Source of the DNA: Pseudomonadota bacterium
Lineage (GTDB): Bacteria > Desulfobacterota > Desulfovibrionia > Desulfovibrionales > Desulfomicrobiaceae
Direction of reading: 5' to 3'
Length of the DNA stretch: 64,000 nucleotides
Assembly: GCA_018902545.1 (NCBI GenBank)
Contig: JAHIQM010000002.1
Span: 186,001 to 250,000 of the forward strand
Below are positions 1-64,000 of this stretch, piece after piece. Position 1 is the stretch's first letter. Each line of letters begins with the position of its first letter. A program made the position numbers and the translations under genes. Below the pieces are notes generated by a model. The model did no database searches. It saw nothing but the letters and a program-made list of their open reading frames with translations, and was not told the DNA's origin.

Positions 1-865
1 GACGCGACAGGAATTTGTCCTGCGCCTTGATGTAATGCAGATTCAGGTCGAAATGCTGGCGCAGGTAGGCGATGACCTCGTCGCCTTCGCCCGCCCGCAG
101 GAGGCCGTTGTCGACGAAGATGCAGTGCAGGTTCTTGCCGATGGCCTTGTTCAGCAGGACGGCCACCACGGTGGAGTCGATGCCTCCGGACAGGCCGCAG
201 ACGACCTTGTCATCGCCGATCTGCACCGGCAGGGTTTGCAGCATTGAATCGACAAAGGAAGACATGGTCCAAGAAGACTTGAGGCCCGCGATGTGAAACA
301 GGAAGTTGCGCAGGATCTCGTCGCCCTGTTCGGTGTGGGCCACTTCGGGATGGAACTGCAGGGCGTACATCTTGCGGCTGACATCGGCCATGGCCGCGAT
401 TTCGATGTTCTGGGTCTTCGCCAGGACCGTAAAGCCCGGAGGCACGGCCAGGACATGGTCGCCATGGGACATCCAGACCGTCAGCTTGCCCGAATCCGAA
501 ACCGCTTCCCACAGCGGGCACTGCGCTTCGAAATACAGATCGCTGCGGCCGTACTCGCGGTCCAGGGACGGGGCAACCTTGCCGCCGAGCAGGTGGGCCA
601 TGAGCTGCATGCCGTAGCAGATGCCCAGGATCGGCAGGCCCCAGCCGAAAATGGCGGGGTCGATGCCGGGGGAATCGACGCTGGTCACCGAGGCGGGACC
701 GCCGGACAGGATGATGGCGCTGGGCTGCAGGGCTTTGAGCTCATTGATGGTGATGGTGCAGGGGTGAATCTCGGAGTAGACGCCGGATTCACGGGTGCGT
801 CGGGCAATGAGCTGCGTGTATTGGGAGCCGAAATCCAGAATGATGACTTTTTCTTGTATATCCAT
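1..865 (-). CDS. guaA: GMP synthase (glutamine-hydrolysing), 3' part outside window
   Basis: It converts XMP to GMP with glutamine as nitrogen donor, the last step of guanine nucleotide synthesis in the cytoplasm. Reading the minus strand from ATG at 865 gives [20 protein letters not shown], the start of a class I glutamine amidotransferase domain. The nucleophile motif GICYGMQ lies near residue 80 and the H-x-E motif FHPEVAH near residue 170. The ATP-pyrophosphatase P-loop SGGVDST follows near residue 220. About 288 codons are visible; the rest of the synthetase domain and the dimerisation domain run off the left edge. It lies 45 nt downstream of guaB on the same strand, so a guaBA operon is likely. 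The RBS, GGAGGG, overlaps the end of a hairpin. Confidence 0.97.
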
Positions 866-873
866 TGTACCCT

Positions 874-893
874 CCATCCGCTTTCGCGGATGG
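874..893 (-). promoter_or_regulatory. 8-bp hairpin with GAAA loop before the guaA RBS
   Basis: In the guaB-guaA gap a perfect inverted repeat, CCATCCGC / GCGGATGG, encloses four bases that read GAAA in the transcript sense, a GNRA tetraloop. The last GG of the stem begins the guaA Shine-Dalgarno sequence. No U-tract follows, so it does not look like a terminator. Tuning of guaA translation or of mRNA stability is inference. Confidence 0.5.
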
Positions 894-910
894 TTATTAT
901 CTCGAAAGTT

Positions 911-2368
<1,458 letters not shown>

Positions 2369-2418
2369 ATCTGATCTCTCCCGATGCTGGGGATTGGTTG
2401 TGAGTCTGAACCAGGGGG

Positions 2419-3123
2419 CTAAAGCCCCAGATAAGCCTTTTTGACATCCTCGTTGGAAAGCAGAGCCGAAGCCGTGTCTTCCAGCGTTATACGTCCGTTT
2501 TCCATGACATAGGCGCGGTGGGCGATCTTGAGGGCCTGGTTGGCGTTCTGCTCGACCAGGAAAACCGTGGTCCCGGACTTATTGACCTTGCGGATGATGT
2601 CGAAAATCTGTGCGATGATGATAGGCGCCAAACCGAGCGAGGGTTCGTCCAGGAGCAGGAGCCTCGGCCGGGCCATGAGCGCCCGGGATATGGCCAGCAT
2701 CTGCTGCTCCCCGCCGGACAGGGTGCCGCCCTGCTGCTTGCGGCGCTCGGCCAGAATGGGGAACAGTGTGAACACGTAGTCCAGATCCTGATTGATGCCT
2801 GCCTTGTCGTTGCGCAGAAATGCTCCCATATCAAGATTTTCCATGACCGTCATTTCCGGAAAAATGAGCCGCCCTTCCGGCACCTGCGAGATGCCCATGC
2901 GCACTATCCTGTCCGCCTTGACCTCATGGATGGGCTGGCCCTCGAAAAGGATCTCGCCACTTCTGGGCGGAACCCCGCCGCAGATGGACATGAGCGTGGT
3001 GCTCTTGCCCGCACCGTTGGCACCGATGAGGGTGACGATTTCACCGCGGTCAATATGCAGTGAAATCCCGTGCAGGGCCTGGATATTACCGTAAAATGTG
3101 CTGACATTCCTGAGCTCAAGCAT
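2419..3123 (-). CDS. livF: Branched-chain amino acid ABC transporter ATPase LivF
   Basis: Cytoplasmic ATPase of the high-affinity Leu/Ile/Val importer, pairing with LivG. The 234 residues are the usual LivF length. Walker A is GANGAGKST near residue 36, the signature is [15 protein letters not shown], and Walker B is [13 protein letters not shown], where the LGLAP ending is typical of LivF. The start overlaps the end of livG by 8 nt, with GGGGAGGA upstream, so translation is probably coupled. It is the last gene of livKHMGF. Confidence 0.96.
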
Positions 3124-3904
3124 GCGCTTCCTCCCCGAGGTAGGCTTTGATGACCCGGGGATCGCTGCTGATCTCCGTCGGAGTGCCGCTGGCGATGAGA
3201 CATCCGTATTCCATGACGTAAATCCGCTCCGAAATGCTCATGACCATGCTCATGTCGTGCTCGATGAGCAGGATGGCCATGTCCATCTCGTCCCGGATCT
3301 TGAACACCATATGCTTGAGGGATTCGGTCTCCTGCGGGTTCATGCCCGCGGCTGGCTCGTCGAGCAGGAGCAGGGTCGGCTCGGTGGCCAGGGCCCTTGC
3401 GATCTCAAGGCGACGCTGCGCGCCGTAGGGCAGGTTGCAGGCCAATTCCTTGTAGAACTTGTTCAGGCCCATATACTTGAGCAGCTCGTAACTCCTGTCG
3501 ACGATCTCCTTCTCTTCACGGCGCACCGCAGGCGAGCGCAGCAGCGCCCCCAGAATCCCGGACTTGGTCCGGCAATGACGGGCGATCATGACGTTTTCGA
3601 GCACGCTCATGTTCTTGAAGAGGCGGATGTTCTGAAAGGTACGGGCCATCCCTAACGCGGTGACCAGATTGGGCTTTATGCCGTTGACCTTGGTCCGCGC
3701 GCCCCCGCGGGGAGTAAACCACACTTCGCCTTCGGTGGGTGTGTAGATGCTTGTTATGCAGTTGAAGAACGTGGTCTTGCCGGCTCCGTTGGGTCCGATA
3801 AGGGCCACGATCTCGCCCGAGCGGACTTCAAGCTGAACCTCGTTAAGGGCACGCAGCCCGCCGAAATTCATGGACACGGCCGTGACGTCGAGTACCGGTT
3901 TCAT
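3116..3904 (-). CDS. livG: Branched-chain amino acid ABC transporter ATPase LivG
   Basis: Second ATPase of the Liv importer. It has 262 residues with Walker A GPNGAGKTT near residue 37 and Walker B LLLLDEPAAGMNP. The AAGMNP ending and the long insert between Walker A and the signature (GMARTFQNIRLFKNMSVLENVMIA) mark LivG rather than LivF. The signature is atypical, LPYGAQRRLEIARAL, as is normal for LivG. ATG overlaps the livM stop as ATGA. Confidence 0.96.
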   Translation of the reverse strand: MKPVLDVTAVSMNFGGLRALNEVQLEVRSGEIVALIGPNGAGKTTFFNCITSIYTPTEGEVWFTPRGGARTKVNGIKPNLVTALGMARTFQNIRLFKNMSVLENVMIARHCRTKSGILGALLRSPAVRREEKEIVDRSYELLKYMGLNKFYKELACNLPYGAQRRLEIARALATEPTLLLLDEPAAGMNPQETESLKHMVFKIRDEMDMAILLIEHDMSMVMSISERIYVMEYGCLIASGTPTEISSDPRVIKAYLGEEAHA

Positions 3905-5127
3905 TTATTTGCGCCTCCGTCAGCAGTGACCAGATCCGGATCGTCCACGGTGTATGTCCTGCCCTTGGCGGGAATGAGCCCCTGCGGCCTGAAGACCATC
4001 ATCAGCACCATGGCCGTGGCGAACATAATCATGCGGTATTCGGAAAAAGCGCGCAGGTACTCCGGCAATAACACCAGAAAGGCCGAGCCGAGGATGACGC
4101 CGAGGTTGGATCCCATTCCGCCGAGCACGACAATGGACAAGATGATGGCCGATTCGAAAAAGGTGAAACTCGCCGGGTTGATGAAGGTGGTCTTGGCCGC
4201 GAAGATAACGCCCGCGAACCCGGCCCAGGCCGTGCCCAGGCCAAAAGCCATGACCTTGACCCCGACACGGTCGATGCCCATGGCCTCGCAGGCGACCTCA
4301 TCCTCGCGCAGGGCCTGCAGGGCGCGCCCGATACGCGAATCCTTGAGGCGGCTCACGGCGATAATGGTGATTATGGCCAGCGCCAGGACAATATAATAGA
4401 TGTAGATGTTGGCGTCGGCCACGGACAGCTTTATGTCGAAGAAACCGGGGCGCGGGATGTTCGAGATGCCCGAAGGCCCGCCGGTGATGTCGCTCAAGTT
4501 TTCGAGCAGCAGGCGCACTATTTCACCGAACCCGAGGGTGACGATGGCCAGATAGTCGCCGCGCAGCCTGAGCACCGGAAAGGCCAGGGCAATCCCGGCC
4601 AGGGCGGCGAACACGCCACCGAGCGGCAGCGCGAACCAGAAGCCCAGCCCGAAATACTGGTTCAGGAGCGCGTACGAATACGCGCCGATGGCGTAAAAGG
4701 CAGCATGCCCGAGGAACAGCAGTCCGGCTACGCCAACGATGACATTGAGCCCGAGCCCGAGCACGACATACAGCAAAAACGAAATGAGGATGTTGGTCTG
4801 GTAGGTGGTCACAAGCCAGGGGGTGACCAGGAATCCGACCAGAAACAGCGCCTTCAGGGAGTTGGTCAAGGAAGGATTTTCGGCCAGTTCCGCCATCCTG
4901 CCCGTCTTTTTCTGACCCGAGGCCGCCACGGCGTCGCTGGCTTCCTTGCGCCGGATCGCCCAGCGCCAGACAAAGGACAGCACAAAGCTGCCGATGCCGA
5001 TCATTGCCATGTTCTCCCAACGCCAGACCACTATTTTTTCCACTGTGTTGACGCGGATAACCATGATCGGAAAGGTCAGAAACATGAACCACAGGCTGAC
5101 CAGGAAGGATTTTCTCAATTCGTTCAT
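3901..5127 (-). CDS. livM: Branched-chain amino acid ABC transporter permease LivM
   Basis: Inner-membrane permease that pairs with LivH. It has 408 residues, longer than many LivM because of about 90 extra N-terminal residues with two predicted membrane segments around residues 10-55. The core holds multiple hydrophobic helices, with the family block GLLFLGHAAFYAIGAYSYA near residue 140 and the cytoplasmic EAA-like loop REDEVACEAMGID near residue 280. It overlaps livG by 4 nt and lies 37 nt after livH. Confidence 0.95.
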   Translation of the reverse strand: MNELRKSFLVSLWFMFLTFPIMVIRVNTVEKIVVWRWENMAMIGIGSFVLSFVWRWAIRRKEASDAVAASGQKKTGRMAELAENPSLTNSLKALFLVGFLVTPWLVTTYQTNILISFLLYVVLGLGLNVIVGVAGLLFLGHAAFYAIGAYSYALLNQYFGLGFWFALPLGGVFAALAGIALAFPVLRLRGDYLAIVTLGFGEIVRLLLENLSDITGGPSGISNIPRPGFFDIKLSVADANIYIYYIVLALAIITIIAVSRLKDSRIGRALQALREDEVACEAMGIDRVGVKVMAFGLGTAWAGFAGVIFAAKTTFINPASFTFFESAIILSIVVLGGMGSNLGVILGSAFLVLLPEYLRAFSEYRMIMFATAMVLMMVFRPQGLIPAKGRTYTVDDPDLVTADGGANK

Positions 5128-5164
5128 TATCGTGCCCGTCCTTGGGAAAATTTACGCCCGCTGC

Positions 5165-6073
5165 TCATACCTTCTCCACCTTGGCCTTACCCATGATGCC
5201 CGAGGGCCGGAAAATCAGGAAGACCACCAGCAGGGTGAAAGCGAAAACATCTTCGTAGTCGCTTGAGATGTATCCGGTGGCGAAACTCTCGGACAGACCC
5301 AGGAAAAGACCGCCGAGCATGGCCCCTGGAATGGAGCCGATGCCGCCCAGCACTGCCGCCGTGAAGGCCTTGATGCCGGCCAGAAAGCCGATGGCGAAGT
5401 TGACCATGCCCACATGGGAGGCAATGAGTACGCCGCCCAGGGCAGCCAGGGACGAACCGATGATGAACGTGATGGAAATGACCCGATCGGAATCAACGCC
5501 GAGCAGCATGGCCATCTTGCGGTTCTGAGCCGTGGCGCGCATGGCCTTGCCCATCTTGGTGTACTTGATGAACAGGGTCAGTCCGGCCATGAAAAAGGCG
5601 CTGGTGGCGACGATAACAAAATCCGATGACCCGAAAACGTGGGCAATGGGTTCGATGAAGGCGAAATCCGGGATCAGGCGCGGAAAGGGGAGAAAGTCGG
5701 AGGTCTGAGCCAGGATGATGTAGTTCTGCAGGAACAGGGACATGCCGATGGCGGAAATCAGCGGAGACAGGCGACCGGCGCCGCGCAGGGGCTTGTAGGC
5801 GACCTTCTCCATGGTGTAGCCGTAGCTCGCGCAGTAGATGATCGCGACGATGGCTGCCAGGACCAGGATGGCCGGGGCCGGAAAGCCCATGATCCCGAGC
5901 ACCCCCGCAATGATGAGCCCCACGAAGGCACCGAGCATATAAACTTCGCCATGGGCAAAGTTGATCAGCTCGATGATGCCGTAAACCATGGTGTACCCGA
6001 TGGCGATGAGGGCGTAGATGCTACCACGGGTCAAGCCGCCAAGAAAAAGTTCCATGAAATATTGCCAGTCCAT
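5165..6073 (-). CDS. livH: Branched-chain amino acid ABC transporter permease LivH
   Basis: Inner-membrane permease of the Liv importer, 302 residues from the chosen start. It shows the LivH opening GLTRGSIYALIAIGYTMVYGIIELINFAHGEVYMLGAF and the coupling loop QNRKMAMLLGVDSDRVIS near residue 200. I chose ATG at 6073 (MDWQYFMELFLGG), which has a GGGG-type Shine-Dalgarno upstream. A longer reading from 6103 would add ten residues that do not look like the family. A hairpin separates it from livK. Confidence 0.94.
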   Translation of the reverse strand: MDWQYFMELFLGGLTRGSIYALIAIGYTMVYGIIELINFAHGEVYMLGAFVGLIIAGVLGIMGFPAPAILVLAAIVAIIYCASYGYTMEKVAYKPLRGAGRLSPLISAIGMSLFLQNYIILAQTSDFLPFPRLIPDFAFIEPIAHVFGSSDFVIVATSAFFMAGLTLFIKYTKMGKAMRATAQNRKMAMLLGVDSDRVISITFIIGSSLAALGGVLIASHVGMVNFAIGFLAGIKAFTAAVLGGIGSIPGAMLGGLFLGLSESFATGYISSDYEDVFAFTLLVVFLIFRPSGIMGKAKVEKV

Positions 6074-6124
6074 AATTCCCCGTCTGCTCCGGCCCTGGAC
6101 CATTCCTTGCCGGTCTGTTGAAAG

Positions 6125-6159
6125 AACCGAGGGACAGGCTTCGCGCCCGTCCCTCGGTT
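6125..6159 (-). terminator. Leaky terminator/attenuator between livK and livH
   Basis: The arms AACCGAGGGAC (6125-6135) and GTCCCTCGGTT (6149-6159) pair perfectly over 11 bp, with a further GGC/GCC pairing inside. In the transcript sense the stem is followed only by a short CUUU stretch, so termination is likely partial. Such an element after the binding-protein gene would explain higher expression of livK than of the membrane genes; that role is inference. Confidence 0.6.
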
Positions 6160-6182
6160 AAAACTTCATTGGAAGAGGGAGC

Positions 6183-7295
6183 CTACTTCAGTTCCACGTA
6201 CACGCCGTTCTGGACCTGATACATGGAGAAACCGACACCTTCGGCGTCGCCGCGAGCGTCGAACTTGATGTTACCGACCGTGGTGTCCACGTTCTCGGTG
6301 CGCAGCACGTTCATGATCTTTTCGGCGTCGGTGGAGTCAGCCTTGTCGATGGCGTTGACCAGAACCTGCATGGCCGCATAGGCGGCGTCAAAGAAGGCGC
6401 CGGGCTCGGTGCCGAATTCGGCCACATGGGCGGCCTTGGCGGCCTTGTTCATTTCCAGGTCACTGACGTCCTGGGGACCGGAAGCGTAAACGCCTTCGGC
6501 GTCGGCACCGGCGACCTTGATGAACGTGTCGTCCTTGACGCCATCATCGGAGATGAACTTCACTTCGACGCGGCGCTTGTTCAACTGGGCGACGAGCTTG
6601 GAGGCTTCCGGGTGGTAGCCGCCGAACATGACGGTGTCGGCACCGGCCTGACGGACCTTCTGGATCACGGCGGAGTAGTCCACTGCGCCGGGGGTCACGC
6701 CTTCGAACAGCACTACTTCGGCCTTACCGCTTTCCAGGATGAACTTCTGCGCGAACTCGGCGTAACCCTTGCCGTAGTCGCCCTTGTCGTGCAGCACGGC
6801 GATCTTCTTGGAGCCGAGCTTGTCGATGGCAAAATCGACGCCGAGCTTGGCCTGGTTGTCATCGGAGGCGATGGTGCGGAAGAAAGTCGGATACTGGCCG
6901 CTCTGGGTCAGGTCGGGGTTGGTGGCGGAGGGAGACATGGTCACGATGTTGTTTTCGGTGTAAATCGGCAGCGCGGCCTTGGTGGCTCCGGAGCAGATAT
7001 GACCGACTACAACGACGGCACCGTCGGAGACCAGCTTGGTGGCCGCGTTGGTAGCCTTTTCGGGCTTGCACTCTTCGTCCTGGATCAAGAGTTCGATCAT
7101 CTTGCCGTCAATGCCGCCCTTGGCGTTGACATCCTTGGCCACAAGCTTGGCCGCGTTGACGGTGGGCAGGCCGTAGGAGGCAAGATCGCCGGTGTGGGCA
7201 CCCGCTACGCCAATCTTCACGGTATCAGCGCCAAAGGCCGTACTGCTCAGCAAAGTCAGGCACGCCGCGATCACGAGACCAGAAAAACGTTTCAT
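6183..7295 (-). CDS. livK: Branched-chain amino acid-binding protein (LivK/LivJ type)
   Basis: Periplasmic receptor of the Liv importer. From ATG at 7295 it has 370 residues. The Sec signal peptide MKRFSGLVIAACLTLLSSTAFG ends in an AFGA-type cleavage site. The mature protein starts ADTVKIGVAGAHTGDLASYG, and a two-lobed type I fold follows, with motifs NDVNAKGG-like (KDVNAKGGIDGKMIELLIQDEE) and FFRTIASDDNQ. GGAGGAACTG precedes this start; an upstream in-frame reading to 7418 lacks a signal peptide at its N-terminus and is rejected. It is the first gene of livKHMGF. Confidence 0.96.
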   Translation of the reverse strand: MKRFSGLVIAACLTLLSSTAFGADTVKIGVAGAHTGDLASYGLPTVNAAKLVAKDVNAKGGIDGKMIELLIQDEECKPEKATNAATKLVSDGAVVVVGHICSGATKAALPIYTENNIVTMSPSATNPDLTQSGQYPTFFRTIASDDNQAKLGVDFAIDKLGSKKIAVLHDKGDYGKGYAEFAQKFILESGKAEVVLFEGVTPGAVDYSAVIQKVRQAGADTVMFGGYHPEASKLVAQLNKRRVEVKFISDDGVKDDTFIKVAGADAEGVYASGPQDVSDLEMNKAAKAAHVAEFGTEPGAFFDAAYAAMQVLVNAIDKADSTDAEKIMNVLRTENVDTTVGNIKFDARGDAEGVGFSMYQVQNGVYVELK

Positions 7296-7420
7296 CAGTT
7301 CCTCCACAAAGTTCAAGTTTAGGATATGATTCATGACCCGCCCTGGCGGGCCAACAAAGCTTGCGGAATCGAGGGCTATTACCACCTGCGCCTTGGCGCT
7401 GTCAAACAGGACCGGCAAGG

Positions 7421-8005
7421 CTAGTTCCCGCCAAGCTCCCGCTGCGCGTTGCTCACCAGCGCTGAATCATCCGGCGATGCGTCGATGACGGCCTGGAAGT
7501 GCGACGCCGCCTTGTCCAACTGCTCAAGATAGTATTTGTAGATGATGCCCAGATTGTAATGGGCGTGGTAGTTTTCTTTTTCGATGCCGAGCATGCGCTC
7601 GAAAAGACCAGCCGCCTCGGCGTACTGTTCCATCTCGAACAGGCAGAAGCCCTTCTGGTTGAGAGCCATGACATCGTCGGCGTGCCGCTCAAGGACCATG
7701 TCCCAGAACGTGAGAGCCTTGTCCCAGGCCTGCATCTCCATGAAGGACATGCCCAGGGAGCGCATGGCTTCGACATCTTCAGGGTTGTCCTGCAGCTTCT
7801 TCATCATGGCTGACAACCCATCCATGTTCCCCATTTTTTCCATGCTCCCGCCGCCGGGCATTTCCCGTTTCTCCTCGTGCTGCACGATGGTGGGATTCTC
7901 CACCCGGTAGACCACGGCAGCAAAAAGCATCGCGCCAAGGCAGGCCAGCAGGAAAAAGGTCACACGGCGTCGGGCGACCTGGGGGAAAGCGTTATTCGTC
8001 TCCAT
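7421..8005 (-). CDS. TPR protein of cytochrome c maturation (CcmI/NrfG-like)
   Basis: The 194 residues have one N-terminal membrane anchor (about residues 15-35, RRRVTFFLLACLGAMLFAAVVY) and then a periplasmic domain with about three TPR repeats (around residues 85-185, for example YAEAAGLFERMLGIEKENYHAHYNLGIIY). In System I such TPR proteins present apocytochrome to the haem ligation machinery. The ATG at 8005 lies inside ccmD, with GGAGAT upstream, so the two are coupled. It closes the ccm operon. No CcmH-type CxxC is present in this protein. Confidence 0.8.
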   Translation of the reverse strand: METNNAFPQVARRRVTFFLLACLGAMLFAAVVYRVENPTIVQHEEKREMPGGGSMEKMGNMDGLSAMMKKLQDNPEDVEAMRSLGMSFMEMQAWDKALTFWDMVLERHADDVMALNQKGFCLFEMEQYAEAAGLFERMLGIEKENYHAHYNLGIIYKYYLEQLDKAASHFQAVIDASPDDSALVSNAQRELGGN

Positions 8006-8123
8006 CGAGTATCTCCAGTTGCCGTACGCGGCGTTCCAAAACACTGTGCTGGCGGGCCAGAAACAGGACGTATCCGCCCACTCCCAGCCACACGCACGCA
8101 TTGGCGATAAAAAGGTAATTCAT
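7992..8123 (-). CDS. ccmD: CcmD, small haem exporter subunit
   Basis: A 43-residue protein read from ATG 8123 to TAA 7992. It begins MNYLFIANACVWLGVGGYVLFLARQ, a single membrane helix, followed by a charged tail with ERRVRQLEILDGDE. Size, topology and position directly after ccmC match CcmD, which holds the CcmC-CcmE complex for haem release. It overlaps the TPR gene start by 14 nt. Its short length makes it easy to miss. Confidence 0.88.
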   Translation of the reverse strand: MNYLFIANACVWLGVGGYVLFLARQHSVLERRVRQLEILDGDE

Positions 8124-8133
8124 GCCTATCCCC

Positions 8134-8835
8134 TTATTGCAAGGTCTTTTCCTGGATTCTGATCAACGCCGCCTCGACGCGCCGCTTCAGACCGGCGCCG
8201 TGATAACGGGCCAGAACCAGGGTCGCAAACAGCGCGCCCCAGGCCAGAACATTGATCCACACCGCAGTCCACATTTCCGGTTCGAGCCCCCCGCCCTTGG
8301 ACGCGAGCACGGCAGGATGAATGGAACGCCACAACCTGGCGGACAAAAAAACCAGGGGAACGTCCACAAAGGCCACGATCCCGAGCACTGCCCGCATCTT
8401 CGCGCCCTTGGTCCCGCCCACGTCGGCGGAACGCAGGACCAGATAGCCGGCATATACGAACCACATCACCAGCGTGGTCGACAGCCGGGGATCCCAAGTC
8501 CACCAGGTGTTCCAGGCCGCCCGCCCCCAGATGGACCCGGTGACCAGGGCCAACCCGCTAAAAAGCACCCCGACCTCGGCCATCACTCCGGCCAGCACGT
8601 CCCAGTGCTCCCGGCCGGTCCACAACACCATCACGCTGGAGACACATACCCCGAAAAAGGCGACAAAGGACCACCAGGCCAGTGGCAGGTGGAAGTAGAA
8701 GATCTTCTGCACCAGGCCCATGGTCAATTCCTCGGGGGCATGGTACCAGATGGCGTATTGTCCCACCGCCATCAGCGCCATGCTCGCACCGGCGAGAATC
8801 ATGAGTATTTTTGGATAGATACGAAACATGCCCAT
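8134..8835 (-). CDS. ccmC: CcmC, haem handling protein
   Basis: Inner-membrane protein that loads haem onto CcmE. It has 233 residues and about six membrane helices. The periplasmic tryptophan-rich WWD signature WNTWWTWDPRLST sits near residue 110, with conserved histidines on the flanking loops (YHAPEE near residue 33, FYFHLPLAW near 47). The ATG at 8835 has GGGGGAG upstream; a second ATG two codons later is possible. It lies 3 nt after ccmB. Confidence 0.95.
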   Translation of the reverse strand: MGMFRIYPKILMILAGASMALMAVGQYAIWYHAPEELTMGLVQKIFYFHLPLAWWSFVAFFGVCVSSVMVLWTGREHWDVLAGVMAEVGVLFSGLALVTGSIWGRAAWNTWWTWDPRLSTTLVMWFVYAGYLVLRSADVGGTKGAKMRAVLGIVAFVDVPLVFLSARLWRSIHPAVLASKGGGLEPEMWTAVWINVLAWGALFATLVLARYHGAGLKRRVEAALIRIQEKTLQ

Positions 8836-8838
8836 CCT

Positions 8839-9513
8839 TTACTCCCCCCTAAAAACATGGGGGAACAGAAAAAGTGCGGCGCCCGCGAAAACCGCGTCAA
8901 ACGCCATTACCAGCCCAAACCAGTCCGCGAGCCCACCCAGGGGGGTACCCTGCATGAGCCCGACCCCGATGCGGATGCCGCCGAGCAAAATCGGTATCTG
9001 TAGCGGAAAGACGATGATGGTCAAGAGCGCGTCCTTGGCTCCCTGCCCGTGCCCCATGGCTCCGATGAGTCCGCCCAGCACGCACAGGCCGACATCCACG
9101 GCCAGCACCATGAGCACCAGCCCCGCCGGATTGCTGCCGGGGTCGAGGCCAAGAAAAACCAGGGCCGCCGGAAAGAAGAAGACCTGGCACAAGAGCAGGA
9201 GCATGAGCCCGGCCAGAGTTTTGCCCAGCCACAGAGACTGTACCGGCAGCGGCGACAGGAGCAGGGCCGTGGCCGTGTCGTTCTCCTCCTCGAACCTGAA
9301 AAGCAGGGAAAAAATCAGGACCACCCCAAAAGAGCTGCACAGCCAGAAGATGGCCATGGCCTGCTGCGCGGAAAAACGCTCGCCGGGAGCCGCCGAGAGG
9401 CTGAAGATGAAGACGAGCAGCAGCCCGAGCAGCACCGCCTGCACCGGTCCCTGGCCGCCGGCGAAGGCCAGGCGCAGATCCTTGCGGGCGATGGCCAGCG
9501 AAGATGAAATCAC
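8839..9513 (-). CDS. ccmB: CcmB, haem exporter permease
   Basis: Membrane subunit of the CcmABCD transporter that releases holo-CcmE. The 224 residues have six hydrophobic segments. Family features are the N-terminal RKDLRLAFAGGQGPVQAVLLGLLLVFIFSL and the RFEEENDTATALLLSPL cytoplasmic loop that contacts CcmA. The start overlaps the ccmA stop by 4 nt. Confidence 0.95.
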   Translation of the reverse strand: MISSSLAIARKDLRLAFAGGQGPVQAVLLGLLLVFIFSLSAAPGERFSAQQAMAIFWLCSSFGVVLIFSLLFRFEEENDTATALLLSPLPVQSLWLGKTLAGLMLLLLCQVFFFPAALVFLGLDPGSNPAGLVLMVLAVDVGLCVLGGLIGAMGHGQGAKDALLTIIVFPLQIPILLGGIRIGVGLMQGTPLGGLADWFGLVMAFDAVFAGAALFLFPHVFRGE

Positions 9514-10166
9514 GCTCCCTCCGGAAAAAATCCCTGCGCCGGGCCAAAATAGCTCATGCCGCGGCCACCGAGGCCAAGCACCATGTCGGCCCGGCCGAGA
9601 TCGCGTTCCAGATCGTGCGATATCCAGACAATACCCGCCCCGCGCCTGCGGGCCGCCTCCAGTTCACCATGCAGCAGGGCCTGGGAGGCCGTGTCGAGGC
9701 CCGTAGAGGGTTCATCAAGGAACAGCAGCTCCGGTTCGACCAAGAGGACCCGCGCCAGGGACAGACGCTGGGCCATGCCCCGGGAGAACGTCCCCGCCGA
9801 TTCCAGGGCGAAGCCCTTGAGTCCTACCCGGTCCAGCAGCCCGAACAGGGCAGCGTCGTCCAGACCGCGTCCGTAGACGCTGTTCCAGAACTCGAGATTG
9901 CCCAGCGCCGACAGGGCCGGATAGACAAAGGTCTGGTGTCCCATGAAGGCCATGGCCCGGTCAGGGACCTTGCGTTCGACAGTCCCGGCCCGGGGCGGGG
10001 TCAACCCGGCCATGATCTTTAAGAGCGTGGTCTTCCCTGCGCCGTTGGGACCGGCCACGAGCATGATGCTGCCCGGTTCCAGTTCGCAGGACACGCCCTT
10101 GAAGATCAGCCGGGAGCCAAAGAAATGGCTGACCGCCCGCAAGGTAAGGATGGAGCCCGAACTCAT
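9510..10166 (-). CDS. ccmA: CcmA, haem exporter ATPase
   Basis: ATPase that powers release of haem-loaded CcmE from CcmC. It has 218 residues with Walker A GPNGAGKTTLLK near residue 37, the signature FSRGMAQRLSLAR, and Walker B LLFLDEPSTGLD. I chose ATG at 10166 because it overlaps the ccmF stop as TGATG; an in-frame ATG at 10193 would add nine residues inside ccmF. The distance to ccmB (4-nt overlap) shows tight coupling. Confidence 0.94.
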   Translation of the reverse strand: MSSGSILTLRAVSHFFGSRLIFKGVSCELEPGSIMLVAGPNGAGKTTLLKIMAGLTPPRAGTVERKVPDRAMAFMGHQTFVYPALSALGNLEFWNSVYGRGLDDAALFGLLDRVGLKGFALESAGTFSRGMAQRLSLARVLLVEPELLFLDEPSTGLDTASQALLHGELEAARRRGAGIVWISHDLERDLGRADMVLGLGGRGMSYFGPAQGFFPEGA

Positions 10167-12049
10167 CACCGGCGCTCGATCTTTCTCCAGCACAGAAACG
10201 CGATCAGGCAGGACAGGGTGCCGCCGATCCAGATCCAGTTGACCAGCGGATTGACGCTGATCTTCAGGCTGGCCGTGCCCTGCTCGTCGAAGCCGAGCAG
10301 CGTGGCGTAGATTTCCTCGCCCAGGGACGGGATGACCGAGACCTCGGCAAAGGTCGACTGCTCGAAGTTGCGGTACTGGCGCTTTTCCGGGGCCATGTTG
10401 CCAACAGCCTTTCCATCGCGGGTCACGGTCAGCAGGGCGGCGTGGCTGTTCATGGCCGGGTTGGCGTGGTCGTGAGTCAGTTCGGTGAAGAGGATCTCAT
10501 AGCTGCCCACGTTCATGGTCTGGCCCGGGGTCAGTACGGCCTCGCCCTCCACCTTGTAGGGCCCGGAAAAGGCCACGCCAAGCACCATCAGCGCCACGCC
10601 CATGTGCACGCCGTAGGCGCCCCATGACGGCAGGAAGGCGCGAGCGGCCTTGTTGCGGACAAAGTACAGCGTGATGGAGGCGACCATCATGAACCCCGAG
10701 GCCGAGGAAAAGAGGGCCAGGGGCTGGGTGTAGCCCAGCGCGTAGATGACCACCGCCGCTCCGACACCCACGCCCAGGACCAGCCCCATGGCTGGCTTGT
10801 CGCTGATGCCGCTCTTCTGGGAAAACCAGGGGCACACGGCCATGATGAGGGCCAGGACAGCGAAAAGGGGCAGGCAGACCCGGTTGTAGAAACCGGCGTC
10901 AAGACCCACGGGGTTCGCACTCCACAGGGTGCTGATGACCGGCCAGAGCACTCCCAGGAAGACGATGGCCCCCAGGCACAAAAAGAGCCAGGACGCCAGG
11001 AAGAGCATGCCCGGCCGACTGGTGAAGTCGTCGATGCGGGTCACGTCGTCCTTGCGCTGCACAAGGCAGACATAGAGCATAAACGCGACCCCGGCGATCA
11101 TGAAGACCAGCAGCGGCACGCCCATGCGGCTGCCGCCGAAAGCGTGCACGGAATCGATGAGCCCGCTGCGCACCACGAAGGTGGCGAAAAAGCAGAGCAG
11201 AAGGGTCAGGGAGGCCAGGAGCACGTTGGTCCGCAGCAGGGTTCCGCGCGTGCGCCCGACAATGGCGGTGTGAATGAAGGCGGTGCCGACCAGCCAGGGG
11301 ATGAGGGATGCGTTCTCAACCGGATCCCAGGCCCAGTACCCGCCCCAGCCCAGTTCCATGTAGGCCCACCAGGCTCCGAGGATGATGCCCGAGGTCAGGA
11401 AGATCCAGGCCACGATGTTCCAGTTGCGGCACAGGTCAAGCCATTCGCGGCCGCCGCCCGAGAGGCGTGAGGCCAGGGCCAGACAGCAGGGGATGGTGTA
11501 CCCGGCGTATCCCAGGAAAAGAAGGGGCGGATGGAAGATCATGCCCGGATTCTGCAGCAGGGGGTTCATGCCCCGGCCATCGGCGGGAACGGGATCAAGG
11601 CGCATGAAGGGGTTGCTCGGTCCGGTCAGGGCAAAGAGGAAGAATATCTCGACCAGGAAGAAGATTATCCAGAAGTACACCTTGGTCCGGTCATCCAGAC
11701 GGGAATACCCCGGAGTGTAGATCATGCAACAGCCCATGACGGCCACGCACAGGTACCAGAACAGGAAGGAGCCGTTCTGACCGGCCCAGAAGGCCGTCAC
11801 CGCGTAGAACATGGGCAGGAAGTTGTCAGTGTAGTCGCGGACGTAGACGTAGGAGTAGTCGCGGACCACAAGCGCCTGCACCAGGACCACGGAAACCGCG
11901 AGGACCACGACGGTCAGCAGGATCTGCCCTTTTTCGAGCAGGGCTACGGTGTCGAAATCATCTTTGAGGGCCTTCATCCCGGCCGTCGCGGTCAAACCCA
12001 CGGCGGCCAGCATGCTCAGGAGGAGTGCTGTGAAACTGATGGCGTGCAT
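10166..12049 (-). CDS. ccmF: CcmF, cytochrome c haem lyase subunit
   Basis: Large inner-membrane protein that attaches haem to apocytochrome c CxxCH motifs. It has 627 residues and about 14 membrane segments. The WWD domain, WGGYWAWDPVENASLIPWL, starts near residue 230, and flanking periplasmic histidines are present (for example FHPPLLFLGYAG near residue 165). A C-terminal periplasmic domain covers about residues 490-600 before the last helix. It follows ccmE by 57 nt. Confidence 0.96.
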   Translation of the reverse strand: MHAISFTALLLSMLAAVGLTATAGMKALKDDFDTVALLEKGQILLTVVVLAVSVVLVQALVVRDYSYVYVRDYTDNFLPMFYAVTAFWAGQNGSFLFWYLCVAVMGCCMIYTPGYSRLDDRTKVYFWIIFFLVEIFFLFALTGPSNPFMRLDPVPADGRGMNPLLQNPGMIFHPPLLFLGYAGYTIPCCLALASRLSGGGREWLDLCRNWNIVAWIFLTSGIILGAWWAYMELGWGGYWAWDPVENASLIPWLVGTAFIHTAIVGRTRGTLLRTNVLLASLTLLLCFFATFVVRSGLIDSVHAFGGSRMGVPLLVFMIAGVAFMLYVCLVQRKDDVTRIDDFTSRPGMLFLASWLFLCLGAIVFLGVLWPVISTLWSANPVGLDAGFYNRVCLPLFAVLALIMAVCPWFSQKSGISDKPAMGLVLGVGVGAAVVIYALGYTQPLALFSSASGFMMVASITLYFVRNKAARAFLPSWGAYGVHMGVALMVLGVAFSGPYKVEGEAVLTPGQTMNVGSYEILFTELTHDHANPAMNSHAALLTVTRDGKAVGNMAPEKRQYRNFEQSTFAEVSVIPSLGEEIYATLLGFDEQGTASLKISVNPLVNWIWIGGTLSCLIAFLCWRKIERR

Positions 12050-12106
12050 GAAGCGGGGTATCCTCGTGGAGGTTCTGGTTGCGAAAAAAAGGGACTGGGC
12101 CGCAGA

Positions 12107-12550
12107 CTAGCCGACGGATCCGGGAGGACGCATCTGGCCCTTGTCGTTTTTCTCGTATTTGGACGGACATTTGGTCATCATGGTAGTCGCCTCGAACACC
12201 CTGGTGTCGGCCGTGAACGAGCCTTCGAGGATGACCTCGACCCCGGCCTTGAAGGTGTCGGGGACCGCGCCCCTGAAATGAACGCGGATGGTCTGGTTCG
12301 GGTCGTCCGAATCCTGGGCGAAAAAGGACACGCCCAGGGACGACGGGTCGTGCTCGATGCCGTTGTCGGCAACGGTGCCGAACAGCCGCGCCTGGGTCAG
12401 TTTTTCGGCTGGCATGGCCAGCGCTTCGGAAACATTGAGGAAATATACGGAATTCTGGGACAGGCCACTGATGAGAAGGTAGCCAACACCGGTGCCAACA
12501 AGCAGGATGGCGGCCAGATAGACCCATTTCTGATTTTTTGCGGTACTCAT
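12107..12550 (-). CDS. ccmE: CcmE, periplasmic haem chaperone, cysteine type
   Basis: It carries haem covalently from CcmC to CcmF. The 147 residues start at ATG 12550 (MSTAKNQKWVYLAAILLVG), with GGAGACTATT upstream and an N-terminal membrane anchor. The OB-fold core includes VRVHFRGAVPDTF-like and VEVILEGSF strands. The haem-attachment segment reads MMTKCPSKYE, so the position normally filled by histidine (HxxxY) is cysteine (CxxxY). Cysteine-type CcmE is known from Desulfovibrio and some archaea. It is the first gene of the ccm operon; a 238-bp gap separates it from the divergent phosphatase gene. Confidence 0.94.
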   Translation of the reverse strand: MSTAKNQKWVYLAAILLVGTGVGYLLISGLSQNSVYFLNVSEALAMPAEKLTQARLFGTVADNGIEHDPSSLGVSFFAQDSDDPNQTIRVHFRGAVPDTFKAGVEVILEGSFTADTRVFEATTMMTKCPSKYEKNDKGQMRPPGSVG

Positions 12551-12788
12551 AATAGTCTCCGGTTTCAATGTGACCCGGCTCCTAGCACGAACCGTCATCA
12601 CCTGTCACGACGCCTTGCGCGCCGACAAGCACGCGCATATCCACAACCAGACCAGTTTAGTCAACGTTTTCATCCGAAAAATTTCGCCCGTCGGCCTCCG
12701 GCAGGCCACGCATACGAAGCGATCCATTTCATTTCTTGACCTGGCAGCGCTTACCGATCAAAAAAGCCCATCTTCGGCAAGGACAAAT

Positions 12789-13403
12789 ATGACCGGCATA
12801 GACACCATTCTTCTCGACCGCGACGGAACGCTCATCGAAGAGCGCCACTACCTGCGCGACCCGGACCTGGTCACGCTCATCCCGGGCGTGGCCGCGCCCC
12901 TGCGCCGTCTGGGGGAGCTTGGCTGCAGCTTCTACCTGGCCAGCAACCAGAGCGGCATCGGACGGGGGCTTTTCAGCGCCGACGAGTACCGCCGGGTGCA
13001 CGCGCGCCTGGAGGAGCTGCTGCTGGCCGAAGGCATCCGCCTCGCCGGGGCGGCGCACTGCCCCCACGCGCCCGAAGACGGCTGCCAGTGCCGCAAGCCG
13101 CGCCCCGGACTCTGGCAGGAGCTGGCTGGTACATTCGGCCTGTCCGCCAGCAACACTGTCATGATCGGGGACAAGGTCGCCGACATCCGTTTCGGCCAGG
13201 CCATCGGCTGCGCAGAAACTGTTCTGGTGCTGACCGGACATGGCCCCGAAGCGGCTCGCAGCCTGGGCCTTGAAGCGCCAGGCGCCCCCGTGCAGCGCTG
13301 CCCTCCGGGCCCGGACCGCCCGACCTGGCTGGCCCGCGACCTTGGCAGCTACCTGAGCCAATTTGTGCAAAAAAAGGAACATGTGCATGCACATCGGGTT
13401 TGA
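12789..13403 (+). CDS. gmhB: HAD phosphatase, GmhB/histidinol-phosphatase family
   Basis: Probably D-glycero-D-manno-heptose 1,7-bisphosphate phosphatase of LPS heptose synthesis. It has 204 residues from ATG 12789, preceded by AAGGAC. HAD motif I is DRDGT near residue 10, motif II is SNQSGIG near residue 55, and motif IV is GDKVADI near residue 125. The zinc loop CPHAPEDGCQCRKP is typical of this subfamily. Histidinol-phosphatase is the alternative; the two glycosyltransferases that follow favour heptose metabolism. The 3' end overlaps the next gene. Confidence 0.8.
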   Translation: MTGIDTILLDRDGTLIEERHYLRDPDLVTLIPGVAAPLRRLGELGCSFYLASNQSGIGRGLFSADEYRRVHARLEELLLAEGIRLAGAAHCPHAPEDGCQCRKPRPGLWQELAGTFGLSASNTVMIGDKVADIRFGQAIGCAETVLVLTGHGPEAARSLGLEAPGAPVQRCPPGPDRPTWLARDLGSYLSQFVQKKEHVHAHRV

Positions 13404-14532
13404 CGCCAAGCGCTTCTTCCACAACCGCACCGGTCTGGGTAATTACGCACGCAGCACTATCCTGGGGCTGGCGGAGTATTTTCCCGGGCACAGCTATACG
13501 CTGTTCACCCCACGCGCGACCGGAGAGTTTTGCACATTACCCACGCAACGTGGCCTTATTGTGCAGGAAGCGTGCCCGCTGGGAGGCATGTTTGCTGCCC
13601 TGTGGCGCAGCCTGGGCATCCCCCGCGCCGCCCGCCGCCACAACCTCGATATCTACCACGGCCTGTCCCACGAGCTGCCCCTGACCTCTTTCGGACCGGG
13701 CACGCGGACCGTGGTCACGATGCATGACCTGCTTTTTCTGACCCATCCGCACCTCTACCCGTGGATCGACCGCCAGCTCTACGCATCCAAATACCGGCAA
13801 AGCTGCAGGCGCGCAGACATGGTTGTCGCCATCAGCCAAAAGACCGCCGATGACGTGCACGAAATTTTCGGCATACCCCGGGACCGCATCCGCGTGGTCT
13901 ACCAGAGCTGCTCCCCCGCGTTTTCCGACCTCCGGGACGTTGACGACGCGGCCAGGCTGCGCCAGAAGTACCGCCTCCCGGAGCGGTATGCGCTCTTTGT
14001 CGGCGCCCTCATCGCGCGCAAGGGTGCGCAGACGCTCATTGCCGCCCTGGCGGAGCTGCCCGCGGCCGACCGGCCGGACCTGGTCATCGTCGGCACGGGC
14101 CCCCTTCAGGCGGCACTGCGCGACCAGGCCCGGGCCCTGGGCCTGGTGGACCGGGTCCACTTTGCGGGCCGGGTCGACGACGCCGATCTGCCCGGCCTGT
14201 ACCGACAGGCCAGCGTCTTTGCGTACCCGTCCGTGGGCGAAGGCTTCGGCATCCCGATCCTTGAAGCCCTTGGCAGCCGCGTCCCGGTCATCACCTCCAC
14301 CGGGTCCTGTTTTTCCGAACCCGGCGGGGACGCGGCCCTGTACACCGCGCCGGGGGATGTCCCGGAGCTGGCCCGGGCCCTGTCCAGGGTTCTGGGGGAC
14401 GAGGCCTTGCGCCGGGACATGATCGAGAAGGGCGTCCGCCACGCCCACAACTTCCACTCCTCGCGCACCTCGGCCGCCCTCATGGAGGTCTACGCCGAAC
14501 TGTGCGGCACAGCAGAACAGGAACACCCATGA
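13387..14532 (+). CDS. Glycosyltransferase family 4
   Basis: Cytoplasmic GT-B enzyme that probably adds a sugar to LPS core or a surface glycan. It has 381 residues. The N-terminal lobe contains GLGNYARSTILG, and the C-terminal lobe has the GT4 donor-binding block GEGFGIPILEAL with the E-x7-E pair near residue 285. The start is set at ATG 13387 (MHIGFDAKRFF), with AGGA at proper spacing. ATG 13381 is too close to that RBS. It overlaps gmhB by 17 nt and the next gene by 4 nt. Confidence 0.87.
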   Translation: MHIGFDAKRFFHNRTGLGNYARSTILGLAEYFPGHSYTLFTPRATGEFCTLPTQRGLIVQEACPLGGMFAALWRSLGIPRAARRHNLDIYHGLSHELPLTSFGPGTRTVVTMHDLLFLTHPHLYPWIDRQLYASKYRQSCRRADMVVAISQKTADDVHEIFGIPRDRIRVVYQSCSPAFSDLRDVDDAARLRQKYRLPERYALFVGALIARKGAQTLIAALAELPAADRPDLVIVGTGPLQAALRDQARALGLVDRVHFAGRVDDADLPGLYRQASVFAYPSVGEGFGIPILEALGSRVPVITSTGSCFSEPGGDAALYTAPGDVPELARALSRVLGDEALRRDMIEKGVRHAHNFHSSRTSAALMEVYAELCGTAEQEHP

Positions 14533-15536
14533 CGATGCCTTTTCGCGACCGGGAATGCCTGACCGTGCGTCTGAGCGCGCTTGGCGACGCCATCCTGACC
14601 ACGGGCGTGCTCGCGTACTGGCACAGCCAGGCCGGGCTGACCTTCCGGGTGCTGACCCGGCCCCAGCTGGCCCCGATCTTTGCCCACCATCCGGCCGTAA
14701 GCCAGGTCGTGGCCGTCAGGGATGAAGACCTGCGCGGCGCGGGCTGGATCAGATTCTGCCGCTCCCTGGCTGGTGAGATGGGCGACCTGCCGCTGATCGA
14801 CCTGCACGGCAACCTGCGCACCCTGATGCTGCGCCTGCTGTGGCCCGGCCCCACCCGCACCTACCCCAAGTTCTCGCTGAGCAGGCGGCTCTTCCTGACC
14901 AGCCGCCATCCCCGGCTCTCCGCCAGACTCCGCCGCCTGAACGTCCCGCAGCGCTACTGCCTGGCCCTTGATGCCTCGACCGTGGACCCGGCTGACCTCA
15001 GACCGCGCATCTTCCTTCAGCGTGAAGAAAAGGCCCTGGCCAGTGAAACATTTGCACGCCTGGGCGTGACGCGCCCCGTCGCCATTCACCCCTACGCCAC
15101 CCACCCGGCCAAGACCCCGCGCCCGGAGGTCTGGAAAGAGCTGATCCAGGCGCTGCGGTCCAGGGGCGACGAGGTCATCATCATCGGCAGGCACGACCGC
15201 CCTCTTTTGCCCGATGACCCGCACGACCTGACCAATGCCACGGACCTGCGCGCCACCTCGGCGGTCCTGTCCCTGTGCCGGGCCCTGGTCACCGGCGACT
15301 CCGGCCCCATGCACCTGGCCACAGCCGTGGACACGCCTGTTGTGGCCCTGTTCGGCCCCACGACCGAGGAGTGGGGCTTCTACCCTTCAGGCCCCCGCGA
15401 CAAGGCTCACCAGATCTCCTGCCCCAAGGCCCCCTGCTCCCTGCACGGCCAGGACGCGTGCGCCCTTGGCAACGCCTGCATGCGAGACATCTCAGCCCCT
15501 TTGCTGCTTGAGCTGCTCGATTCGCTGGCGATTTAA
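14529..15536 (+). CDS. Glycosyltransferase family 9 (heptosyltransferase-like)
   Basis: Probable ADP-heptose:LPS heptosyltransferase. It has 335 residues. The N-terminus LTVRLSALGDAILTTGVL is the family nucleotide-fold start, and GDSGPMHLATAVDTPVVALFGPT near residue 255 is the donor-binding signature of GT9. ATGA overlaps the GT4 stop, with AGGA upstream. Together with the GmhB-like phosphatase it forms a three-gene LPS-core type operon. The exact acceptor cannot be read from sequence. Confidence 0.87.
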   Translation: MTMPFRDRECLTVRLSALGDAILTTGVLAYWHSQAGLTFRVLTRPQLAPIFAHHPAVSQVVAVRDEDLRGAGWIRFCRSLAGEMGDLPLIDLHGNLRTLMLRLLWPGPTRTYPKFSLSRRLFLTSRHPRLSARLRRLNVPQRYCLALDASTVDPADLRPRIFLQREEKALASETFARLGVTRPVAIHPYATHPAKTPRPEVWKELIQALRSRGDEVIIIGRHDRPLLPDDPHDLTNATDLRATSAVLSLCRALVTGDSGPMHLATAVDTPVVALFGPTTEEWGFYPSGPRDKAHQISCPKAPCSLHGQDACALGNACMRDISAPLLLELLDSLAI

Positions 15537-15612
15537 AGCAACCCCGTCTTTTTGTTGACGCCGTTCCTCTTTTTTAATAGGAACAATTATCAAGATTTAA
15601 AGAGGTATCGAA

Positions 15613-16026
15613 ATGAAAGAACTCTTGGGAAAGGACATGCGCCTGACCAATCAGCGCAGGATGATCCTGGAAGAGCTTAAGTCCGTGACCACCCATCCCA
15701 CCGCCGACGAGATCTACGGCATGGTGCGCCAGAAACTGCCGCGCATCAGCCTGGGCACCGTTTACCGCAACCTTGAAGTGCTCAGCTCCCTGGGGCTGGT
15801 GCGTAAACTGGAAAACGCGGCCGGGCAGAAGCGCTTTGACGGCGACGTATCGCCCCATCACCATATCCGCTGCGACACCTGCGGCAAGGTGGGAGATATT
15901 TTCGACGCTCCGGACGTCTCCGGCATCGAGCTGGGGGTGAGTACCGATTTCCAGATCACCGGCCTGAGCCTTGAGTTCTCGGGCATCTGCCCGCAGTGCC
16001 TGAGCGCCAAGCGGCTCGCCCAGTAG
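15613..16026 (+). CDS. perR: Fur-family peroxide regulator, PerR type
   Basis: Metal-dependent repressor that probably senses peroxide. It has 137 residues. A winged helix occupies the N-terminal half ([32 protein letters not shown]). The metal site HHHIRC and two structural-zinc pairs, CDTC and CPQC, follow. Five residues after the second cysteine of the first pair there is Asp (CGKVGD), as in PerR; Fur proteins usually have Glu there. It stands directly before the Dfx-rubredoxin-Roo genes, which are natural targets. A TTGACG hexamer at 15555-15560 may be a -35 element, but I see no convincing -10. Confidence 0.88.
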
Positions 16027-16132
16027 CTACTTTGACGTCAATCATCTCACAATTGCCAAATTTGCTGGAACAGCGCGACGATTCGTGGTAGCTGTTCAGC
16101 TAAATTCATTCTTGAAACGTCCAGGAGAAAAA

Positions 16133-16513
16133 ATGGCTGAAAGACTCGAAGTGTACAAGTGCGACCTGTGCGGAAATATTGTCGAAGTTATGCATGGCGG
16201 CGGCGGAGCCCTGGTCTGCTGCGGCGAGGACATGAAGCTTCAGGTCGAAGGCACCGTGGATGCGGCGCGGGAAAAACACGTCCCCGTCATCCACAAGACA
16301 TCCACGGGCTACAAGGTCGTGGTCGGCGAAGTGGCTCATCCCATGCTCGACGCCCATTATATTGAATGGATCGAGCTCGTGGCCGACGACAAGGTCTACC
16401 GCCAGTACCTCAAACCCGGCCAGACGCCCGAGGCCGAGTTCTGCATCCAGGCGGAGAAGGTCACGGCCCGGGAATACTGTAACCTGCACGGACAGTGGAA
16501 AATCGAAAACTAA
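16133..16513 (+). CDS. dfx: Desulfoferrodoxin (superoxide reductase, class I)
   Basis: It reduces superoxide to H2O2 in the cytoplasm, using electrons from rubredoxin. The 126 residues match class I Dfx. Centre I (FeS4) ligands are C10, C13, C29 and C30 (CDLC, VCC). The catalytic centre II ligands are H49, H69, H75, C116 and H119, with the E47-K48 pair next to H49. The ATG at 16133 follows CAGGAGAAAAA. It is first in a dfx-rub-roo arrangement known from Desulfovibrio. Confidence 0.97.
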
Positions 16514-16527
16514 AGGAGATACTTCAT

Positions 16528-16689
16528 ATGGACAAATACGTTTGCACACTCTGCGGCTATGTTTACGATCCTGCCATCGGTGACCCGGACAGCGGCGTAG
16601 CCCCCGGAACCAAGTTCGAAGACATTCCCGACGACTGGTCCTGTCCGGTCTGCGGAGCCGGCAAGGAAGACTTCGCCAAGGAAGACTAG
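16528..16689 (+). CDS. rub: Rubredoxin
   Basis: A 53-residue one-iron electron carrier, [20 protein letters not shown] and onward. The iron is held by CTLC (residues 6 and 9) and CPVC (near residues 39 and 42). It supplies electrons to Dfx and to Roo. A strong RBS, AAAGGAGATA, lies ahead of the ATG at 16528. It is 14 nt after dfx and is followed by a strong terminator. Confidence 0.98.
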
Positions 16690-16696
16690 TTTTTGG

Positions 16697-16734
16697 GGGC
16701 CAGCCCGGCACATGCGGGCTGGCCCTGTTTTTTT
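16697..16734 (+). terminator. Rho-independent terminator between rub and roo
   Basis: GGGCCAGCCCG pairs with CGGGCTGGCCC (11 bp) around a 7-nt loop, followed by TGTTTTTTT. It is one of the best terminator structures in the window, and it lies inside what is usually called the rbo-rub-roo operon. Confidence 0.92.
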
Positions 16735-16788
16735 CACGCTCAGCTCCCCGCCCCCGGCGGGGTCACCATGTTGTAAGGACATCTCTCA

Positions 16789-17997
16789 ATGCCAGTTACC
16801 GAAATCAAAAAAGACATTTACTGGGTCGGAGTGGTGGACTGGAACATCCACGATTTCCACGGATACTCCAGATCCCCCCAGGGAACGACATATAACGCCT
16901 ATCTGGTCATGGACGAAAAGATCACCCTTTTTGACTCCGTCCCGGCCAAGTTCCAGATGGACCTGTACCACCAGATCCGCTCCCTGATCCCGCTGGAAAA
17001 GATAGACTACATCGTCTGCAACCACGTCGAGCCGGACCATTCCGGGGCCATGCCCTTCCTGATGGACAAGATCCAGCCCGAGAAGGTGTTCTGCTCAAAA
17101 CTCGGCCACCGCATGCTCCTCGACCACTTCCACCAGCCCGACTGGCCGTACCAGACCGTGCAGACCGGCGACTCCATCAGCCTTGGCAAGCGCACCGTGC
17201 AGTTCATGGAGGCGCGCATGCTGCACTGGCCCGACTCCATGTTCTCCTACATCCCAGAGGACAAGCTGCTCATCTCCAACGATGCCTTCGGTCAGAACAT
17301 CGCCTGCAGCGAGCGCTTCGACGACGAAATCGACCTGGCCATGCTCATGCGCGAGAGCTCGCACTACTACCACAACATCATCCTGCCCTACTCCCCGCGG
17401 GTCATCGCGGTGCTTGACGACGTGGCCAAGATGGGCCTTGAGATCGACATGATAGCCCCGGACCACGGCATCATCTGGCGCTCCAACGTACCGCTCATCC
17501 TTCAGGCCTACCGCGACTACGCCGAGCAGCGGCCCAACAAGAAGGCCGTCATCGTCTACGACACCATGTGGCATTCCACGGAAAAGATGGCCAAGGCCAT
17601 TGCCGAAGGGCTGATGGAGGAAGGCGTGGCTGTAAAGATCATGCACCTCAAGCAGTACCACCACAGCGACGTCATCGGCGAACTGGCCGACGCCACGGGC
17701 ATCATCTGCGGCTCCCCGACCCACAACAACGGCATCATGCCGCTCATGGCCGATTTTCTGACCTACATGAAGGGGCTGCGGCCCGTGGGACGCGTGGGTG
17801 CGGCCTTTGCCTCCTTTGGCTGGAGCGGCGAATCCCTCGGTGTCCTGACCGAATGGCTCAAATCGGCCAAGATCGAGGTCGTTGAACCTGGCGTGAAGTG
17901 CAAGAACGTGCCCGATCACGCCAAGCTTGCCGAATGCAAGGAACTGGGGCGCATGGTGGGCAAGGCCATTGTGGCCAAAGTGGAAGCACAGGCTTAA
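16789..17997 (+). CDS. roo: Flavodiiron rubredoxin:oxygen oxidoreductase
   Basis: It reduces O2 to water (and possibly NO) with electrons from rubredoxin in the cytoplasm. The 402 residues comprise an N-terminal metallo-beta-lactamase-like diiron domain (about 1-250) and a C-terminal flavodoxin domain (about 255-400, starting VIVYDTMWHSTEKMA). Diiron ligands are visible as HVEPDH near residue 80, H in MLHWPDS near 147, D in SNDAFG near 166 and H in APDHGI near 226. The RBS GTAAGGACA precedes the ATG. The terminator upstream means it may have its own promoter in 16735-16788. Confidence 0.97.
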   Translation: MPVTEIKKDIYWVGVVDWNIHDFHGYSRSPQGTTYNAYLVMDEKITLFDSVPAKFQMDLYHQIRSLIPLEKIDYIVCNHVEPDHSGAMPFLMDKIQPEKVFCSKLGHRMLLDHFHQPDWPYQTVQTGDSISLGKRTVQFMEARMLHWPDSMFSYIPEDKLLISNDAFGQNIACSERFDDEIDLAMLMRESSHYYHNIILPYSPRVIAVLDDVAKMGLEIDMIAPDHGIIWRSNVPLILQAYRDYAEQRPNKKAVIVYDTMWHSTEKMAKAIAEGLMEEGVAVKIMHLKQYHHSDVIGELADATGIICGSPTHNNGIMPLMADFLTYMKGLRPVGRVGAAFASFGWSGESLGVLTEWLKSAKIEVVEPGVKCKNVPDHAKLAECKELGRMVGKAIVAKVEAQA

Positions 17998-18007
17998 GGC
18001 GCATCCC

Positions 18008-18715
18008 ATGGCGCGCAACCGGGAAACCAAACGACACATCCTGGGCCTCCTGGCCAGCGACGGCTGGGAGGCGGGGCTTGAAAGCATGACGGGGCTCGGC
18101 CAACAGGCCGTGGCCCCGCTCTTTTCGGCCCTGTGCAACCCGTCGGCGCTGGTCCGCTGGCGCGCCGTCACCGGGTTCGGGATCGTGGTCGCCGCCCTGG
18201 CCGCCAAGACTCCGGAAAAGGCGCGGGTGGTCATGCGCCGCTTCATCTGGAGCCTCAACGACGAATCCGGGGGCATCGGCTGGGGCGCGCCCGAGGCCAT
18301 GGCCGAGATCATGACCCAAAGCCCGCTGGTTGCCGCCGAATACCACAACCACCTGCTGGCCTACATCCACGAGGATCACTGCCGCCCGGACTGCTATCTG
18401 GAATACGCCCCCCTGCGCCGCGGCGCGGTGTGGGGCGTGGCCCGTCTGGCGCAGGTTCGCCCTGACCTCGCGGCCAAGGCCGAGCCCGACCTGCTCTGCG
18501 CCCTGGCCGACTGCGACACAACCATCCGCGGCCTTGCGGCCTGGGCCTGCGGACAGCTCGGCCTGACCTCGGCCCTGCCGCTGCTCGAGCCCTTGAGCCG
18601 GGATCACTCGACCCTGGAACTGTATCGCGACCGCAAACTTCTGGAACCGACCCTGGCCGCCCTGGCCGCAGAGGCCATGGACCGGATCACTGGCCCGGCA
18701 CCCACACACATCTAA
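18008..18715 (+). CDS. HEAT-repeat protein, DVU0298-like
   Basis: The 235-residue soluble protein has no signal peptide. Alternating helices carry HEAT-like units (about residues 28-60, LGQQAVAPLFSALCNPSALVRWRAV, and about 155-200, LLCALADCDTTIRGLAAWACGQLG). A central block, DESGGIGWGAPEAMAEIM and CYLEYAPLRRGAVWGVARLA, resembles a family found in sulfate reducers. The function is unknown. It starts 10 nt after roo, with AAGGCG upstream, so it is probably co-transcribed with roo. A scaffold or adaptor role is a guess from the fold. Confidence 0.75.
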   Translation: MARNRETKRHILGLLASDGWEAGLESMTGLGQQAVAPLFSALCNPSALVRWRAVTGFGIVVAALAAKTPEKARVVMRRFIWSLNDESGGIGWGAPEAMAEIMTQSPLVAAEYHNHLLAYIHEDHCRPDCYLEYAPLRRGAVWGVARLAQVRPDLAAKAEPDLLCALADCDTTIRGLAAWACGQLGLTSALPLLEPLSRDHSTLELYRDRKLLEPTLAALAAEAMDRITGPAPTHI

Positions 18716-18717
18716 CC

Positions 18718-18875
18718 GGCTGCTCAAAAATCACAAATGTCCGGGCTGCTGAAATACTGGTGAAACGCGTAGAACAAAGAAACTCGGCCGAAGCATACGT
18801 GTGCCCGCAAGGGTATTTGGGTTCGGGTCTGAATTTTCTGCAGTGACAAAGCAGAGCTCCGGTTTTTCAGCAACC
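18718..18875. repeat. MITE-like 158-bp element upstream of cydA
   Basis: The ends GGCTGCTCAAAAATC (18718-18732) and GGTTTTTCAGCAACC (18861-18875) are inverted repeats matching at 12 of 15 positions. A further partial copy, GGCTGCTGAAATACTGG, begins at 18744. No coding capacity is seen. It starts 3 nt after the stop of the HEAT gene and ends 18 nt before the cydA ATG, so any cydA promoter must lie in it. No clear target-site duplication is visible. Confidence 0.5.
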
Positions 18876-18893
18876 AGCTAAAGGAGGCTTTCC

Positions 18894-20198
18894 ATGGATG
18901 TGCTCATGTTATCCAGGCTCCAGTTTGCCATGGCTACCATGTTTCATTTCATCTTCGTCCCGCTGACCCTCGGTCTGTCCATCCTGGTGGCCATCATGGA
19001 AACCAAGTATGTGCGCACCGGCGATGAGATGTACAAACGGATGACCAAATTCTGGGGCAAACTCTTTGTCATCAACTTCGTGCTCGGCGTGGTCACGGGC
19101 ATCACGCTGGAGTTCCAGTTCGGCACCAACTGGTCCCGCTACTCCGAATTCGTCGGCGACATCTTCGGGTCGCTGCTGGCCATCGAGGCCACCACATCGT
19201 TCTTTCTGGAGTCAACGTTCCTTGGCGCCTGGATCTTCGGCTGGACCATCCTGACCCCGAAAATGCACGCCGCCTGCATCTGGATTGTGGCCATCGCCTC
19301 CAACCTCTCGGCCGTATGGATTCTGCTCGCCAACGCCTTCATGCAGAACCCGGTGGGCTATGTAATCCGCAACGGCCGCGCCGAACTGGACAACTTCTTC
19401 ACCGTGCTGACCAACCCCTTTGGCTGGCAGCAATACGTACACACCTTGAGTGGCGCCTTCACCCTGGCAGGGTTCTTCATCATGGGCGTCTCGGCTTACC
19501 ACCTGCTCAAGAAACAACATGTGGAGTTCTTCACCCGCTCCTTCAAGATGGGCATGTACTTCGCGATGATCTTCTCGGTGCTGGTTGCCCTGCAGGGCCA
19601 TCACCACGCCCAGGAAGTGGGCCGAATCCAGCCGGCCAAGCTCGCGGCCATGGAATCCTTGTGGGAAACCCAGGAGAACGCGCCCATGTACCTTCTGGTC
19701 GTGCCGGATGAAAAGAACGAGAGGAACGCCATCGAACTGTTCGGCATCCCTGGCGGCCTGTCCTTCCTGGCCCACGGCTCCTTCGACACCCCGGTGCAGG
19801 GTCTCAAAGACTGGCCCGAAGAAGATCGCCCGCCCGTACTGCTGACCTTCCTGTCCTTCCGGGTCATGGTCGGCATCGGCACGCTGCTGCCGATCCTGTG
19901 CATCTGGGCCTTCCTGCGTCGCAACAAGCTGACCGAGACGCCAAAGCTGCTCAGGGTCTTGCTCTACGCCATTCCCCTGCCCTACATCGCCATCGAGGCA
20001 GGCTGGGTCGTGGCGGAAGTGGGCCGCCAGCCTTGGATCGTGTATGGCCTGATGCGAACGGCGGACGCGGTCTCGCCCATTGTCACTTCGCAGGTGGCGT
20101 TCTCCCTGGTGTCCCTGACTTTGCTCTACGCCCTGCTTGGCGCGCTGGACATCTACCTGCTCTACAAATTCGCCAAAAAAGGCCCCGCCGAGGCGTAA
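18894..20198 (+). CDS. cydA: Cytochrome bd oxidase subunit I
   Basis: Quinol-oxidising, O2-reducing membrane subunit with haems b558, b595 and d. It has 434 residues and about nine helices. Histidine 18 in FHFIFVPLTLG is the expected haem ligand, and the GRQPW motif lies near residue 375. The Q-loop, beginning GHHHAQEVGRIQP near residue 237, is short. RBS AAGGAGG precedes the ATG. It forms an operon with cydB. In sulfate reducers this enzyme removes O2 at the membrane. Confidence 0.97.
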   Translation: MDVLMLSRLQFAMATMFHFIFVPLTLGLSILVAIMETKYVRTGDEMYKRMTKFWGKLFVINFVLGVVTGITLEFQFGTNWSRYSEFVGDIFGSLLAIEATTSFFLESTFLGAWIFGWTILTPKMHAACIWIVAIASNLSAVWILLANAFMQNPVGYVIRNGRAELDNFFTVLTNPFGWQQYVHTLSGAFTLAGFFIMGVSAYHLLKKQHVEFFTRSFKMGMYFAMIFSVLVALQGHHHAQEVGRIQPAKLAAMESLWETQENAPMYLLVVPDEKNERNAIELFGIPGGLSFLAHGSFDTPVQGLKDWPEEDRPPVLLTFLSFRVMVGIGTLLPILCIWAFLRRNKLTETPKLLRVLLYAIPLPYIAIEAGWVVAEVGRQPWIVYGLMRTADAVSPIVTSQVAFSLVSLTLLYALLGALDIYLLYKFAKKGPAEA

Positions 20199-20227
20199 AT
20201 CGTTCGGATCACAAGGAGGATTGATTC

Positions 20228-21253
20228 ATGCTCGAAACCATCTGGTTCCTACTCTGGGGCGTGCTCTGGGCCATCTACTTCATGCTCGACGGCTACGATC
20301 TGGGCATCGGCACCCTTGTCCCCTTTCTGGGCAAAACCGACCGCGATCGCCGCGTCATGTTCAACTCCATGGGCCCCTTCTGGGACGGCAACGAAGTCTG
20401 GCTGATCACTGCCGGCGGCGTGACCTTCGCCGCGTTCCCCAAGGCCTATGCGGTCATGTTCAGCGGACTCTACATACCGCTCATGCTCCTGCTCTTCGCG
20501 CTCATCATCCGCGGCGTGTCCCTGGAATTCCGCCATCAAGTCGACAGTCCGGCCTGGCGCCGGGTCTGGGACTGGGGCGCGACGATCGGCAGCTTCCTGC
20601 CCGCCCTGATCCTGGGCGTGGCCTTCTCCAACATCTTCATGGGCCTGCCCCTGGATGAGAACGGCGTGTTCCAGGGCAGCTTCCTGCTCCTGTTCAACCC
20701 CTACGGCCTGGTCGGCGGCGTGCTCTTCGTGCTGCTTTTTGCCATGCATGGCGCCCTGTGGCTGTCCATCAAGAGCGATGGCGACCTGCAGCAGCGCGCG
20801 GCGGCCACCGCCCGCAGGCTGTGGCCTGTGCTCGTCGGCGTCATCGGCGTGTTCGTGGTGCTGACGGTGTTCTACACGAACCTCTTGGCCAACTACCTGC
20901 AAAACCCGCTCATGCTCGTGCTTCTGGCCGTGCCGGTGCTGGCGCTCGTGCTTCTGCGGCAACAGATCGGCCGCGAGGACTGGTGGTTTGCCTGGGGCCT
21001 CTCCGCCGCGCTCATCGGCGGGCTGACCCTCTTCGGCGTGGTCGGGCTGTACCCGGCACTGCTGCCGTCGAGCATCTCGCCGGAGTACTCCATCACCATC
21101 GCCAACGCAGCCTCCAGCACGCTGACCCTGTCCATCATGCTGGGCGTGACCCTGGTCTTCATCCCCATTGTGGCCGGGTACCAGTTCTGGCTGCACAAGA
21201 CCTTCGCCCACAAGATCACCGACAAGGAACTGAACCAGGACGGCGCGTACTAG
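20228..21253 (+). CDS. cydB: Cytochrome bd oxidase subunit II
   Basis: Structural partner of CydA. It has 341 residues and about eight to nine helices, with the family start ETIWFLLWGVLWAIYFMLDGYDLGIG and the block GPFWDGNEVWLITAGG near residue 50. It starts 29 nt after cydA with CAAGGAGG upstream. A strong terminator follows. No cydX-like small gene is seen between cydB and that terminator. Confidence 0.97.
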   Translation: MLETIWFLLWGVLWAIYFMLDGYDLGIGTLVPFLGKTDRDRRVMFNSMGPFWDGNEVWLITAGGVTFAAFPKAYAVMFSGLYIPLMLLLFALIIRGVSLEFRHQVDSPAWRRVWDWGATIGSFLPALILGVAFSNIFMGLPLDENGVFQGSFLLLFNPYGLVGGVLFVLLFAMHGALWLSIKSDGDLQQRAAATARRLWPVLVGVIGVFVVLTVFYTNLLANYLQNPLMLVLLAVPVLALVLLRQQIGREDWWFAWGLSAALIGGLTLFGVVGLYPALLPSSISPEYSITIANAASSTLTLSIMLGVTLVFIPIVAGYQFWLHKTFAHKITDKELNQDGAY

Positions 21254-21280
21254 CGATCGGCGCTGCTAAAAACGACAACA

Positions 21281-21314
21281 AAAAAGGGTGGCCGCCAATG
21301 GTCACCCTTTTTTT
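21281..21314 (+). terminator. Terminator after cydAB
   Basis: GGGTGGCC pairs with GGTCACCC (one G-T) around GCCAAT, flanked by five A on the left and seven T on the right. The A-stem-T symmetry could allow function in both directions. Confidence 0.9.
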
Positions 21315-21353
21315 GTTGCGCTGAAACAAGTCGTTGCTATGCGAATCATGTAA

Positions 21354-21410
21354 GATGGATTCCCGCCTACGCCACCTCTCACGTCATCCCCGCGAAGGCG
21401 GGGATCCATC
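21354..21410. repeat. Intergenic palindromic repeat (REP-like)
   Basis: GATGGATTCCCGCCTACG (21354-21371) is inverted against CGAAGGCGGGGATCCATC (21393-21410), 16 of 18 positions pairing. The right half also forms its own hairpin, ATCCCCGC-GAAG-GCGGGGAT. This sequence type (TCATCCCCGCGAAGGCGGGGATCC) is a common dispersed repeat in proteobacteria. It lies between the convergent cydB and the TraB-like gene. Confidence 0.7.
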
Positions 21411-21447
21411 CCCTGCCCACGCGGGAACCTCGCCAAAGCTCTGCCGT

Positions 21448-22620
21448 CTAGAAAACCTTGCTCGCGATCCAGCTGCTGGACACAAAGACGCCGATGGTCG
21501 CGCCCAGGTTGGCGAAAATGACGACCAGCAGAATGCGGCTGACCGGGTTGATCCAGAACCCTTTCACCGTCATGACGCTGGTGGGCAGGTCTTCGAGGTC
21601 CGAGACCGTGGGCTTCTTGACCCAGGCCTGCACCAGCCCCGCCACCCAGCCCGCCGCGAGGATCGGGTGCAGGGTGGTGATGGGCGCGGCCAGGAAGCTC
21701 GCGAGCACGGTCAGCGGATGCCCCAAGGCGGCCATAGAGCCCAAGGCCGCGCCGACGCCGGTCACCAGCACCCAGATGGAGATGGCGTCCATGGAGGCCT
21801 CAGCGCCGCCACGGAAAAAACCGACGACCAGCAATACGACGAAAAAACCGGGCAACCCCCATTTCCAGAAGTTACCCCATTTGGACGGGGGGGGAAGCTC
21901 TTCAAGGGGAGCCAGATCGATGTCGCGGCCGAAATACTGCTGCATGCCCGGCACATGACCGGCCCCGACCACGGCCACGATGTTCTCGCCCGGAGCCTTG
22001 CGGATCTTTTGGGCCAGATAGATGTCGCGCTCGTCGATGAGGCGTTCCTTGATCTGCGGAAAGCTCTCCCCGAAGGAACCCATGATGGACTCCAGCTGGT
22101 CCTTTTTCTTCAGATCCTCGATCAGGGCCTTGTCCACGTCGTCGTCCACGAAGATACTGGCCAAGAGCTGGCTTAAGAGCTGAAACTTTTTCCAGAAGCC
22201 AAGATACCCCCAGACGCGCTTCAAGGTTATCTGCACGTCGCGATCGGCCAGGACCAGGGTCGCCCCGGTCTCTTCCGCCAGGCGCACGCCTTCCATCATC
22301 TCCGCGCCGGGCTGCACGCCCAGCTTGTCGCCGATCTTGCGGTAAAAGGCCTGCAGCACGAGCTGCACCATGAGAAAGACGGCCTTGCCTTCCTTGATGA
22401 CCTTGTAGATGTCCATCCGCTTCCAGTCGTCGCGGCGGGTCATGGCCTGATGCCGCGCCGCGCAGAGCTCCACGCAGATCGAATCGGGACGCACGATCTC
22501 CACCGTGCGGCGCACGTCCTCCACACTCTCCAGGGACACGTGGGCGGTTCCGATCAGAAAGAAGCGTTTGCCCCCCTCTTCCACCACCGTCACGCTTTCA
22601 GGCAAATTTTCCAGATCCAC
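21448..22620 (-). CDS. TraB/PrgY family membrane protein
   Basis: It has 390 residues. The N-terminal TraB domain (about 1-235) shows the family motifs FLIGTAHVSLES near residue 22, LVLADRDVQITLKR near residue 125 and VAVVGAGHVPGM near residue 220. Several membrane segments follow (about residues 250-390). TraB/PrgY proteins are putative metal-dependent proteases; PrgY limits peptide pheromone activity in Enterococcus. The bacterial cellular role is otherwise unclear. It is divergent from the MATE gene, with 171 bp between them. Confidence 0.85.
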   Translation of the reverse strand: MDLENLPESVTVVEEGGKRFFLIGTAHVSLESVEDVRRTVEIVRPDSICVELCAARHQAMTRRDDWKRMDIYKVIKEGKAVFLMVQLVLQAFYRKIGDKLGVQPGAEMMEGVRLAEETGATLVLADRDVQITLKRVWGYLGFWKKFQLLSQLLASIFVDDDVDKALIEDLKKKDQLESIMGSFGESFPQIKERLIDERDIYLAQKIRKAPGENIVAVVGAGHVPGMQQYFGRDIDLAPLEELPPPSKWGNFWKWGLPGFFVVLLVVGFFRGGAEASMDAISIWVLVTGVGAALGSMAALGHPLTVLASFLAAPITTLHPILAAGWVAGLVQAWVKKPTVSDLEDLPTSVMTVKGFWINPVSRILLVVIFANLGATIGVFVSSSWIASKVF

Positions 22621-22791
22621 ACGCTACCTCATGGGCCTTGGGCCCTGTTTGTTGTCAAGACCCCGCTTCGTTATCCGCACCCCCCCGGGAAAGCAAGCGC
22701 GCAACAGCCGCGACATGGGACGGCCACATTTTCGCTTGTCAAATCATGGGGCCTGAAGCATGCCGACCCTGACAACCCCTCCGGAGCGTAA

Positions 22792-24177
22792 ATGGCCCAC
22801 AGCGAATTTGACCAGCGCATGCACAGCGCCCCCTACACCACCATCTGGAACCTGGCCTGGCCCCAGATAGTGATGATGTTCTTCCACTTCCTGATCGGGT
22901 TCGTGGACGTATGGGTGGCGGGACGCATCGGGCGGGAGACCCAGGCCCTCATGGGCGTCATGAGCCAGGCCATGTTCTTTTTCATGGTCGTGGCCATAGC
23001 CCTGGCCAACGGCAGCGTGGCGGCCATCAGCCAGAGTTCCGGAGCGGGGCTGCCCCGGCGCATCAAGCGCTTCGTGGGCCTGGGTGTCGGGCTGGGGATG
23101 GTCACGGGCCTCTTGATCCTCGCCTTCGGGCTGTGGTTCGACGATCATTTCCTGCGTCTGCTGCAGATCCCGGCGGAAATCATGCCCATCGCCGAATACC
23201 TGTTGCAGGTCAGCCTCTATATCATGCCCGCCTACTACCTGTTCACCGTCAGCAACGCCTTTTTCCGGGCCCAGAAAATCGTGACCCTGCCCCTTTATTC
23301 CATGATCCTGGTCACGGGCGTGAACACCCTGCTCGACCTCGGCCTTGGGCTTGGCATGTGGGGACTGCCCAATCTCGGTTACAAGGGCATCGCCTGGGCC
23401 ACCTTCGCCTCCATCCTGTGCGGGACAATTTTTAATTTCGTGATGATGTTTCGCTGCGGCCTGCTCTCCCGGCAGAGCCTGGCCCCGTGGCGCTGGGTGC
23501 GGCTGGCCCTGCCGTACCTGATCAGGGTGGCCTGGCCCGCCGGGGTGACGCAGCTGGTCTGGCACTCGGCCTACATGGTGCTCTACGCCATCACGGCGAG
23601 CCTCCCCTTTGGCAACGTGGTCGCCATGGCGGGCATGAGCGCGGGCATCCGCATCGAGGCGCTGCTTTTCCTGCCCGGCATCGCCTTCAACTTCACCGCC
23701 TCCATCCTGGTGGGGCACTACCTCGGCCAGGGTCAAAAAGAAGAGGCCAAGCGCATCGGCTACAAGATCATGCTCGTGGGCGTGGCGGTCATGACCGTCA
23801 TCACGGGCCTGTTGTGGCTGGTCATCGAGCCGGTCATCGCCTTTGTCGCTCCGGACGTGGAGGTGCAGGAAGAGGCCATCCGCTACCTGGCCTGGAACAT
23901 GGCCGCCACGCCGCCGCTCCTGGCCGCCATGATCCTGGGCGGGGCTTTTACCGGGGCGGGGGCGACCATCTACCAGGCCGTGATTTTCGGGTCCGCGGCC
24001 TGGCTGGTGCGCCTGCCGCTCGCGTACATGCTGGGGCACGTGGTGCTGCAGTCCGCAAGTGGCGTATGGATGGCCATGTTCGCCTCGGTCCTTGTGCAAT
24101 GCGGCACGGCCCTTTACTACTATCAGTACAAGGACTGGTACAAATTCACCCTGCGCAAAGACAGGAGACCCGCTTGA
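22792..24177 (+). CDS. MATE-family multidrug/cation exporter
   Basis: Inner-membrane exporter that couples Na+ or H+ influx to efflux of cationic or small organic compounds. It has 461 residues and twelve hydrophobic segments in two MatE halves. The opening WNLAWPQIVMMFFHFLIGFVD and the second-half start RVAWPAGVTQLVWHSAYM are typical. RBS CGGAG precedes the ATG at 22792. The substrate is unknown. The following small gene overlaps its stop. Confidence 0.9.
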   Translation: MAHSEFDQRMHSAPYTTIWNLAWPQIVMMFFHFLIGFVDVWVAGRIGRETQALMGVMSQAMFFFMVVAIALANGSVAAISQSSGAGLPRRIKRFVGLGVGLGMVTGLLILAFGLWFDDHFLRLLQIPAEIMPIAEYLLQVSLYIMPAYYLFTVSNAFFRAQKIVTLPLYSMILVTGVNTLLDLGLGLGMWGLPNLGYKGIAWATFASILCGTIFNFVMMFRCGLLSRQSLAPWRWVRLALPYLIRVAWPAGVTQLVWHSAYMVLYAITASLPFGNVVAMAGMSAGIRIEALLFLPGIAFNFTASILVGHYLGQGQKEEAKRIGYKIMLVGVAVMTVITGLLWLVIEPVIAFVAPDVEVQEEAIRYLAWNMAATPPLLAAMILGGAFTGAGATIYQAVIFGSAAWLVRLPLAYMLGHVVLQSASGVWMAMFASVLVQCGTALYYYQYKDWYKFTLRKDRRPA

Positions 24178-24470
24178 AATCCCTGCCCGGCCACTATCTC
24201 GGCTCCGTCGTCAATTACGCGGCGGACACTCCGTGGGACCTGGAATATTCCCTGGTCCTCGACCCCCTGGGGCACTACCAGTTCTTTTCGCGCGACGGCG
24301 AAGGGCTGATCCGCCAGCGCCACGCCGGCACCTCTGGCCGTGCGTTTGCCCAGTTCGCGGTGCAAAACGGTTTTGACGCGCAGGAACTGCTGCGCGACCT
24401 GCATTACATCGACACCGGATTTGCCGCCGACTTCGAAAACTACGTCAACAGCCGCAACAAAACGAGCTGA
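24174..24470 (+). CDS. Conserved-looking small protein of unknown function, TTG start
   Basis: The 98-residue protein begins KSLPGHYLGSVVNYAAD after a TTG start that overlaps the MATE stop (TTGA). AGGAGA lies six bases upstream, so coupling is likely. There is no signal peptide or membrane helix. It is rich in aromatic residues and contains GHYQFFSRDGEGLIRQ and a C-terminal helical part. I do not recognise a family. No other in-frame start has a better RBS. Confidence 0.65.
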   Translation: MKSLPGHYLGSVVNYAADTPWDLEYSLVLDPLGHYQFFSRDGEGLIRQRHAGTSGRAFAQFAVQNGFDAQELLRDLHYIDTGFAADFENYVNSRNKTS

Positions 24471-24475
24471 AAGCC

Positions 24476-24634
24476 ATGCCCGAAGTAATCTCAGCAATCA
24501 ACCAGGCGGAACCCGCAACCCGGCAGGAAACCAGGCAGGCCCCGGCCACAAGGCACCGCCCCGCAGCCGATCCTCCTCCCGACCCGCCCGCCACGCACCC
24601 GCACAAGGGCAGACTCCTCGACGTCATCGCCTGA
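24476..24634 (+). CDS. Possible 52-residue proline-rich protein
   Basis: An open frame from ATG 24476 to TGA 24634 follows the 98-residue gene after 5 nt. It encodes a Pro/Ala/Arg-rich peptide ending HKGRLLDVIA. No strong RBS is visible (only GAGCTGAAAG). Composition fits GC-rich chance coding, so it may not be real; tight spacing and the ordered C-terminus are the points in favour. Confidence 0.35.
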   Translation: MPEVISAINQAEPATRQETRQAPATRHRPAADPPPDPPATHPHKGRLLDVIA

Positions 24635-24727
24635 CAGTCTGCAGGAGCCTGAAAAAATTGGTGCTCAACTCAGCCCGGGACGCATTTTTTTGAACGGCCT
24701 CCCAAGGCGCGGCAATCCAAGAAAGAA

Positions 24728-24754
24728 TTGACGGTCAGCAGCACCCTGTATATT
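24728..24754 (+). promoter_or_regulatory. Probable promoter of tRNA-Leu
   Basis: TTGACG (24728-24733) and TATATT (24749-24754) with a 15-bp spacer lie just upstream of the tRNA. The spacer is shorter than the ideal 17, which lowers confidence. Confidence 0.5.
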
Positions 24755-24768
24755 TGAAATACCTCCCT

Positions 24769-24856
24769 GCCCGGGTGGTGGAAGTGGTAGACGCCAGGGA
24801 CTTAAAATCCCTTGACCTTTACGGTCGTGCGGGTTCAAGTCCCGCCCTGGGCACCA
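24769..24856 (+). tRNA. tRNA-Leu (UAA anticodon)
   Basis: The sequence folds as a class II tRNA: acceptor stem GCCCGGG with CCTGGGC (one G-T), D-arm with GGTAGAC, anticodon loop CTTAAAA with anticodon TAA, a long variable arm (TTGACCTTTACGGTCGT region), and T-arm GGTTCAAGTCCCGCC-type. Discriminator A and an encoded CCA finish at 24856. It decodes UUA and UUG. Confidence 0.96.
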
Positions 24857-24864
24857 AAAAAATC

Positions 24865-24899
24865 AAGGACTTGTCGATTATTTTGACAAGTCCTTTTTT
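24865..24899 (+). terminator. Terminator after tRNA-Leu
   Basis: AAGGACTTGTC (24865-24875) pairs with GACAAGTCCTT (24885-24895) around a 9-nt loop and runs into TTTTTT. It is 8 nt after the tRNA CCA end. Confidence 0.92.
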
Positions 24900-25055
24900 G
24901 CGTGAAACGGGATGCGTGAGAAGTGATGCCCGCCCCCGCTGCCTTTGCGCATCACGTTTTACGTTTTAAGCATAACACATGCTCTCTGGGCTGGCACAGT
25001 ACGTTAAGCGGGAGGCGTGAGGCGGGTGACATTGTGCCCAAGAACCACTCCACCG

Positions 25056-25093
25056 AAAAAAAACGGGGCAAGGTGAACACCCTGCCCCGTTTT
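25056..25093 (-). terminator. Terminator of the VCBS protein gene
   Basis: In the minus sense AACGGGGCA pairs with TGCCCCGTT, extended by GGTG/CACC across one mismatch, and is followed by eight U (A at 25056-25063 on the plus strand). It lies about 25 nt after the stop at 25119, so the gene ends where it was meant to end. Confidence 0.9.
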
Positions 25094-25118
25094 GGGAATT
25101 GCGGACCGTCTCGGAAAA

Positions 25119-27017
25119 TCAGACGATTTCCGACTGATTGAAGACTAGGAGATTGACCAGCGCCTGGTCGCTTTCCGCGCCGTGCGCGTCTACTATTGTG
25201 TAGAAGAACTGGTCTCCGCCCTCTCCGGTCACCTCATAGGTGAAGTTCCCGTCATCGCCGATACTCAACTTGCCGTTGTTGAGATCTATATCCAGAAAGC
25301 CTCCGTCGAGATTGTACTCAACGAGTTCATCATCTTCTCCGTCAACAAATATCTTTGAAACCTTCAGATTCAGCACCGGGGTATCCTGATCCCAGTCGCG
25401 TCCAGAAGCCGCGCCGCCTCCGTCATCATCATCGGTGATGACATTGCCGCGAATCACTCCAACGGAATCGTATGCAACACTTTCTTCCCCATTGGAAGGG
25501 TAGTCATGGTATTGCACATCATTCAAATTATAATCATTGCCCACGGCAACCGGTGCTACGTTGACCAGATCCCCCTTCCCGTACAGATCCGAAATGGTCA
25601 GCGTGGCTTCGGAGGAGTCACCGTTGGAATCGGTGATGGTGTAGGTGAACACATCCTGGATCTCCTCATCGGACACAACGTCGTAGGAGAATATCCTGAC
25701 GAAGTAGTCCGAGTTGTCGGACGCCTTGAAGCCGTCATTGCCGTACGGAACGGCCTCGAAGACCAGGGTGCTGAACACGCCGATGCCGGAGACCGTGAAC
25801 GTTCCGACATTGCTGCTGCCGCCGGTCCACGTGATCGCCTGAGTCCCCTCGTAGGGATCGTCTCCACCATTTTGACTCACCACGCCGGTGCCGATGCGGA
25901 CGCCATCGGCATCAAAGGCGTGCCAACGCATGGCTTCACCGCCGTTTTCATTCTTGAACATATTGGAGACCCCGACCTGCGCGGAAACCACGGGCGCATC
26001 AAAATGAAATGCCAGGGCTTCGCTGTAGCTGTCGGAGTAGTTGATCTGTGCAGGCACTTCCTTGTTCTGACCTACCGTCCCCGCAACGCCGAAGTACGCG
26101 CCGCTCGGGCCGCCAGTGCTCACGGTCCCCGAGGCACCAGTCGTTGTAAAAATGCCAGCCTCGTCAAAAAAGGATTCCTTGAATTTGAACGCGGTCACGT
26201 TTTCACTGTTCCGCACGAAGTCCCTCGGTTGCGGCCCCTCCAAAGCTTCCACATTAACAGTATACTCGTAGCTGCCGTCAGCCTTGATGGTCAAAGTGCC
26301 GTACTGGCCGTTAACGGACAGATCACCGTTGATATCAAAATCCGCATCCTCTTCACCTTCGTACCCGACGACCTTGGTGACCGTCACCGGCGTATCATTG
26401 CCCAGAATGTCGGCCCCTCCACCGCCAAGGCCTCCCACGGTGCTGTCGCCGCTCATGACGTTCCCTTTAGCCGTGCCGCTGGGGTCAAGAAAATCCAGGT
26501 CATCAAGGGCCACAGGCACATCATTCTCGGGAACTGGAGGTTCTTCCAGTTCGCCGGGCTCTTCTGCCAACGGGTCGGCATTCAGACTCTCCACCACAAC
26601 GGAGGTAAACTCCCTCGGGTCCAGGACGCCCAGCTTGTCCACGCCCTCTACCAGATTTCCTGCGTCATCGCGATACTCGCCCACGCCGCCGCTGTCCGCT
26701 CCGCCTGCATCAGGACCTGCTGCAGGCTCGACCTCGCCCTCGCCCAGGGAAGCAAGATACTCCTGCATATCCAGAACGCTGCCGTCGGGCATGATGACAT
26801 TGGGAGCCTGGGCATAGTCCGGGTCGGTGAAATCAAGCACCACCTGACCACCGTTGGCGAAAATGAACACAACATTGCCGCCTTCCATTCTGATTTCAGC
26901 CTGATCGAATGCGGCGGTAAGCACTATGTCCTGACCGGGAACGGCCTTGATGGCGACAGTCTGCCCCGACGCGGGGGCTTGAACAGGCTGTCCGTAACTC
27001 TGTGTAGTTTCGACCAT
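25119..27017 (-). CDS. VCBS/cadherin-like repeat protein, short adhesin type
   Basis: A 632-residue, very acidic protein. ATG 27017 is chosen because GGAGAG lies before it; the GTG at 27029 precedes that RBS. Residues about 20-95 form a prefix domain found at the start of large type I-secreted adhesins (VPGQDIVLTAAFDQAEIR, GGQVVLDFTDP, IMPDGSVLD). Two VCBS/cadherin-like modules follow (about 160-260 and 500-625), with a beta-sandwich insert around 270-450. There is no Sec signal peptide, no RTX nonapeptides and no sorting motif; the C-terminus is NQSEIV. No type I exporter is nearby. Export and surface function are inferred from domains. Confidence 0.7.
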   Translation of the reverse strand: MVETTQSYGQPVQAPASGQTVAIKAVPGQDIVLTAAFDQAEIRMEGGNVVFIFANGGQVVLDFTDPDYAQAPNVIMPDGSVLDMQEYLASLGEGEVEPAAGPDAGGADSGGVGEYRDDAGNLVEGVDKLGVLDPREFTSVVVESLNADPLAEEPGELEEPPVPENDVPVALDDLDFLDPSGTAKGNVMSGDSTVGGLGGGGADILGNDTPVTVTKVVGYEGEEDADFDINGDLSVNGQYGTLTIKADGSYEYTVNVEALEGPQPRDFVRNSENVTAFKFKESFFDEAGIFTTTGASGTVSTGGPSGAYFGVAGTVGQNKEVPAQINYSDSYSEALAFHFDAPVVSAQVGVSNMFKNENGGEAMRWHAFDADGVRIGTGVVSQNGGDDPYEGTQAITWTGGSSNVGTFTVSGIGVFSTLVFEAVPYGNDGFKASDNSDYFVRIFSYDVVSDEEIQDVFTYTITDSNGDSSEATLTISDLYGKGDLVNVAPVAVGNDYNLNDVQYHDYPSNGEESVAYDSVGVIRGNVITDDDDGGGAASGRDWDQDTPVLNLKVSKIFVDGEDDELVEYNLDGGFLDIDLNNGKLSIGDDGNFTYEVTGEGGDQFFYTIVDAHGAESDQALVNLLVFNQSEIV

Positions 27018-27625
27018 GGTACTCTCCACAATATGTTCATAAAAAAAATAACTTTCGTAAGTAGTTCTAAACTATGTACTCATAGACTAGCATGCATGGC
27101 CAAGGTCAAGCATGAAAAACCACTTTCAGGGCAAATCATACCCATGGACGACATATATGGGAAAGTGATTATATTTCAGCATATTAAAAAATTAATCTGC
27201 AATAACCAAATCGCCAAAAATTCTATTCCGCCTGCTCCGCGCTCATACTTTTGGATGAAAAGCCGCATCGCCTCATCCCCGCCACCCTTCGTCTCCCACC
27301 TCACGATTTCCATCCCCCATCGATCCTCCCTTTGAAACCAGCACAGATCCTGGCCAAAAATGCAATGCTAATGCATATCAGCCAATCATCAGCCTCGTCA
27401 GACAGCCCCTGACCCTGAGCGAGACAGTATGGACCGTTTCGGCAGTGAGCATTTAACCGTTCGTTGGACTGAGGGGGGTGTTACGTTTTAGGTTTTAGGT
27501 GTTAAGCGAAAGGCGGGATGCGCTACGTGAGGTGTTTGAGTATTCGTTCTTCGTCCTGGCAGCCCTTTGCTTCGTCAAGAGTTATCATGCGGAGAATCGA
27601 CAAAGACTTCTTCGAACTTAAAATT
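27018..27625. other. Gene-free AT-rich stretch upstream of the VCBS gene
   Basis: About 600 bp with clearly lower GC than the neighbours. I see no ORF with a credible RBS. It must hold the promoter of the VCBS gene, but no clear -35/-10 pair stands out. At 27482-27530 there is a stretch of GTTTTAGGTTTTAGG-type words followed by GGCGGGATGCG, related to the palindromic repeats described next and at 33895. Confidence 0.5.
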
Positions 27626-27712
27626 TGAGCGCTATCGCTTTGTGTTATGTTTTAGAGTGTTAGGGTTTTAGGGTTAAAACATAAAACTCAAAGCGTGAGC
27701 GCCAGCGCTCAC
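27626..27712. repeat. Palindromic TTATGTTTTA repeat at a gene 3' end
   Basis: The inner arms TTATGTTTTA (27645-27654) and TAAAACATAA (27675-27684) pair perfectly. The outer arms TGAGCGCT...CGCTTTG (from 27626) and CAAAGCG...AGCGCTCA (to 27711) also pair. Between the inner arms lies GTTAGGGTTTTAGGG. The right arm overlaps the stop codon of the DUF882 gene, so it is the 3' end of that transcript. A related element is at 33895-34038. Confidence 0.65.
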
Positions 27713-28263
27713 CAACTCCGCACCGTTCCCGTATCGACATGCACAAATTCGTCCTTGGGATAGAAGCCCACTCCTCCCCTGCGGGAGGCCTTGGCTGCGT
27801 CGCGCAGGTCGGTCAGGGAAGTGCCTGCGACGCGGATGTCCAGGGCTTTGCCTTCCATGTGCAGGCTCTTTTTGGCGACTCCGCCCCCGCCCTTCTTGCG
27901 CAGTTTCGTGTTGGTGGCCGGGCAGCGGTAGCCGGAAATGACCTGGAACGGGGCGTCGTTGCCGAGGGTCTGTTTGAGCCGGTAAAGCAGATCGAAGAGC
28001 TTGGGGTCCATGCGCCCGACCTGTCCGGAGTGGTGGTCGCGCAGAATGTGGCTGAGCTTTTTGAGCGCCTCGGGGACGTATTTGTCACCCACGGCGTAGA
28101 CAATGCGCAGCTTCTCGCGGGTGTGCATATGCTCGAAGGCCAAGCTGCGCGCCCCGGCCTGTTTCGGCAGGGCGGCAAAGGCCGCAGGGGCGTGACAGAG
28201 GACGATACCGGTCGCGGCCATATTGGCCATGGTGCAGAGGAAATTTCGTCGTGATTGATTCAT
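27709..28263 (-). CDS. Tat-exported DUF882/YcbK-like protein
   Basis: Probable periplasmic peptidoglycan-active protein of the M15/DUF882 group. From ATG 28263 it has 184 residues. The signal NQSRRNFLCTMANMAATG carries the twin-arginine motif. The zinc-type motifs are SGYRCPATN, SLHMEGKALDIR (H-x6-D) and a late DEFVHVDTG. It lies 8 nt after the L,D-transpeptidase gene, so the two wall enzymes are probably co-expressed. No good Shine-Dalgarno is visible; coupling to the upstream gene may drive translation. Confidence 0.88.
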   Translation of the reverse strand: MNQSRRNFLCTMANMAATGIVLCHAPAAFAALPKQAGARSLAFEHMHTREKLRIVYAVGDKYVPEALKKLSHILRDHHSGQVGRMDPKLFDLLYRLKQTLGNDAPFQVISGYRCPATNTKLRKKGGGGVAKKSLHMEGKALDIRVAGTSLTDLRDAAKASRRGGVGFYPKDEFVHVDTGTVRSW

Positions 28264-28270
28264 AGATTGA

Positions 28271-29881
28271 TTATGAGCTGGTGCGGACAGACCTGCGCAG
28301 GGCCTGCTCCAGGACTTTGTCCTGGCCGTAGATGTCCGCGAAAAAATGGACCCGGCCATCCCTGACCTGCACCGTGTTGTAGGCCAGCACGACCTGCACG
28401 GATTCACGCAGGCGCAGCGTGGAGGAGGCGCCCGAACTCATGGCTTCGCGGATGCGCTCCTCGCCCCACACCGGGTCATACTGCAGGACAAATTTCGCCA
28501 GCCCTACCGGGTCTTCGACACGAATGCAACCGTGGCTCAAATCACGCCGCTGTTTGTCGAAAAGCCTCGTGCTCGGCGTGTGGTGCAGGAAGATACTGTC
28601 CTTGTTGGGAAAAATGAATTTTATGTCGCCCAGGGCGTTCTTGGGGCCCGGACGCTGGCGAATGCGCATCCGGCCCTGGCGCACCGCGTCCAGATCCTCC
28701 ATGGACAGTGTGGTGATGACCCGCCCGTCAGCGGCAACTAACTCGAATCCCTGGCTCGCGAAATAACCGGGATCACGCAAAATCTTGGGCACGACCTCGG
28801 ACCGCGCGATGGACAGGGGCACGTTCCAGTAGGGGCTGAATTCGATGAAGCGCAGCTGCCCGTCAAAGAGCGGGGTGCGCGTGTCCAGGGCGCTGCCGAT
28901 GATGACACGCATGACCGTGTGCATTTGAATTTCGCCGTTTCGCACCTCATAGGCTTCCAGCACATGCTCGGGAATGTTGACGGCGATCATGCGCGGAGCA
29001 TGCAGGAACGGCGTCCAGCGCAGCCGCTCCATGTTAAGCTCGATCTGGCGCACGCGCGCGGACGGCGACACGTTGAGCTGCGCCAGGGTGAGTTGGCCGA
29101 TGACCCCGTCCGGATCCAGCCCGTGACGAATCTGAAAATCCATGATGCCCCTCACGATATGCCCCTCGAAGCGCTCGGTGAGCGGCGTGTCGCCGGGCAG
29201 GTCGCCGAGGGCGATAAGACGCAGGATGATCAGACCCAGACCGACGTAAGACTCCCCGATCTCCAGCTTGCGGTCCGGCAGGGGAGGCAACTGCGTGCGC
29301 CACAGCTCGCTGAAAACCGGATCAGCCGCCATTTCGCGATACTGCGCCAAGGCCCGGCGCAGTTCGACGTAAAGCGGAAAACGCGGGGCGGCCTCAAGCA
29401 CGGCTTCGGGCAGGCGTTTTTGCATGACCGCCCAATGCAGATGCGCCGCCGGGTCAAAGCTGTCCAGAGCGCGGGCGGTGAAATTCTCCTGAATCCGGCG
29501 CGGATCGATCTGGCCGAAGTGGAGATCGGAAAAGTAGCCGGTCATCGCCGTCGTCAGGTCCGCTTCAAAACGCATGGCGTCCTCGGGCGGAAATCCCTCC
29601 CCCGCCTGCGTCGCATGCAGGACCAGACCCAGGGCGGCAGCGTTGTACTGCTGCGGGGACAGCCCCTCCTCGGCGGCGGCCTCAAGGATGGCAACGGCCT
29701 GCAAGGCCTCGGCGGTAGGTCGACCGTCGTTGAGCCAGAGGGATTCGGCGCCTGCAAGGGCGGTCGCGCTCCCGGTGCCCGCCAGGAGAAAGAGACAGAA
29801 CGGTATGATCAGCATGAAACACAGGCCGCGCATGGCGCGGGGCCGGATGCGCGTGGGCAGGAAATAGTCGCGGCAGCTCAA
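28271..29881 (-). CDS. L,D-transpeptidase, YcbB/LdtD type
   Basis: Periplasmic enzyme that makes 3-3 cross-links in peptidoglycan. It has 536 residues. A signal peptide or anchor (MRGLCFMLIIPFCLFLLAGTG) is followed by an N-terminal scaffold domain, a peptidoglycan-binding helix set (about residues 240-300, GIMDFQIRHGLDPDGVIGQLTLAQLN) and a YkuD catalytic domain. The catalytic motif is HHTPSTRLF ... SHGCIRVEDP, near residue 450. The TTG at 29881 is chosen for its AAGGAG; ATG 29833 would give 520 residues but lacks an RBS. Confidence 0.88.
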   Translation of the reverse strand: MSCRDYFLPTRIRPRAMRGLCFMLIIPFCLFLLAGTGSATALAGAESLWLNDGRPTAEALQAVAILEAAAEEGLSPQQYNAAALGLVLHATQAGEGFPPEDAMRFEADLTTAMTGYFSDLHFGQIDPRRIQENFTARALDSFDPAAHLHWAVMQKRLPEAVLEAAPRFPLYVELRRALAQYREMAADPVFSELWRTQLPPLPDRKLEIGESYVGLGLIILRLIALGDLPGDTPLTERFEGHIVRGIMDFQIRHGLDPDGVIGQLTLAQLNVSPSARVRQIELNMERLRWTPFLHAPRMIAVNIPEHVLEAYEVRNGEIQMHTVMRVIIGSALDTRTPLFDGQLRFIEFSPYWNVPLSIARSEVVPKILRDPGYFASQGFELVAADGRVITTLSMEDLDAVRQGRMRIRQRPGPKNALGDIKFIFPNKDSIFLHHTPSTRLFDKQRRDLSHGCIRVEDPVGLAKFVLQYDPVWGEERIREAMSSGASSTLRLRESVQVVLAYNTVQVRDGRVHFFADIYGQDKVLEQALRRSVRTSS

Positions 29882-30079
29882 GATCTCAATTCTCCTTGGT
29901 ATGGGACACAGCTCATAATAGAATCCGCATCGAAAAACGTGCCTTCGGATCAAGGCGGCGGGACGCCGCAATACGTTCGGCAGCCTCCAACCCGGCTCGA
30001 AGAACACCGGACACACCGCCACCCGAGGCACACATGCACACAAACGGCCTAAACATTCCCGTGAGCGCGCGCAAGAGAA

Positions 30080-30118
30080 CGCCGCTCCCCCTCCCTTTGC
30101 GAGAGGGTATGAGCGGCG
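30080..30118. other. Inverted repeat between ldt and pal
   Basis: CGCCGCTC (30080-30087) pairs with GAGCGGCG (30111-30118), with an inner CCCTC/GAGGG pair. There is no U-tract on either strand. The rest of the 281-bp gap 29882-30162 shows no gene. The hairpin may protect or process the pal transcript, which ends toward it. Confidence 0.4.
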
Positions 30119-30162
30119 TGGTGACGAAAACGAAATTGTTCAAGACACTCGCGACACAGGCC

Positions 30163-30693
30163 CTAATTCACCGAAGCCTTGAACTCGTCGCGCCTGTTCT
30201 TGGCCCAGGCTTCCTCATTCGATCCGGGAACCGCCGGGTATTCCTCGCCGTAGCTGATGATGGTCAGGCGGCCCGCTTCGATGCCCAGGAGAACAAGGTA
30301 TTCGTAGGCCGCACGCGCCCGGCGCTCACCGAGAGCCATGTTGTATTCATTGGTGCCACGCTCGTCGCAGTGCCCTTCGATAAGCAGGGTCAGGGCAGGA
30401 TGCGCCTTTAAGAGTTCGGCCTTTTCGGCCAGGACCTGGCGCGACTGATCAGACAGATCGCTCTTGTCGAAGGCAAAATGGATCCGGTCCGCGCCGATCT
30501 TGTCGATGGCCTGGCGCTGCAGTTCGGCCAGGCGCTGCGCCTCAAGCTGTTCGGGGGTCAGACCGCCCGCACCATCACTGGTCCCGGCGGCCGAGGTACC
30601 GGCAGGGGTGGAGCTGACTTTTTTGGAGCATCCGCCAGCCACGGTCAGGCTGAGCGCCAGAACGATCAACACGAACACATTCAATTTTTTCAT
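30163..30693 (-). CDS. pal: Peptidoglycan-associated lipoprotein Pal
   Basis: Outer-membrane lipoprotein that links the envelope to peptidoglycan and works with Tol. It has 176 residues with a lipoprotein signal MKKLNVFVLIVLALSLTVAGGC (lipobox AGGC). The OmpA-like domain covers about residues 70-170, with LLIEGHCDERGTNEYNMALGERRA, the peptidoglycan-binding signature. GGGGG precedes the ATG. Tol genes are not adjacent here. Confidence 0.95.
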   Translation of the reverse strand: MKKLNVFVLIVLALSLTVAGGCSKKVSSTPAGTSAAGTSDGAGGLTPEQLEAQRLAELQRQAIDKIGADRIHFAFDKSDLSDQSRQVLAEKAELLKAHPALTLLIEGHCDERGTNEYNMALGERRARAAYEYLVLLGIEAGRLTIISYGEEYPAVPGSNEEAWAKNRRDEFKASVN

Positions 30694-30886
30694 GACATCC
30701 CCCTTTGGTCAAAGCGTTAAAAAAAATACAGTCCTTAAATTTTTCTGGGCTATTACTCTATTTTGCAAATAAAGGGTAGAGTAATTCTTAGCTGTTCCCA
30801 TCCTTGCAATGTTTGTCAGCTGTGTTAAATTTAAACCATGAAATCGACCTGATATGCAACGTAACAATCTGCCCGGAGGTGAAGTC

Positions 30887-31327
30887 ATGAGCATGTTTTC
30901 CAAGATTCTCTGTCCTGTGGATTTTTCCGAGTCCAGCACGGCCATCGCCAAGACTGCCAGGGAGTTCGCCATTAAATTCGATGCCGAGGTTCTGGTGGTC
31001 TACGTCGCGCCGTCCATGATCCAGTACGAGATCTTCGACCTGCCCGCCGCATCCCTGCCACAGCTTGTGGGCGACATCGTCAGCGGCGCGGAAAAAACCA
31101 TGACCGAGTTTGTCGACAAGCATTTCTCCGACGTGCGGGCTACGGGCAAGGTGGTCAGCGGCGACGCGGCCGAAGCCATCGTGGCCCTGTCCCAGGCGGA
31201 AAAAGCGGATATCATCATCATGTCCACCCACGGCCGCCAGGGCCTGAATCGACTGCTGTTCGGCTCCGTGGCCGAAAAGGTCGTCAAGACGTCCGACGTG
31301 CCGGTCATGACCATCCGCCCCCTGTAA
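30887..31327 (+). CDS. Universal stress protein UspA family
   Basis: It has 146 residues with the family start FSKILCPVDFSESSTAI and the nucleotide-binding end STHGRQGLNRLLFGSVAEKV. The first glycine of the usual G-2x-G-9x-G pattern is Ser here, while the second glycine and GS remain. The ATG at 30887 follows GGAGGTGAAGTC. It is divergent from pal. A GC hairpin (31340-31357) lies before the next gene but lacks a U-tract. Confidence 0.9.
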   Translation: MSMFSKILCPVDFSESSTAIAKTAREFAIKFDAEVLVVYVAPSMIQYEIFDLPAASLPQLVGDIVSGAEKTMTEFVDKHFSDVRATGKVVSGDAAEAIVALSQAEKADIIIMSTHGRQGLNRLLFGSVAEKVVKTSDVPVMTIRPL

Positions 31328-31370
31328 ACAATCTTCCCGGGCCCCTCTCCCGGGGCCTGGGGATTCTGCC

Positions 31371-32183
31371 ATGATACTCACCTTTCGCTCTTTGCGTTGC
31401 AGTTGCGGCACGCTCTGCTCCGTCGCCGCCTACGCCCTGACCATGCTACTGGTGGTCTGGGCCGTGCTGCGTGGCGCCGAGAGCATGGGCTACAATTGGC
31501 AGTGGTATCGCATCCCGCGCTTCATCTTCCTGCCCGACGGCAGCCCCGGACCGCTGCTGCAAGGCGCGGGCATCACCCTGCTCGTGTCCGGCCTGGGGTT
31601 TGTGGGCGCGGCCGTTCTCGCGCTGGGCACGGCGCTGCTGCGGCTGTCGGACTCCGTGGTCGGGCAGGCCCTGGCGCGGGGGTACCTGGAACTGATCCGC
31701 AACACGCCGCTTCTGGTGCAGATATTCTTCATCTATTTCGTCCTCGCCCCGGCCGTGGACCTGGGCCGGATGTCCTCGGCGGTGCTGGCCCTGGCCCTCT
31801 TCGAGGGAGCCTACGCCTCGGAGATCATCCGCGCGGGGATACTGGGCATCCCCCGCGGCCAGTGGGAGGGGGCGCTGAGCCTTGGCATGAAACGCAGCAG
31901 CGTCTACCGCCAGGTCATCCTGCCCCAGGCCCTGCGCAACGTCCTGCCGCCCCTGACCAGCCAGGGCGTGTCCCTGGTCAAAGATTCGGCCCTGGTTTCA
32001 ACCATCGCCATCTACGATCTGACCATGCACGGCCAGGCCATCATCGCGGAAACTTTCCTGAGCTTTGAAATCTGGTTCGTGGTCGCAGCCATCTATCTTG
32101 TCTTCACGCTCACGCTGTCGTCCCTGGCCAGACTGCTGGAGAAGCGTTCATCATCACACCTGGAGGACTCATGTACAGGATAA
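31371..32183 (+). CDS. Polar amino acid ABC transporter permease (HisM/GlnP type)
   Basis: Inner-membrane permease, 270 residues. After an N-terminal helix and a periplasmic loop it has the permease core (about residues 60-260). The EAA loop is GALSLGMKRSSVYRQVILPQALRNVLPPL, near residue 165. The ELIRNTPLLVQIFF segment near residue 107 is typical of amino acid permeases. It overlaps the binding-protein gene by 13 nt. Two permeases flank the receptor gene, as in heteromeric systems. Confidence 0.9.
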   Translation: MILTFRSLRCSCGTLCSVAAYALTMLLVVWAVLRGAESMGYNWQWYRIPRFIFLPDGSPGPLLQGAGITLLVSGLGFVGAAVLALGTALLRLSDSVVGQALARGYLELIRNTPLLVQIFFIYFVLAPAVDLGRMSSAVLALALFEGAYASEIIRAGILGIPRGQWEGALSLGMKRSSVYRQVILPQALRNVLPPLTSQGVSLVKDSALVSTIAIYDLTMHGQAIIAETFLSFEIWFVVAAIYLVFTLTLSSLARLLEKRSSSHLEDSCTG

Positions 32184-32983
32184 TCGCCACCCTGATTTTT
32201 TGCCTCGCCCTCAGCGCAGGCCTGCCCCCCGCCCAAAGCCACGCCGCCGAAAAAAGCGTACTCGACCAGGTCATGGAGCGCGGCGTGCTGCGCGTGGGCT
32301 TTGACACCTTCGTGCCCTGGGCCATGAAAGACAAAAACGGGGAATACATCGGCTTCGAGATCGACGTCGCCCGCCGCGTGGCCGCAGACATGGGCGTGGA
32401 GGTGGAGTTCGTGCCGACCAAATGGTCGGGCATCATCCCGGCCCTCTTGACCGGAAAATTCGACGTCATCATCGGCGGCATGGGCATCCAGCCAGGCCGC
32501 AACCTCAAGGTCAACTTCAGCGCGCCCTACGAATTCTCGGGCATGTCCATGGTCGCCAGCCTGGCGGCCGCTCCCGGCCTGTCTTCCCTGGCGGATTTCA
32601 ACAAGCCCGAGATCGTCCTCTCCGCCAAGACCGGGGCCACGTCCGTGGCTGCGGCCAAAAAGCACATGCCCCTGGCCACCGTGCGCATGTTCGACGACGA
32701 GGCCCAGGCCCTGCAGGAAGTTTTAAACGGCAGGGCCAACGCCATGGTGGCCTCCGCGCCGTTCCCGGAGCAGCAGGCCATCCGCAACCCGGACAAGCTC
32801 TATCTGCCCCTGGGCGGCGACACCTTCACCCGGGAGCCCATCGGCTTTGCCGTGCGCAAGGGGGATCATGACTTTTTGAACTTCCTGAACAACTGGGTCC
32901 TGGTGGCTGAATCCGAGGGCTGGCTGGCCGAAAGGTATGCCTACTGGTTCAAGACCATGGACTGGGAAACCCTGATCAAGTGA
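32171..32983 (+). CDS. Amino acid ABC transporter substrate-binding protein
   Basis: Periplasmic receptor, 270 residues, with signal peptide MYRIIATLIFCLALSAGLPP ending near SHA. The SBP_bac_3 fold shows LRVGFDTFVPWAMKDKNGEYIGFEIDVARRVA near residue 40 and VEFVPTKWSGIIPALLTGKFDVIIGGM. RBS TGGAGGA precedes the ATG. The ligand is probably a polar amino acid; which one cannot be told. Confidence 0.92.
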   Translation: MYRIIATLIFCLALSAGLPPAQSHAAEKSVLDQVMERGVLRVGFDTFVPWAMKDKNGEYIGFEIDVARRVAADMGVEVEFVPTKWSGIIPALLTGKFDVIIGGMGIQPGRNLKVNFSAPYEFSGMSMVASLAAAPGLSSLADFNKPEIVLSAKTGATSVAAAKKHMPLATVRMFDDEAQALQEVLNGRANAMVASAPFPEQQAIRNPDKLYLPLGGDTFTREPIGFAVRKGDHDFLNFLNNWVLVAESEGWLAERYAYWFKTMDWETLIK

Positions 32984-33894
32984 TTCCCGCAACGCGCCAG
33001 ATTCCAAACCGCGGGCTCCAGACGGGCCGCCGCAGGGCGGCCCTGACCCGGCTCGACGCCGTCCTTGTCGCACTCCTTGCGGCAGGCGTCGGCTATATCG
33101 CCTGGCGTGTGCACGCCCAGGGCGGAAGAGCCTGGGAGTGGGAAGTACTCGGCCAATATCTGCTGCGCGAGGACGGCCGCCCCGGCCTGCTTCTGCAGGG
33201 CCTCTTCACCACCATCCGCCTGACCTGCTGGTCCGCGCTCATCGCGCTCGTGCTCGGCGCTCTGGCCGGACTGGCCCGGACCAGCCCGAGCCTGTACCTG
33301 CGACTGGTCGGCGGCACCTACGTGGAGCTGTGCCGCAACCTGCCGCCTTTGGTCCTTATCTTCCTGTGCTATTTCTTCCTCGCCGACCAGATCGCCCCGT
33401 CCATCGGCCTGCAGGACAGCCTGCGCACGGCCCCGGACGCGGTCAAGACCGTCGCCGGGGTTCTCTTCGGGCGACTGGACCAGGTCGACGCCTTTGTAAC
33501 GGCGGCCATCACCCTGGGCCTGTACGAGGGGGCGTATGTGGCGGAGATCGTGCGCGGAGGAATCCGCTCCGTGGATGCGGGACAGTGGGAGGCGGGGCGC
33601 GCGCAGGGTTTCACGCGTTTCGGGCTGATGACCTACATCATCATGCCGCAGGCCGTGCGGAACATGATCCCCCCGCTGGCGGGGCAGATCATCTCGACCA
33701 TCAAGGATTCGGCCATCGTGTCGGTCATCTCCATCCAGGAGCTGACCTTCCAGGGCATGCAACTCATGGCCACGACCTACCTGACCATGGAGGTCTGGAC
33801 CTGCGTGGCGCTCCTGTACTTCGTGCTGACCTTTTCCTGCTCCATGGGCGCGGCCCGTTTGGAATATCGGTTGCGGCGCAGGTATTCGGTTTAA
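32980..33894 (+). CDS. Polar amino acid ABC transporter permease, second subunit
   Basis: It has 304 residues and begins at a GTG that overlaps the previous stop (GTGA). One N-terminal helix precedes the permease core. VELCRNLPPLVLIFLCYF and the EAA loop GRAQGFTRFGLMTYIIMPQAVRNMIPPL (near residue 205) are clear. An extra segment, about residues 145-170 (APSIGLQDSLRTAPDAVK), lengthens a periplasmic loop. No ATPase gene follows; a palindromic repeat begins at the stop codon. Confidence 0.9.
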   Translation: MIPATRQIPNRGLQTGRRRAALTRLDAVLVALLAAGVGYIAWRVHAQGGRAWEWEVLGQYLLREDGRPGLLLQGLFTTIRLTCWSALIALVLGALAGLARTSPSLYLRLVGGTYVELCRNLPPLVLIFLCYFFLADQIAPSIGLQDSLRTAPDAVKTVAGVLFGRLDQVDAFVTAAITLGLYEGAYVAEIVRGGIRSVDAGQWEAGRAQGFTRFGLMTYIIMPQAVRNMIPPLAGQIISTIKDSAIVSVISIQELTFQGMQLMATTYLTMEVWTCVALLYFVLTFSCSMGAARLEYRLRRRYSV

Positions 33895-34038
33895 GCGCTT
33901 CGCTTAGTTTTATGTTTTAGGGTTTTAGGGTGTTAGGGTAATGCGTGATGCGTAGTGCGTAATGCGTTGGATCGCTTGGTTTTTGCTTAAACATAAAATT
34001 TAAAACGTAAAACGTAAAACACAAGCGCTTGCGCTTGC
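33895..34038. repeat. Palindromic repeat between convergent genes
   Basis: TTTTATGTTTTAG (33908-33920) pairs with CTTAAACATAAAA (33986-33998) at 12 of 13 positions. GGGTTTTAGGGTGTTAGGG follows the left arm, and three GTAAAAC-like units follow the right arm. Outer AAGCGC-rich arms touch the stop codons of both flanking genes. The middle has iterated GATGCGTAGTGCGTAATGCG words. It shares inner arms and the GTTTTAGGG words with 27626-27712. Confidence 0.65.
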
Positions 34039-36642
34039 CTAAAATTCACAGCGGATGCCGGCGTAGTACCCGCGCCCGCGCATGCGATCGCGGGGCACGC
34101 CCTCTTGGGCGACGCCGGTGTGGCCGGCGGAGGAGAAGACGTTGGTCACGTCGAGAAGAAAGGTGAAGGTGAACAAGTCCTTTTTCACGGCGTCGAGTTC
34201 CAGGGAAAGATCCGAAGCTACTCCCCCCGAAATAACGCCTTTCTTGAACGCGTCATGGTATTCCTGCTGCTCATTAAGCCACTGAGAACTCTTAAAGGTC
34301 AAGCTCGTGGTAGTCGTGCCGTGGGGAGTTTCTGCAGATACCCGGGCGTCCCTGAGCAGACCGGTGGTCGAATCCCGCCAGCGCGAAACCCAGTTAACGC
34401 GAAAGCGATCGTCATAAAAACTTCCCAACCACGAAAGCGTGAGCACCAAAGGGGCGTTATAGTTGTCGGCAGGCATGTCGGCTCGATCTATGAGCTCACC
34501 GTTGTAGTAGACTTGGTTGTAATTATAGTAATATCCAATTTTATTTATTGTTGTCGGCTTATCCAATACAATATCACTGTCATACGCCCCGTTGAATGTC
34601 CGTGTCATAGACTTTGTCGCGCCGAGTGTGAAATTGTGATCTCCCAGATTCGGAGTCGCAAATGAACGGGCCAGCCGCAGAGTTATGCCATCGTACGTAC
34701 TTTTCCCGTCATTGGTCAGTGTGAAGGTGTCGTCTCCAAATTTTTTGCTGATGACCTGATCCCTGTGATCGCGGTGCACGAGTTCCAGACTGTATTCGAC
34801 GCCCCTTAATTCACCCATCACGCCACCCATGACCTCGTCGGAATACGGAGTTTTAAGACCCTTAGCGAAGTAACTATAGTCAACATTCGGTTTGGGTTCG
34901 GTGGGTGGTTTATCCGGCCGTATCAGGTTGGTAAACGCGGGCCGATGTCTGTCGAAGGCATAGGCGCGCAGCTGCTTCCCGTAGTAGCGGTTGGCCCCGG
35001 CCACCAAGCGCAACCGCCCGTCGCCCATGGTGTCGAATTCGACTTTGAAGCGCGGTGAAAAATCCGTGTTGTGGGAAAAATCATCGTAATCTAGGCGCAA
35101 ACCCGGGACAAGGGTGACACGGCCCAACTCGACCTCGGCCTGGGCATACCAGCCTAGGGAGTTCAGACTCTTGGTTTGATCGTACTCCATGTAGTGCGAA
35201 TGCGAAACGACCCATTTGCCACTGAGAGGATAATTGCCCGTATCGATCCAGGTTTCTTCGTTCCACATATCCGTCGTGACATTGGTGAAATCCATTCCAC
35301 TGGAAAACCTCCACAATCCGAAATCCGTGTCCATCTCTTTCAAATCAAATCCGAGACCCAAATCAATGCTGCGGTTCTCAACCGTTGAGTCCCCTACACC
35401 GCCAAGATACACCCACTCTTCCTCGGGTAAAGATTTTCCGGTGAGTTGTACGTAATGATTGCGCAAGGAATCACGGCTATACCCATTTTGCGAATAGGCG
35501 GCCTTGGCTGTCAGATCGCCCCATCGCGTCGCCAGGTCAAGCGAACCGCCAAAACGCCAAGCCTTGTTCTCAACTTCCCAATCACTGTCGATCCATTTTG
35601 GCTTCCACCGCTTTTCCATATAAGGGGCATAGGTCGCGTCCAGCTTCAGTTTCAGATCATTTCCAGGCTGAAGAAGCAGCCTGGCAAAATAATTCTCGCT
35701 GCGCCGATGCTGATCCTTCTCATAAATCGAGCCATCCTGTTCCATGACCAGCAAAGGAATGACGGACTCCTTTCTCGACATGGCGAACAGCAAACCGGCA
35801 TTCCCGGAAATTGGACCATCCACGGACGTAAACATCCCGTATTGTCTGAAGCGAGGCTGGTTGTCTGACGAGTCCGAATCATCGTCGACCGCGCGGAGGT
35901 CGAACCATTCGCTGCGGGTATGGCGGCCCTCAATCTTCCCATGCCACCTGTCCATGCGGGGGTCGACAAGTTCTGCGGCCACAACGCCTCCCAAAAATCC
36001 GCCGTATTTAGCAGGCACGTTGTTCGAAAACACGGTAACCGTATCGACTAATCCCGCGTCGTAGAAAATGGTCTGGTCCGCCCCGTTCACGGCCAACCGG
36101 CTGTGCAGTAACGAATCCCCGTCAGCATCCAGCCCGCTGGGATTGAGCGTATTGCTCACGCTCATGCCGTCGATGAGGAAGTTGTTTTCGTAGGGTTTGG
36201 CGCCGGAGATGACCACGCGGGGCGGACGGATTTCGCCGCCGGTGAGGCTTGAGATTTCGTCGTTGGAGAACTGGACGCTCGAAAAACCCTTAATGGCCTC
36301 AGTGATAGACCCGGTATGGGAAGGCAGGGAGTGCAGTTCCTGGCCTCCGATGGCCGCCTTGCCGGCTTGATGCTTTTCCGCCAGCACGCGGACCGGATCA
36401 AACTGATAAACAAAATCTTCCGGAACAGCAGGTGCTGCCAGTTCCTTCGCCACGGGTTCGGGCACGTCGGAACTTTCATGAACGCTGTCCGTGGCAGTGC
36501 CGTTGCCACCGGTTTCATCATGCCGACGGTCGGAATCAACGTTGCCTGCCGCTGATAAAAACGGGACATCCACGCCATCTGCTGCCCGGACGTCTCCGGA
36601 AACCAAAAAAAACAGCAGGAAAACAAGGAAGATATTAAACAC
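34039..36642 (-). CDS. TonB-dependent outer-membrane receptor
   Basis: It has 867 residues. The GTG start at 36642 encodes a Sec signal, MFNIFLVFLLFFLVSGDVRA; an in-frame stop lies five codons upstream, so no longer start exists. A plug domain spans about residues 90-215 (SITEAIKGFSSVQFS, PPRVVISGAKPYENNFLIDGMSVSN, VTVFSNNVPAKYGGFLGGVV). The beta barrel follows and ends in RGYYAGIRCEF with a terminal Phe, as expected for outer-membrane barrels. An acidic linker occupies residues about 25-75. The substrate is unknown. It is divergent from a diguanylate cyclase gene. Confidence 0.9.
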   Translation of the reverse strand: MFNIFLVFLLFFLVSGDVRAADGVDVPFLSAAGNVDSDRRHDETGGNGTATDSVHESSDVPEPVAKELAAPAVPEDFVYQFDPVRVLAEKHQAGKAAIGGQELHSLPSHTGSITEAIKGFSSVQFSNDEISSLTGGEIRPPRVVISGAKPYENNFLIDGMSVSNTLNPSGLDADGDSLLHSRLAVNGADQTIFYDAGLVDTVTVFSNNVPAKYGGFLGGVVAAELVDPRMDRWHGKIEGRHTRSEWFDLRAVDDDSDSSDNQPRFRQYGMFTSVDGPISGNAGLLFAMSRKESVIPLLVMEQDGSIYEKDQHRRSENYFARLLLQPGNDLKLKLDATYAPYMEKRWKPKWIDSDWEVENKAWRFGGSLDLATRWGDLTAKAAYSQNGYSRDSLRNHYVQLTGKSLPEEEWVYLGGVGDSTVENRSIDLGLGFDLKEMDTDFGLWRFSSGMDFTNVTTDMWNEETWIDTGNYPLSGKWVVSHSHYMEYDQTKSLNSLGWYAQAEVELGRVTLVPGLRLDYDDFSHNTDFSPRFKVEFDTMGDGRLRLVAGANRYYGKQLRAYAFDRHRPAFTNLIRPDKPPTEPKPNVDYSYFAKGLKTPYSDEVMGGVMGELRGVEYSLELVHRDHRDQVISKKFGDDTFTLTNDGKSTYDGITLRLARSFATPNLGDHNFTLGATKSMTRTFNGAYDSDIVLDKPTTINKIGYYYNYNQVYYNGELIDRADMPADNYNAPLVLTLSWLGSFYDDRFRVNWVSRWRDSTTGLLRDARVSAETPHGTTTTSLTFKSSQWLNEQQEYHDAFKKGVISGGVASDLSLELDAVKKDLFTFTFLLDVTNVFSSAGHTGVAQEGVPRDRMRGRGYYAGIRCEF

Positions 36643-36774
36643 TCCGCCTTGCCATTACTCTTTTTGAAAAATCATGGTTGCACTTTTTTTCCACAAATGC
36701 CACGCACCTGTTGCTACTAAGTATTCATTGCAGAACTCTCCTTGAAGTATGTATTACAAAAGATCAAGCTCCCC

Positions 36775-39711
36775 ATGCGAACCCTGATTTTTATCCTCAG
36801 CCTGCTACTTATTCCGCCCAGCGCCCTGGCCATCCAGGATATCCCCCTTGATGTCAGCCAGTTGGATATTTCCTTCGAACGCAACAGCCACAACAGTGTT
36901 ATCGCCACGGCCCAGGACTCCCGGGGCTTTATTTGGCTCGCTTCCGTCCGTGGTCTGCACGTGTATGACGGCAAGACCCTGCGGCCGGTGCTCGGGGACG
37001 TGCTGCAGGGGACCAACGTCGGGGACATGCTCATCGACGGCAACGACGTCCTCTGGGTCGGGACCAATTCGGGCATACTGGCCTATTCCCTGAAGACCAT
37101 GACTCCGCGCTGGTACAAGACAACTGAGACCTCCGCAGGCCGCTCCACCAAATTCGTCAAAGTCCTGCGCGTGGATCAGAAGGGATCGCTGTGGGCGGGA
37201 ACGAGCCACGGGGGACTGCATCGATACGAGCCGTCTTTCGACAGATTCGAGATGATCGACATTTCCCCGCCGGACCCGGACGGCACGTGGACCGTTTTCG
37301 ACATCGCCGAGAGCCCCCAGCGCGACATCTGGCTGGCCACGGGACAGGGCGTGCTTCGTTTGACCGGAGCCAGGGGGCCGGCAACCGCCATCCCTCTGTC
37401 CACAGGCGAGTCCTATACGGCCAGGGCAATCACCTTTGACGGCGCGGGAAACCTCTTTGTCGGATTGACGAACAACGGGTTATGGACCCTGGCCGCAAGC
37501 GCTCAGCAGGAGCGGCTTGTCGCCGTGGAAGTGGTGCCGTCTGTCAGCATCAGGAACCTTTACACCGACAGCAGCGGAGACGTCTGGATTTCGACGCGCC
37601 TGGGCCTGTACCGTCATTCAGTCCACAAAGACCGCATCTTCCGCCACTCCTTCCGCATCCTCAATTCACGAAACAAGGCGCCCGCGAACATCGCCTCCAT
37701 CGCGGAGACGCGTTCCGGGACACTTTGGATCGGAACGTACAACCACGGACTGGTACACAGGCTAGCCTCTCCCGGCGCGAAGCTGCTCGAACTCAGGTTC
37801 AAGGGACAGAGCGAGACGCTGCATAATGTCGACGCCGTTTGCACCGTTAATCCTGCGGACTCCCGCATCTACGTCGCCCCGCGTGACGGGAAACTCTATC
37901 GTTCCGAGCCCCTCGACGCTCACCAGCTTTCCCTCTCGGCCAGCCTTGAACTCGAAGAGTTCCTTGACTCCGAAAGAATCCACTCCCTGGCCTGGACCGC
38001 CGACCAATCCCTTGTCTGCGGCATCCAGAACGCAGTGCTCCACGTCGGGCCGAACGGGGAAACACAACGCATTCAACTTGCTTTCGACGAAGATAATCCT
38101 GGTTTGTTAACCAACTTCGTCCGCCATATCGCCCCCATGGGCGACGGAAGGATATGGTTCTCCAACAACAGCGAAGTCTATTCCTGGCGGCCCGGCGAGA
38201 GCGCGGCGCGCAGGGAGATGACCGTTCCTGGCAACGCGGGAGGCGCAGTCCTGCTGCGCGCAGGCTCGGATCTGTGGGTTGGGCACGGGAGAACTCTCGA
38301 CCGGATCAACATCCCCTCCGGTCGCAAGGACAGCTTCACGTTGCCGATCCAGATTCCGGATGACGAGACCTCCAACATCAAATCCTTGCTCGCAACCAAT
38401 TCCGAGGAGCTGATCGTCGGTGCGACCAAGCAACTGTACCGCTTCGACCTGAAGTCCAAAAATCTCACGCCCCTGCTCTCGCTTGACAACAAACCCATTG
38501 CCAGCGTTCTTTCACTGTGGTCCGACTCCGGCAGGAACGTCTGGCTGCACACCGTTTCAAAAGTCTTCCAGCTCCCGTTCGGAACCAACCAGGTCAGGGA
38601 AATGGTTGCGGGCTCCCAGCATCCGGCGTCGAGCATCACCTCCGAGCCTACCGCCCTTGGGAGCATGCTCATCTACGGGCACACGGACGGACTGCTGATC
38701 ATGGAACCGCAAAAGCTCCTCTCGCGGACTCCAACCCTGCCCAAAATTTCCAATGTCCGCATTTTCGACCGCCCGGTCAGCGCCACCCCACTGGGGCGGA
38801 TGCCCGAAAGTCTGGAGCTCGACCATCAGCAACACTACCTGACATTTTCCTTTTCCGTTCCGGAAAAAAGCGCCCTCGGCGCGCCGCACTTTCTCTATAT
38901 GCTCGAAGGTGTGGACGCGACCTGGAACGACGCCGGGACACAGACATCGGTCAGTTATGCGCACCTGCGGCCGGGCCGCTATGTGTTCCATCTCAAGGAT
39001 GGTCTGGACGGAAGCGTCACCGATTCCATGAGCATCACCATCCGTCCACCATGGTGGCTGACGGCCTGGGCCAAGACAGGCTATGCATTGGGCCTTGTGC
39101 TCACCGTCCTTTTGTCATCGCTCCTTTTTGCACGGCTGCAGACAACGCGCATCCGCAAGGACATGCTTGAAAACCTGGTCATGCTGGATCCGCTCACCGG
39201 AGTGCCCAACCGGCGTAAATTCCAGGAAGTGCTCGCGGCGGAAAAAAGTCGCTGCAAGCGCAGCAACCACCAGATCTCGGTGCTCATGATCGACATCGAC
39301 TATTTCAAGGGATTCAACGACCGTTTTGGTCACCAGGCCGGTGACGAAGCCCTGAGTAGCGTGGCCAAAGCACTGAGCCAAACGCTCATGCGGCCGGAGG
39401 ATTTTGTCGGCAGGTACGGAGGTGAGGAATTTGTGATTGTCCTGCCCAGCACCAATCGCAGCGGCGCGGAGCGGGTGGCGCAGAAAATTCAGCAGGCCCT
39501 GTTCATGGCCAACATCCCCTATCCGGGTTCACCCCTTTCGGACAGGATCACGGTGAGTCTGGGAATTTCGACATTCAGCCCGCAATCAGACCTGCATATA
39601 GACTCGGGGCTCTTTTCGGCGGATCAGGCTCTTTACCAGGCCAAGCGAAATGGCCGCAACTGCTTCTTCTACAAGGACCACTGCCTGGCCCTAACTCCCG
39701 TGCGACAATGA
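36775..39711 (+). CDS. Membrane-anchored beta-propeller sensor diguanylate cyclase
   Basis: It makes c-di-GMP in the cytoplasm in response to a periplasmic signal. It has 978 residues from ATG 36775 (MRTLIFILSLLLIPPSALA signal); a TTG at 36742 is less likely. Periplasmic two-component-regulator propeller blades fill about residues 40-670 (DSRGFIWLASVRGLHVYDG, NDVLWVGTNSGILAYS). A Y_Y_Y domain (about 690-765) and one membrane helix (about 770-790) follow. The GGDEF domain (about 810-960) has the active site RYGGEEF and an inhibitory I-site RPED five residues before it. No good RBS is visible. The 3' end overlaps the convergent radical SAM gene by 21 nt. Confidence 0.9.
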   Translation: MRTLIFILSLLLIPPSALAIQDIPLDVSQLDISFERNSHNSVIATAQDSRGFIWLASVRGLHVYDGKTLRPVLGDVLQGTNVGDMLIDGNDVLWVGTNSGILAYSLKTMTPRWYKTTETSAGRSTKFVKVLRVDQKGSLWAGTSHGGLHRYEPSFDRFEMIDISPPDPDGTWTVFDIAESPQRDIWLATGQGVLRLTGARGPATAIPLSTGESYTARAITFDGAGNLFVGLTNNGLWTLAASAQQERLVAVEVVPSVSIRNLYTDSSGDVWISTRLGLYRHSVHKDRIFRHSFRILNSRNKAPANIASIAETRSGTLWIGTYNHGLVHRLASPGAKLLELRFKGQSETLHNVDAVCTVNPADSRIYVAPRDGKLYRSEPLDAHQLSLSASLELEEFLDSERIHSLAWTADQSLVCGIQNAVLHVGPNGETQRIQLAFDEDNPGLLTNFVRHIAPMGDGRIWFSNNSEVYSWRPGESAARREMTVPGNAGGAVLLRAGSDLWVGHGRTLDRINIPSGRKDSFTLPIQIPDDETSNIKSLLATNSEELIVGATKQLYRFDLKSKNLTPLLSLDNKPIASVLSLWSDSGRNVWLHTVSKVFQLPFGTNQVREMVAGSQHPASSITSEPTALGSMLIYGHTDGLLIMEPQKLLSRTPTLPKISNVRIFDRPVSATPLGRMPESLELDHQQHYLTFSFSVPEKSALGAPHFLYMLEGVDATWNDAGTQTSVSYAHLRPGRYVFHLKDGLDGSVTDSMSITIRPPWWLTAWAKTGYALGLVLTVLLSSLLFARLQTTRIRKDMLENLVMLDPLTGVPNRRKFQEVLAAEKSRCKRSNHQISVLMIDIDYFKGFNDRFGHQAGDEALSSVAKALSQTLMRPEDFVGRYGGEEFVIVLPSTNRSGAERVAQKIQQALFMANIPYPGSPLSDRITVSLGISTFSPQSDLHIDSGLFSADQALYQAKRNGRNCFFYKDHCLALTPVRQ

Positions 39712-41352
39712 CGGCAAGAGGTCCATGCCGCACAGCCGGCACTCCCCGCAGCCGGAATCGGGGCACGGAGGGCTGACCAGTCCATGCCGGTATTTGGTCC
39801 ATTCCGAGTACAAAAACTTCCTTGAGACGCCAATGTCCAGGCGCTCCCACGGAAAAACGCTGTCCCGCGCGAGCGGCCTGTGCAGCACCTCGCGCACGAG
39901 CTCGTCGAATTCCCTGACCGCTGCCCCAAGCCCGACCTCGGCCGCCCGTTCCAGGCAGGGAAAAATCTCCTCCCCGCCTCTGGCCAGAAACATCTGCACC
40001 CGCGCCTGACCTGGGTTTTCCCCGGCGAAACGCATGCCCTTGAAACGTCCGACCGCTTTCTTGAAACGCCGCATGGCCGCCTTGAACCACTCCTCATCGG
40101 GAATCGCCGCCCACTGCAGGGGCGTCCAGGCCTTGGGCACAAGGCAGCTCACTGAAAGAGAGATGAGCTCCACCCCCTTCTTGCGATTGCCCTGACCCGC
40201 TCTGCGGGCCTCGTCGATACGCACGAGGAAAGACTCGAACTCAGCCCAGTCCTCCTCATTCTCGCCTGGCCAGCCGGTGATCATGTACAGCTTCAAGGTG
40301 CCGAACTGCATGCGACTGATGCGCGTCACGGCCTCCAGAAATGCCTCTTCCGAGAAATGCTTGTTCATGGCCCGGCGTAGCCGACGGCTCGCGCCTTCCA
40401 GAGCCAGGGTCACGGAACGAGTGCCGGTGTGCCTCAGAAACTGAAGCAGCTCTTCGGTCAGGCCGTCGGCACGCATGGATGACAGGGAAAACTTGATCTT
40501 GCGCTCCTGCAGCCAGCGCAAAAAGGGCAGCAGGTCGGGCCAGTCGGTCAGGGCCGTGCCCACCAGCCCGACTTTCTGCGGTTGGCAGCGGGACACGATC
40601 TCTTTTAGCGTCTCTATTCTGGCGTGGCGGGGCGGCTTGTAGATGCTGCCTGCGGCGCAGAAACGGCAGCCATAGGGACAGCCCCGGTTGACCTCCAGCA
40701 GCAGCATGTCACGGAACTGGGCTTCGGAGCTGATAAAACAGGAATAGGCGGGTTCACTGAGTTCCCCGGAGCCGGACACGTGGACCAGCCTGTGCACGGG
40801 CAGAAGGCTCTGGCCCGGGACCAGCATCCCGGGCATGCGCGCCATCTCGCCCAGCGCCAGGGATTTTTCGCCCCCGGAGTTCCAGACTCGCGCGATGACA
40901 TCAATGACTGGGTTAAGCCCTGCCTCGGCCTCGCCGACAAAGATGCCGTCCAGGGCGGGCAGCAGCGGGAAAGGATTCAGAAATGCCAACGGCCCCCCGG
41001 CCAGGACTAGGGGCCAGGAGGGTCGTTCTTCTCTTGTTACGGGAATGTCTGCGTCCTGCAGAAGGCGCAAGACCGTGGGAAAATCGCCCTCGAAATTGAG
41101 GCTGAATAGCACAAGGGGGAAGAGGCCCAGGTCGCGTCCGGAGTCAACGGACCTGGGCCTCGGGGACGTGGGATCCCAGAAAAATCGCTCGACGGCCAAC
41201 TCCTCGCGATCCGCGAGGAGCCGGTAAACGACCTGCCAGCCCAGGGTGGAAAGTCCGTGCTGCGCGGCTTCCGGAAAAACCAGAGCCACGGGCAGCCGTC
41301 CTCCCCAATCCTTGAGCCGGGGGACCGTTCGGCCTAGATACAGCTCGGACAC
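39691..41352 (-). CDS. Radical SAM protein with N-terminal Rossmann-like domain
   Basis: It has 553 residues and a GTG start at 41352 with GGGAGGG upstream. The N-terminal part (about 1-190) looks like the B12-binding-like domain of many radical SAM proteins (VALVFPEAAQHGLSTLGWQVVY, LVLAGGPLAFLNP). The 4Fe-4S motif NRGCPYGCRFCAAG (CxxxCxxC) is near residue 228, followed by a TIM-barrel-like region (LKLYMITGWPGENEEDW). The C-terminus has extra cysteines, CPDSGCGECRLCGMD. The reaction is unknown. It lies 42 nt after ftsZ, so it may be co-transcribed with the dcw cluster. Confidence 0.85.
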   Translation of the reverse strand: MSELYLGRTVPRLKDWGGRLPVALVFPEAAQHGLSTLGWQVVYRLLADREELAVERFFWDPTSPRPRSVDSGRDLGLFPLVLFSLNFEGDFPTVLRLLQDADIPVTREERPSWPLVLAGGPLAFLNPFPLLPALDGIFVGEAEAGLNPVIDVIARVWNSGGEKSLALGEMARMPGMLVPGQSLLPVHRLVHVSGSGELSEPAYSCFISSEAQFRDMLLLEVNRGCPYGCRFCAAGSIYKPPRHARIETLKEIVSRCQPQKVGLVGTALTDWPDLLPFLRWLQERKIKFSLSSMRADGLTEELLQFLRHTGTRSVTLALEGASRRLRRAMNKHFSEEAFLEAVTRISRMQFGTLKLYMITGWPGENEEDWAEFESFLVRIDEARRAGQGNRKKGVELISLSVSCLVPKAWTPLQWAAIPDEEWFKAAMRRFKKAVGRFKGMRFAGENPGQARVQMFLARGGEEIFPCLERAAEVGLGAAVREFDELVREVLHRPLARDSVFPWERLDIGVSRKFLYSEWTKYRHGLVSPPCPDSGCGECRLCGMDLLPSLSHGS

Positions 41353-41394
41353 AGGTCCCTCCCGGGGTGGGGCGCAGGTCTTAACGCGAAAAAC

Positions 41395-42642
41395 CTAGTC
41401 TGCCTGCATTCTGATGAACGACGGAATCTCAAATTCCTCCTCTTCGAACAGGAACTCGCTGTCGTCGCCGCCGTTGACGATCTTGCGCGGCTCATGCCGC
41501 CGTTCTTCCGTGCCCGGCTGGGTCTTGGCGCGGATGTAGGCGGGCACGCTCAGGTCGGCGCTTTCGTTGACCGTGATCTTTCTGGTACGCGGGCGAATGA
41601 AGGCGCCTTCGTTTTCAGCCGCAAGCCTGGTGGCGGTGTTTGCGGGAAAGGACGTGACCTTGGTTCCCTTTTCCACGGGATTGTTGCCGTCCTGGATACC
41701 GGTGGCGATGACGGTGATGCGCATCTCGTCCACACAATCCATGTCGAAGACCGTACCGAAGTAGATCTTGGCGTCCTCGTGAGCGGCTTCGTGAACGATG
41801 CTGGCGGCTTCGCTGACCTCTTCGATGGTCAGGTCGGGTCCGCAGGTGATGTTCATGAGCACGCCGCGCGCACCGTCGATGGTCACGTCTTCCAGCAACG
41901 GACTGGTGATGGCCTTGAGCGCCGCTTCGCGGGCGCGTCCGTCACCGGAGGCGATGCCCGTGCCCATCATGGCCAGACCCATCTCTTCCATGACCGCTTT
42001 CACGTCGGCAAAGTCGAGGTTGATGAGGCCGGGTACCATGATCAGGTCGGAGATGCCCTTGACCGCATGAAAAAGGACTTCATCGGCCTTGCCCAGCATG
42101 TCCACAAACGAGGCCTTCTTGGAGGCCAGGGTCAGCAGGCGGTCATTGGGGATGGTGATGATGCTGTCGACGATGTCGCGCAGCTCCTTGATGCCCCGCT
42201 CAGCCTGCTGCTGGCGACGCTTGCCTTCGAAAAAGAATGGCTTGGTGACAACGGCCACGGTCAACGCGCCCATATCCTTGGCCACCTGTGCGATGACCGG
42301 AGCCGCGCCCGTGCCGGTACCGCCACCCATGCCCGCAGTGACGAAAACCATGTCGCAGTCGCCCAGGATGTCCCTGATCTGGGCCTGGCTTTCAAGAGCC
42401 GCGTCCCGACCCATGTCCGGATTGGCGCCTGCGCCCAGGCCCTTGGTCAGCTTGTCGCCGAGCTGAATCTTGTACTCGGCCTTGGAATGTTTGAGGGCCT
42501 GCATGTCCGTATTAGCGGCGATAAAGGTCACGCCCTGCATGGCGGCCTTGATCATGTTGTTTACCGCGTTGCCGCCTCCGCCACCCACTCCGATGACTTT
42601 GATCAAAGCATTGTCTTCGCGTTCAATTTCCAGGAAATCCAT
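41395..42642 (-). CDS. ftsZ: Cell division GTPase FtsZ
   Basis: Tubulin homologue that forms the Z ring. It has 415 residues from ATG 42642 with GGGGGGAAGT upstream. The tubulin signature [10 protein letters not shown] is near residue 105 and the T7 loop DFADVKAVM near residue 208. A variable linker leads to the conserved C-terminal peptide [11 protein letters not shown], which binds FtsA. It lies 57 nt after ftsA. Confidence 0.98.
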
Positions 42643-42699
42643 ACTTCCCCCCACGTTTGCATTGTTCCGTTCTCCGTTTTCCCGTTCCCGTCAAACCCG

Positions 42700-43929
42700 T
42701 CAACTGATGTCCACGAACCATTTCTTCATCCGCGCCAGGATGGAGTGGAAGATGTTCTTGTCGCGGATGCGGATCTTGCTGTCCCGCCCGTGCTTTTCCG
42801 CGCCATAGAGAAGCAGTCCCACCGCCGTGGCGTAAGTGGGGCTGTCAACCACATCCTTGAGTCCGCCTACTCCGGCAGGCGAACCCGTCCTGGTCGGCAG
42901 GTTGAAGACCTGCTCCGCCAATTCCTGAATCCCTTCGATGCGCGAGGCGCCGCCGGTCAGCACCACTCCCGCGCCGATAAGCTTTTTGTACCCGGAGCGG
43001 ATCAGCTCCTGGTCCACCAAGGCAAGAAGTTCCTCCATGCGCGGCTCGCAGATCTCGGCCAGGACCTGCCTGGTCAGTTTGCGCGGCTCGCGGCCGCCGA
43101 CGCTGGGCACCTCGATGATCTCGTCTTTTTTGACCAGTTCCGCGAGCGCGCAGCCGTACTTGATCTTGATCTTTTCGGCGGCCTGGGTCGGCGTGCGCAG
43201 CCCAAAGGCGATATCGTTGGTCAGGTTGGTCCCGCCGAGGGCGATGACTCCGGTGTGTTTGATGGAGTTACCGTGAAAAATGGCGATGTCCGAGGTGCCG
43301 CCGCCGATGTCAACCAACGCTACGCCGATCTCGCGTTCCTCGTCGGTCAGCACGGCCTTGGACGAGGCGAAGGCTTCGAGCACGATGTCTTCCACGTCGA
43401 GGCCGGACTTGTGGCAGCTCTTGACGATGTTCTGGGCGCTGGTCACCGCGCCGGTCACTATGTGTACCTTCACCTCAAGGCGCACCCCCGCCATGCCCAG
43501 AGGATCGGCGATGCCGGTCTGGTCGTCGACGATGTACTCCTGGGGCAGGATGTGGATGACCTCACGATCGAGCGGTATGGCCACGGCCTTGGCCGCGTCG
43601 ATGACCCGCTCGATATCGCGCACGGTCACCTCGCCGCCCTTGACCGCGATGACGCCGTGGCTGTTGAAGCCCTTGATGTGACTGCCCGCGATCCCGGCGT
43701 ACACGGCGCGAATCTCGCACCCAGCCATGAGCTCCGCTTCTTCCAGGGCTTTCTTGATGGACTGCACGGTCTGTTCGATGTTGACGACCACGCCCTTCCT
43801 AAGACCCGTGGACGGGCTGGTGCCGATGCCGATGATGTCCACGATCCCGTCCGTGCCCGCCTCGCCGACGACGGTGCATATCTTGGTCGTTCCGATGTCC
43901 AGACCGACGATCAATTCAGACTTGGCCAT
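42700..43929 (-). CDS. ftsA: Cell division protein FtsA
   Basis: Actin-like protein that tethers FtsZ to the membrane. It has 409 residues from ATG 43929, with GAGGGGAAGT upstream. The ATPase motifs are IVGLDIGTTKICTVVGE near residue 8 and VDIGGGTSDIAIF near residue 205. The C-terminus FHSILARMKKWFVDIS has the amphipathic membrane-targeting helix character. Confidence 0.97.
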   Translation of the reverse strand: MAKSELIVGLDIGTTKICTVVGEAGTDGIVDIIGIGTSPSTGLRKGVVVNIEQTVQSIKKALEEAELMAGCEIRAVYAGIAGSHIKGFNSHGVIAVKGGEVTVRDIERVIDAAKAVAIPLDREVIHILPQEYIVDDQTGIADPLGMAGVRLEVKVHIVTGAVTSAQNIVKSCHKSGLDVEDIVLEAFASSKAVLTDEEREIGVALVDIGGGTSDIAIFHGNSIKHTGVIALGGTNLTNDIAFGLRTPTQAAEKIKIKYGCALAELVKKDEIIEVPSVGGREPRKLTRQVLAEICEPRMEELLALVDQELIRSGYKKLIGAGVVLTGGASRIEGIQELAEQVFNLPTRTGSPAGVGGLKDVVDSPTYATAVGLLLYGAEKHGRDSKIRIRDKNIFHSILARMKKWFVDIS

Positions 43930-43968
43930 ACTTCCCCTCATCTCCCGGCTCTCGCCGGCATGCTTTCC

Positions 43969-44814
43969 CTAGAGTGTTTGATCGGCATGCAGCCTGATCC
44001 ATGCCCGTTTGGGCATGACAAACATGAATGCGGTGCGATCCAGCTCGCCCCGGCCCCTCAAATCAGCCCACAGCCTGTTCAGGCTTGTCAGCGTGGCGCC
44101 CAGGTCAGCGCCATCCAGTTGCACGAGTACGCGCGGCTTTTCCAAAAATATGCTGAACTGCTCCGCGCTGTCCTGACGCAGCCAGGCGATCTGGCTCATG
44201 CCGAAGGGCAGAGAGTTCCGGGCGACTTCGTCAAGGAGCATACGGATGCCGCTGCCCACCTGCGTCCCCTCTTCCGTCTCAAGGAGCGGAAGCGATATGA
44301 ACTTGTCAACGCTCACCGGGGCGATGATGTGCCCGCCGGCGTCAGCATAAAAAAGCTGTCCGTCCCGGCGCGTCAGGAATGCTGGCTCGCGCTCACTGAC
44401 CTCGATGATCAGGCCGTCGGGCAGCACCCTGGTCACACCCACGCTCTCCACCCACTCGCTCGCGGCGATGCGACGCTGCACCTCCGCGATATTGATGTTC
44501 AAAACATTTATTCCCGTGCCGACCCCGCCTAATTCCGCGATTTCCTCGGGGCTCAGGCGCTGGGAACCCTCGACCCGCAGATTTACAAGGGCGAAAAACT
44601 CGTGGGCCGTGACCCACCTGTAGGCAAAAAGAATCCCGAAGCTGACCACCAGCAGAGCGGCGATGCCCAGAGTCCACCGCGTCAGGACCAAGATCGTGCG
44701 GCACAGGCCAAAAATGAATCCGCCAAGCATCGCGCCCGCATTCGCGGTTTGCTCGCGAGTCTTGCGCCGAGGCACATTCCGGCGAACCTTCTTGCCCATT
44801 ACCGCCGTGTTCAC
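43969..44814 (-). CDS. ftsQ: Cell division protein FtsQ
   Basis: Bitopic divisome protein that binds FtsB/FtsL. It has 281 residues. A basic cytoplasmic part ([12 protein letters not shown]) precedes one membrane helix (about 45-65), a POTRA domain (about 75-145, [22 protein letters not shown]) and the FtsQ beta domain. The GTG at 44814 overlaps the murC stop as GTGA; ATG 44799 is an alternative. murB and ddl, often found between murC and ftsQ, are absent. Confidence 0.92.
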
Positions 44815-46193
44815 GGAGTCCCCGCCTTCTCATCCAGGTAGCCCTGACCAACGGTCCAGATGCTGCCCGCACCCATGGTCAAGAACAGGTCACCCTCCTG
44901 CAGAATCTCCCCCAGGGCCGACTCCATGGACGCAAAATCCTCGAAAAAGCGCACCGGAGTGCTGGTCACCTGCCTGATGGCCTGGGACAGACTCTGCCCA
45001 CTGACTCCGGGGATAGGCGACTCGCTGGCAGGGTAGATCTCCGTCAACAAGAGCAGATCGACTCCGGCAAAGACCTTGGAGAATTCCCCGAAAAGGGCCT
45101 GCGTCCGCGTGAACCGGTGCGGCTGAAAGGCCACCACCAGGCGTTTGTCCGGATAGCACAGCCGCGCGGTTTCCAGGGTGGCGGCTATCTCGGTGGGGTG
45201 GTGACCATAATCGTCCACCACCAGTACTCCGCCTCTCTCGCCCTTGTGTTCGAACCGCCGTCCCACCCCGGCGAATGCGCCCAGGCCGTGGATGATGTCC
45301 TTTTTCGGGATCCCGGCCTCCATGGCCACGCCGATGGCGGCCAGGGCGTTCAAGACATTGTGCCGACCGGGATGGGCCAGCGAGACCTCGCCCCACTCTT
45401 CCCCGTGCCGATAGACAAGAAAGCGTGATCCCCGCTCGCACGTGATGATCTCGGCCCGGAGCACGTTTTCTTCCCCGAACCCGTAGGTCAGGACCGGACG
45501 GCGCACACGGGGCAGAATGGACTGCACCCCGGGGTCGTCCCCGCAGACCACGTTCAGACCATAGAACGGCACGCTGTTCATGAAGGCCACAAAGCTGTCG
45601 CGGATTTCGTCCAAATCCTTGTAGTAATCGAGATGGTCCGCATCGACGTTGGTGACGATGGAGATCCTGGGCAAAAGGCACAGAAACGACCCGTCCGACT
45701 CATCGGCCTCGGCGATGAGGTAGCGGCCCTGGCCGAGCATGGCGTTGGAACCGTAGGCGTTCAAACGCCCGCCGATGATGACCGTGGGGTCGAGGTGGGC
45801 CTCCATGAAGATCGTCGCCAGCAGCGAGGTGGTCGTGGTTTTTCCGTGGGTCCCGGCCACGGCCACGCCGACCTTGAGCCGCATGAGTTCGGCCAGCATT
45901 TCGGCGCGCGGGATGATCGGCACTCCATGGGCCCTCGCCTCCAGCAGTTCGGGATTGTCATCGCGCACAGCGGTGGAACGGACCACGACCTGCGCATCGC
46001 AAACATTTTCCCGTGCATGGCCGGCGTGAATCGTTGCGCCAAGAGACTCCAGGCGCAGCGCCACCGGACCCTTGACCAGGTCAGAGCCCGACACTTCGTA
46101 CCCCAGAGTCAGCAACACCTCGGCGATGCCGCTCATGCCTGCGCCGCCGATGCCAACCATGTGGATTTTCTTAATTTTCGACTTCATATTCAC
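44811..46193 (-). CDS. murC: UDP-N-acetylmuramate:L-alanine ligase
   Basis: It adds L-Ala to UDP-MurNAc in the cytoplasm. It has 460 residues. The N-terminal Rossmann motif is [17 protein letters not shown] and the Mur-ligase P-loop [10 protein letters not shown] is near residue 115. The Mur ligase central and C-terminal domains follow ([23 protein letters not shown]). GTG 46193 overlaps the murG stop as GTGA; ATG 46187 is possible. Confidence 0.97.
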
Positions 46194-47281
46194 CGCTTGT
46201 CACGCCGTGTTCTTTTCGACGCCAAATCCTGCAATTGCGCCACCACCCGCTCTCCGGCATCGGGGATGCCCATTTCGCGGGCGGCCCGGGCCATCCTGGC
46301 CAGATTTTCCGGCATCTGAAAAAGATCGCCCACCGCCGCGGACAGGTTCAGTTCGTCCAACTGGCGCTGCTGAAAGACCATCGCCGCCCCGCCCTTTTCC
46401 AGCGACCTGGCGTTCTTGAGCTGATGGTCATGGGTGGCGTACGGAAAAGGCACCAGGATGCTCGGCTTTCCCGCCACCGCAAGCTCGGCGATGGTCGTGG
46501 CTCCGGCCCGGCAAATGACCAGATCAGCGAAGCGATAGGCCTCGTGCATGTCGCTGATGAACGGCTCCACGCGTGCCTCCGGGAACTTCTGGGCATAAAC
46601 CTCGCGGATCGCATCAAACTCGTCCTTGCCCGTCTGATGCCAGATGCCAAGGCCCAGGGACTTGAGCCTATCGAGTTCGCGCACCACGAATCCGTTCAGG
46701 GCCGAAGCGCCCTGGCTGCCGCCCACGATAAGAATGTTGCGTCCGGGCATGCGCCGCTCGTCACGCAGGGAACGGATCTCCGCACGCACCGGGTTGCCCG
46801 TGACCGTCACCTTGTCGCCCGAGAACGCCGGACCTTCCGTGTCCGGGAAGCTGACCATGATCCGATCCACGCGCCTCGCCAGCACCCGGTTGGTCACCCC
46901 AGGGACGCTGTTCTGCTCATGGATGGCCGACGGAATTCCCATCAGGCTCGCCGCCAGGGGGCAGGAAAAACCTGCGTATCCGCCAAGTCCGAGCACCACG
47001 TCCGGCCTCAACTCGCGCAGAAGCTTCCAGGCCTTCAGCAGGCTGCGACCGAGCCACCAGGCCGTACCCAAACTCTTGAGTCCGCGCCCCAGCACGCCCT
47101 GCGCGGGCAGGGCCATGAACGGCACTCCGGCCGCGCGCGCCCACTCGCCTTCGGGCCCGCGCTCTCCGCCCACGAACAGGATCTCGCACTCCGGTGCCAG
47201 GGCGCGAACGGACTCCGCCACGGCCAAGGCCGGGAAGATGTGGCCTCCGGTGCCACCTGTGGTCAGAATGAGCCGCTTCAT
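46190..47281 (-). CDS. murG: Lipid II synthase MurG
   Basis: It transfers GlcNAc to lipid I at the inner face of the membrane. It has 363 residues, GT28 fold. The N-terminal motif is [14 protein letters not shown], a second G-rich loop is [12 protein letters not shown] near residue 190, and the C-terminal lobe has [29 protein letters not shown] overlaps the ftsW stop. Confidence 0.97.
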
Positions 47282-48399
47282 GCCTTGACCTTCCTGGACA
47301 GATTCAAAAGTACCCCGATGCAGAAAAATCCGGCGATCAGGTGGCTGCCGCCGTAACTCAAGAAAGGCATGGGCACGCCCTTGGGAGGAATCGCGCCCAG
47401 CACCACGCCCATGTTGAGTAACCCGCCGATGATCACGATGGAGCCCATGCCGAACGCGGTGATGCGGTCATGGATGGATTGCTGGCGCACGCTGATGACC
47501 AGGGTGCGCCACAGGACCAAACCCAGCAGGATGATGATCAGCGACACCCCGACAAAACCCAGTTCCTCGCCAAGCACGGACATGATGAAATCGTTATGCG
47601 CCTCGGGCAGGAAAAAGAGTTTCTGCTTACCTTCGCCAAGCCCCTGCCCGAACCATCCGCCCGATCCCAGTCCGTAGAGGGACTGCACCAATTGGTAGCC
47701 CGTGTTCTGGGCGTCCTTGAACGGGTCGAGGAAAGAGAAGACCCGGCGGAAGCGATACGGGGAGTTGACCACCAGCAGCGCCGCAGACACCAGAGCCAGA
47801 ACCCCGGCCGAACCCAGGAAGATGATCCGCGTTCCGCCCACCAGACACATCAGAAAAAGCAGACCCGCCAGAAACACCGCGCCTCCAAAATCCGGCTGCA
47901 GCAGAAGAAGGAAGCAGAGGCCACCGGTCATGATGATGGGCGGCAAAAAACCCACGCTAAAGGTTTTGACCAGTTCCTGCTTGTTGGCGAAAAAATAGGC
48001 CAGGTAGAAAACCAGCGCGATCTTGGCCGCCTCAAGGGGCTGGACTGAAATCGGTCCGATCCGCAGCCAGCGGCTGGCCCCGCCCGCCGTGGCAGCCAGC
48101 GGCGAAAAAATGGTCATCAACAGAAGTCCTGCCGCCATCACAATCCAAAGATAGGTGTGGCGGTAGAAAAATTCCATGTTGGCGCGGGCCGCCACCGTCA
48201 GCACCACCCCGCCGAGGGCCATGAAGAGCATCTGCTTCCAGAACAGGGCGTATTTGTCGCCATAGACCTTCTCGGCCATGATTCCGCTGGCGCTTAAGAC
48301 CATGATCAGTCCAAGGGAGGCCAGACAAATCACCGCGCCCAGGAGGATGACGTCAAAATTCATGAGCTGGCGGGCAACTTCGCGTTGGGTGATTTTCAT
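47278..48399 (-). CDS. ftsW: Peptidoglycan glycosyltransferase FtsW
   Basis: Septal SEDS-family glycosyltransferase that polymerises lipid II. It has 373 residues and about ten helices. Conserved blocks are LQPDFGGAVFLAGL near residue 190, EAHNDFIMSVLGEELGFVG near residue 270 and GVPMPFLSYGGSHLIA near residue 345. ATG 48399 overlaps the murD stop (ATGA); a longer in-frame reading into murD is rejected. Confidence 0.96.
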   Translation of the reverse strand: MKITQREVARQLMNFDVILLGAVICLASLGLIMVLSASGIMAEKVYGDKYALFWKQMLFMALGGVVLTVAARANMEFFYRHTYLWIVMAAGLLLMTIFSPLAATAGGASRWLRIGPISVQPLEAAKIALVFYLAYFFANKQELVKTFSVGFLPPIIMTGGLCFLLLLQPDFGGAVFLAGLLFLMCLVGGTRIIFLGSAGVLALVSAALLVVNSPYRFRRVFSFLDPFKDAQNTGYQLVQSLYGLGSGGWFGQGLGEGKQKLFFLPEAHNDFIMSVLGEELGFVGVSLIIILLGLVLWRTLVISVRQQSIHDRITAFGMGSIVIIGGLLNMGVVLGAIPPKGVPMPFLSYGGSHLIAGFFCIGVLLNLSRKVKA

Positions 48400-49688
48400 G
48401 ACGCGCCCTCCACCCATTCGCGCACCGCGCGCTGAAATACTTTGCCCCGCTCCTTGTAGTTGGCGAACAGATCGAAGCTGGCCGTAGCCGGGGACAGAAG
48501 CACGCACTCGCCGCTGCGCGCCTCCGAGGCGGCGCGGAACACGGCCTCTTCCAGGGTGGCGTCCCAGCTGATGTCCTTGCCGCAATCAGCCCAGGCTGCC
48601 TCGAAAATTTCTCGCGACTGTCCGAAAAGATATACGGCGCGAACCTTATCGCGAATGAGCGGCAGCACCGCGTCCAGATCCCCGCCCTTGAACACGCCGC
48701 CCGCCAGAAGACGCACGGGGCAATCCTGGCTTTTGAGCGCCGCGATCATGGAATCAGTGGTCGTGGATTTGGAATCGTCCACATAAACCACGCCGTTGTG
48801 CTCGGCCACGGCTTCGATGCGATGGGGCAGGGACGAGAACCCGTCGATGCCACGTTGCACGTCCTCTTCGGAAAGCCCGAAGTAGCGGCACGCCAGATAC
48901 GCGGCCTCCATGTTTTCGCGGTTGTGCTCTCCAGGCAGGCCCGGGCAGGAGAAACGCGACCCGGCCACAAAATAGACCCTGCGCGCGCCGGTAAAGCTGC
49001 GGCCCTCGAGTTCGTCCTTCATGGACAGCGGGACCACGGCCAGATCGCCGCTATCCATGTGCGTGAACATGGACAGCTTCGCGCCAAGATACTCTTCCAT
49101 GGTCTCGTGGTAGTCGAGGTGGTTGGCCGAAAAATTGAGCAACACGCCCACCCGCGGATGAAAAGACGGGGAATTCTGCAACTGGAAGCTGGACACCTCA
49201 AGCACCAGGATGTCAGCCCGTTCCCCGCTCAGCATATATTCGCACAGGGGAGTCCCGATGTTGCCGCCGGTGAAGACCTTTTTCCCGTTTTTCTCCAGGA
49301 TGCGGCTGATGAGCGTTGTGGTCGTGGTCTTGCCGTTGGTTCCAGTCACCGCGATGACCGGCTCGGACACAAACCAGCTCCCCAGCTCCAGCTCGGACAC
49401 CACCTGCACGCCAGCAGGCAGCAGCGCCGCTACTTTCGAGCGGGCAATGCCGGGGCTCAGTACGATCATGTCGGCACCACTGAAATGCTCAGGCTTGTGC
49501 TCCCCGGCCAGGACCTCGAAACCCTGTCCGGCAGGAATCTTGGCCGCATTGGCCTCGCTTTTCTCGAGCAACCGCACGGCCGCGCCCATCTTCGTGAGCA
49601 GCCGCGCCGCAGCGATGCCTGAAGCTCCCGCTCCCAGCACCACCGCGCTATGTCCGCGCAGCTGATTTTCGTGGATGAATTCGCGCAT
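48396..49688 (-). CDS. murD: UDP-MurNAc-L-Ala:D-glutamate ligase
   Basis: It adds D-Glu to the wall precursor. It has 430 residues. N-terminal VVLGAGASGIAAARLL, P-loop VTGTNGKTTTTTL near residue 115, and the SANHLDYHETMEEY segment are typical of MurD. The C-terminal domain has YVDDSKSTTTDSMIAAL. It lies 6 nt after mraY. Confidence 0.97.
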   Translation of the reverse strand: MREFIHENQLRGHSAVVLGAGASGIAAARLLTKMGAAVRLLEKSEANAAKIPAGQGFEVLAGEHKPEHFSGADMIVLSPGIARSKVAALLPAGVQVVSELELGSWFVSEPVIAVTGTNGKTTTTTLISRILEKNGKKVFTGGNIGTPLCEYMLSGERADILVLEVSSFQLQNSPSFHPRVGVLLNFSANHLDYHETMEEYLGAKLSMFTHMDSGDLAVVPLSMKDELEGRSFTGARRVYFVAGSRFSCPGLPGEHNRENMEAAYLACRYFGLSEEDVQRGIDGFSSLPHRIEAVAEHNGVVYVDDSKSTTTDSMIAALKSQDCPVRLLAGGVFKGGDLDAVLPLIRDKVRAVYLFGQSREIFEAAWADCGKDISWDATLEEAVFRAASEARSGECVLLSPATASFDLFANYKERGKVFQRAVREWVEGAS

Positions 49689-49694
49689 GCCGTC

Positions 49695-50771
49695 CTACCT
49701 GAGTTTCAGTGTTCCCAGAGCCATGACCGCCAGAAGAAGCGACAGGATCCAGAAACGGATGATGATTTTCGACTCGTGAATGCCTTTCTTCTCGAAATGA
49801 TGATGCAGCGGGGCCATGCGGAATATCCTCTTCCCGCCGCTGACCTTGAAATATCCAACCTGCAGGATGACCGAGAGGGTCTCGACCACAAAGAGCCCGC
49901 CAACGATGACCAGAAGCAGCTCCTGCTTGCACAGGATGGCGATGAACCCGAGGGTGCCGCCGATGCTCAGACTGCCCACATCGCCCATGAAGACCTGGGC
50001 CGGAAAGGCGTTGAACCATAGGAACCCGAGGCCCGCCCCGACCATGGCGCCGCAGATGACCGTCACTTCGCCCACGCCGGAGATGTACGAAACCTGCAGA
50101 TAATTGGCGAGATTCACGTGCCCGGCCACATAGACGAAGACGGCAAAGCATCCCGCCGAGACCACGGCCGGGCCGATGGCCAGTCCGTCAAGGCCGTCGG
50201 TCAGATTCACGCCGTTTGAAGCCCCGATCATGACGAAAAGGCCGAAGGGCACGTAGAGCCAGGTCAGGTCCGGATTGAAATTCTTGAAAAACGGCACCAT
50301 GAGCTTGGTCGAATACTCCGGGAACGAGACCAGCAGGGACACCGCACCCACGCTGACGATAAGCTGCCCCAGAAGCTTGACCCGGGGCGAGAGGCCATCG
50401 TTGTGCTTGCGCACGACCTTGATGTAATCGTCCACAAACCCGACCGCGCCGAAGCCGAGGAAGACCAGCACCGTCAGCCAGATGTATTTGTTGGTCAGAT
50501 CGCTCCACAAGAAGACGCTGACCAGCATGCAGAATCCGAACAGCAGCCCGCCCATGGTCGGGGTTCCGCTCTTTGCCTGATGATCCGGCCCGCCTTCCTT
50601 GATGTATTGGCCGAACTTGAGCTTGCGCAGCCATCTGATGAAGATAGGCCCAATGATGATGGACAGGATCAGCGCCGTCAGCATGGCATAGATGGTACGG
50701 AACGTGATGTACCGAAACACGTTCAGCATGCTGATCTGGTCGCTCAAGGGGTATAAAAGATGATAAATCAC
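49695..50771 (-). CDS. mraY: Phospho-MurNAc-pentapeptide transferase MraY
   Basis: Integral membrane enzyme making lipid I. It has 358 residues and ten helices. Catalytic aspartates lie in [10 protein letters not shown] near residue 115 and in [15 protein letters not shown] near residue 190. The C-terminal [15 protein letters not shown] loop is complete. It overlaps murF by 4 nt. Confidence 0.97.
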
Positions 50772-52126
50772 GCCCAGCTCCTTTCCAGTGCAGAATAATA
50801 CTGCTCCATTTTACAACCCCTCGACCCCTTGAAAAGCATCACACCCTCGTCCTTGCGCGTCGCGCCCAGAACCTGCAGCACCTCTTCAGGCCCGTTCACC
50901 TTCTGAAAAAATCCTTCGAACCCCAGCAGGCCGGCCTGTACGTCCTGAGAGTGCTGTCCATGAAATAAGCAGTGCGACGCCCCGGTTTGTGCTATCAGCC
51001 CGCCCAGCTCGCGGTGGGCGCGGGAAGCGTCCTCACCCAGGTCGAGCATGTCTCCGAGGACCAGGACCAGCCGCTTGCCTGCGGCCAGTCGCGCGGCTTC
51101 GCGGATGGAGCGGGCCATGGACACGGGGTTGGCGTTGTAAGTGTCGTCGATGAAAAGCCATGAGCCTACCCGGCTCTGCACGAAACGTTGGGCCACCGGG
51201 CTGTAGGCCCTCAGAGCGGACTCAACTGTGGTCAGGGTCAAGCCCAGTTCCATGGCCATGGCCGCCACAGCGGCCATGTTCTCGGCGACGTGGACATTGC
51301 TCGAAACCCGGCAGCACATATCCTCTGCCTTGACGCGCAGCGTGTAGGTAATCCCTTCGGGGGTGCTATCCTGGCTCAGGCAGGAATAGTCGGCCGGGGC
51401 CGCAGCTCCGGAAAACGTCGCCATCCTGAGGGAGCGCGTGGCACACTCGCGCGACAATTCCGGGTAGTCGACGCTGACGCAGGCGAATCCGCCGGTCCTG
51501 ACATGGTCCAGCAGAATGCTCTTCTGCGCCGCCACTCCTTCCAGGCTGCCAAGGCCTTCCAGATGGCAGCCACCGACATTGAGCAGCAGCGCCGCGTCCG
51601 GGGCCAGGATGTAGCCCAGCTCGTCCATGTCGCCTGGGCGGCTGATGCCAAGCTCCAGGACCCAGAAATCCTCGTCGCCGCTCATCTCCAGTATGGACAG
51701 GGGCAAGCCGATCTGATTGTTCAGATTCCGAAAATTCTTGGCCGTCACCCCTGCCTTCGAGAGCACCTGGGCCAGCATCTCCTTGACCGTGGTCTTGCCC
51801 GCCGACCCGGTGACGCCAATGACCCGGGCCGAAGCCTTCTCGCGCCAGACCCTGGCCAGGCGGCCCAGGGCCGATGTCGTGTCCCGCACCAGCAGCACGG
51901 GCACGTCCAGCTCAAGGGGTGTGCCGGCCACCACGGCGCTGGCTCCGTTTTCCACGGCCTGACGCGCGAATTCGTGGCCATCGAGCTTCTGCCCGACGAT
52001 ACAGAAAAAGATGTCCCCCTGCCGCACGGCGCGGCTGTCGATGGACACGCGGCCCAGATTCAGGTCGTGACCCCGGTCGATACTGGCGCCCATGGCCTCG
52101 GCGATCTGTTGCAGGGTCATGTTCAT
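50768..52126 (-). CDS. murF: UDP-MurNAc-tripeptide:D-Ala-D-Ala ligase
   Basis: It adds the D-Ala-D-Ala dipeptide. It has 452 residues from ATG 52126, which overlaps the murE stop (ATGA) and has AGGAG eight bases upstream. The P-loop [13 protein letters not shown] is near residue 105, and [13 protein letters not shown] near residue 320 is diagnostic of MurF. The dipeptide ligase ddl is not in this window. Confidence 0.96.
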
Positions 52127-53544
52127 GCCAGACACTCCTGCACCACCTCGAAATCCGAGAAATGACGTTTTTCCGTGCCGATGATCTGATAATCTTCATG
52201 GCCCTTGCCGGCGACAAGTAGGGCGTCCCCAGGCTGCATGCTCTTTACGGCCAGGGCGATGGCCTTGCGGCGGTCCACTTCACGCAGGACCTGACGGGCA
52301 CCGGCCAGGCCGGGCTCGATCTGGTCAAGGATGGACTCGGGATCTTCGGTCCTCGGGTTATCGGAAGTGACCACCACGACATCGGCGTGTCTGGCCACGG
52401 CCTGCCCCATGAGCGGACGCTTGGTCGCGTCGCGGTCGCCGCCGCATCCGAAAACCGTGATCAGACGACCAAAACCCATGGATTTCAGCGCTATCGAAAC
52501 TTTCTCCAACGCGTCCGGGGTGTGGGCATAGTCTATGAAAATATGCAGATCATGCGTGTTCGGCACCCGTTCCAGGCGGCCGGGAGCGCCCGTGGCCGTG
52601 GACAGGCGGTCGCACTGTTCCGGGGTAAGTCCGAGCAGCATCCCCGCGCCCACGGCTGAAAGCAGGTTGTAGGCGTTGTGCCGCCCCACCAGCGCCGTGC
52701 GCAACTGCCACTGCCTTCCGCCATGACGTATACCCAGATGCATGCCCCAGGTTCCCGCGTCGACAATCTCTCCCCGCAGCTCGGCGTCTTCGGAGTCAAG
52801 TCCGAAGGCCAGCAGATCGGGGCGCAGCATTTTGAGACGCCTGCCGTACTCGTCGTCGACGTTGACAAGCCCCTTGGCGCAACGCGCCGGGCCATCCAGG
52901 AACAGGCGCGCCTTGGCCTCGTAATATCTCTGCATGTCGCCGTGGTAGTCCAGGTGGTCCTGGGTCAGGTTGGTGAACACGCCCACGTTTATGGGCAGTC
53001 CAGCCGTACGCTCCTGATCGAGGGCATGGGAGGACACTTCCATGACCACTGTCTGCACGCCGTCGCGGGCCATGCGACCGACGAACCCGTGCAGACTCAG
53101 GCAATCCGGGGTGGTCATGGTCGCCGGCTCGTCCACTCCGGGCCAGGAGCAGTGCACCGTGCCGATGAGGCCCGTGGGCATCCCGCTTTCGCTCAGCAGA
53201 AAATGGAGCAGGTGCGCGGTGGTCGTCTTGCCGTTGGTTCCGGTAATCCCGACAATGGAGGGCAGACGCGACTCCGTGCCGCATGCCGCGCGGGCCAGCA
53301 CGCCGAGGGTACGCGCCGGGCTCTCCACCTCAAGGCTTAAGGCTCCGTCAATGCGGGAAACGTCCACCCCTGGGCCATGCACCACAACCTGCGCGCCGCG
53401 AGCCACCGCATCGTCGATGTACCGCGCGCCGTTGACCCGCGTGCCAGCGATTGCCACGAAAACATCGCCGGGAGCCACCGCACCCGAATGGGTACGCAGT
53501 CCGGTTCCGCTTCGAAGCATTTCCAGCACGGTCTCAAGGTTCAT
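52123..53544 (-). CDS. murE: UDP-MurNAc-L-Ala-D-Glu:meso-DAP ligase
   Basis: It adds the third residue of the stem peptide. It has 473 residues. The P-loop ITGTNGKTTTAHLL is near residue 100, and FTNLTQDHLDYHGDM is typical. The substrate motif reads SDNPRTEDP near residue 395; the DNPR form is characteristic of meso-diaminopimelate enzymes. ATG 53544 has AGGA at long spacing; GTG 53553 is an alternative. Confidence 0.96.
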   Translation of the reverse strand: MNLETVLEMLRSGTGLRTHSGAVAPGDVFVAIAGTRVNGARYIDDAVARGAQVVVHGPGVDVSRIDGALSLEVESPARTLGVLARAACGTESRLPSIVGITGTNGKTTTAHLLHFLLSESGMPTGLIGTVHCSWPGVDEPATMTTPDCLSLHGFVGRMARDGVQTVVMEVSSHALDQERTAGLPINVGVFTNLTQDHLDYHGDMQRYYEAKARLFLDGPARCAKGLVNVDDEYGRRLKMLRPDLLAFGLDSEDAELRGEIVDAGTWGMHLGIRHGGRQWQLRTALVGRHNAYNLLSAVGAGMLLGLTPEQCDRLSTATGAPGRLERVPNTHDLHIFIDYAHTPDALEKVSIALKSMGFGRLITVFGCGGDRDATKRPLMGQAVARHADVVVVTSDNPRTEDPESILDQIEPGLAGARQVLREVDRRKAIALAVKSMQPGDALLVAGKGHEDYQIIGTEKRHFSDFEVVQECLA

Positions 53545-53556
53545 ACGGTCCACTTC

Positions 53557-55491
53557 CTAACCTGGTTGCTGCGTCAGCCAGAGCTGACATTTATTGTCCG
53601 CCGGCCACTTTTCACCTGGCTGCGGATGCTGTTTTTCGATGATCACGCCCTGGCCCACCACTGTTGGCACAATGCCCCGTGCAACAAGAATCTCAAGCGC
53701 CTGGCGCACTGTGGCGCCCTGCAGGTTGGGCATGAATTCCTGATCAACGCTTATGTTTTCCACTCGCCGCACCGGGGCGGAGAATCGCTCCGGGGAAACC
53801 TGCGCCATGTGCACCGTTTCCGTCGGCTCGGCGAGCATCCCCGAAGAGGTCAAGAGCTGCACCCCGACATTGCGCACCTCTGGGGCGACCAGCACGCCGC
53901 CGTAATGTCCGGCCTGCGGCTCGTCGATCATCATGCTGACCAGGTAGCGAGGATTGTCAGCGGGAAAAACAGCGATGAACGAGGCCACATACTCGCCCCC
54001 GTACCCGCCGGTCGGGCTGGCCTTCTGGGCCGTTCCCGTCTTGCCCGCAACCCGCACCCCTTCGATGCGCGCCTGTGTGCCCGTGCCGTCCTCCTGGACG
54101 ACCTCTTCCATCATGGACATGACCATTGCGGCGACGTCCGCATCAAAAACGCGCGTGCCCTGGACCGGAAGCTCCGGCTCGTGCACCAGACGCAGCGGAA
54201 GGCGGACCCCGCCGTTGGCGATGCACAGATACGCATCGGCCAGCTGCAGCATGGTCACGCCCAGTCCCTGCCCAAAGGAAATATTGGCCAGCTCAACGTC
54301 TTTCCACTGCTTGACGGGGTTGAGCAGCCCTGCCGACTCGCCGGGCAGGGGCAGACCGATGCGGTGCCCGAAGCCGAGGTCCTGCAGGTACCTGTTGAGC
54401 TTGACTGCGCCGAGCTCCAGCCCGATCTTGGCCGCGCCGATATTGCTCGAATAACGAATGATCTTGCTCACGGTCAGGTTTTCGTACTTATGCGTGTCCT
54501 TGACCCGCCGTCCCCTGACGCTCCACTTCCCGTTCTCGCAGTAATACTCTTTGGACGGGGTGCAGACCTTTTCCTGCAAGGCCGCCGCGACCATGATCGG
54601 CTTCATGGTCGAGCCGGGCTCGAAAATATCCACGGCCATGCGGTTCTTCCACTCGCCCCGGGTCTTCTTGACCGCATTGGGGTTGAAGAACGGATAATGC
54701 CCCCAGGCCAGGATCTCGCCCGTGGGGATTTCGACCACCAGCGCCATGCCTGATTTGGCCCTGGCCCGGGCCACGCTGCGCGTTAAGGCTTCTTCCGTGG
54801 CCAGCTGCACCTGGCTGTCGAGGGTCAGACGCAGATCCTGCCCGTTGAAGGAGCTTCTGTCCTCGCCCTGCAAGGAAGACATCCTCTTGCCGGCCGCATC
54901 CTTCTGCACGGTGTACTTGGTGGAGGAGGGCATGAGCTGATCGTTGAAGCTCTTTTCCAGGCCCTCGATGCCCTGGCCGTCCATGTTCAAAAAACCGAGC
55001 AGCTGCCCGGCCATATGTCCCTGCGGATACTGGCGGGAATTTTCGGTCTCCAGGTACACGCCGGGGAGCATCTCGGCGCTGATGGCCATGGCCTGAGCGT
55101 CGCTGATCTTGCGGGCCACCCACACGAAGCGTTTCCCGGGGCCCATTCCGGCGGCGATGCCCTTGGGGCTCATCCCGAGAATGGAGCCCAGGCGATGCGA
55201 TACTGTCCGAACGTCCTTGATTTCGTTGGGGCGGACATACACGGACTGGGTCGCGACGGACTTGGCCAGAAGAAGTCCGTTGCGGTCGAAAATCTCGCCA
55301 CGCTTGCCGGAAACGGTTTCCGAGGCCCAGTACTGACGGTTAGCCATCTTGGCGTATTCCGGCCCCTTGACCACCTGTACGAAATACGCCCTGGCCCAGA
55401 GCCCCATCAGCGCCAACGCAAAAAGAACCCCGGCGAAAATGATCTTGCCGCGGCTTCGATCCTTGGTTGGCTTGCTTCCGGTTTTTGTCAC
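53557..55491 (-). CDS. ftsI: Division transpeptidase FtsI (PBP3) with PASTA domain
   Basis: Septal class B penicillin-binding protein. It has about 644 residues. One N-terminal membrane helix (about 17-37) precedes the dimerisation domain and the transpeptidase domain, with SxxK in EPGSTMKPI near residue 285, SxN in YSSNIG and KTG in VAGKTGTAQ near residue 480. A PASTA domain closes the protein (about 575-640, MPNLQGATVRQALEILVARGI). GTG 55491 overlaps the ftsL stop; ATG 55503 is the alternative but sits right on its RBS. Confidence 0.93.
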   Translation of the reverse strand: MTKTGSKPTKDRSRGKIIFAGVLFALALMGLWARAYFVQVVKGPEYAKMANRQYWASETVSGKRGEIFDRNGLLLAKSVATQSVYVRPNEIKDVRTVSHRLGSILGMSPKGIAAGMGPGKRFVWVARKISDAQAMAISAEMLPGVYLETENSRQYPQGHMAGQLLGFLNMDGQGIEGLEKSFNDQLMPSSTKYTVQKDAAGKRMSSLQGEDRSSFNGQDLRLTLDSQVQLATEEALTRSVARARAKSGMALVVEIPTGEILAWGHYPFFNPNAVKKTRGEWKNRMAVDIFEPGSTMKPIMVAAALQEKVCTPSKEYYCENGKWSVRGRRVKDTHKYENLTVSKIIRYSSNIGAAKIGLELGAVKLNRYLQDLGFGHRIGLPLPGESAGLLNPVKQWKDVELANISFGQGLGVTMLQLADAYLCIANGGVRLPLRLVHEPELPVQGTRVFDADVAAMVMSMMEEVVQEDGTGTQARIEGVRVAGKTGTAQKASPTGGYGGEYVASFIAVFPADNPRYLVSMMIDEPQAGHYGGVLVAPEVRNVGVQLLTSSGMLAEPTETVHMAQVSPERFSAPVRRVENISVDQEFMPNLQGATVRQALEILVARGIVPTVVGQGVIIEKQHPQPGEKWPADNKCQLWLTQQPG

Positions 55492-55775
55492 TGCCCTTCC
55501 CATTCCTGCAGGGTACGGATCTGGTCACGCCTTGGCGGACGTAGACCCGCCTTTTCCGCCCGGTCGCGCAGGGTCGCCGGGGCAAGCAGGTAGTGTCGCT
55601 CCACCTGCAGCTTTGAATGCTGGTCCTGCTTATCCTGCAGTTCCCGCTCAAGAGTCTTGAGTTGGTACGCCAGATCAACCCGCTCGATGTTGACCCAGAC
55701 CAGTCCCAGACCGAAAATAATGGTTATCACAAACGTGATTCCGACACTGAGGTAACCTTCTCCTTCCCCGCTCAC
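55488..55775 (-). CDS. ftsL: Cell division protein FtsL
   Basis: Small bitopic divisome protein, 95 residues. One membrane helix (about 8-28, YLSVGITFVITIIFGLGLVW) precedes a periplasmic coiled coil (LAYQLKTLERELQDKQDQHSKLQVER). GTG 55775 overlaps the rsmH stop. Family identity rests on size, topology and position between rsmH and ftsI. Confidence 0.88.
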   Translation of the reverse strand: MSGEGEGYLSVGITFVITIIFGLGLVWVNIERVDLAYQLKTLERELQDKQDQHSKLQVERHYLLAPATLRDRAEKAGLRPPRRDQIRTLQEWEGQ

Positions 55776-56734
55776 CGCTCTTCTCCGTCAATGCGTTCCG
55801 CTACGCGCAGCTTAGCGCTACGGCTGCGGCTGTTGGCCCGCATCTCCTCTTCGGAAGGCAGGAGGGGCTTGCGGAACGGCAGCCTGAGCTTTTTCTCATG
55901 TCCGCACTGGCACAAGGGGTATTCCCGCGGACACAGACAGCCGGTGCTGTCTTTGCGAAAGGCCCTCTTGACGATGCGGTCTTCCAGCGAATGAAACGAG
56001 ATGACGGCGATGCGCGCCCCGGGCCGCAGGTAATCGACGATGCGCTCCAGAAAAACTTCGATTTCCCGCAGCTCCTGGTTCACTTCCAGGCGCAGGGCCT
56101 GGAAGGTCTTGGTCGCGGGGTGGTTGCGGGACAATGCGCGCCGTTTGGCCGGATACGCCGCCGCCACGATGCGCGCCAATTCCAGGGTCGATTCGATGCG
56201 CGTGGTTTCCCTGGCCGCGACAATGGCCCTCGCAATGCGCCCGGCCATGGGCTCTTCGCCGTAATCCCACAACATCTGGCGCAGTCGCTCGAAAGAGGCC
56301 CCGTTGACGATGCCTGCAGCGGGCTCACCGCCTGACCCGGGATCCATGCGCATGTCAAGAGGGCCGTCATGCAAAAAGGAAAAGCCCCGTTCAGGACTGT
56401 CCAGTTGCAGAGAAGAAACCCCCAGATCGGCGATCACTCCGTCGAGCTTGTCCCAGCCCACTTCCCGCAGGGCCCTGGAAAAATACTGAAAAGAGGTATG
56501 CGCCAACTGCACGTTCTCTCCGAACCGGGCCAGGGTTGTCCCGGCCTTGGCCAGGGCCTGCTCGTCCCGGTCGAGTCCCAGAAGCAGCGCCTCTCCCCCG
56601 GTCATGTCCATCAACCGGGCGGCGTGTCCGGCCAGCCCCAGGGTAGCATCCATGTAGACCCCGCCGGGTTTCGGCGCGATCCAATGCATGACTTCTTCGA
56701 GCATGACTGGAATATGGTCGGAATATGCGTCCAT
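55772..56734 (-). CDS. rsmH: 16S rRNA (cytosine1402-N4)-methyltransferase RsmH
   Basis: It methylates C1402 of 16S rRNA with SAM. It has 320 residues. HIPVMLEEVMHWI opens the protein, the SAM site is YMDATLGLAGHAARLM near residue 35, and LGVSSLQLDSPERGFSF and VISFHSLEDRIVKRAF are family blocks. It lies 11 nt after mraZ. Confidence 0.97.
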   Translation of the reverse strand: MDAYSDHIPVMLEEVMHWIAPKPGGVYMDATLGLAGHAARLMDMTGGEALLLGLDRDEQALAKAGTTLARFGENVQLAHTSFQYFSRALREVGWDKLDGVIADLGVSSLQLDSPERGFSFLHDGPLDMRMDPGSGGEPAAGIVNGASFERLRQMLWDYGEEPMAGRIARAIVAARETTRIESTLELARIVAAAYPAKRRALSRNHPATKTFQALRLEVNQELREIEVFLERIVDYLRPGARIAVISFHSLEDRIVKRAFRKDSTGCLCPREYPLCQCGHEKKLRLPFRKPLLPSEEEMRANSRSRSAKLRVAERIDGEER

Positions 56735-56745
56735 GGTTTTCTCGA

Positions 56746-57201
56746 TCAGAACCGAAGTTCAAAACCTTTCTCCGCCAGATCATCCATGACTTGGTCAAAG
56801 TTTTCCTGCATGGCGGCCCGGCTTGCCTCAAATCGCTCCTGATCCCAGATCTCGAATTTACGCCCCACCCCGGCCAGGACGATATCCTTCCGCAGGCTGG
56901 CGTAACTGCGCAAATGCGGCGGAATAAGGACACGCCCCTGCTTGTCGAGGGTCACCTCGACGGCGCCGGAGATGAAAAAACGGTGAAAATCCCGGACCCT
57001 GCGATCAGTCATGTTCAGCTTGGAAAAACTCTGTTCAATCTCTTCCCATTCCGGCAAAGGATAGGCAGCAACGCAGTCGTCGAAATTGGTCAGCACAAGC
57101 TTGCCTTCGGGAGAATTGGCGAACACTTCGTCACGAAATTCCGGGGGCAGCATAAGCCGTCCCTTGGGATCTTGTGTACGTTGTGAATGCCCTCTGAACA
57201 T
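56746..57201 (-). CDS. mraZ: MraZ, repressor of the mra/dcw cluster
   Basis: AbrB-like DNA-binding protein, 151 residues, with two MraZ repeats. The motifs are DPKGRLMLPPEFRDEVF near residue 12 and VEVTLDKQGRVLIPPHLRSYASL near residue 85. RBS AGGAG precedes the ATG at 57201. It probably represses its own cluster by binding the GTGG repeats upstream. Confidence 0.96.
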   Translation of the reverse strand: MFRGHSQRTQDPKGRLMLPPEFRDEVFANSPEGKLVLTNFDDCVAAYPLPEWEEIEQSFSKLNMTDRRVRDFHRFFISGAVEVTLDKQGRVLIPPHLRSYASLRKDIVLAGVGRKFEIWDQERFEASRAAMQENFDQVMDDLAEKGFELRF

Positions 57202-57220
57202 GCTGTCTCCTCAGTCTTTT

Positions 57221-57244
57221 CCACTTTTTACCACTTTTTTCCAC
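57221..57244 (-). promoter_or_regulatory. MraZ operator: three GTGG repeats at 10-bp spacing
   Basis: In the mraZ sense the sequence carries GTGG at 57244-57241, 57234-57231 and 57224-57221, each separated by six A/T-rich bases. Direct GTGG/TGGG repeats one helical turn apart are the known MraZ target layout. The repeats lie 20-43 nt upstream of the mraZ ATG. Confidence 0.8.
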
Positions 57245-57245
57245 C

Positions 57246-57273
57246 TTTACCCATGCATCTCGCGGGGAGTCAA
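57246..57273 (-). promoter_or_regulatory. Possible mraZ promoter
   Basis: In the minus sense TTGACT (57273-57268) is a good -35. GGTAAA (57251-57246), after a 16-bp spacer, is a weak -10. It lies just ahead of the GTGG repeats, so MraZ bound there would cover the transcription start. Confidence 0.5.
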
Positions 57274-57694
57274 GCCATTCCTCCATTTTTTAAGGATTTG
57301 GCTTTAAAAAAAACATTCGCTGCGAACCTGCCCCGCGCCTCGAAAAATCACCCTCACGCCCCGGACAACGCCACCATCACCCCCTTTACCGGCTCAAAGT
57401 TCGCAACAGGAATACAACTCCCTGAAACGACATATCTTTCATTCTTCGGCAAGATCCTTTCCCCAAAATACCCACCAGACCTATTCGTCCGAATCAAATC
57501 GACAAACTTCATTTAGCAGCCTCCATTTCCTTGACTCTCTATTTTGAGAGGCATATCTCCTGGAGTGGATACGATAACGTATAAGCACCGAGCATATTCG
57601 TATGCATTCTCAATAGTTTTTTTCTGAACTCGTTTTTATTCGAAAATTTTTAGACTCTCATTCCATGCATTTTTTTCTGTATGGTTTGATGCGC
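57274..57694. other. AT-rich divergent intergenic region
   Basis: About 420 bp between mraZ and the hyf-like operon without a credible gene. It has a CTCTC-TATTTT-GAGAG hairpin at 57535-57550 overlapping a TTGACT hexamer (57531-57536). Its composition is much richer in A/T than the genes on either side, as expected of a promoter region. Confidence 0.45.
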
Positions 57695-57708
57695 ATGATC
57701 TTTATCAA
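57695..57708 (+). promoter_or_regulatory. FNR/CRP-like box upstream of the hyf-like operon
   Basis: ATGAT-CTTT-ATCAA matches the FNR consensus TTGAT-N4-ATCAA at nine of ten positions. Its centre is about 70 bp upstream of the first ATG. If it acts at -41.5, transcription would start near 57743. A regulator of the FNR/CRP family is inferred, not seen. Confidence 0.45.
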
Positions 57709-57771
57709 TTTACTAGCTAAATGATGTAAACATAGAGAAGAAAAAGTGATTTTTTTCACTTGCCAAAAAAA

Positions 57772-59715
57772 ATGGACATAGATCTTTTTCTAACGTGTGC
57801 ATTGGCAGCAATGCTGGCCAGTTTGCTTGCAAGTCATACAGCCCCGCGCTGGTGGATTGTTTTCACCCTGACAGCTGCGACATGCGCATTTGTTGCCGCC
57901 GCAATGGTTCTTTCCGGCATCCCTGCCTGGGAATGGCGCAGCGAGCACACCGTTGGCGGCGAACAGATCTTCATGCGCCTGGACGAGATCAGCGCTTTTT
58001 TTCTTCTGCTCCTCTGCGTTGTCGGTGCGGCCGGAGCCATATATTGCCGCTCATACTGGCCGCAGCAGGCCCACCCGCGCTCCGCCGGACAGGGGCGTCT
58101 GTGGTGGAGCGCCCTGCTGACCAGCATGGGCCTGGTGCTGACCCAGTCCAACGGACTGCATTTTCTTCTGGCCTGGGAATCCTTTGCCTTAAGCGCCTAT
58201 TTTCTGGTTACCCTGGACCGCAAAGACCCTGCCGTCCGCTCCGCCGGGTGGCTCTATCTGGGCGCATCCCATGCCGGAACCCTGGCGCTGTTCGGCTTTT
58301 TCGCGGCGCTGGCCGCGCAAACCGGCAGTTGGGAACTTGGCCCCATGACGGACCAAGCGTCCCTGGCTCCACTCTTCTGGATTGCCCTGCTTGGCTTTGG
58401 CATCAAGGCGGGCGTCTTCCCCTTGCACATCTGGCTGCCTTCAGCCCACGCCAGCGCTCCGAGTCACGTTTCGGCCATCATGTCCGGCGTGGCCATCAAA
58501 ATGGGCATTTACGGGCTGGTCCGTTTCAGCACATGGCTCCCGTTACCCGTAGAGGCGGGCTGGGTCGTGGTCGGACTAGGCTGCGCCAGCGCGGTTTTGG
58601 GGGTCGCTTTCGCCCTTGGTCAGCACGATCTGAAGCGACTGCTGGCCTATCACAGCGTGGAAAACATCGGCATCATCCTCATTGGCCTGGGCTTCGCCAT
58701 GATCGCCCTTGATCACGGCCGCCCGCAGTGGGGACTGATGGCCCTGGCCGGAGGTTTGCTGCACGTCTGGAATCACGGGCTTTTCAAGGCCCTGCTTTTC
58801 CTGGGCGCGGGCGCCGTGCTGCATTCCACGGGAACGCGGGAGATGAGCCGCATGGGCGGCCTGTGGAAGGCCATGCCCTGGACCGCGTCCCTCTTCACTC
58901 TCGGGGCAGTGGCCATCTGCGGGCTGCCGCCGCTCAACGGATTCGTCAGCGAATGGCTGGTCTACCGGGGCCTTTTCGATGCCGCCCGGCTCAAGTCCGC
59001 CGCGGCTGTTGGTGCGGTGCCCGCCGCCATCCTGCTGGCCGTGACCGGAGCCCTGGCCCTGGCCTGCTTCGTCAAGGTTTGCGGCGTGGTCTTCCTTGGC
59101 GCTGCGCGCACGAAATGCGCGCAAGACGCCCGGGAGTGCGACGCGGGAATGCGCGCGGGCATGGCCATTCTGGCCGCCGGGTGCCTTGCCGTGGGTCTCG
59201 CACCCGCCTTCATCTGGCCCTCGCTCCTGCGGGTCGCGCAGGCCTGGCTGCGCATCGGACCGGTGCCGGGCGTCCCGAATCATCTTGAGCCACTGGGAGT
59301 CGCGCACCCGCTTCTGGCCCTGGCCATCCTGGCCCTGGGAGCGGCTGCACTCGCCATGCTGCGCGGCCGCTGCAGACGCGCCGTGACCTGGGACTGCGGC
59401 TACTCGGCTCCAAGCGCGCGCATGCAGTACAGCGCGGGCTCCTTTGCCGGAATCATCACCGCCTGGTTCGCCTGGATCCTGCGGCCGGTTGTGCGCGCGG
59501 ATCTGCCCGTCGCAATCTTCCCCGCCAGGTCAGCCATAAATAGCCACACCCCCGAAACGGTTCTCGAAAGTGTGATCTATCCGGCCGGAAACCGGGTCTT
59601 GCGCGTGGCCGACTTCGTGCGCACATTCCAGCACGGACGCGTCCAGTCGTATCTTATTTACCTTTGCGCGGCTCTAGTGGTCCTGGCCGTCGCCGTGATT
59701 CTGTACACCGAGTAG
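57772..59715 (+). CDS. hyfB: HyfB/NuoL-like proton-translocating subunit
   Basis: Antiporter-like membrane subunit of a hydrogenase-4-type or related complex. It has 647 residues from ATG 57772; a TTG at 57760 is possible, and neither has a clear RBS. About 16 helices. The conserved core is LLAWESFALSAYFLV near residue 135, HIWLPSAHASAPSHVSAIMSG near residue 225 with the helix lysine in VAIKMGIYGL, LKRLLAYHSVENIGI near residue 287 and NHGLFKALLFLGAG. A long C-terminal extension ends in QHGRVQSYLIYL and a last helix. Confidence 0.88.
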   Translation: MDIDLFLTCALAAMLASLLASHTAPRWWIVFTLTAATCAFVAAAMVLSGIPAWEWRSEHTVGGEQIFMRLDEISAFFLLLLCVVGAAGAIYCRSYWPQQAHPRSAGQGRLWWSALLTSMGLVLTQSNGLHFLLAWESFALSAYFLVTLDRKDPAVRSAGWLYLGASHAGTLALFGFFAALAAQTGSWELGPMTDQASLAPLFWIALLGFGIKAGVFPLHIWLPSAHASAPSHVSAIMSGVAIKMGIYGLVRFSTWLPLPVEAGWVVVGLGCASAVLGVAFALGQHDLKRLLAYHSVENIGIILIGLGFAMIALDHGRPQWGLMALAGGLLHVWNHGLFKALLFLGAGAVLHSTGTREMSRMGGLWKAMPWTASLFTLGAVAICGLPPLNGFVSEWLVYRGLFDAARLKSAAAVGAVPAAILLAVTGALALACFVKVCGVVFLGAARTKCAQDARECDAGMRAGMAILAAGCLAVGLAPAFIWPSLLRVAQAWLRIGPVPGVPNHLEPLGVAHPLLALAILALGAAALAMLRGRCRRAVTWDCGYSAPSARMQYSAGSFAGIITAWFAWILRPVVRADLPVAIFPARSAINSHTPETVLESVIYPAGNRVLRVADFVRTFQHGRVQSYLIYLCAALVVLAVAVILYTE

Positions 59716-59721
59716 TCAGCC

Positions 59722-60447
59722 ATGAACCCAATCAACAAGGCATCCGCAGTTATGTACATTAATCTCATACAGATAGCCGAATCCTTTGGCGTTTCCGAGC
59801 AGGTCGTGACCGAATGGGTGCGCCGGGAAGGCATGCCTCACGTGCACGACCGGGACCGCATCCTTTTTGAACGTTCCCAGGTCATGGACTGGGCGGCCCG
59901 CCGAGGACTCGCCGGACTGGGCGGATTTCTCCTGGAACCGACCCCGTCCCAGGCCAATTCGCGGGAACTGGCCACGCTGCTTACGCGCGGCGGCATCTGG
60001 CGTGACATCGCCCCCGGCGACCTCGACAATCTGTTTCAGCGCATCGTACGCAGCCTGCCCGGCCTGTCACCGACAGTCATGAACCTGCTCATTCAGCGCA
60101 TTTCGGCTCCCGGCGGCATCACCTCCGCCCCGGTGGGTGGCGGGTTCGCCCTGCCCCACCCGGCCATGCGTATCGCCCTTGGGGAAGCCTGCGCCCTGAC
60201 AGCCCTGATCCAGCTCAGTGGCCCCTGGGCCGGAATTCAGGCCCCGGACAAAATCCCGGTCACCCGCCTGCTGTTCTTTATTTCCCCCACTCCCCGCCTG
60301 CACGTGAACATGCTGGGCCTGCTGGCACGCAGCATCGCCTCGGGCCAGTTGACCCAGGCCATGGATCAGGGCGCGGATGACGCAGCCTTGCTTGAAATCT
60401 TTGCCTCCTGCGCCGAGAAGCACAGCGCCGCCGAGGCAGGACGATGA
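59722..60447 (+). CDS. HTH plus PTS EIIA-like protein
   Basis: The 241-residue protein has two parts. Residues about 11-65 resemble an excisionase/MerR-type helix-turn-helix (INLIQIAESFGVSEQVVTEWVRREGMPHVHDRDRILF). Residues about 85-235 resemble the PtsN-type EIIA domain, with GGFALPHPAMRIAL, where His is the phosphoacceptor position in EIIA. It may sense phosphorelay state and adjust the operon or the complex; that is inference. It lies 6 nt after hyfB. ATG 59722 is used; ATG 59752 is the alternative. Confidence 0.75.
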   Translation: MNPINKASAVMYINLIQIAESFGVSEQVVTEWVRREGMPHVHDRDRILFERSQVMDWAARRGLAGLGGFLLEPTPSQANSRELATLLTRGGIWRDIAPGDLDNLFQRIVRSLPGLSPTVMNLLIQRISAPGGITSAPVGGGFALPHPAMRIALGEACALTALIQLSGPWAGIQAPDKIPVTRLLFFISPTPRLHVNMLGLLARSIASGQLTQAMDQGADDAALLEIFASCAEKHSAAEAGR

Positions 60448-60647
60448 TCGCCGCGCTCCTGGCTTTTTGCGGCCTTGGACTGATCCTGGCTGCGGGAGTG
60501 GGCCGCACGCATCCGCGCATCTGGCTTGGGCTCAATTTTTCCGCCACCCTGTGCGGCCTGTATGCGGCCGTGACGATTTTGCTCACCGGCGAAACCTGGC
60601 TTTGGCGCGGCGGGTTGGCCCAGGGAGGCGAAATCCCGAGATCATGA
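60444..60647 (+). CDS. 67-residue two-helix protein, N-terminal HyfB-like remnant
   Basis: ATG 60444 overlaps the preceding stop (ATGA). The protein has two hydrophobic segments. It aligns without gaps to residues about 16-65 of the HyfB encoded upstream: T.PR.W near its residue 23, C and AA in the second helix, then W-x-WR and GGE (15 identities over about 45 positions). It then stops at TGA 60645-60647, just where HyfB enters its antiporter core. Either a real mini-subunit or the front of a decayed paralogue. Confidence 0.65.
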   Translation: MIAALLAFCGLGLILAAGVGRTHPRIWLGLNFSATLCGLYAAVTILLTGETWLWRGGLAQGGEIPRS

Positions 60648-60758
60648 TCCGGCGATGAAGCCGGAAAAATGCAGCATGGCCGCCTGCACCTCTACATCCT
60701 GTATGTTTTCCTCGGAGTCACGGCTCTGGGACTTATGATTCTGCTGGGAGGAGTGTAA
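60648..60758 (+). pseudogene. C-terminal HyfB-like fragment in the same frame
   Basis: Directly after the TGA the same reading frame stays open to TAA 60756-60758. From ATG 60669 it encodes MQHGRLHLYILYVFLGVTAL and a short tail, which matches the last helix of HyfB (QHGRVQSYLIYL). The roughly 550-residue antiporter core of a HyfB is missing between this and the 67-residue piece. The region contains the RBS of hyfC (GGGAGGAG), and its stop overlaps the hyfC start (TAATG). A 6-bp hairpin TCCGGC-GATGAA-GCCGGA directly follows the TGA. Confidence 0.6.
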
Positions 60759-61663
60759 TGCCACTATACATTGATATTGTACTGCGCCTCTTGCTCTGGC
60801 TGCTCCTGGCTCCACTGCTTCCGGGCATCATCAACAAGGTCAAGGCATGGGTGGCCGGACGGCAGGGGCCGCCGGTGCTGCAGCTCTATTACGACCTGGC
60901 ACGTTTGTGGCGCAAGAGTGTGGTCTTAAGCACCCTGGCCTCGCCCGGCTTCATCATCGCCCCGGCCGTGGCCTGGACCGCCGTGGTCGCGGCGGCCCTG
61001 CTCCTGCCCCTGGCCGGAGCGGGCGCGGCGTTCTCCTTTGACGGCGACGTCCTGCTGCTGATCTATTTTCTGGCCCTGGCCCGCTTCTGCACAGCCTGGG
61101 GGGCCATGGAGACGGGCTCCGCCTTCGAGGGCATGGGCGCGGCCCGCGAGGTCAGCTTCGCCGTGCTGGCCGAGATCGGCATCATCACCGCTGTGCTGAC
61201 CCTGGTAGTGCAGTCGGGCAGCATCGCCCTGTCGTCCATGTTCGAGCCACTCCCGGGGCCGGGCGCGGCGCTTCTGGCTGTCGGGCTCTTCATCATCCTG
61301 CTGGCCGAGAACTGCCGCGTGCCTTTTGATGATCCAAACACCCATCTTGAGCTGACCATGATCCACGAAGTCATGGTCCTCGATCACAGCGGCCCGCCCC
61401 TGGCCATGATCCTGCACGGGGCGGCGGTAAAGCTGATGCTTTTTTGCATCTTTCTGGCCCAGGCGGTGCTGCCGCTCTCGGAACTGCCGCTGCTGATCTC
61501 CGTCGCGGCCCTGGCCGGAAGCGTGCTGCTGATCACCGTGGCCGTGGGGCTTGTGGAATCCCTGACTGCGCGCCTGGCGTTCAAGCGGGTCCCGCTGCTC
61601 TTGACCATCGGCTTTCTGTTCTGCCTTTTCCCCCTGATTCTGACCTGGATGGGTGAATCATGA
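60758..61663 (+). CDS. hyfC: HyfC/NuoH-like membrane subunit
   Basis: Membrane anchor subunit next to the hydrogenase or quinone module. It has 301 residues and about eight helices. Typical blocks are VKAWVAGRQGPPVLQLYYDLARLWRK near residue 28 and the acidic ENCRVPFDDPNTHLELTMIHE near residue 185, conserved in HycD/HyfC. The start overlaps the upstream fragment by 1 nt (TAATG) and the end overlaps hyfE by 4 nt. Confidence 0.9.
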   Translation: MPLYIDIVLRLLLWLLLAPLLPGIINKVKAWVAGRQGPPVLQLYYDLARLWRKSVVLSTLASPGFIIAPAVAWTAVVAAALLLPLAGAGAAFSFDGDVLLLIYFLALARFCTAWGAMETGSAFEGMGAAREVSFAVLAEIGIITAVLTLVVQSGSIALSSMFEPLPGPGAALLAVGLFIILLAENCRVPFDDPNTHLELTMIHEVMVLDHSGPPLAMILHGAAVKLMLFCIFLAQAVLPLSELPLLISVAALAGSVLLITVAVGLVESLTARLAFKRVPLLLTIGFLFCLFPLILTWMGES

Positions 61664-62304
61664 ACGACACGCTGAATCTGCTCATCGGTCTGGCCATGGG
61701 TTTGAACCTTCTGGCGCTGGGCACCAGCCGCCTGCCCGTGCTGATCCGCACCGTGGCCGCGCAGGGCGTGCTGCTGGGCCTCTTGCCTCTGGTGCTCGAA
61801 GCCCACGCCCTGGACTGGCGGCTCGTCCTCATCACCCTCGCCACTGTGGCGGGCAAGGGATTGCTCATCCCCTACCTGCTCATCCGCGCCATGCGCTCCG
61901 CCAATATCGCAAGAGAACTCGAACCTTTCATCGGCTACATCCCGTCCCTGCTCCTTGGCGCGGGCGGTACCATCGCCGCTGTGGCCCTGACGCGCTACCT
62001 GCCGCTGCTGCCCGAGCATACCGGCAACCTGCACGTACCGGGGGCCATGGCGCTGATCCTGACCGGCTTCATCCTGCTCATCGGGCGCACCAAGGCCATC
62101 TCCCAGGTCTGTGGCTACCTGATCCTTGAAAACGGCATCTATCTGGCTGGCCTGCTGCTCATCAGCTCCACCCCGATCCTGGTCGAGTTCGGCATCCTGC
62201 TCGACGTCACCGTCGGCGTCTTCGTCATCGGCATCATCGTCGACCGCATCCAGCGGGCCTTCGATTCCCTGGACACCCGCAAACTCACGGCGCTGCACGA
62301 ATGA
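61660..62304 (+). CDS. hyfE: HyfE-like membrane subunit
   Basis: It has 214 residues and about six helices; the C-terminal half resembles NuoK-type subunits. ISQVCGYLILENGIYLAGLLL near residue 148 includes the conserved membrane Glu, and ILLDVTVGVFVIGIIVDRI follows. ATGA overlaps both neighbours. Confidence 0.88.
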   Translation: MNDTLNLLIGLAMGLNLLALGTSRLPVLIRTVAAQGVLLGLLPLVLEAHALDWRLVLITLATVAGKGLLIPYLLIRAMRSANIARELEPFIGYIPSLLLGAGGTIAAVALTRYLPLLPEHTGNLHVPGAMALILTGFILLIGRTKAISQVCGYLILENGIYLAGLLLISSTPILVEFGILLDVTVGVFVIGIIVDRIQRAFDSLDTRKLTALHE

Positions 62305-63737
62305 ACGCATACCTGCTGATCATCATCCCCCTGGCCGGGGCCGTGCTGGCCGCACTGTGGCCGCACAAAGACACCCGGCCCCTGTTTCTGCCCGCCGTGG
62401 GTCTTGTGCACTCGCTCCTGTGCCTTGCGCTCCTGGTCAAACCCACTGCCGTGGACCCGGCGGCGTGGCTGGCCTTCGACCCCCTGGCGCGGGCCATTCT
62501 GCCCGGAGTGTCCCTGCTGTTCCTGATCTGCGCCTGCTACGCGGTGAGCTATCTGCGGCTAAAAGAGCAGGACAACCGCGTCTTTGTCCCGGCCCTGCTG
62601 CTTGTGCTCGGCCTTTTGAGCGCGGGGCACCAGGCCAGACACCTGGGCATCCTGTGGATCGCCACCGAGGCCGTGACCCTGGCCTGCGTGCCCCTGATCC
62701 ATTTCAACGGCACCCCAAGATCCTTCGAGGCGACCTGGAAATACCTGCTCGTCGGCGGCACGGGCATCGCCCTGTCGCTCCTCGGCTCGATCTGCCTGGG
62801 GTACGCGTCCCTGCACGGGGGCGGCAGCGGCGACATCACCTTCACGGCCCTGCTGGCCCAGGGGCCAGGTCTTTCCCGGGTCTGGGTCCTGACCGCCTGG
62901 GTGCTCCTGCTGGTGGGCTACGGCACCAAGATGGGCCTTGCGCCCATGCACACCTGGAAGCCCGACGCTTACGGGGAAAGCCCGGGCATCGTCGGCGCGC
63001 TGCTGGCGGGCGGGGTCACTTCCGTGGCCTTCATGGCTCTTTTGCGCATCAAGTCCGTGGTCCACGCCGCAGGCGCAGGTGCCGTCGCCGACCGCACGCT
63101 GCTGGCCATTGGCCTTTTCTCGGCCCTCATCGCGGCCCTTTTTCTGCTGCGCACCCGCGACTTCAAGCGCATGCTCGCCTATTCGAGCGTTGAGCATATG
63201 GGCATCCTGTGCATCGCCAGCTCTTTGGGCCCTCCCGGCGTATGGGCGGCCCTCTTTCATGTCTGGAGCAACGGGCTGACCAAGGGCGCACTCTTCCTGA
63301 GCGCGGGCAACCTGCAAGCGGCGGCGAACTCGTCCTCCATCGATGAAGTTCGCGGCATGTCCAAGGTCCTGCCGCGCTCCTCCCTGCTCCTTGTGGCCGG
63401 CATGTTCGCCATCACGGCCTGTCCGCCCTTCGGCCCATTTTTTAGCGAGCTGCTCATTGTCCGCACCGCTCTCGCCGCCGGACAGGGATGGGCTGTCGCC
63501 CTCTTTCTGGTCTGCCTGCTGCTGGCTTTTTTCGGGCTCTCGCGCATCGTACTCTCCGTCGTCGACGGACGCCCGCGACGCAAAAAGACAAATGCCGCGC
63601 CCTTCAGGGAATCCGCCGGGCTCATACTCCCCCCACTTTTGCTGCTGGTCGCGTCCCTCTGGCTTGGCCTTTTCACCCCGGACCTGCTTAAAGGCGCCTG
63701 GTCCGCCGCAGTCCTTCAACTCTTCCCGACGCCATGA
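62301..63737 (+). CDS. hyfF: HyfF-like proton-translocating subunit
   Basis: Antiporter-like subunit related to NuoN/HyfF. It has 478 residues and about 13 helices. The core shows WIATEAVTLACVPLI near residue 118, LVGYGTKMGLAPMHTWKPDAYGE near residue 205, FKRMLAYSSVEHMGIL near residue 290 and HVWSNGLTKGALFLSAGN. CPPFGPFFSELLIVR near residue 375 is also conserved. A HyfD homologue is not found between hyfC and hyfF. Confidence 0.9.
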   Translation: MNAYLLIIIPLAGAVLAALWPHKDTRPLFLPAVGLVHSLLCLALLVKPTAVDPAAWLAFDPLARAILPGVSLLFLICACYAVSYLRLKEQDNRVFVPALLLVLGLLSAGHQARHLGILWIATEAVTLACVPLIHFNGTPRSFEATWKYLLVGGTGIALSLLGSICLGYASLHGGGSGDITFTALLAQGPGLSRVWVLTAWVLLLVGYGTKMGLAPMHTWKPDAYGESPGIVGALLAGGVTSVAFMALLRIKSVVHAAGAGAVADRTLLAIGLFSALIAALFLLRTRDFKRMLAYSSVEHMGILCIASSLGPPGVWAALFHVWSNGLTKGALFLSAGNLQAAANSSSIDEVRGMSKVLPRSSLLLVAGMFAITACPPFGPFFSELLIVRTALAAGQGWAVALFLVCLLLAFFGLSRIVLSVVDGRPRRKKTNAAPFRESAGLILPPLLLLVASLWLGLFTPDLLKGAWSAAVLQLFPTP

Positions 63738-64000
63738 ACACACTCGCCCCTTTCTTTTTACTGACCAATGCGTCCAGAATCTCGTGGGCCTCGGTCCCGG
63801 TCTTTTCGGTGACCAAGCTCGTCCGCCTGACCAGTGAAATGCTTCAGTCCGGAGCGCGGCTGTGCTCCTGGTTCGGTGTCCCGGACCAGGACGGCACGAT
63901 CCTGGTCGCGGTACTGGCGCTGGACGCCGAAAGCATCCTCGGCGTGGCCCGCAGCGAACCCGTGAGCGGTTCCTACCCATCACTCACCCCAGCGCACCCC
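63734..64000 (+). CDS. N-terminus of next subunit, HyfG-like (partial)
   Basis: ATG 63734 overlaps the hyfF stop (ATGA) and the frame stays open to the window end (89 codons). The start MNTLAPFFLLTNASRISWASVPV and later CSWFGVPDQDGTILVAVLALD look like the 30-kDa (NuoC-like) part that precedes the large subunit in HyfG-type proteins. Nickel-ligand cysteines, if any, lie outside the window, so hydrogenase activity cannot be judged. Confidence 0.7.
   Translation, partial: MNTLAPFFLLTNASRISWASVPVFSVTKLVRLTSEMLQSGARLCSWFGVPDQDGTILVAVLALDAESILGVARSEPVSGSYPSLTPAHP

Follow-up and report, generated by a model that had tools for sequence, protein, structure and literature searches.

The interval 60444-60758 of the window, by which we mean the whole analysed stretch of 64,000 nucleotides, is in all probability a pseudogene: the remnant of hyfB2, which encoded a second HyfB-type antiporter-like subunit in a Hyf/Ehr-like operon of Desulfomicrobium. 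Two observations carry this assignment. An intact orthologue stands at the same site in ten of the eleven congeners that have the operon, and the frame of the gene was disrupted by a 1519-nt deletion, at which the UGA inside the interval arose. The remnant is known from one draft genome of the species (3.7 Mb in 22 contigs, with the window on a contig of 256 kb).

HyfB-type gene ends within a single frame

When the open reading frames of the window were read, the interval was found to hold both ends of a HyfB-type gene in a single frame with a UGA between them, just as a sequence-only reading of this DNA had described. A 67-codon frame occupies 60444-60647 and is closed by the UGA at 60645-60647. 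The same frame resumes behind it and runs to a stop at 60756-60758, encoding QHGRLHLYILY, which matches the QHGR-x3-Y-x2-Y signature reported earlier, and then the last hydrophobic helix. Within this 3' part lies a 29-codon frame with an ATG of its own (60669-60758).

We compared both parts with the neighbouring HyfB gene (hyfB1) and with hyfB2 of other Desulfomicrobium genomes. The N-terminal part shared 19 of 56 residues with hyfB1 (E 5e-07 in a single comparison) and the C-terminal part 9 of 32 (E 1e-04, likewise a single comparison). The claimed resemblance to the neighbour was thereby borne out; that it was free of gaps was not, as the N-terminal alignment contains one one-residue gap. 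Identity was far higher to hyfB2 of the five nearest congeners, namely 59-67% over 63 codons without gaps for the N-terminal part and 84-90% over 31 codons for the C-terminal part, against 34% and 28%, respectively, to hyfB1. On the strength of these identities and of the shared locus we assigned the remnant to hyfB2 by descent. The antiporter core (PF00361), present in hyfB1, was matched by neither piece in a Pfam search with E values up to 1, and its codons are missing, which agrees with the earlier statement that the core was gone. The sole Pfam match of the two pieces in that search was a weak one to DUF4131, under the cut-off, in the N-terminal piece.

The operon

The gene order is hyfB1, HTH/EIIA gene, hyfB2 remnant, hyfC, hyfE, hyfF, large subunit and small subunit (Table 1). 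For hyfB1 the best NCBIfam model was hydrogenase 4 subunit B, under its cut-off. The EIIA part of the HTH/EIIA protein is a PtsN/EIIA-like domain that retains its PH motif (FALPHP), and relatives of this gene accompany HyfB in loci of Verrucomicrobiota and Elusimicrobia as well. A scan of 57300-61000 gave two promoter-like matches (1.1 expected) and eight terminator-like ones (4.5 expected), one of the latter at 60711-60730, inside the 3' tail of the remnant.

Table 1. Features of the operon in the window, with the parts of the hyfB2 remnant.
Feature	Position	Strand	Evidence and remarks
hyfB1, intact HyfB-type antiporter-like subunit	57760..59715	+	ORF; PF00361 E 1.1e-48; start codon uncertain
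HTH (excisionase-like) and PTS EIIA-like protein	59722..60447	+	ORF; HTH_17 and PTS_EIIA_2 matches under cut-off; synteny
hyfB2 remnant, 5' part, 63 codons and 2 bases	60444..60634	+	70-73% nt identity to first 191 nt of hyfB2 in 5 congeners
20-nt hyfB2 island (PEIMIR codons, nt 1711-1730 of intact gene)	60635..60654	+	best ungapped placement; out of frame; holds UGA 60645-60647
hyfB2 remnant, 3' part, QHGR motif and last helix	60655..60758	+	81-86% nt identity to 3' 104 nt of hyfB2 in 5 congeners
hyfC, intact	60758..61663	+	start overlaps old hyfB2 stop (TAATG)
hyfE, intact	61660..62304	+	ORF and profile match
hyfF, intact antiporter-like subunit	62301..63737	+	ORF and profile match
Fused 30/49-kDa-type large subunit, 5' end	63734..64000	+	runs past window, L112:7735-9216

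hyfB2 is intact in the congeners

A close HyfC (76-94% identity) was present in 11 of the 15 other genomes of the genus. Ten of these operons (L113-L122) carry a full-length hyfB2 of about 646 codons between the HTH/EIIA gene and hyfC (649-694 codons when the open frames are measured stop to stop), and in all ten the HTH/EIIA gene sits between hyfB1 and hyfB2. The PF00361 core was found in hyfB2 of L115, the one congener scanned. These genes are like the remnant in site and in their two end segments and, at eight loci, in their overlaps with the EIIA gene and hyfC; they are unlike it in being intact. The sequence-only reading had proposed a comparison with related Desulfovibrionales, in which a full-length second HyfB would speak for a deletion and the same short form in several species for a genuine mini-subunit. 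The outcome favours the deletion, since the full-length gene stands at this site in ten congeners; the short form occurred in one of the 16 genus genomes only.

The eleventh congener, G004 (L123), has no hyfB2 between EIIA and hyfC. No clear trace of the gene was seen in the 147 nt that separate the two, where 65, 22, 113 and 280 of 500 shuffles did as well as the real sequence against four intact genes, and we count G004 as an absence of hyfB2 without trace. At the DNA level the remnant was matched end to end in its own genome alone; among the other genus genomes eight gave partial or piecewise matches and seven none at the threshold used. A search of its own genome with an intact hyfB2 revealed no copy that had moved elsewhere, the matches being hyfB1, the two pieces of the remnant and less closely related antiporter-like genes.

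Two deletions, an island and the origin of the UGA

Including the stop codon, hyfB2 measures 1941 nt in the five nearest congeners and the remnant 315 nt. Because the missing 1626 nt are a multiple of three (3 x 542), the loss looked like one in-frame deletion, and an in-frame deletion of a duplicated hyfB followed by a nonsense mutation had indeed been suggested. The deletion of a second hyfB is upheld by the intact genes at the same site, and the remainder of the suggestion had to be given up: there are two deletions, of 1519 and 107 nt, which flank a 20-nt island, and the first of them is out of frame.

The evidence for the island is its placement at nt 1711-1730 of hyfB2, where 15, 14, 17, 19 and 17 of its 20 positions are identical in L113-L117, respectively. 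Runner-up placements in these genes reached 12-13 of 20 and the colinear placement on the 5' side 7-8 of 20. Dinucleotide shuffles of the hyfB2 core attained the observed score in none of 2000 trials for L116, two of 2000 for L115 and five of 2000 for L117, and among 315 control 40-mers taken from the operon downstream the L116 score of 35 was not equalled (one scored 34). With gap-tolerant local alignment, L113 and L114 placed the island elsewhere (nt 1401) and L118-L122 gave no match at nt 1711; MAFFT separated the island in one of three settings and left it joined to the N-terminal part in the other two. Each of the five nearest genes gives nt 1711-1730 as its best place, which also falls in the right order between the ends, and on these grounds we judge the island to be a real hyfB2 fragment.

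In its own frame the island reads PEIMIR. Read one step off, ATCATGATC gives UGA (ATC-ATG-ATC out of frame), so that the UGA is a shifted reading of a surviving piece of hyfB2 and not a separate nonsense mutation. A single in-frame deletion with an additional point nonsense mutation was rejected because of the better fit at nt 1711-1730 than on the 5' side. A perfect 6-bp hairpin (UCCGGC-GAUGAA-GCCGGA, 60645-60668) spans the second deletion junction.

We infer the following order of events. A 1519-nt deletion would first have joined codon 64 to codon 571, probably via 3-4 bases of microhomology, and shifted the frame. By eye, CCC or CCCG is common to the sequences that flank this junction in the nearest intact genes, which suggests microhomology joining. 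A second deletion, of 107 nt, would then have joined the 20-nt fragment to the last 104 nt and restored the frame, presumably by chance. Neither deletion touched the ATGA overlap with the EIIA gene or the start region of hyfC, so the downstream genes stay translatable, and the complex most likely now uses HyfB1 together with HyfF as antiporter-like subunits.

Overlaps, frame and substitution rates

Retention of the frame, overlap with the genes on either side and the hyfC ribosome-binding site inside the interval had been taken to argue against random decay. This argument did not hold, as the overlaps and the ribosome site are also found where hyfB2 is intact. The 4-nt ATGA overlap between the HTH/EIIA gene and hyfB2 was seen in all nine loci compared (the genome's own and eight congeners), the start of hyfC overlaps the stop of hyfB2 in all nine, and the own locus does not differ from the eight intact ones in the hyfC start region, which contains GGGAGG. 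The overlaps and the ribosome site are thus ancestral and are no argument for a selected mini-subunit, and hyfC would suffer least from a deletion that left them intact. By chance, both ends would share one frame in about a third of cases.

We also determined dN/dS (NG86) for the two pieces. In pairs that include the own genome it was 0.35-0.53 for the N-terminal piece, versus 0.36-0.67 among the five nearest intact genes, and 0.10-0.17 for the C-terminal piece, versus 0.04-0.18. For pieces this short, values that are not raised would fit a recent deletion and, equally, continued constraint; most of the divergence in these pairs may predate the deletion. For hyfC the ratio in own-genome pairs was 0.08-0.13, and from this we infer that the operon is probably still in use.

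Loss of hyfB2 in other operons

Presence of hyfB2 also varies in the nearest relatives of the operon outside the genus, which are mostly from Verrucomicrobiota (HyfC about 66-74%). To the HyfC tree of 61 rows (L112-L123, L033-L078 minus L034, L167, L168, L171 and L172) we mapped 35 operons with hyfB2, 14 without and 12 unscored, where "with hyfB2" means a HyfB match of more than 1000 nt between the EIIA gene and hyfC, frames having been checked in the ten congeners only. Six of the unscored rows are at contig ends or gave no EIIA gene (L041, L050, L053, L058, L063, L072), and six have their only HyfB behind the EIIA gene (L055, L059, L061, L067, L068, L070). L032 and L034 were left out of the tree as being on the same contigs as L118 and L119; L079, L080 and L083 are in the HyfB tree only, L126 and L127 in neither tree, and L081, L082, L084-L111, L124, L125, L128-L130 and the remaining Elusimicrobia loci were left unscored. 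Among the 49 scored operons the state of hyfB2 changes ten times on the tree, six of the changes being forced by well supported branches. This count is silent on gain versus loss; loss is evident from remnants in four operons.

Besides that of the window, independent hyfB2 remnants were found in two Elusimicrobia (L090 in G120 and L098 in G121) and in one Verrucomicrobiota-like operon (L077). Three of the four (window, G120 and G121) retain both the first and the last helix, and L077 retains an internal piece. The two Elusimicrobia remnants are like that of the window in operon position, in the deletion of the core, in the end helices left behind and in a frame broken between them. They differ from it in detail: in G120 residues 38-494 or thereabouts are missing and a frameshift precedes the last helix, leaving frames of 167 and 32 codons, and G121 has also lost the part from RMQY to QHGR and holds a TAG. 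Relatives such as G234, G218 and G380 have open hyfB2 frames.

A HyfB gene precedes the EIIA gene in 13 of the 14 operons without intact hyfB2, and neither HyfB was found in the 5 kb upstream examined in L049. Conversely, L043, L056 and L060 have hyfB2 and no HyfB was found before EIIA. A further HyfB-like gene lies downstream in L033, L035 and L077, where it might stand in for hyfB2. In the Verrucomicrobiota-type loci L033, L035, L037 and L077 the HyfB-like gene (44-46% to hyfB1) is located about 2.5-3 kb past hyfF, and it occurs both with hyfB2 (L037) and without. A limited search of the openly available literature gave no account of the window remnant or of repeated hyfB2 loss. As a single case the remnant means little, being an ordinary decayed gene; the coming and going of the second HyfB in Ehr-like operons amounts to natural experiments on how many antiporter-like modules are needed.

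Alternative readings of the remnant

The remnant might persist as a leader, either untranslated or translated briefly, through which translation of hyfC is coupled to the upstream genes; we consider this unlikely. The overlaps at both ends of hyfB2 in nine of nine loci inspected are compatible with such a role, as is the fact that the remnants of both the own genome and G120 finish with a short frame whose stop lies at the start of hyfC. In operons without hyfB2, however, no more than 33-148 nt separate the EIIA match from the hyfC match, so a leader is not needed there. A broader form of this idea, to which we give a small chance, is that decay of HyfB2 leaves the first and last helices because these ends retain a function, whether by bracing HyfC as tiny helices or by serving as a leader for hyfC translation, and that the window, G120 and G121 remnants would be convergent mini-forms. 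The three of four remnants with both end helices may leave room for functional ends; four cases cannot settle the matter.

The sequence-only reading had also offered a selected pair of miniature membrane subunits, in which helices of 67 and 29 residues would be made and would cap or space the complex where HyfB2 sat. The first helix of the N-terminal piece and the C-terminal piece are clearly hydrophobic (the second N-terminal helix is borderline) and no relaxation is visible in dN/dS. The 67-codon frame keeps its ATG behind a purine-rich stretch and the 29-codon frame has an ATG as well, so translation of both is possible. Moreover, the separate core deletion in G120 left an open 167-codon piece and a 32-codon frame with the last helix, and G121 keeps the same two ends. 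Against this stands the distribution of the short form, which is absent from the 15 other genus genomes, with G004 having no hyfB2 between EIIA and hyfC at all. No short form common to related species was seen in the 16 genus genomes or, by eye, in the stretch preceding hyfC at 13 loci that lack an intact hyfB2. Ten of the 14 scored operons without intact hyfB2 retain nothing recognisable at the site, and L077 retains an internal piece and not the ends. G120 and G121 carry frameshifts and have near relatives with intact hyfB2, so plain decay is enough to produce a similar pair of short frames. In the same search among 63 phylum-mates of G120, which yielded 30 Elusimicrobia loci with a strong HyfC, only in G120 and G121 themselves, two of the 30, was a long HyfB match ahead of hyfC missing. 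We therefore give miniature subunits little credence and retain the pseudogene as the most likely explanation.

An assembly artefact that joined hyfB1 to hyfB2 is highly improbable, even though the genome is a draft of 22 contigs: both ends are far closer to hyfB2 (59-67% and 84-90%) than to hyfB1 (34% and 28%), the junctions are in the interior of a contig of 256 kb, and collapsed paralogues would not be expected to leave a 20-nt island in colinear order between two deletions. Reading of the UGA as selenocysteine, to give one fused two-ended protein, is very unlikely: SelB is encoded in the genome (360.9 bits, over cut-off) and a 6-bp hairpin lies directly 3' of the UGA (56-nt fold, z -2.04, with 8 of 200 shuffles as good), but its loop starts 6 nt past the UGA, nearer than is usual for bacterial SECIS elements, no Rfam family was found in 60300-60900 up to E 5, and the UGA is due solely to the out-of-frame fragment, with no in-frame counterpart in intact genes.

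Type of complex and comparison with known systems

HyfC of the operon is closer to homologues from Verrucomicrobiota (about 66-74%) than to the best ones from other Desulfobacterota (about 46-53%), which suggests that the operon was transferred between phyla. In L126 (G025) and L127 (G083), from the same order, an HTH/EIIA-like gene and a HyfB gene are located downstream of hyfC-hyfE-hyfF and not upstream.

The large subunit belongs to the Pfam family Complex1_49kDa, and no CxxC motif was found in its 493 aa or in that of L113, the one congener examined. In PMC6349859, Ehr is described as a group-4-hydrogenase-like operon whose large subunit lacks the Ni/Fe-binding residues, and by this criterion the absence of CxxC indicates that the host complex is Ehr-like and not a NiFe hydrogenase. 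The window operon thus resembles the Ehr complexes of that description in a large subunit without Ni-Fe ligands. With the membrane arm of Hydrogenase-4/FHL-2, as outlined in PMC7384014, it shares subunits of the HyfB, HyfC, HyfE and HyfF types. It is unlike that system in the two HyfB genes found in the genus and in the large subunit without CxxC, and the ORF lists contain no further antiporter-like gene between hyfB1 and the small subunit. According to the same paper, the extra subunits HyfDEF of Pectobacterium can be removed without loss of H2 production. This removal agrees with the view that a complex can do without antiporter-like subunits other than the first.
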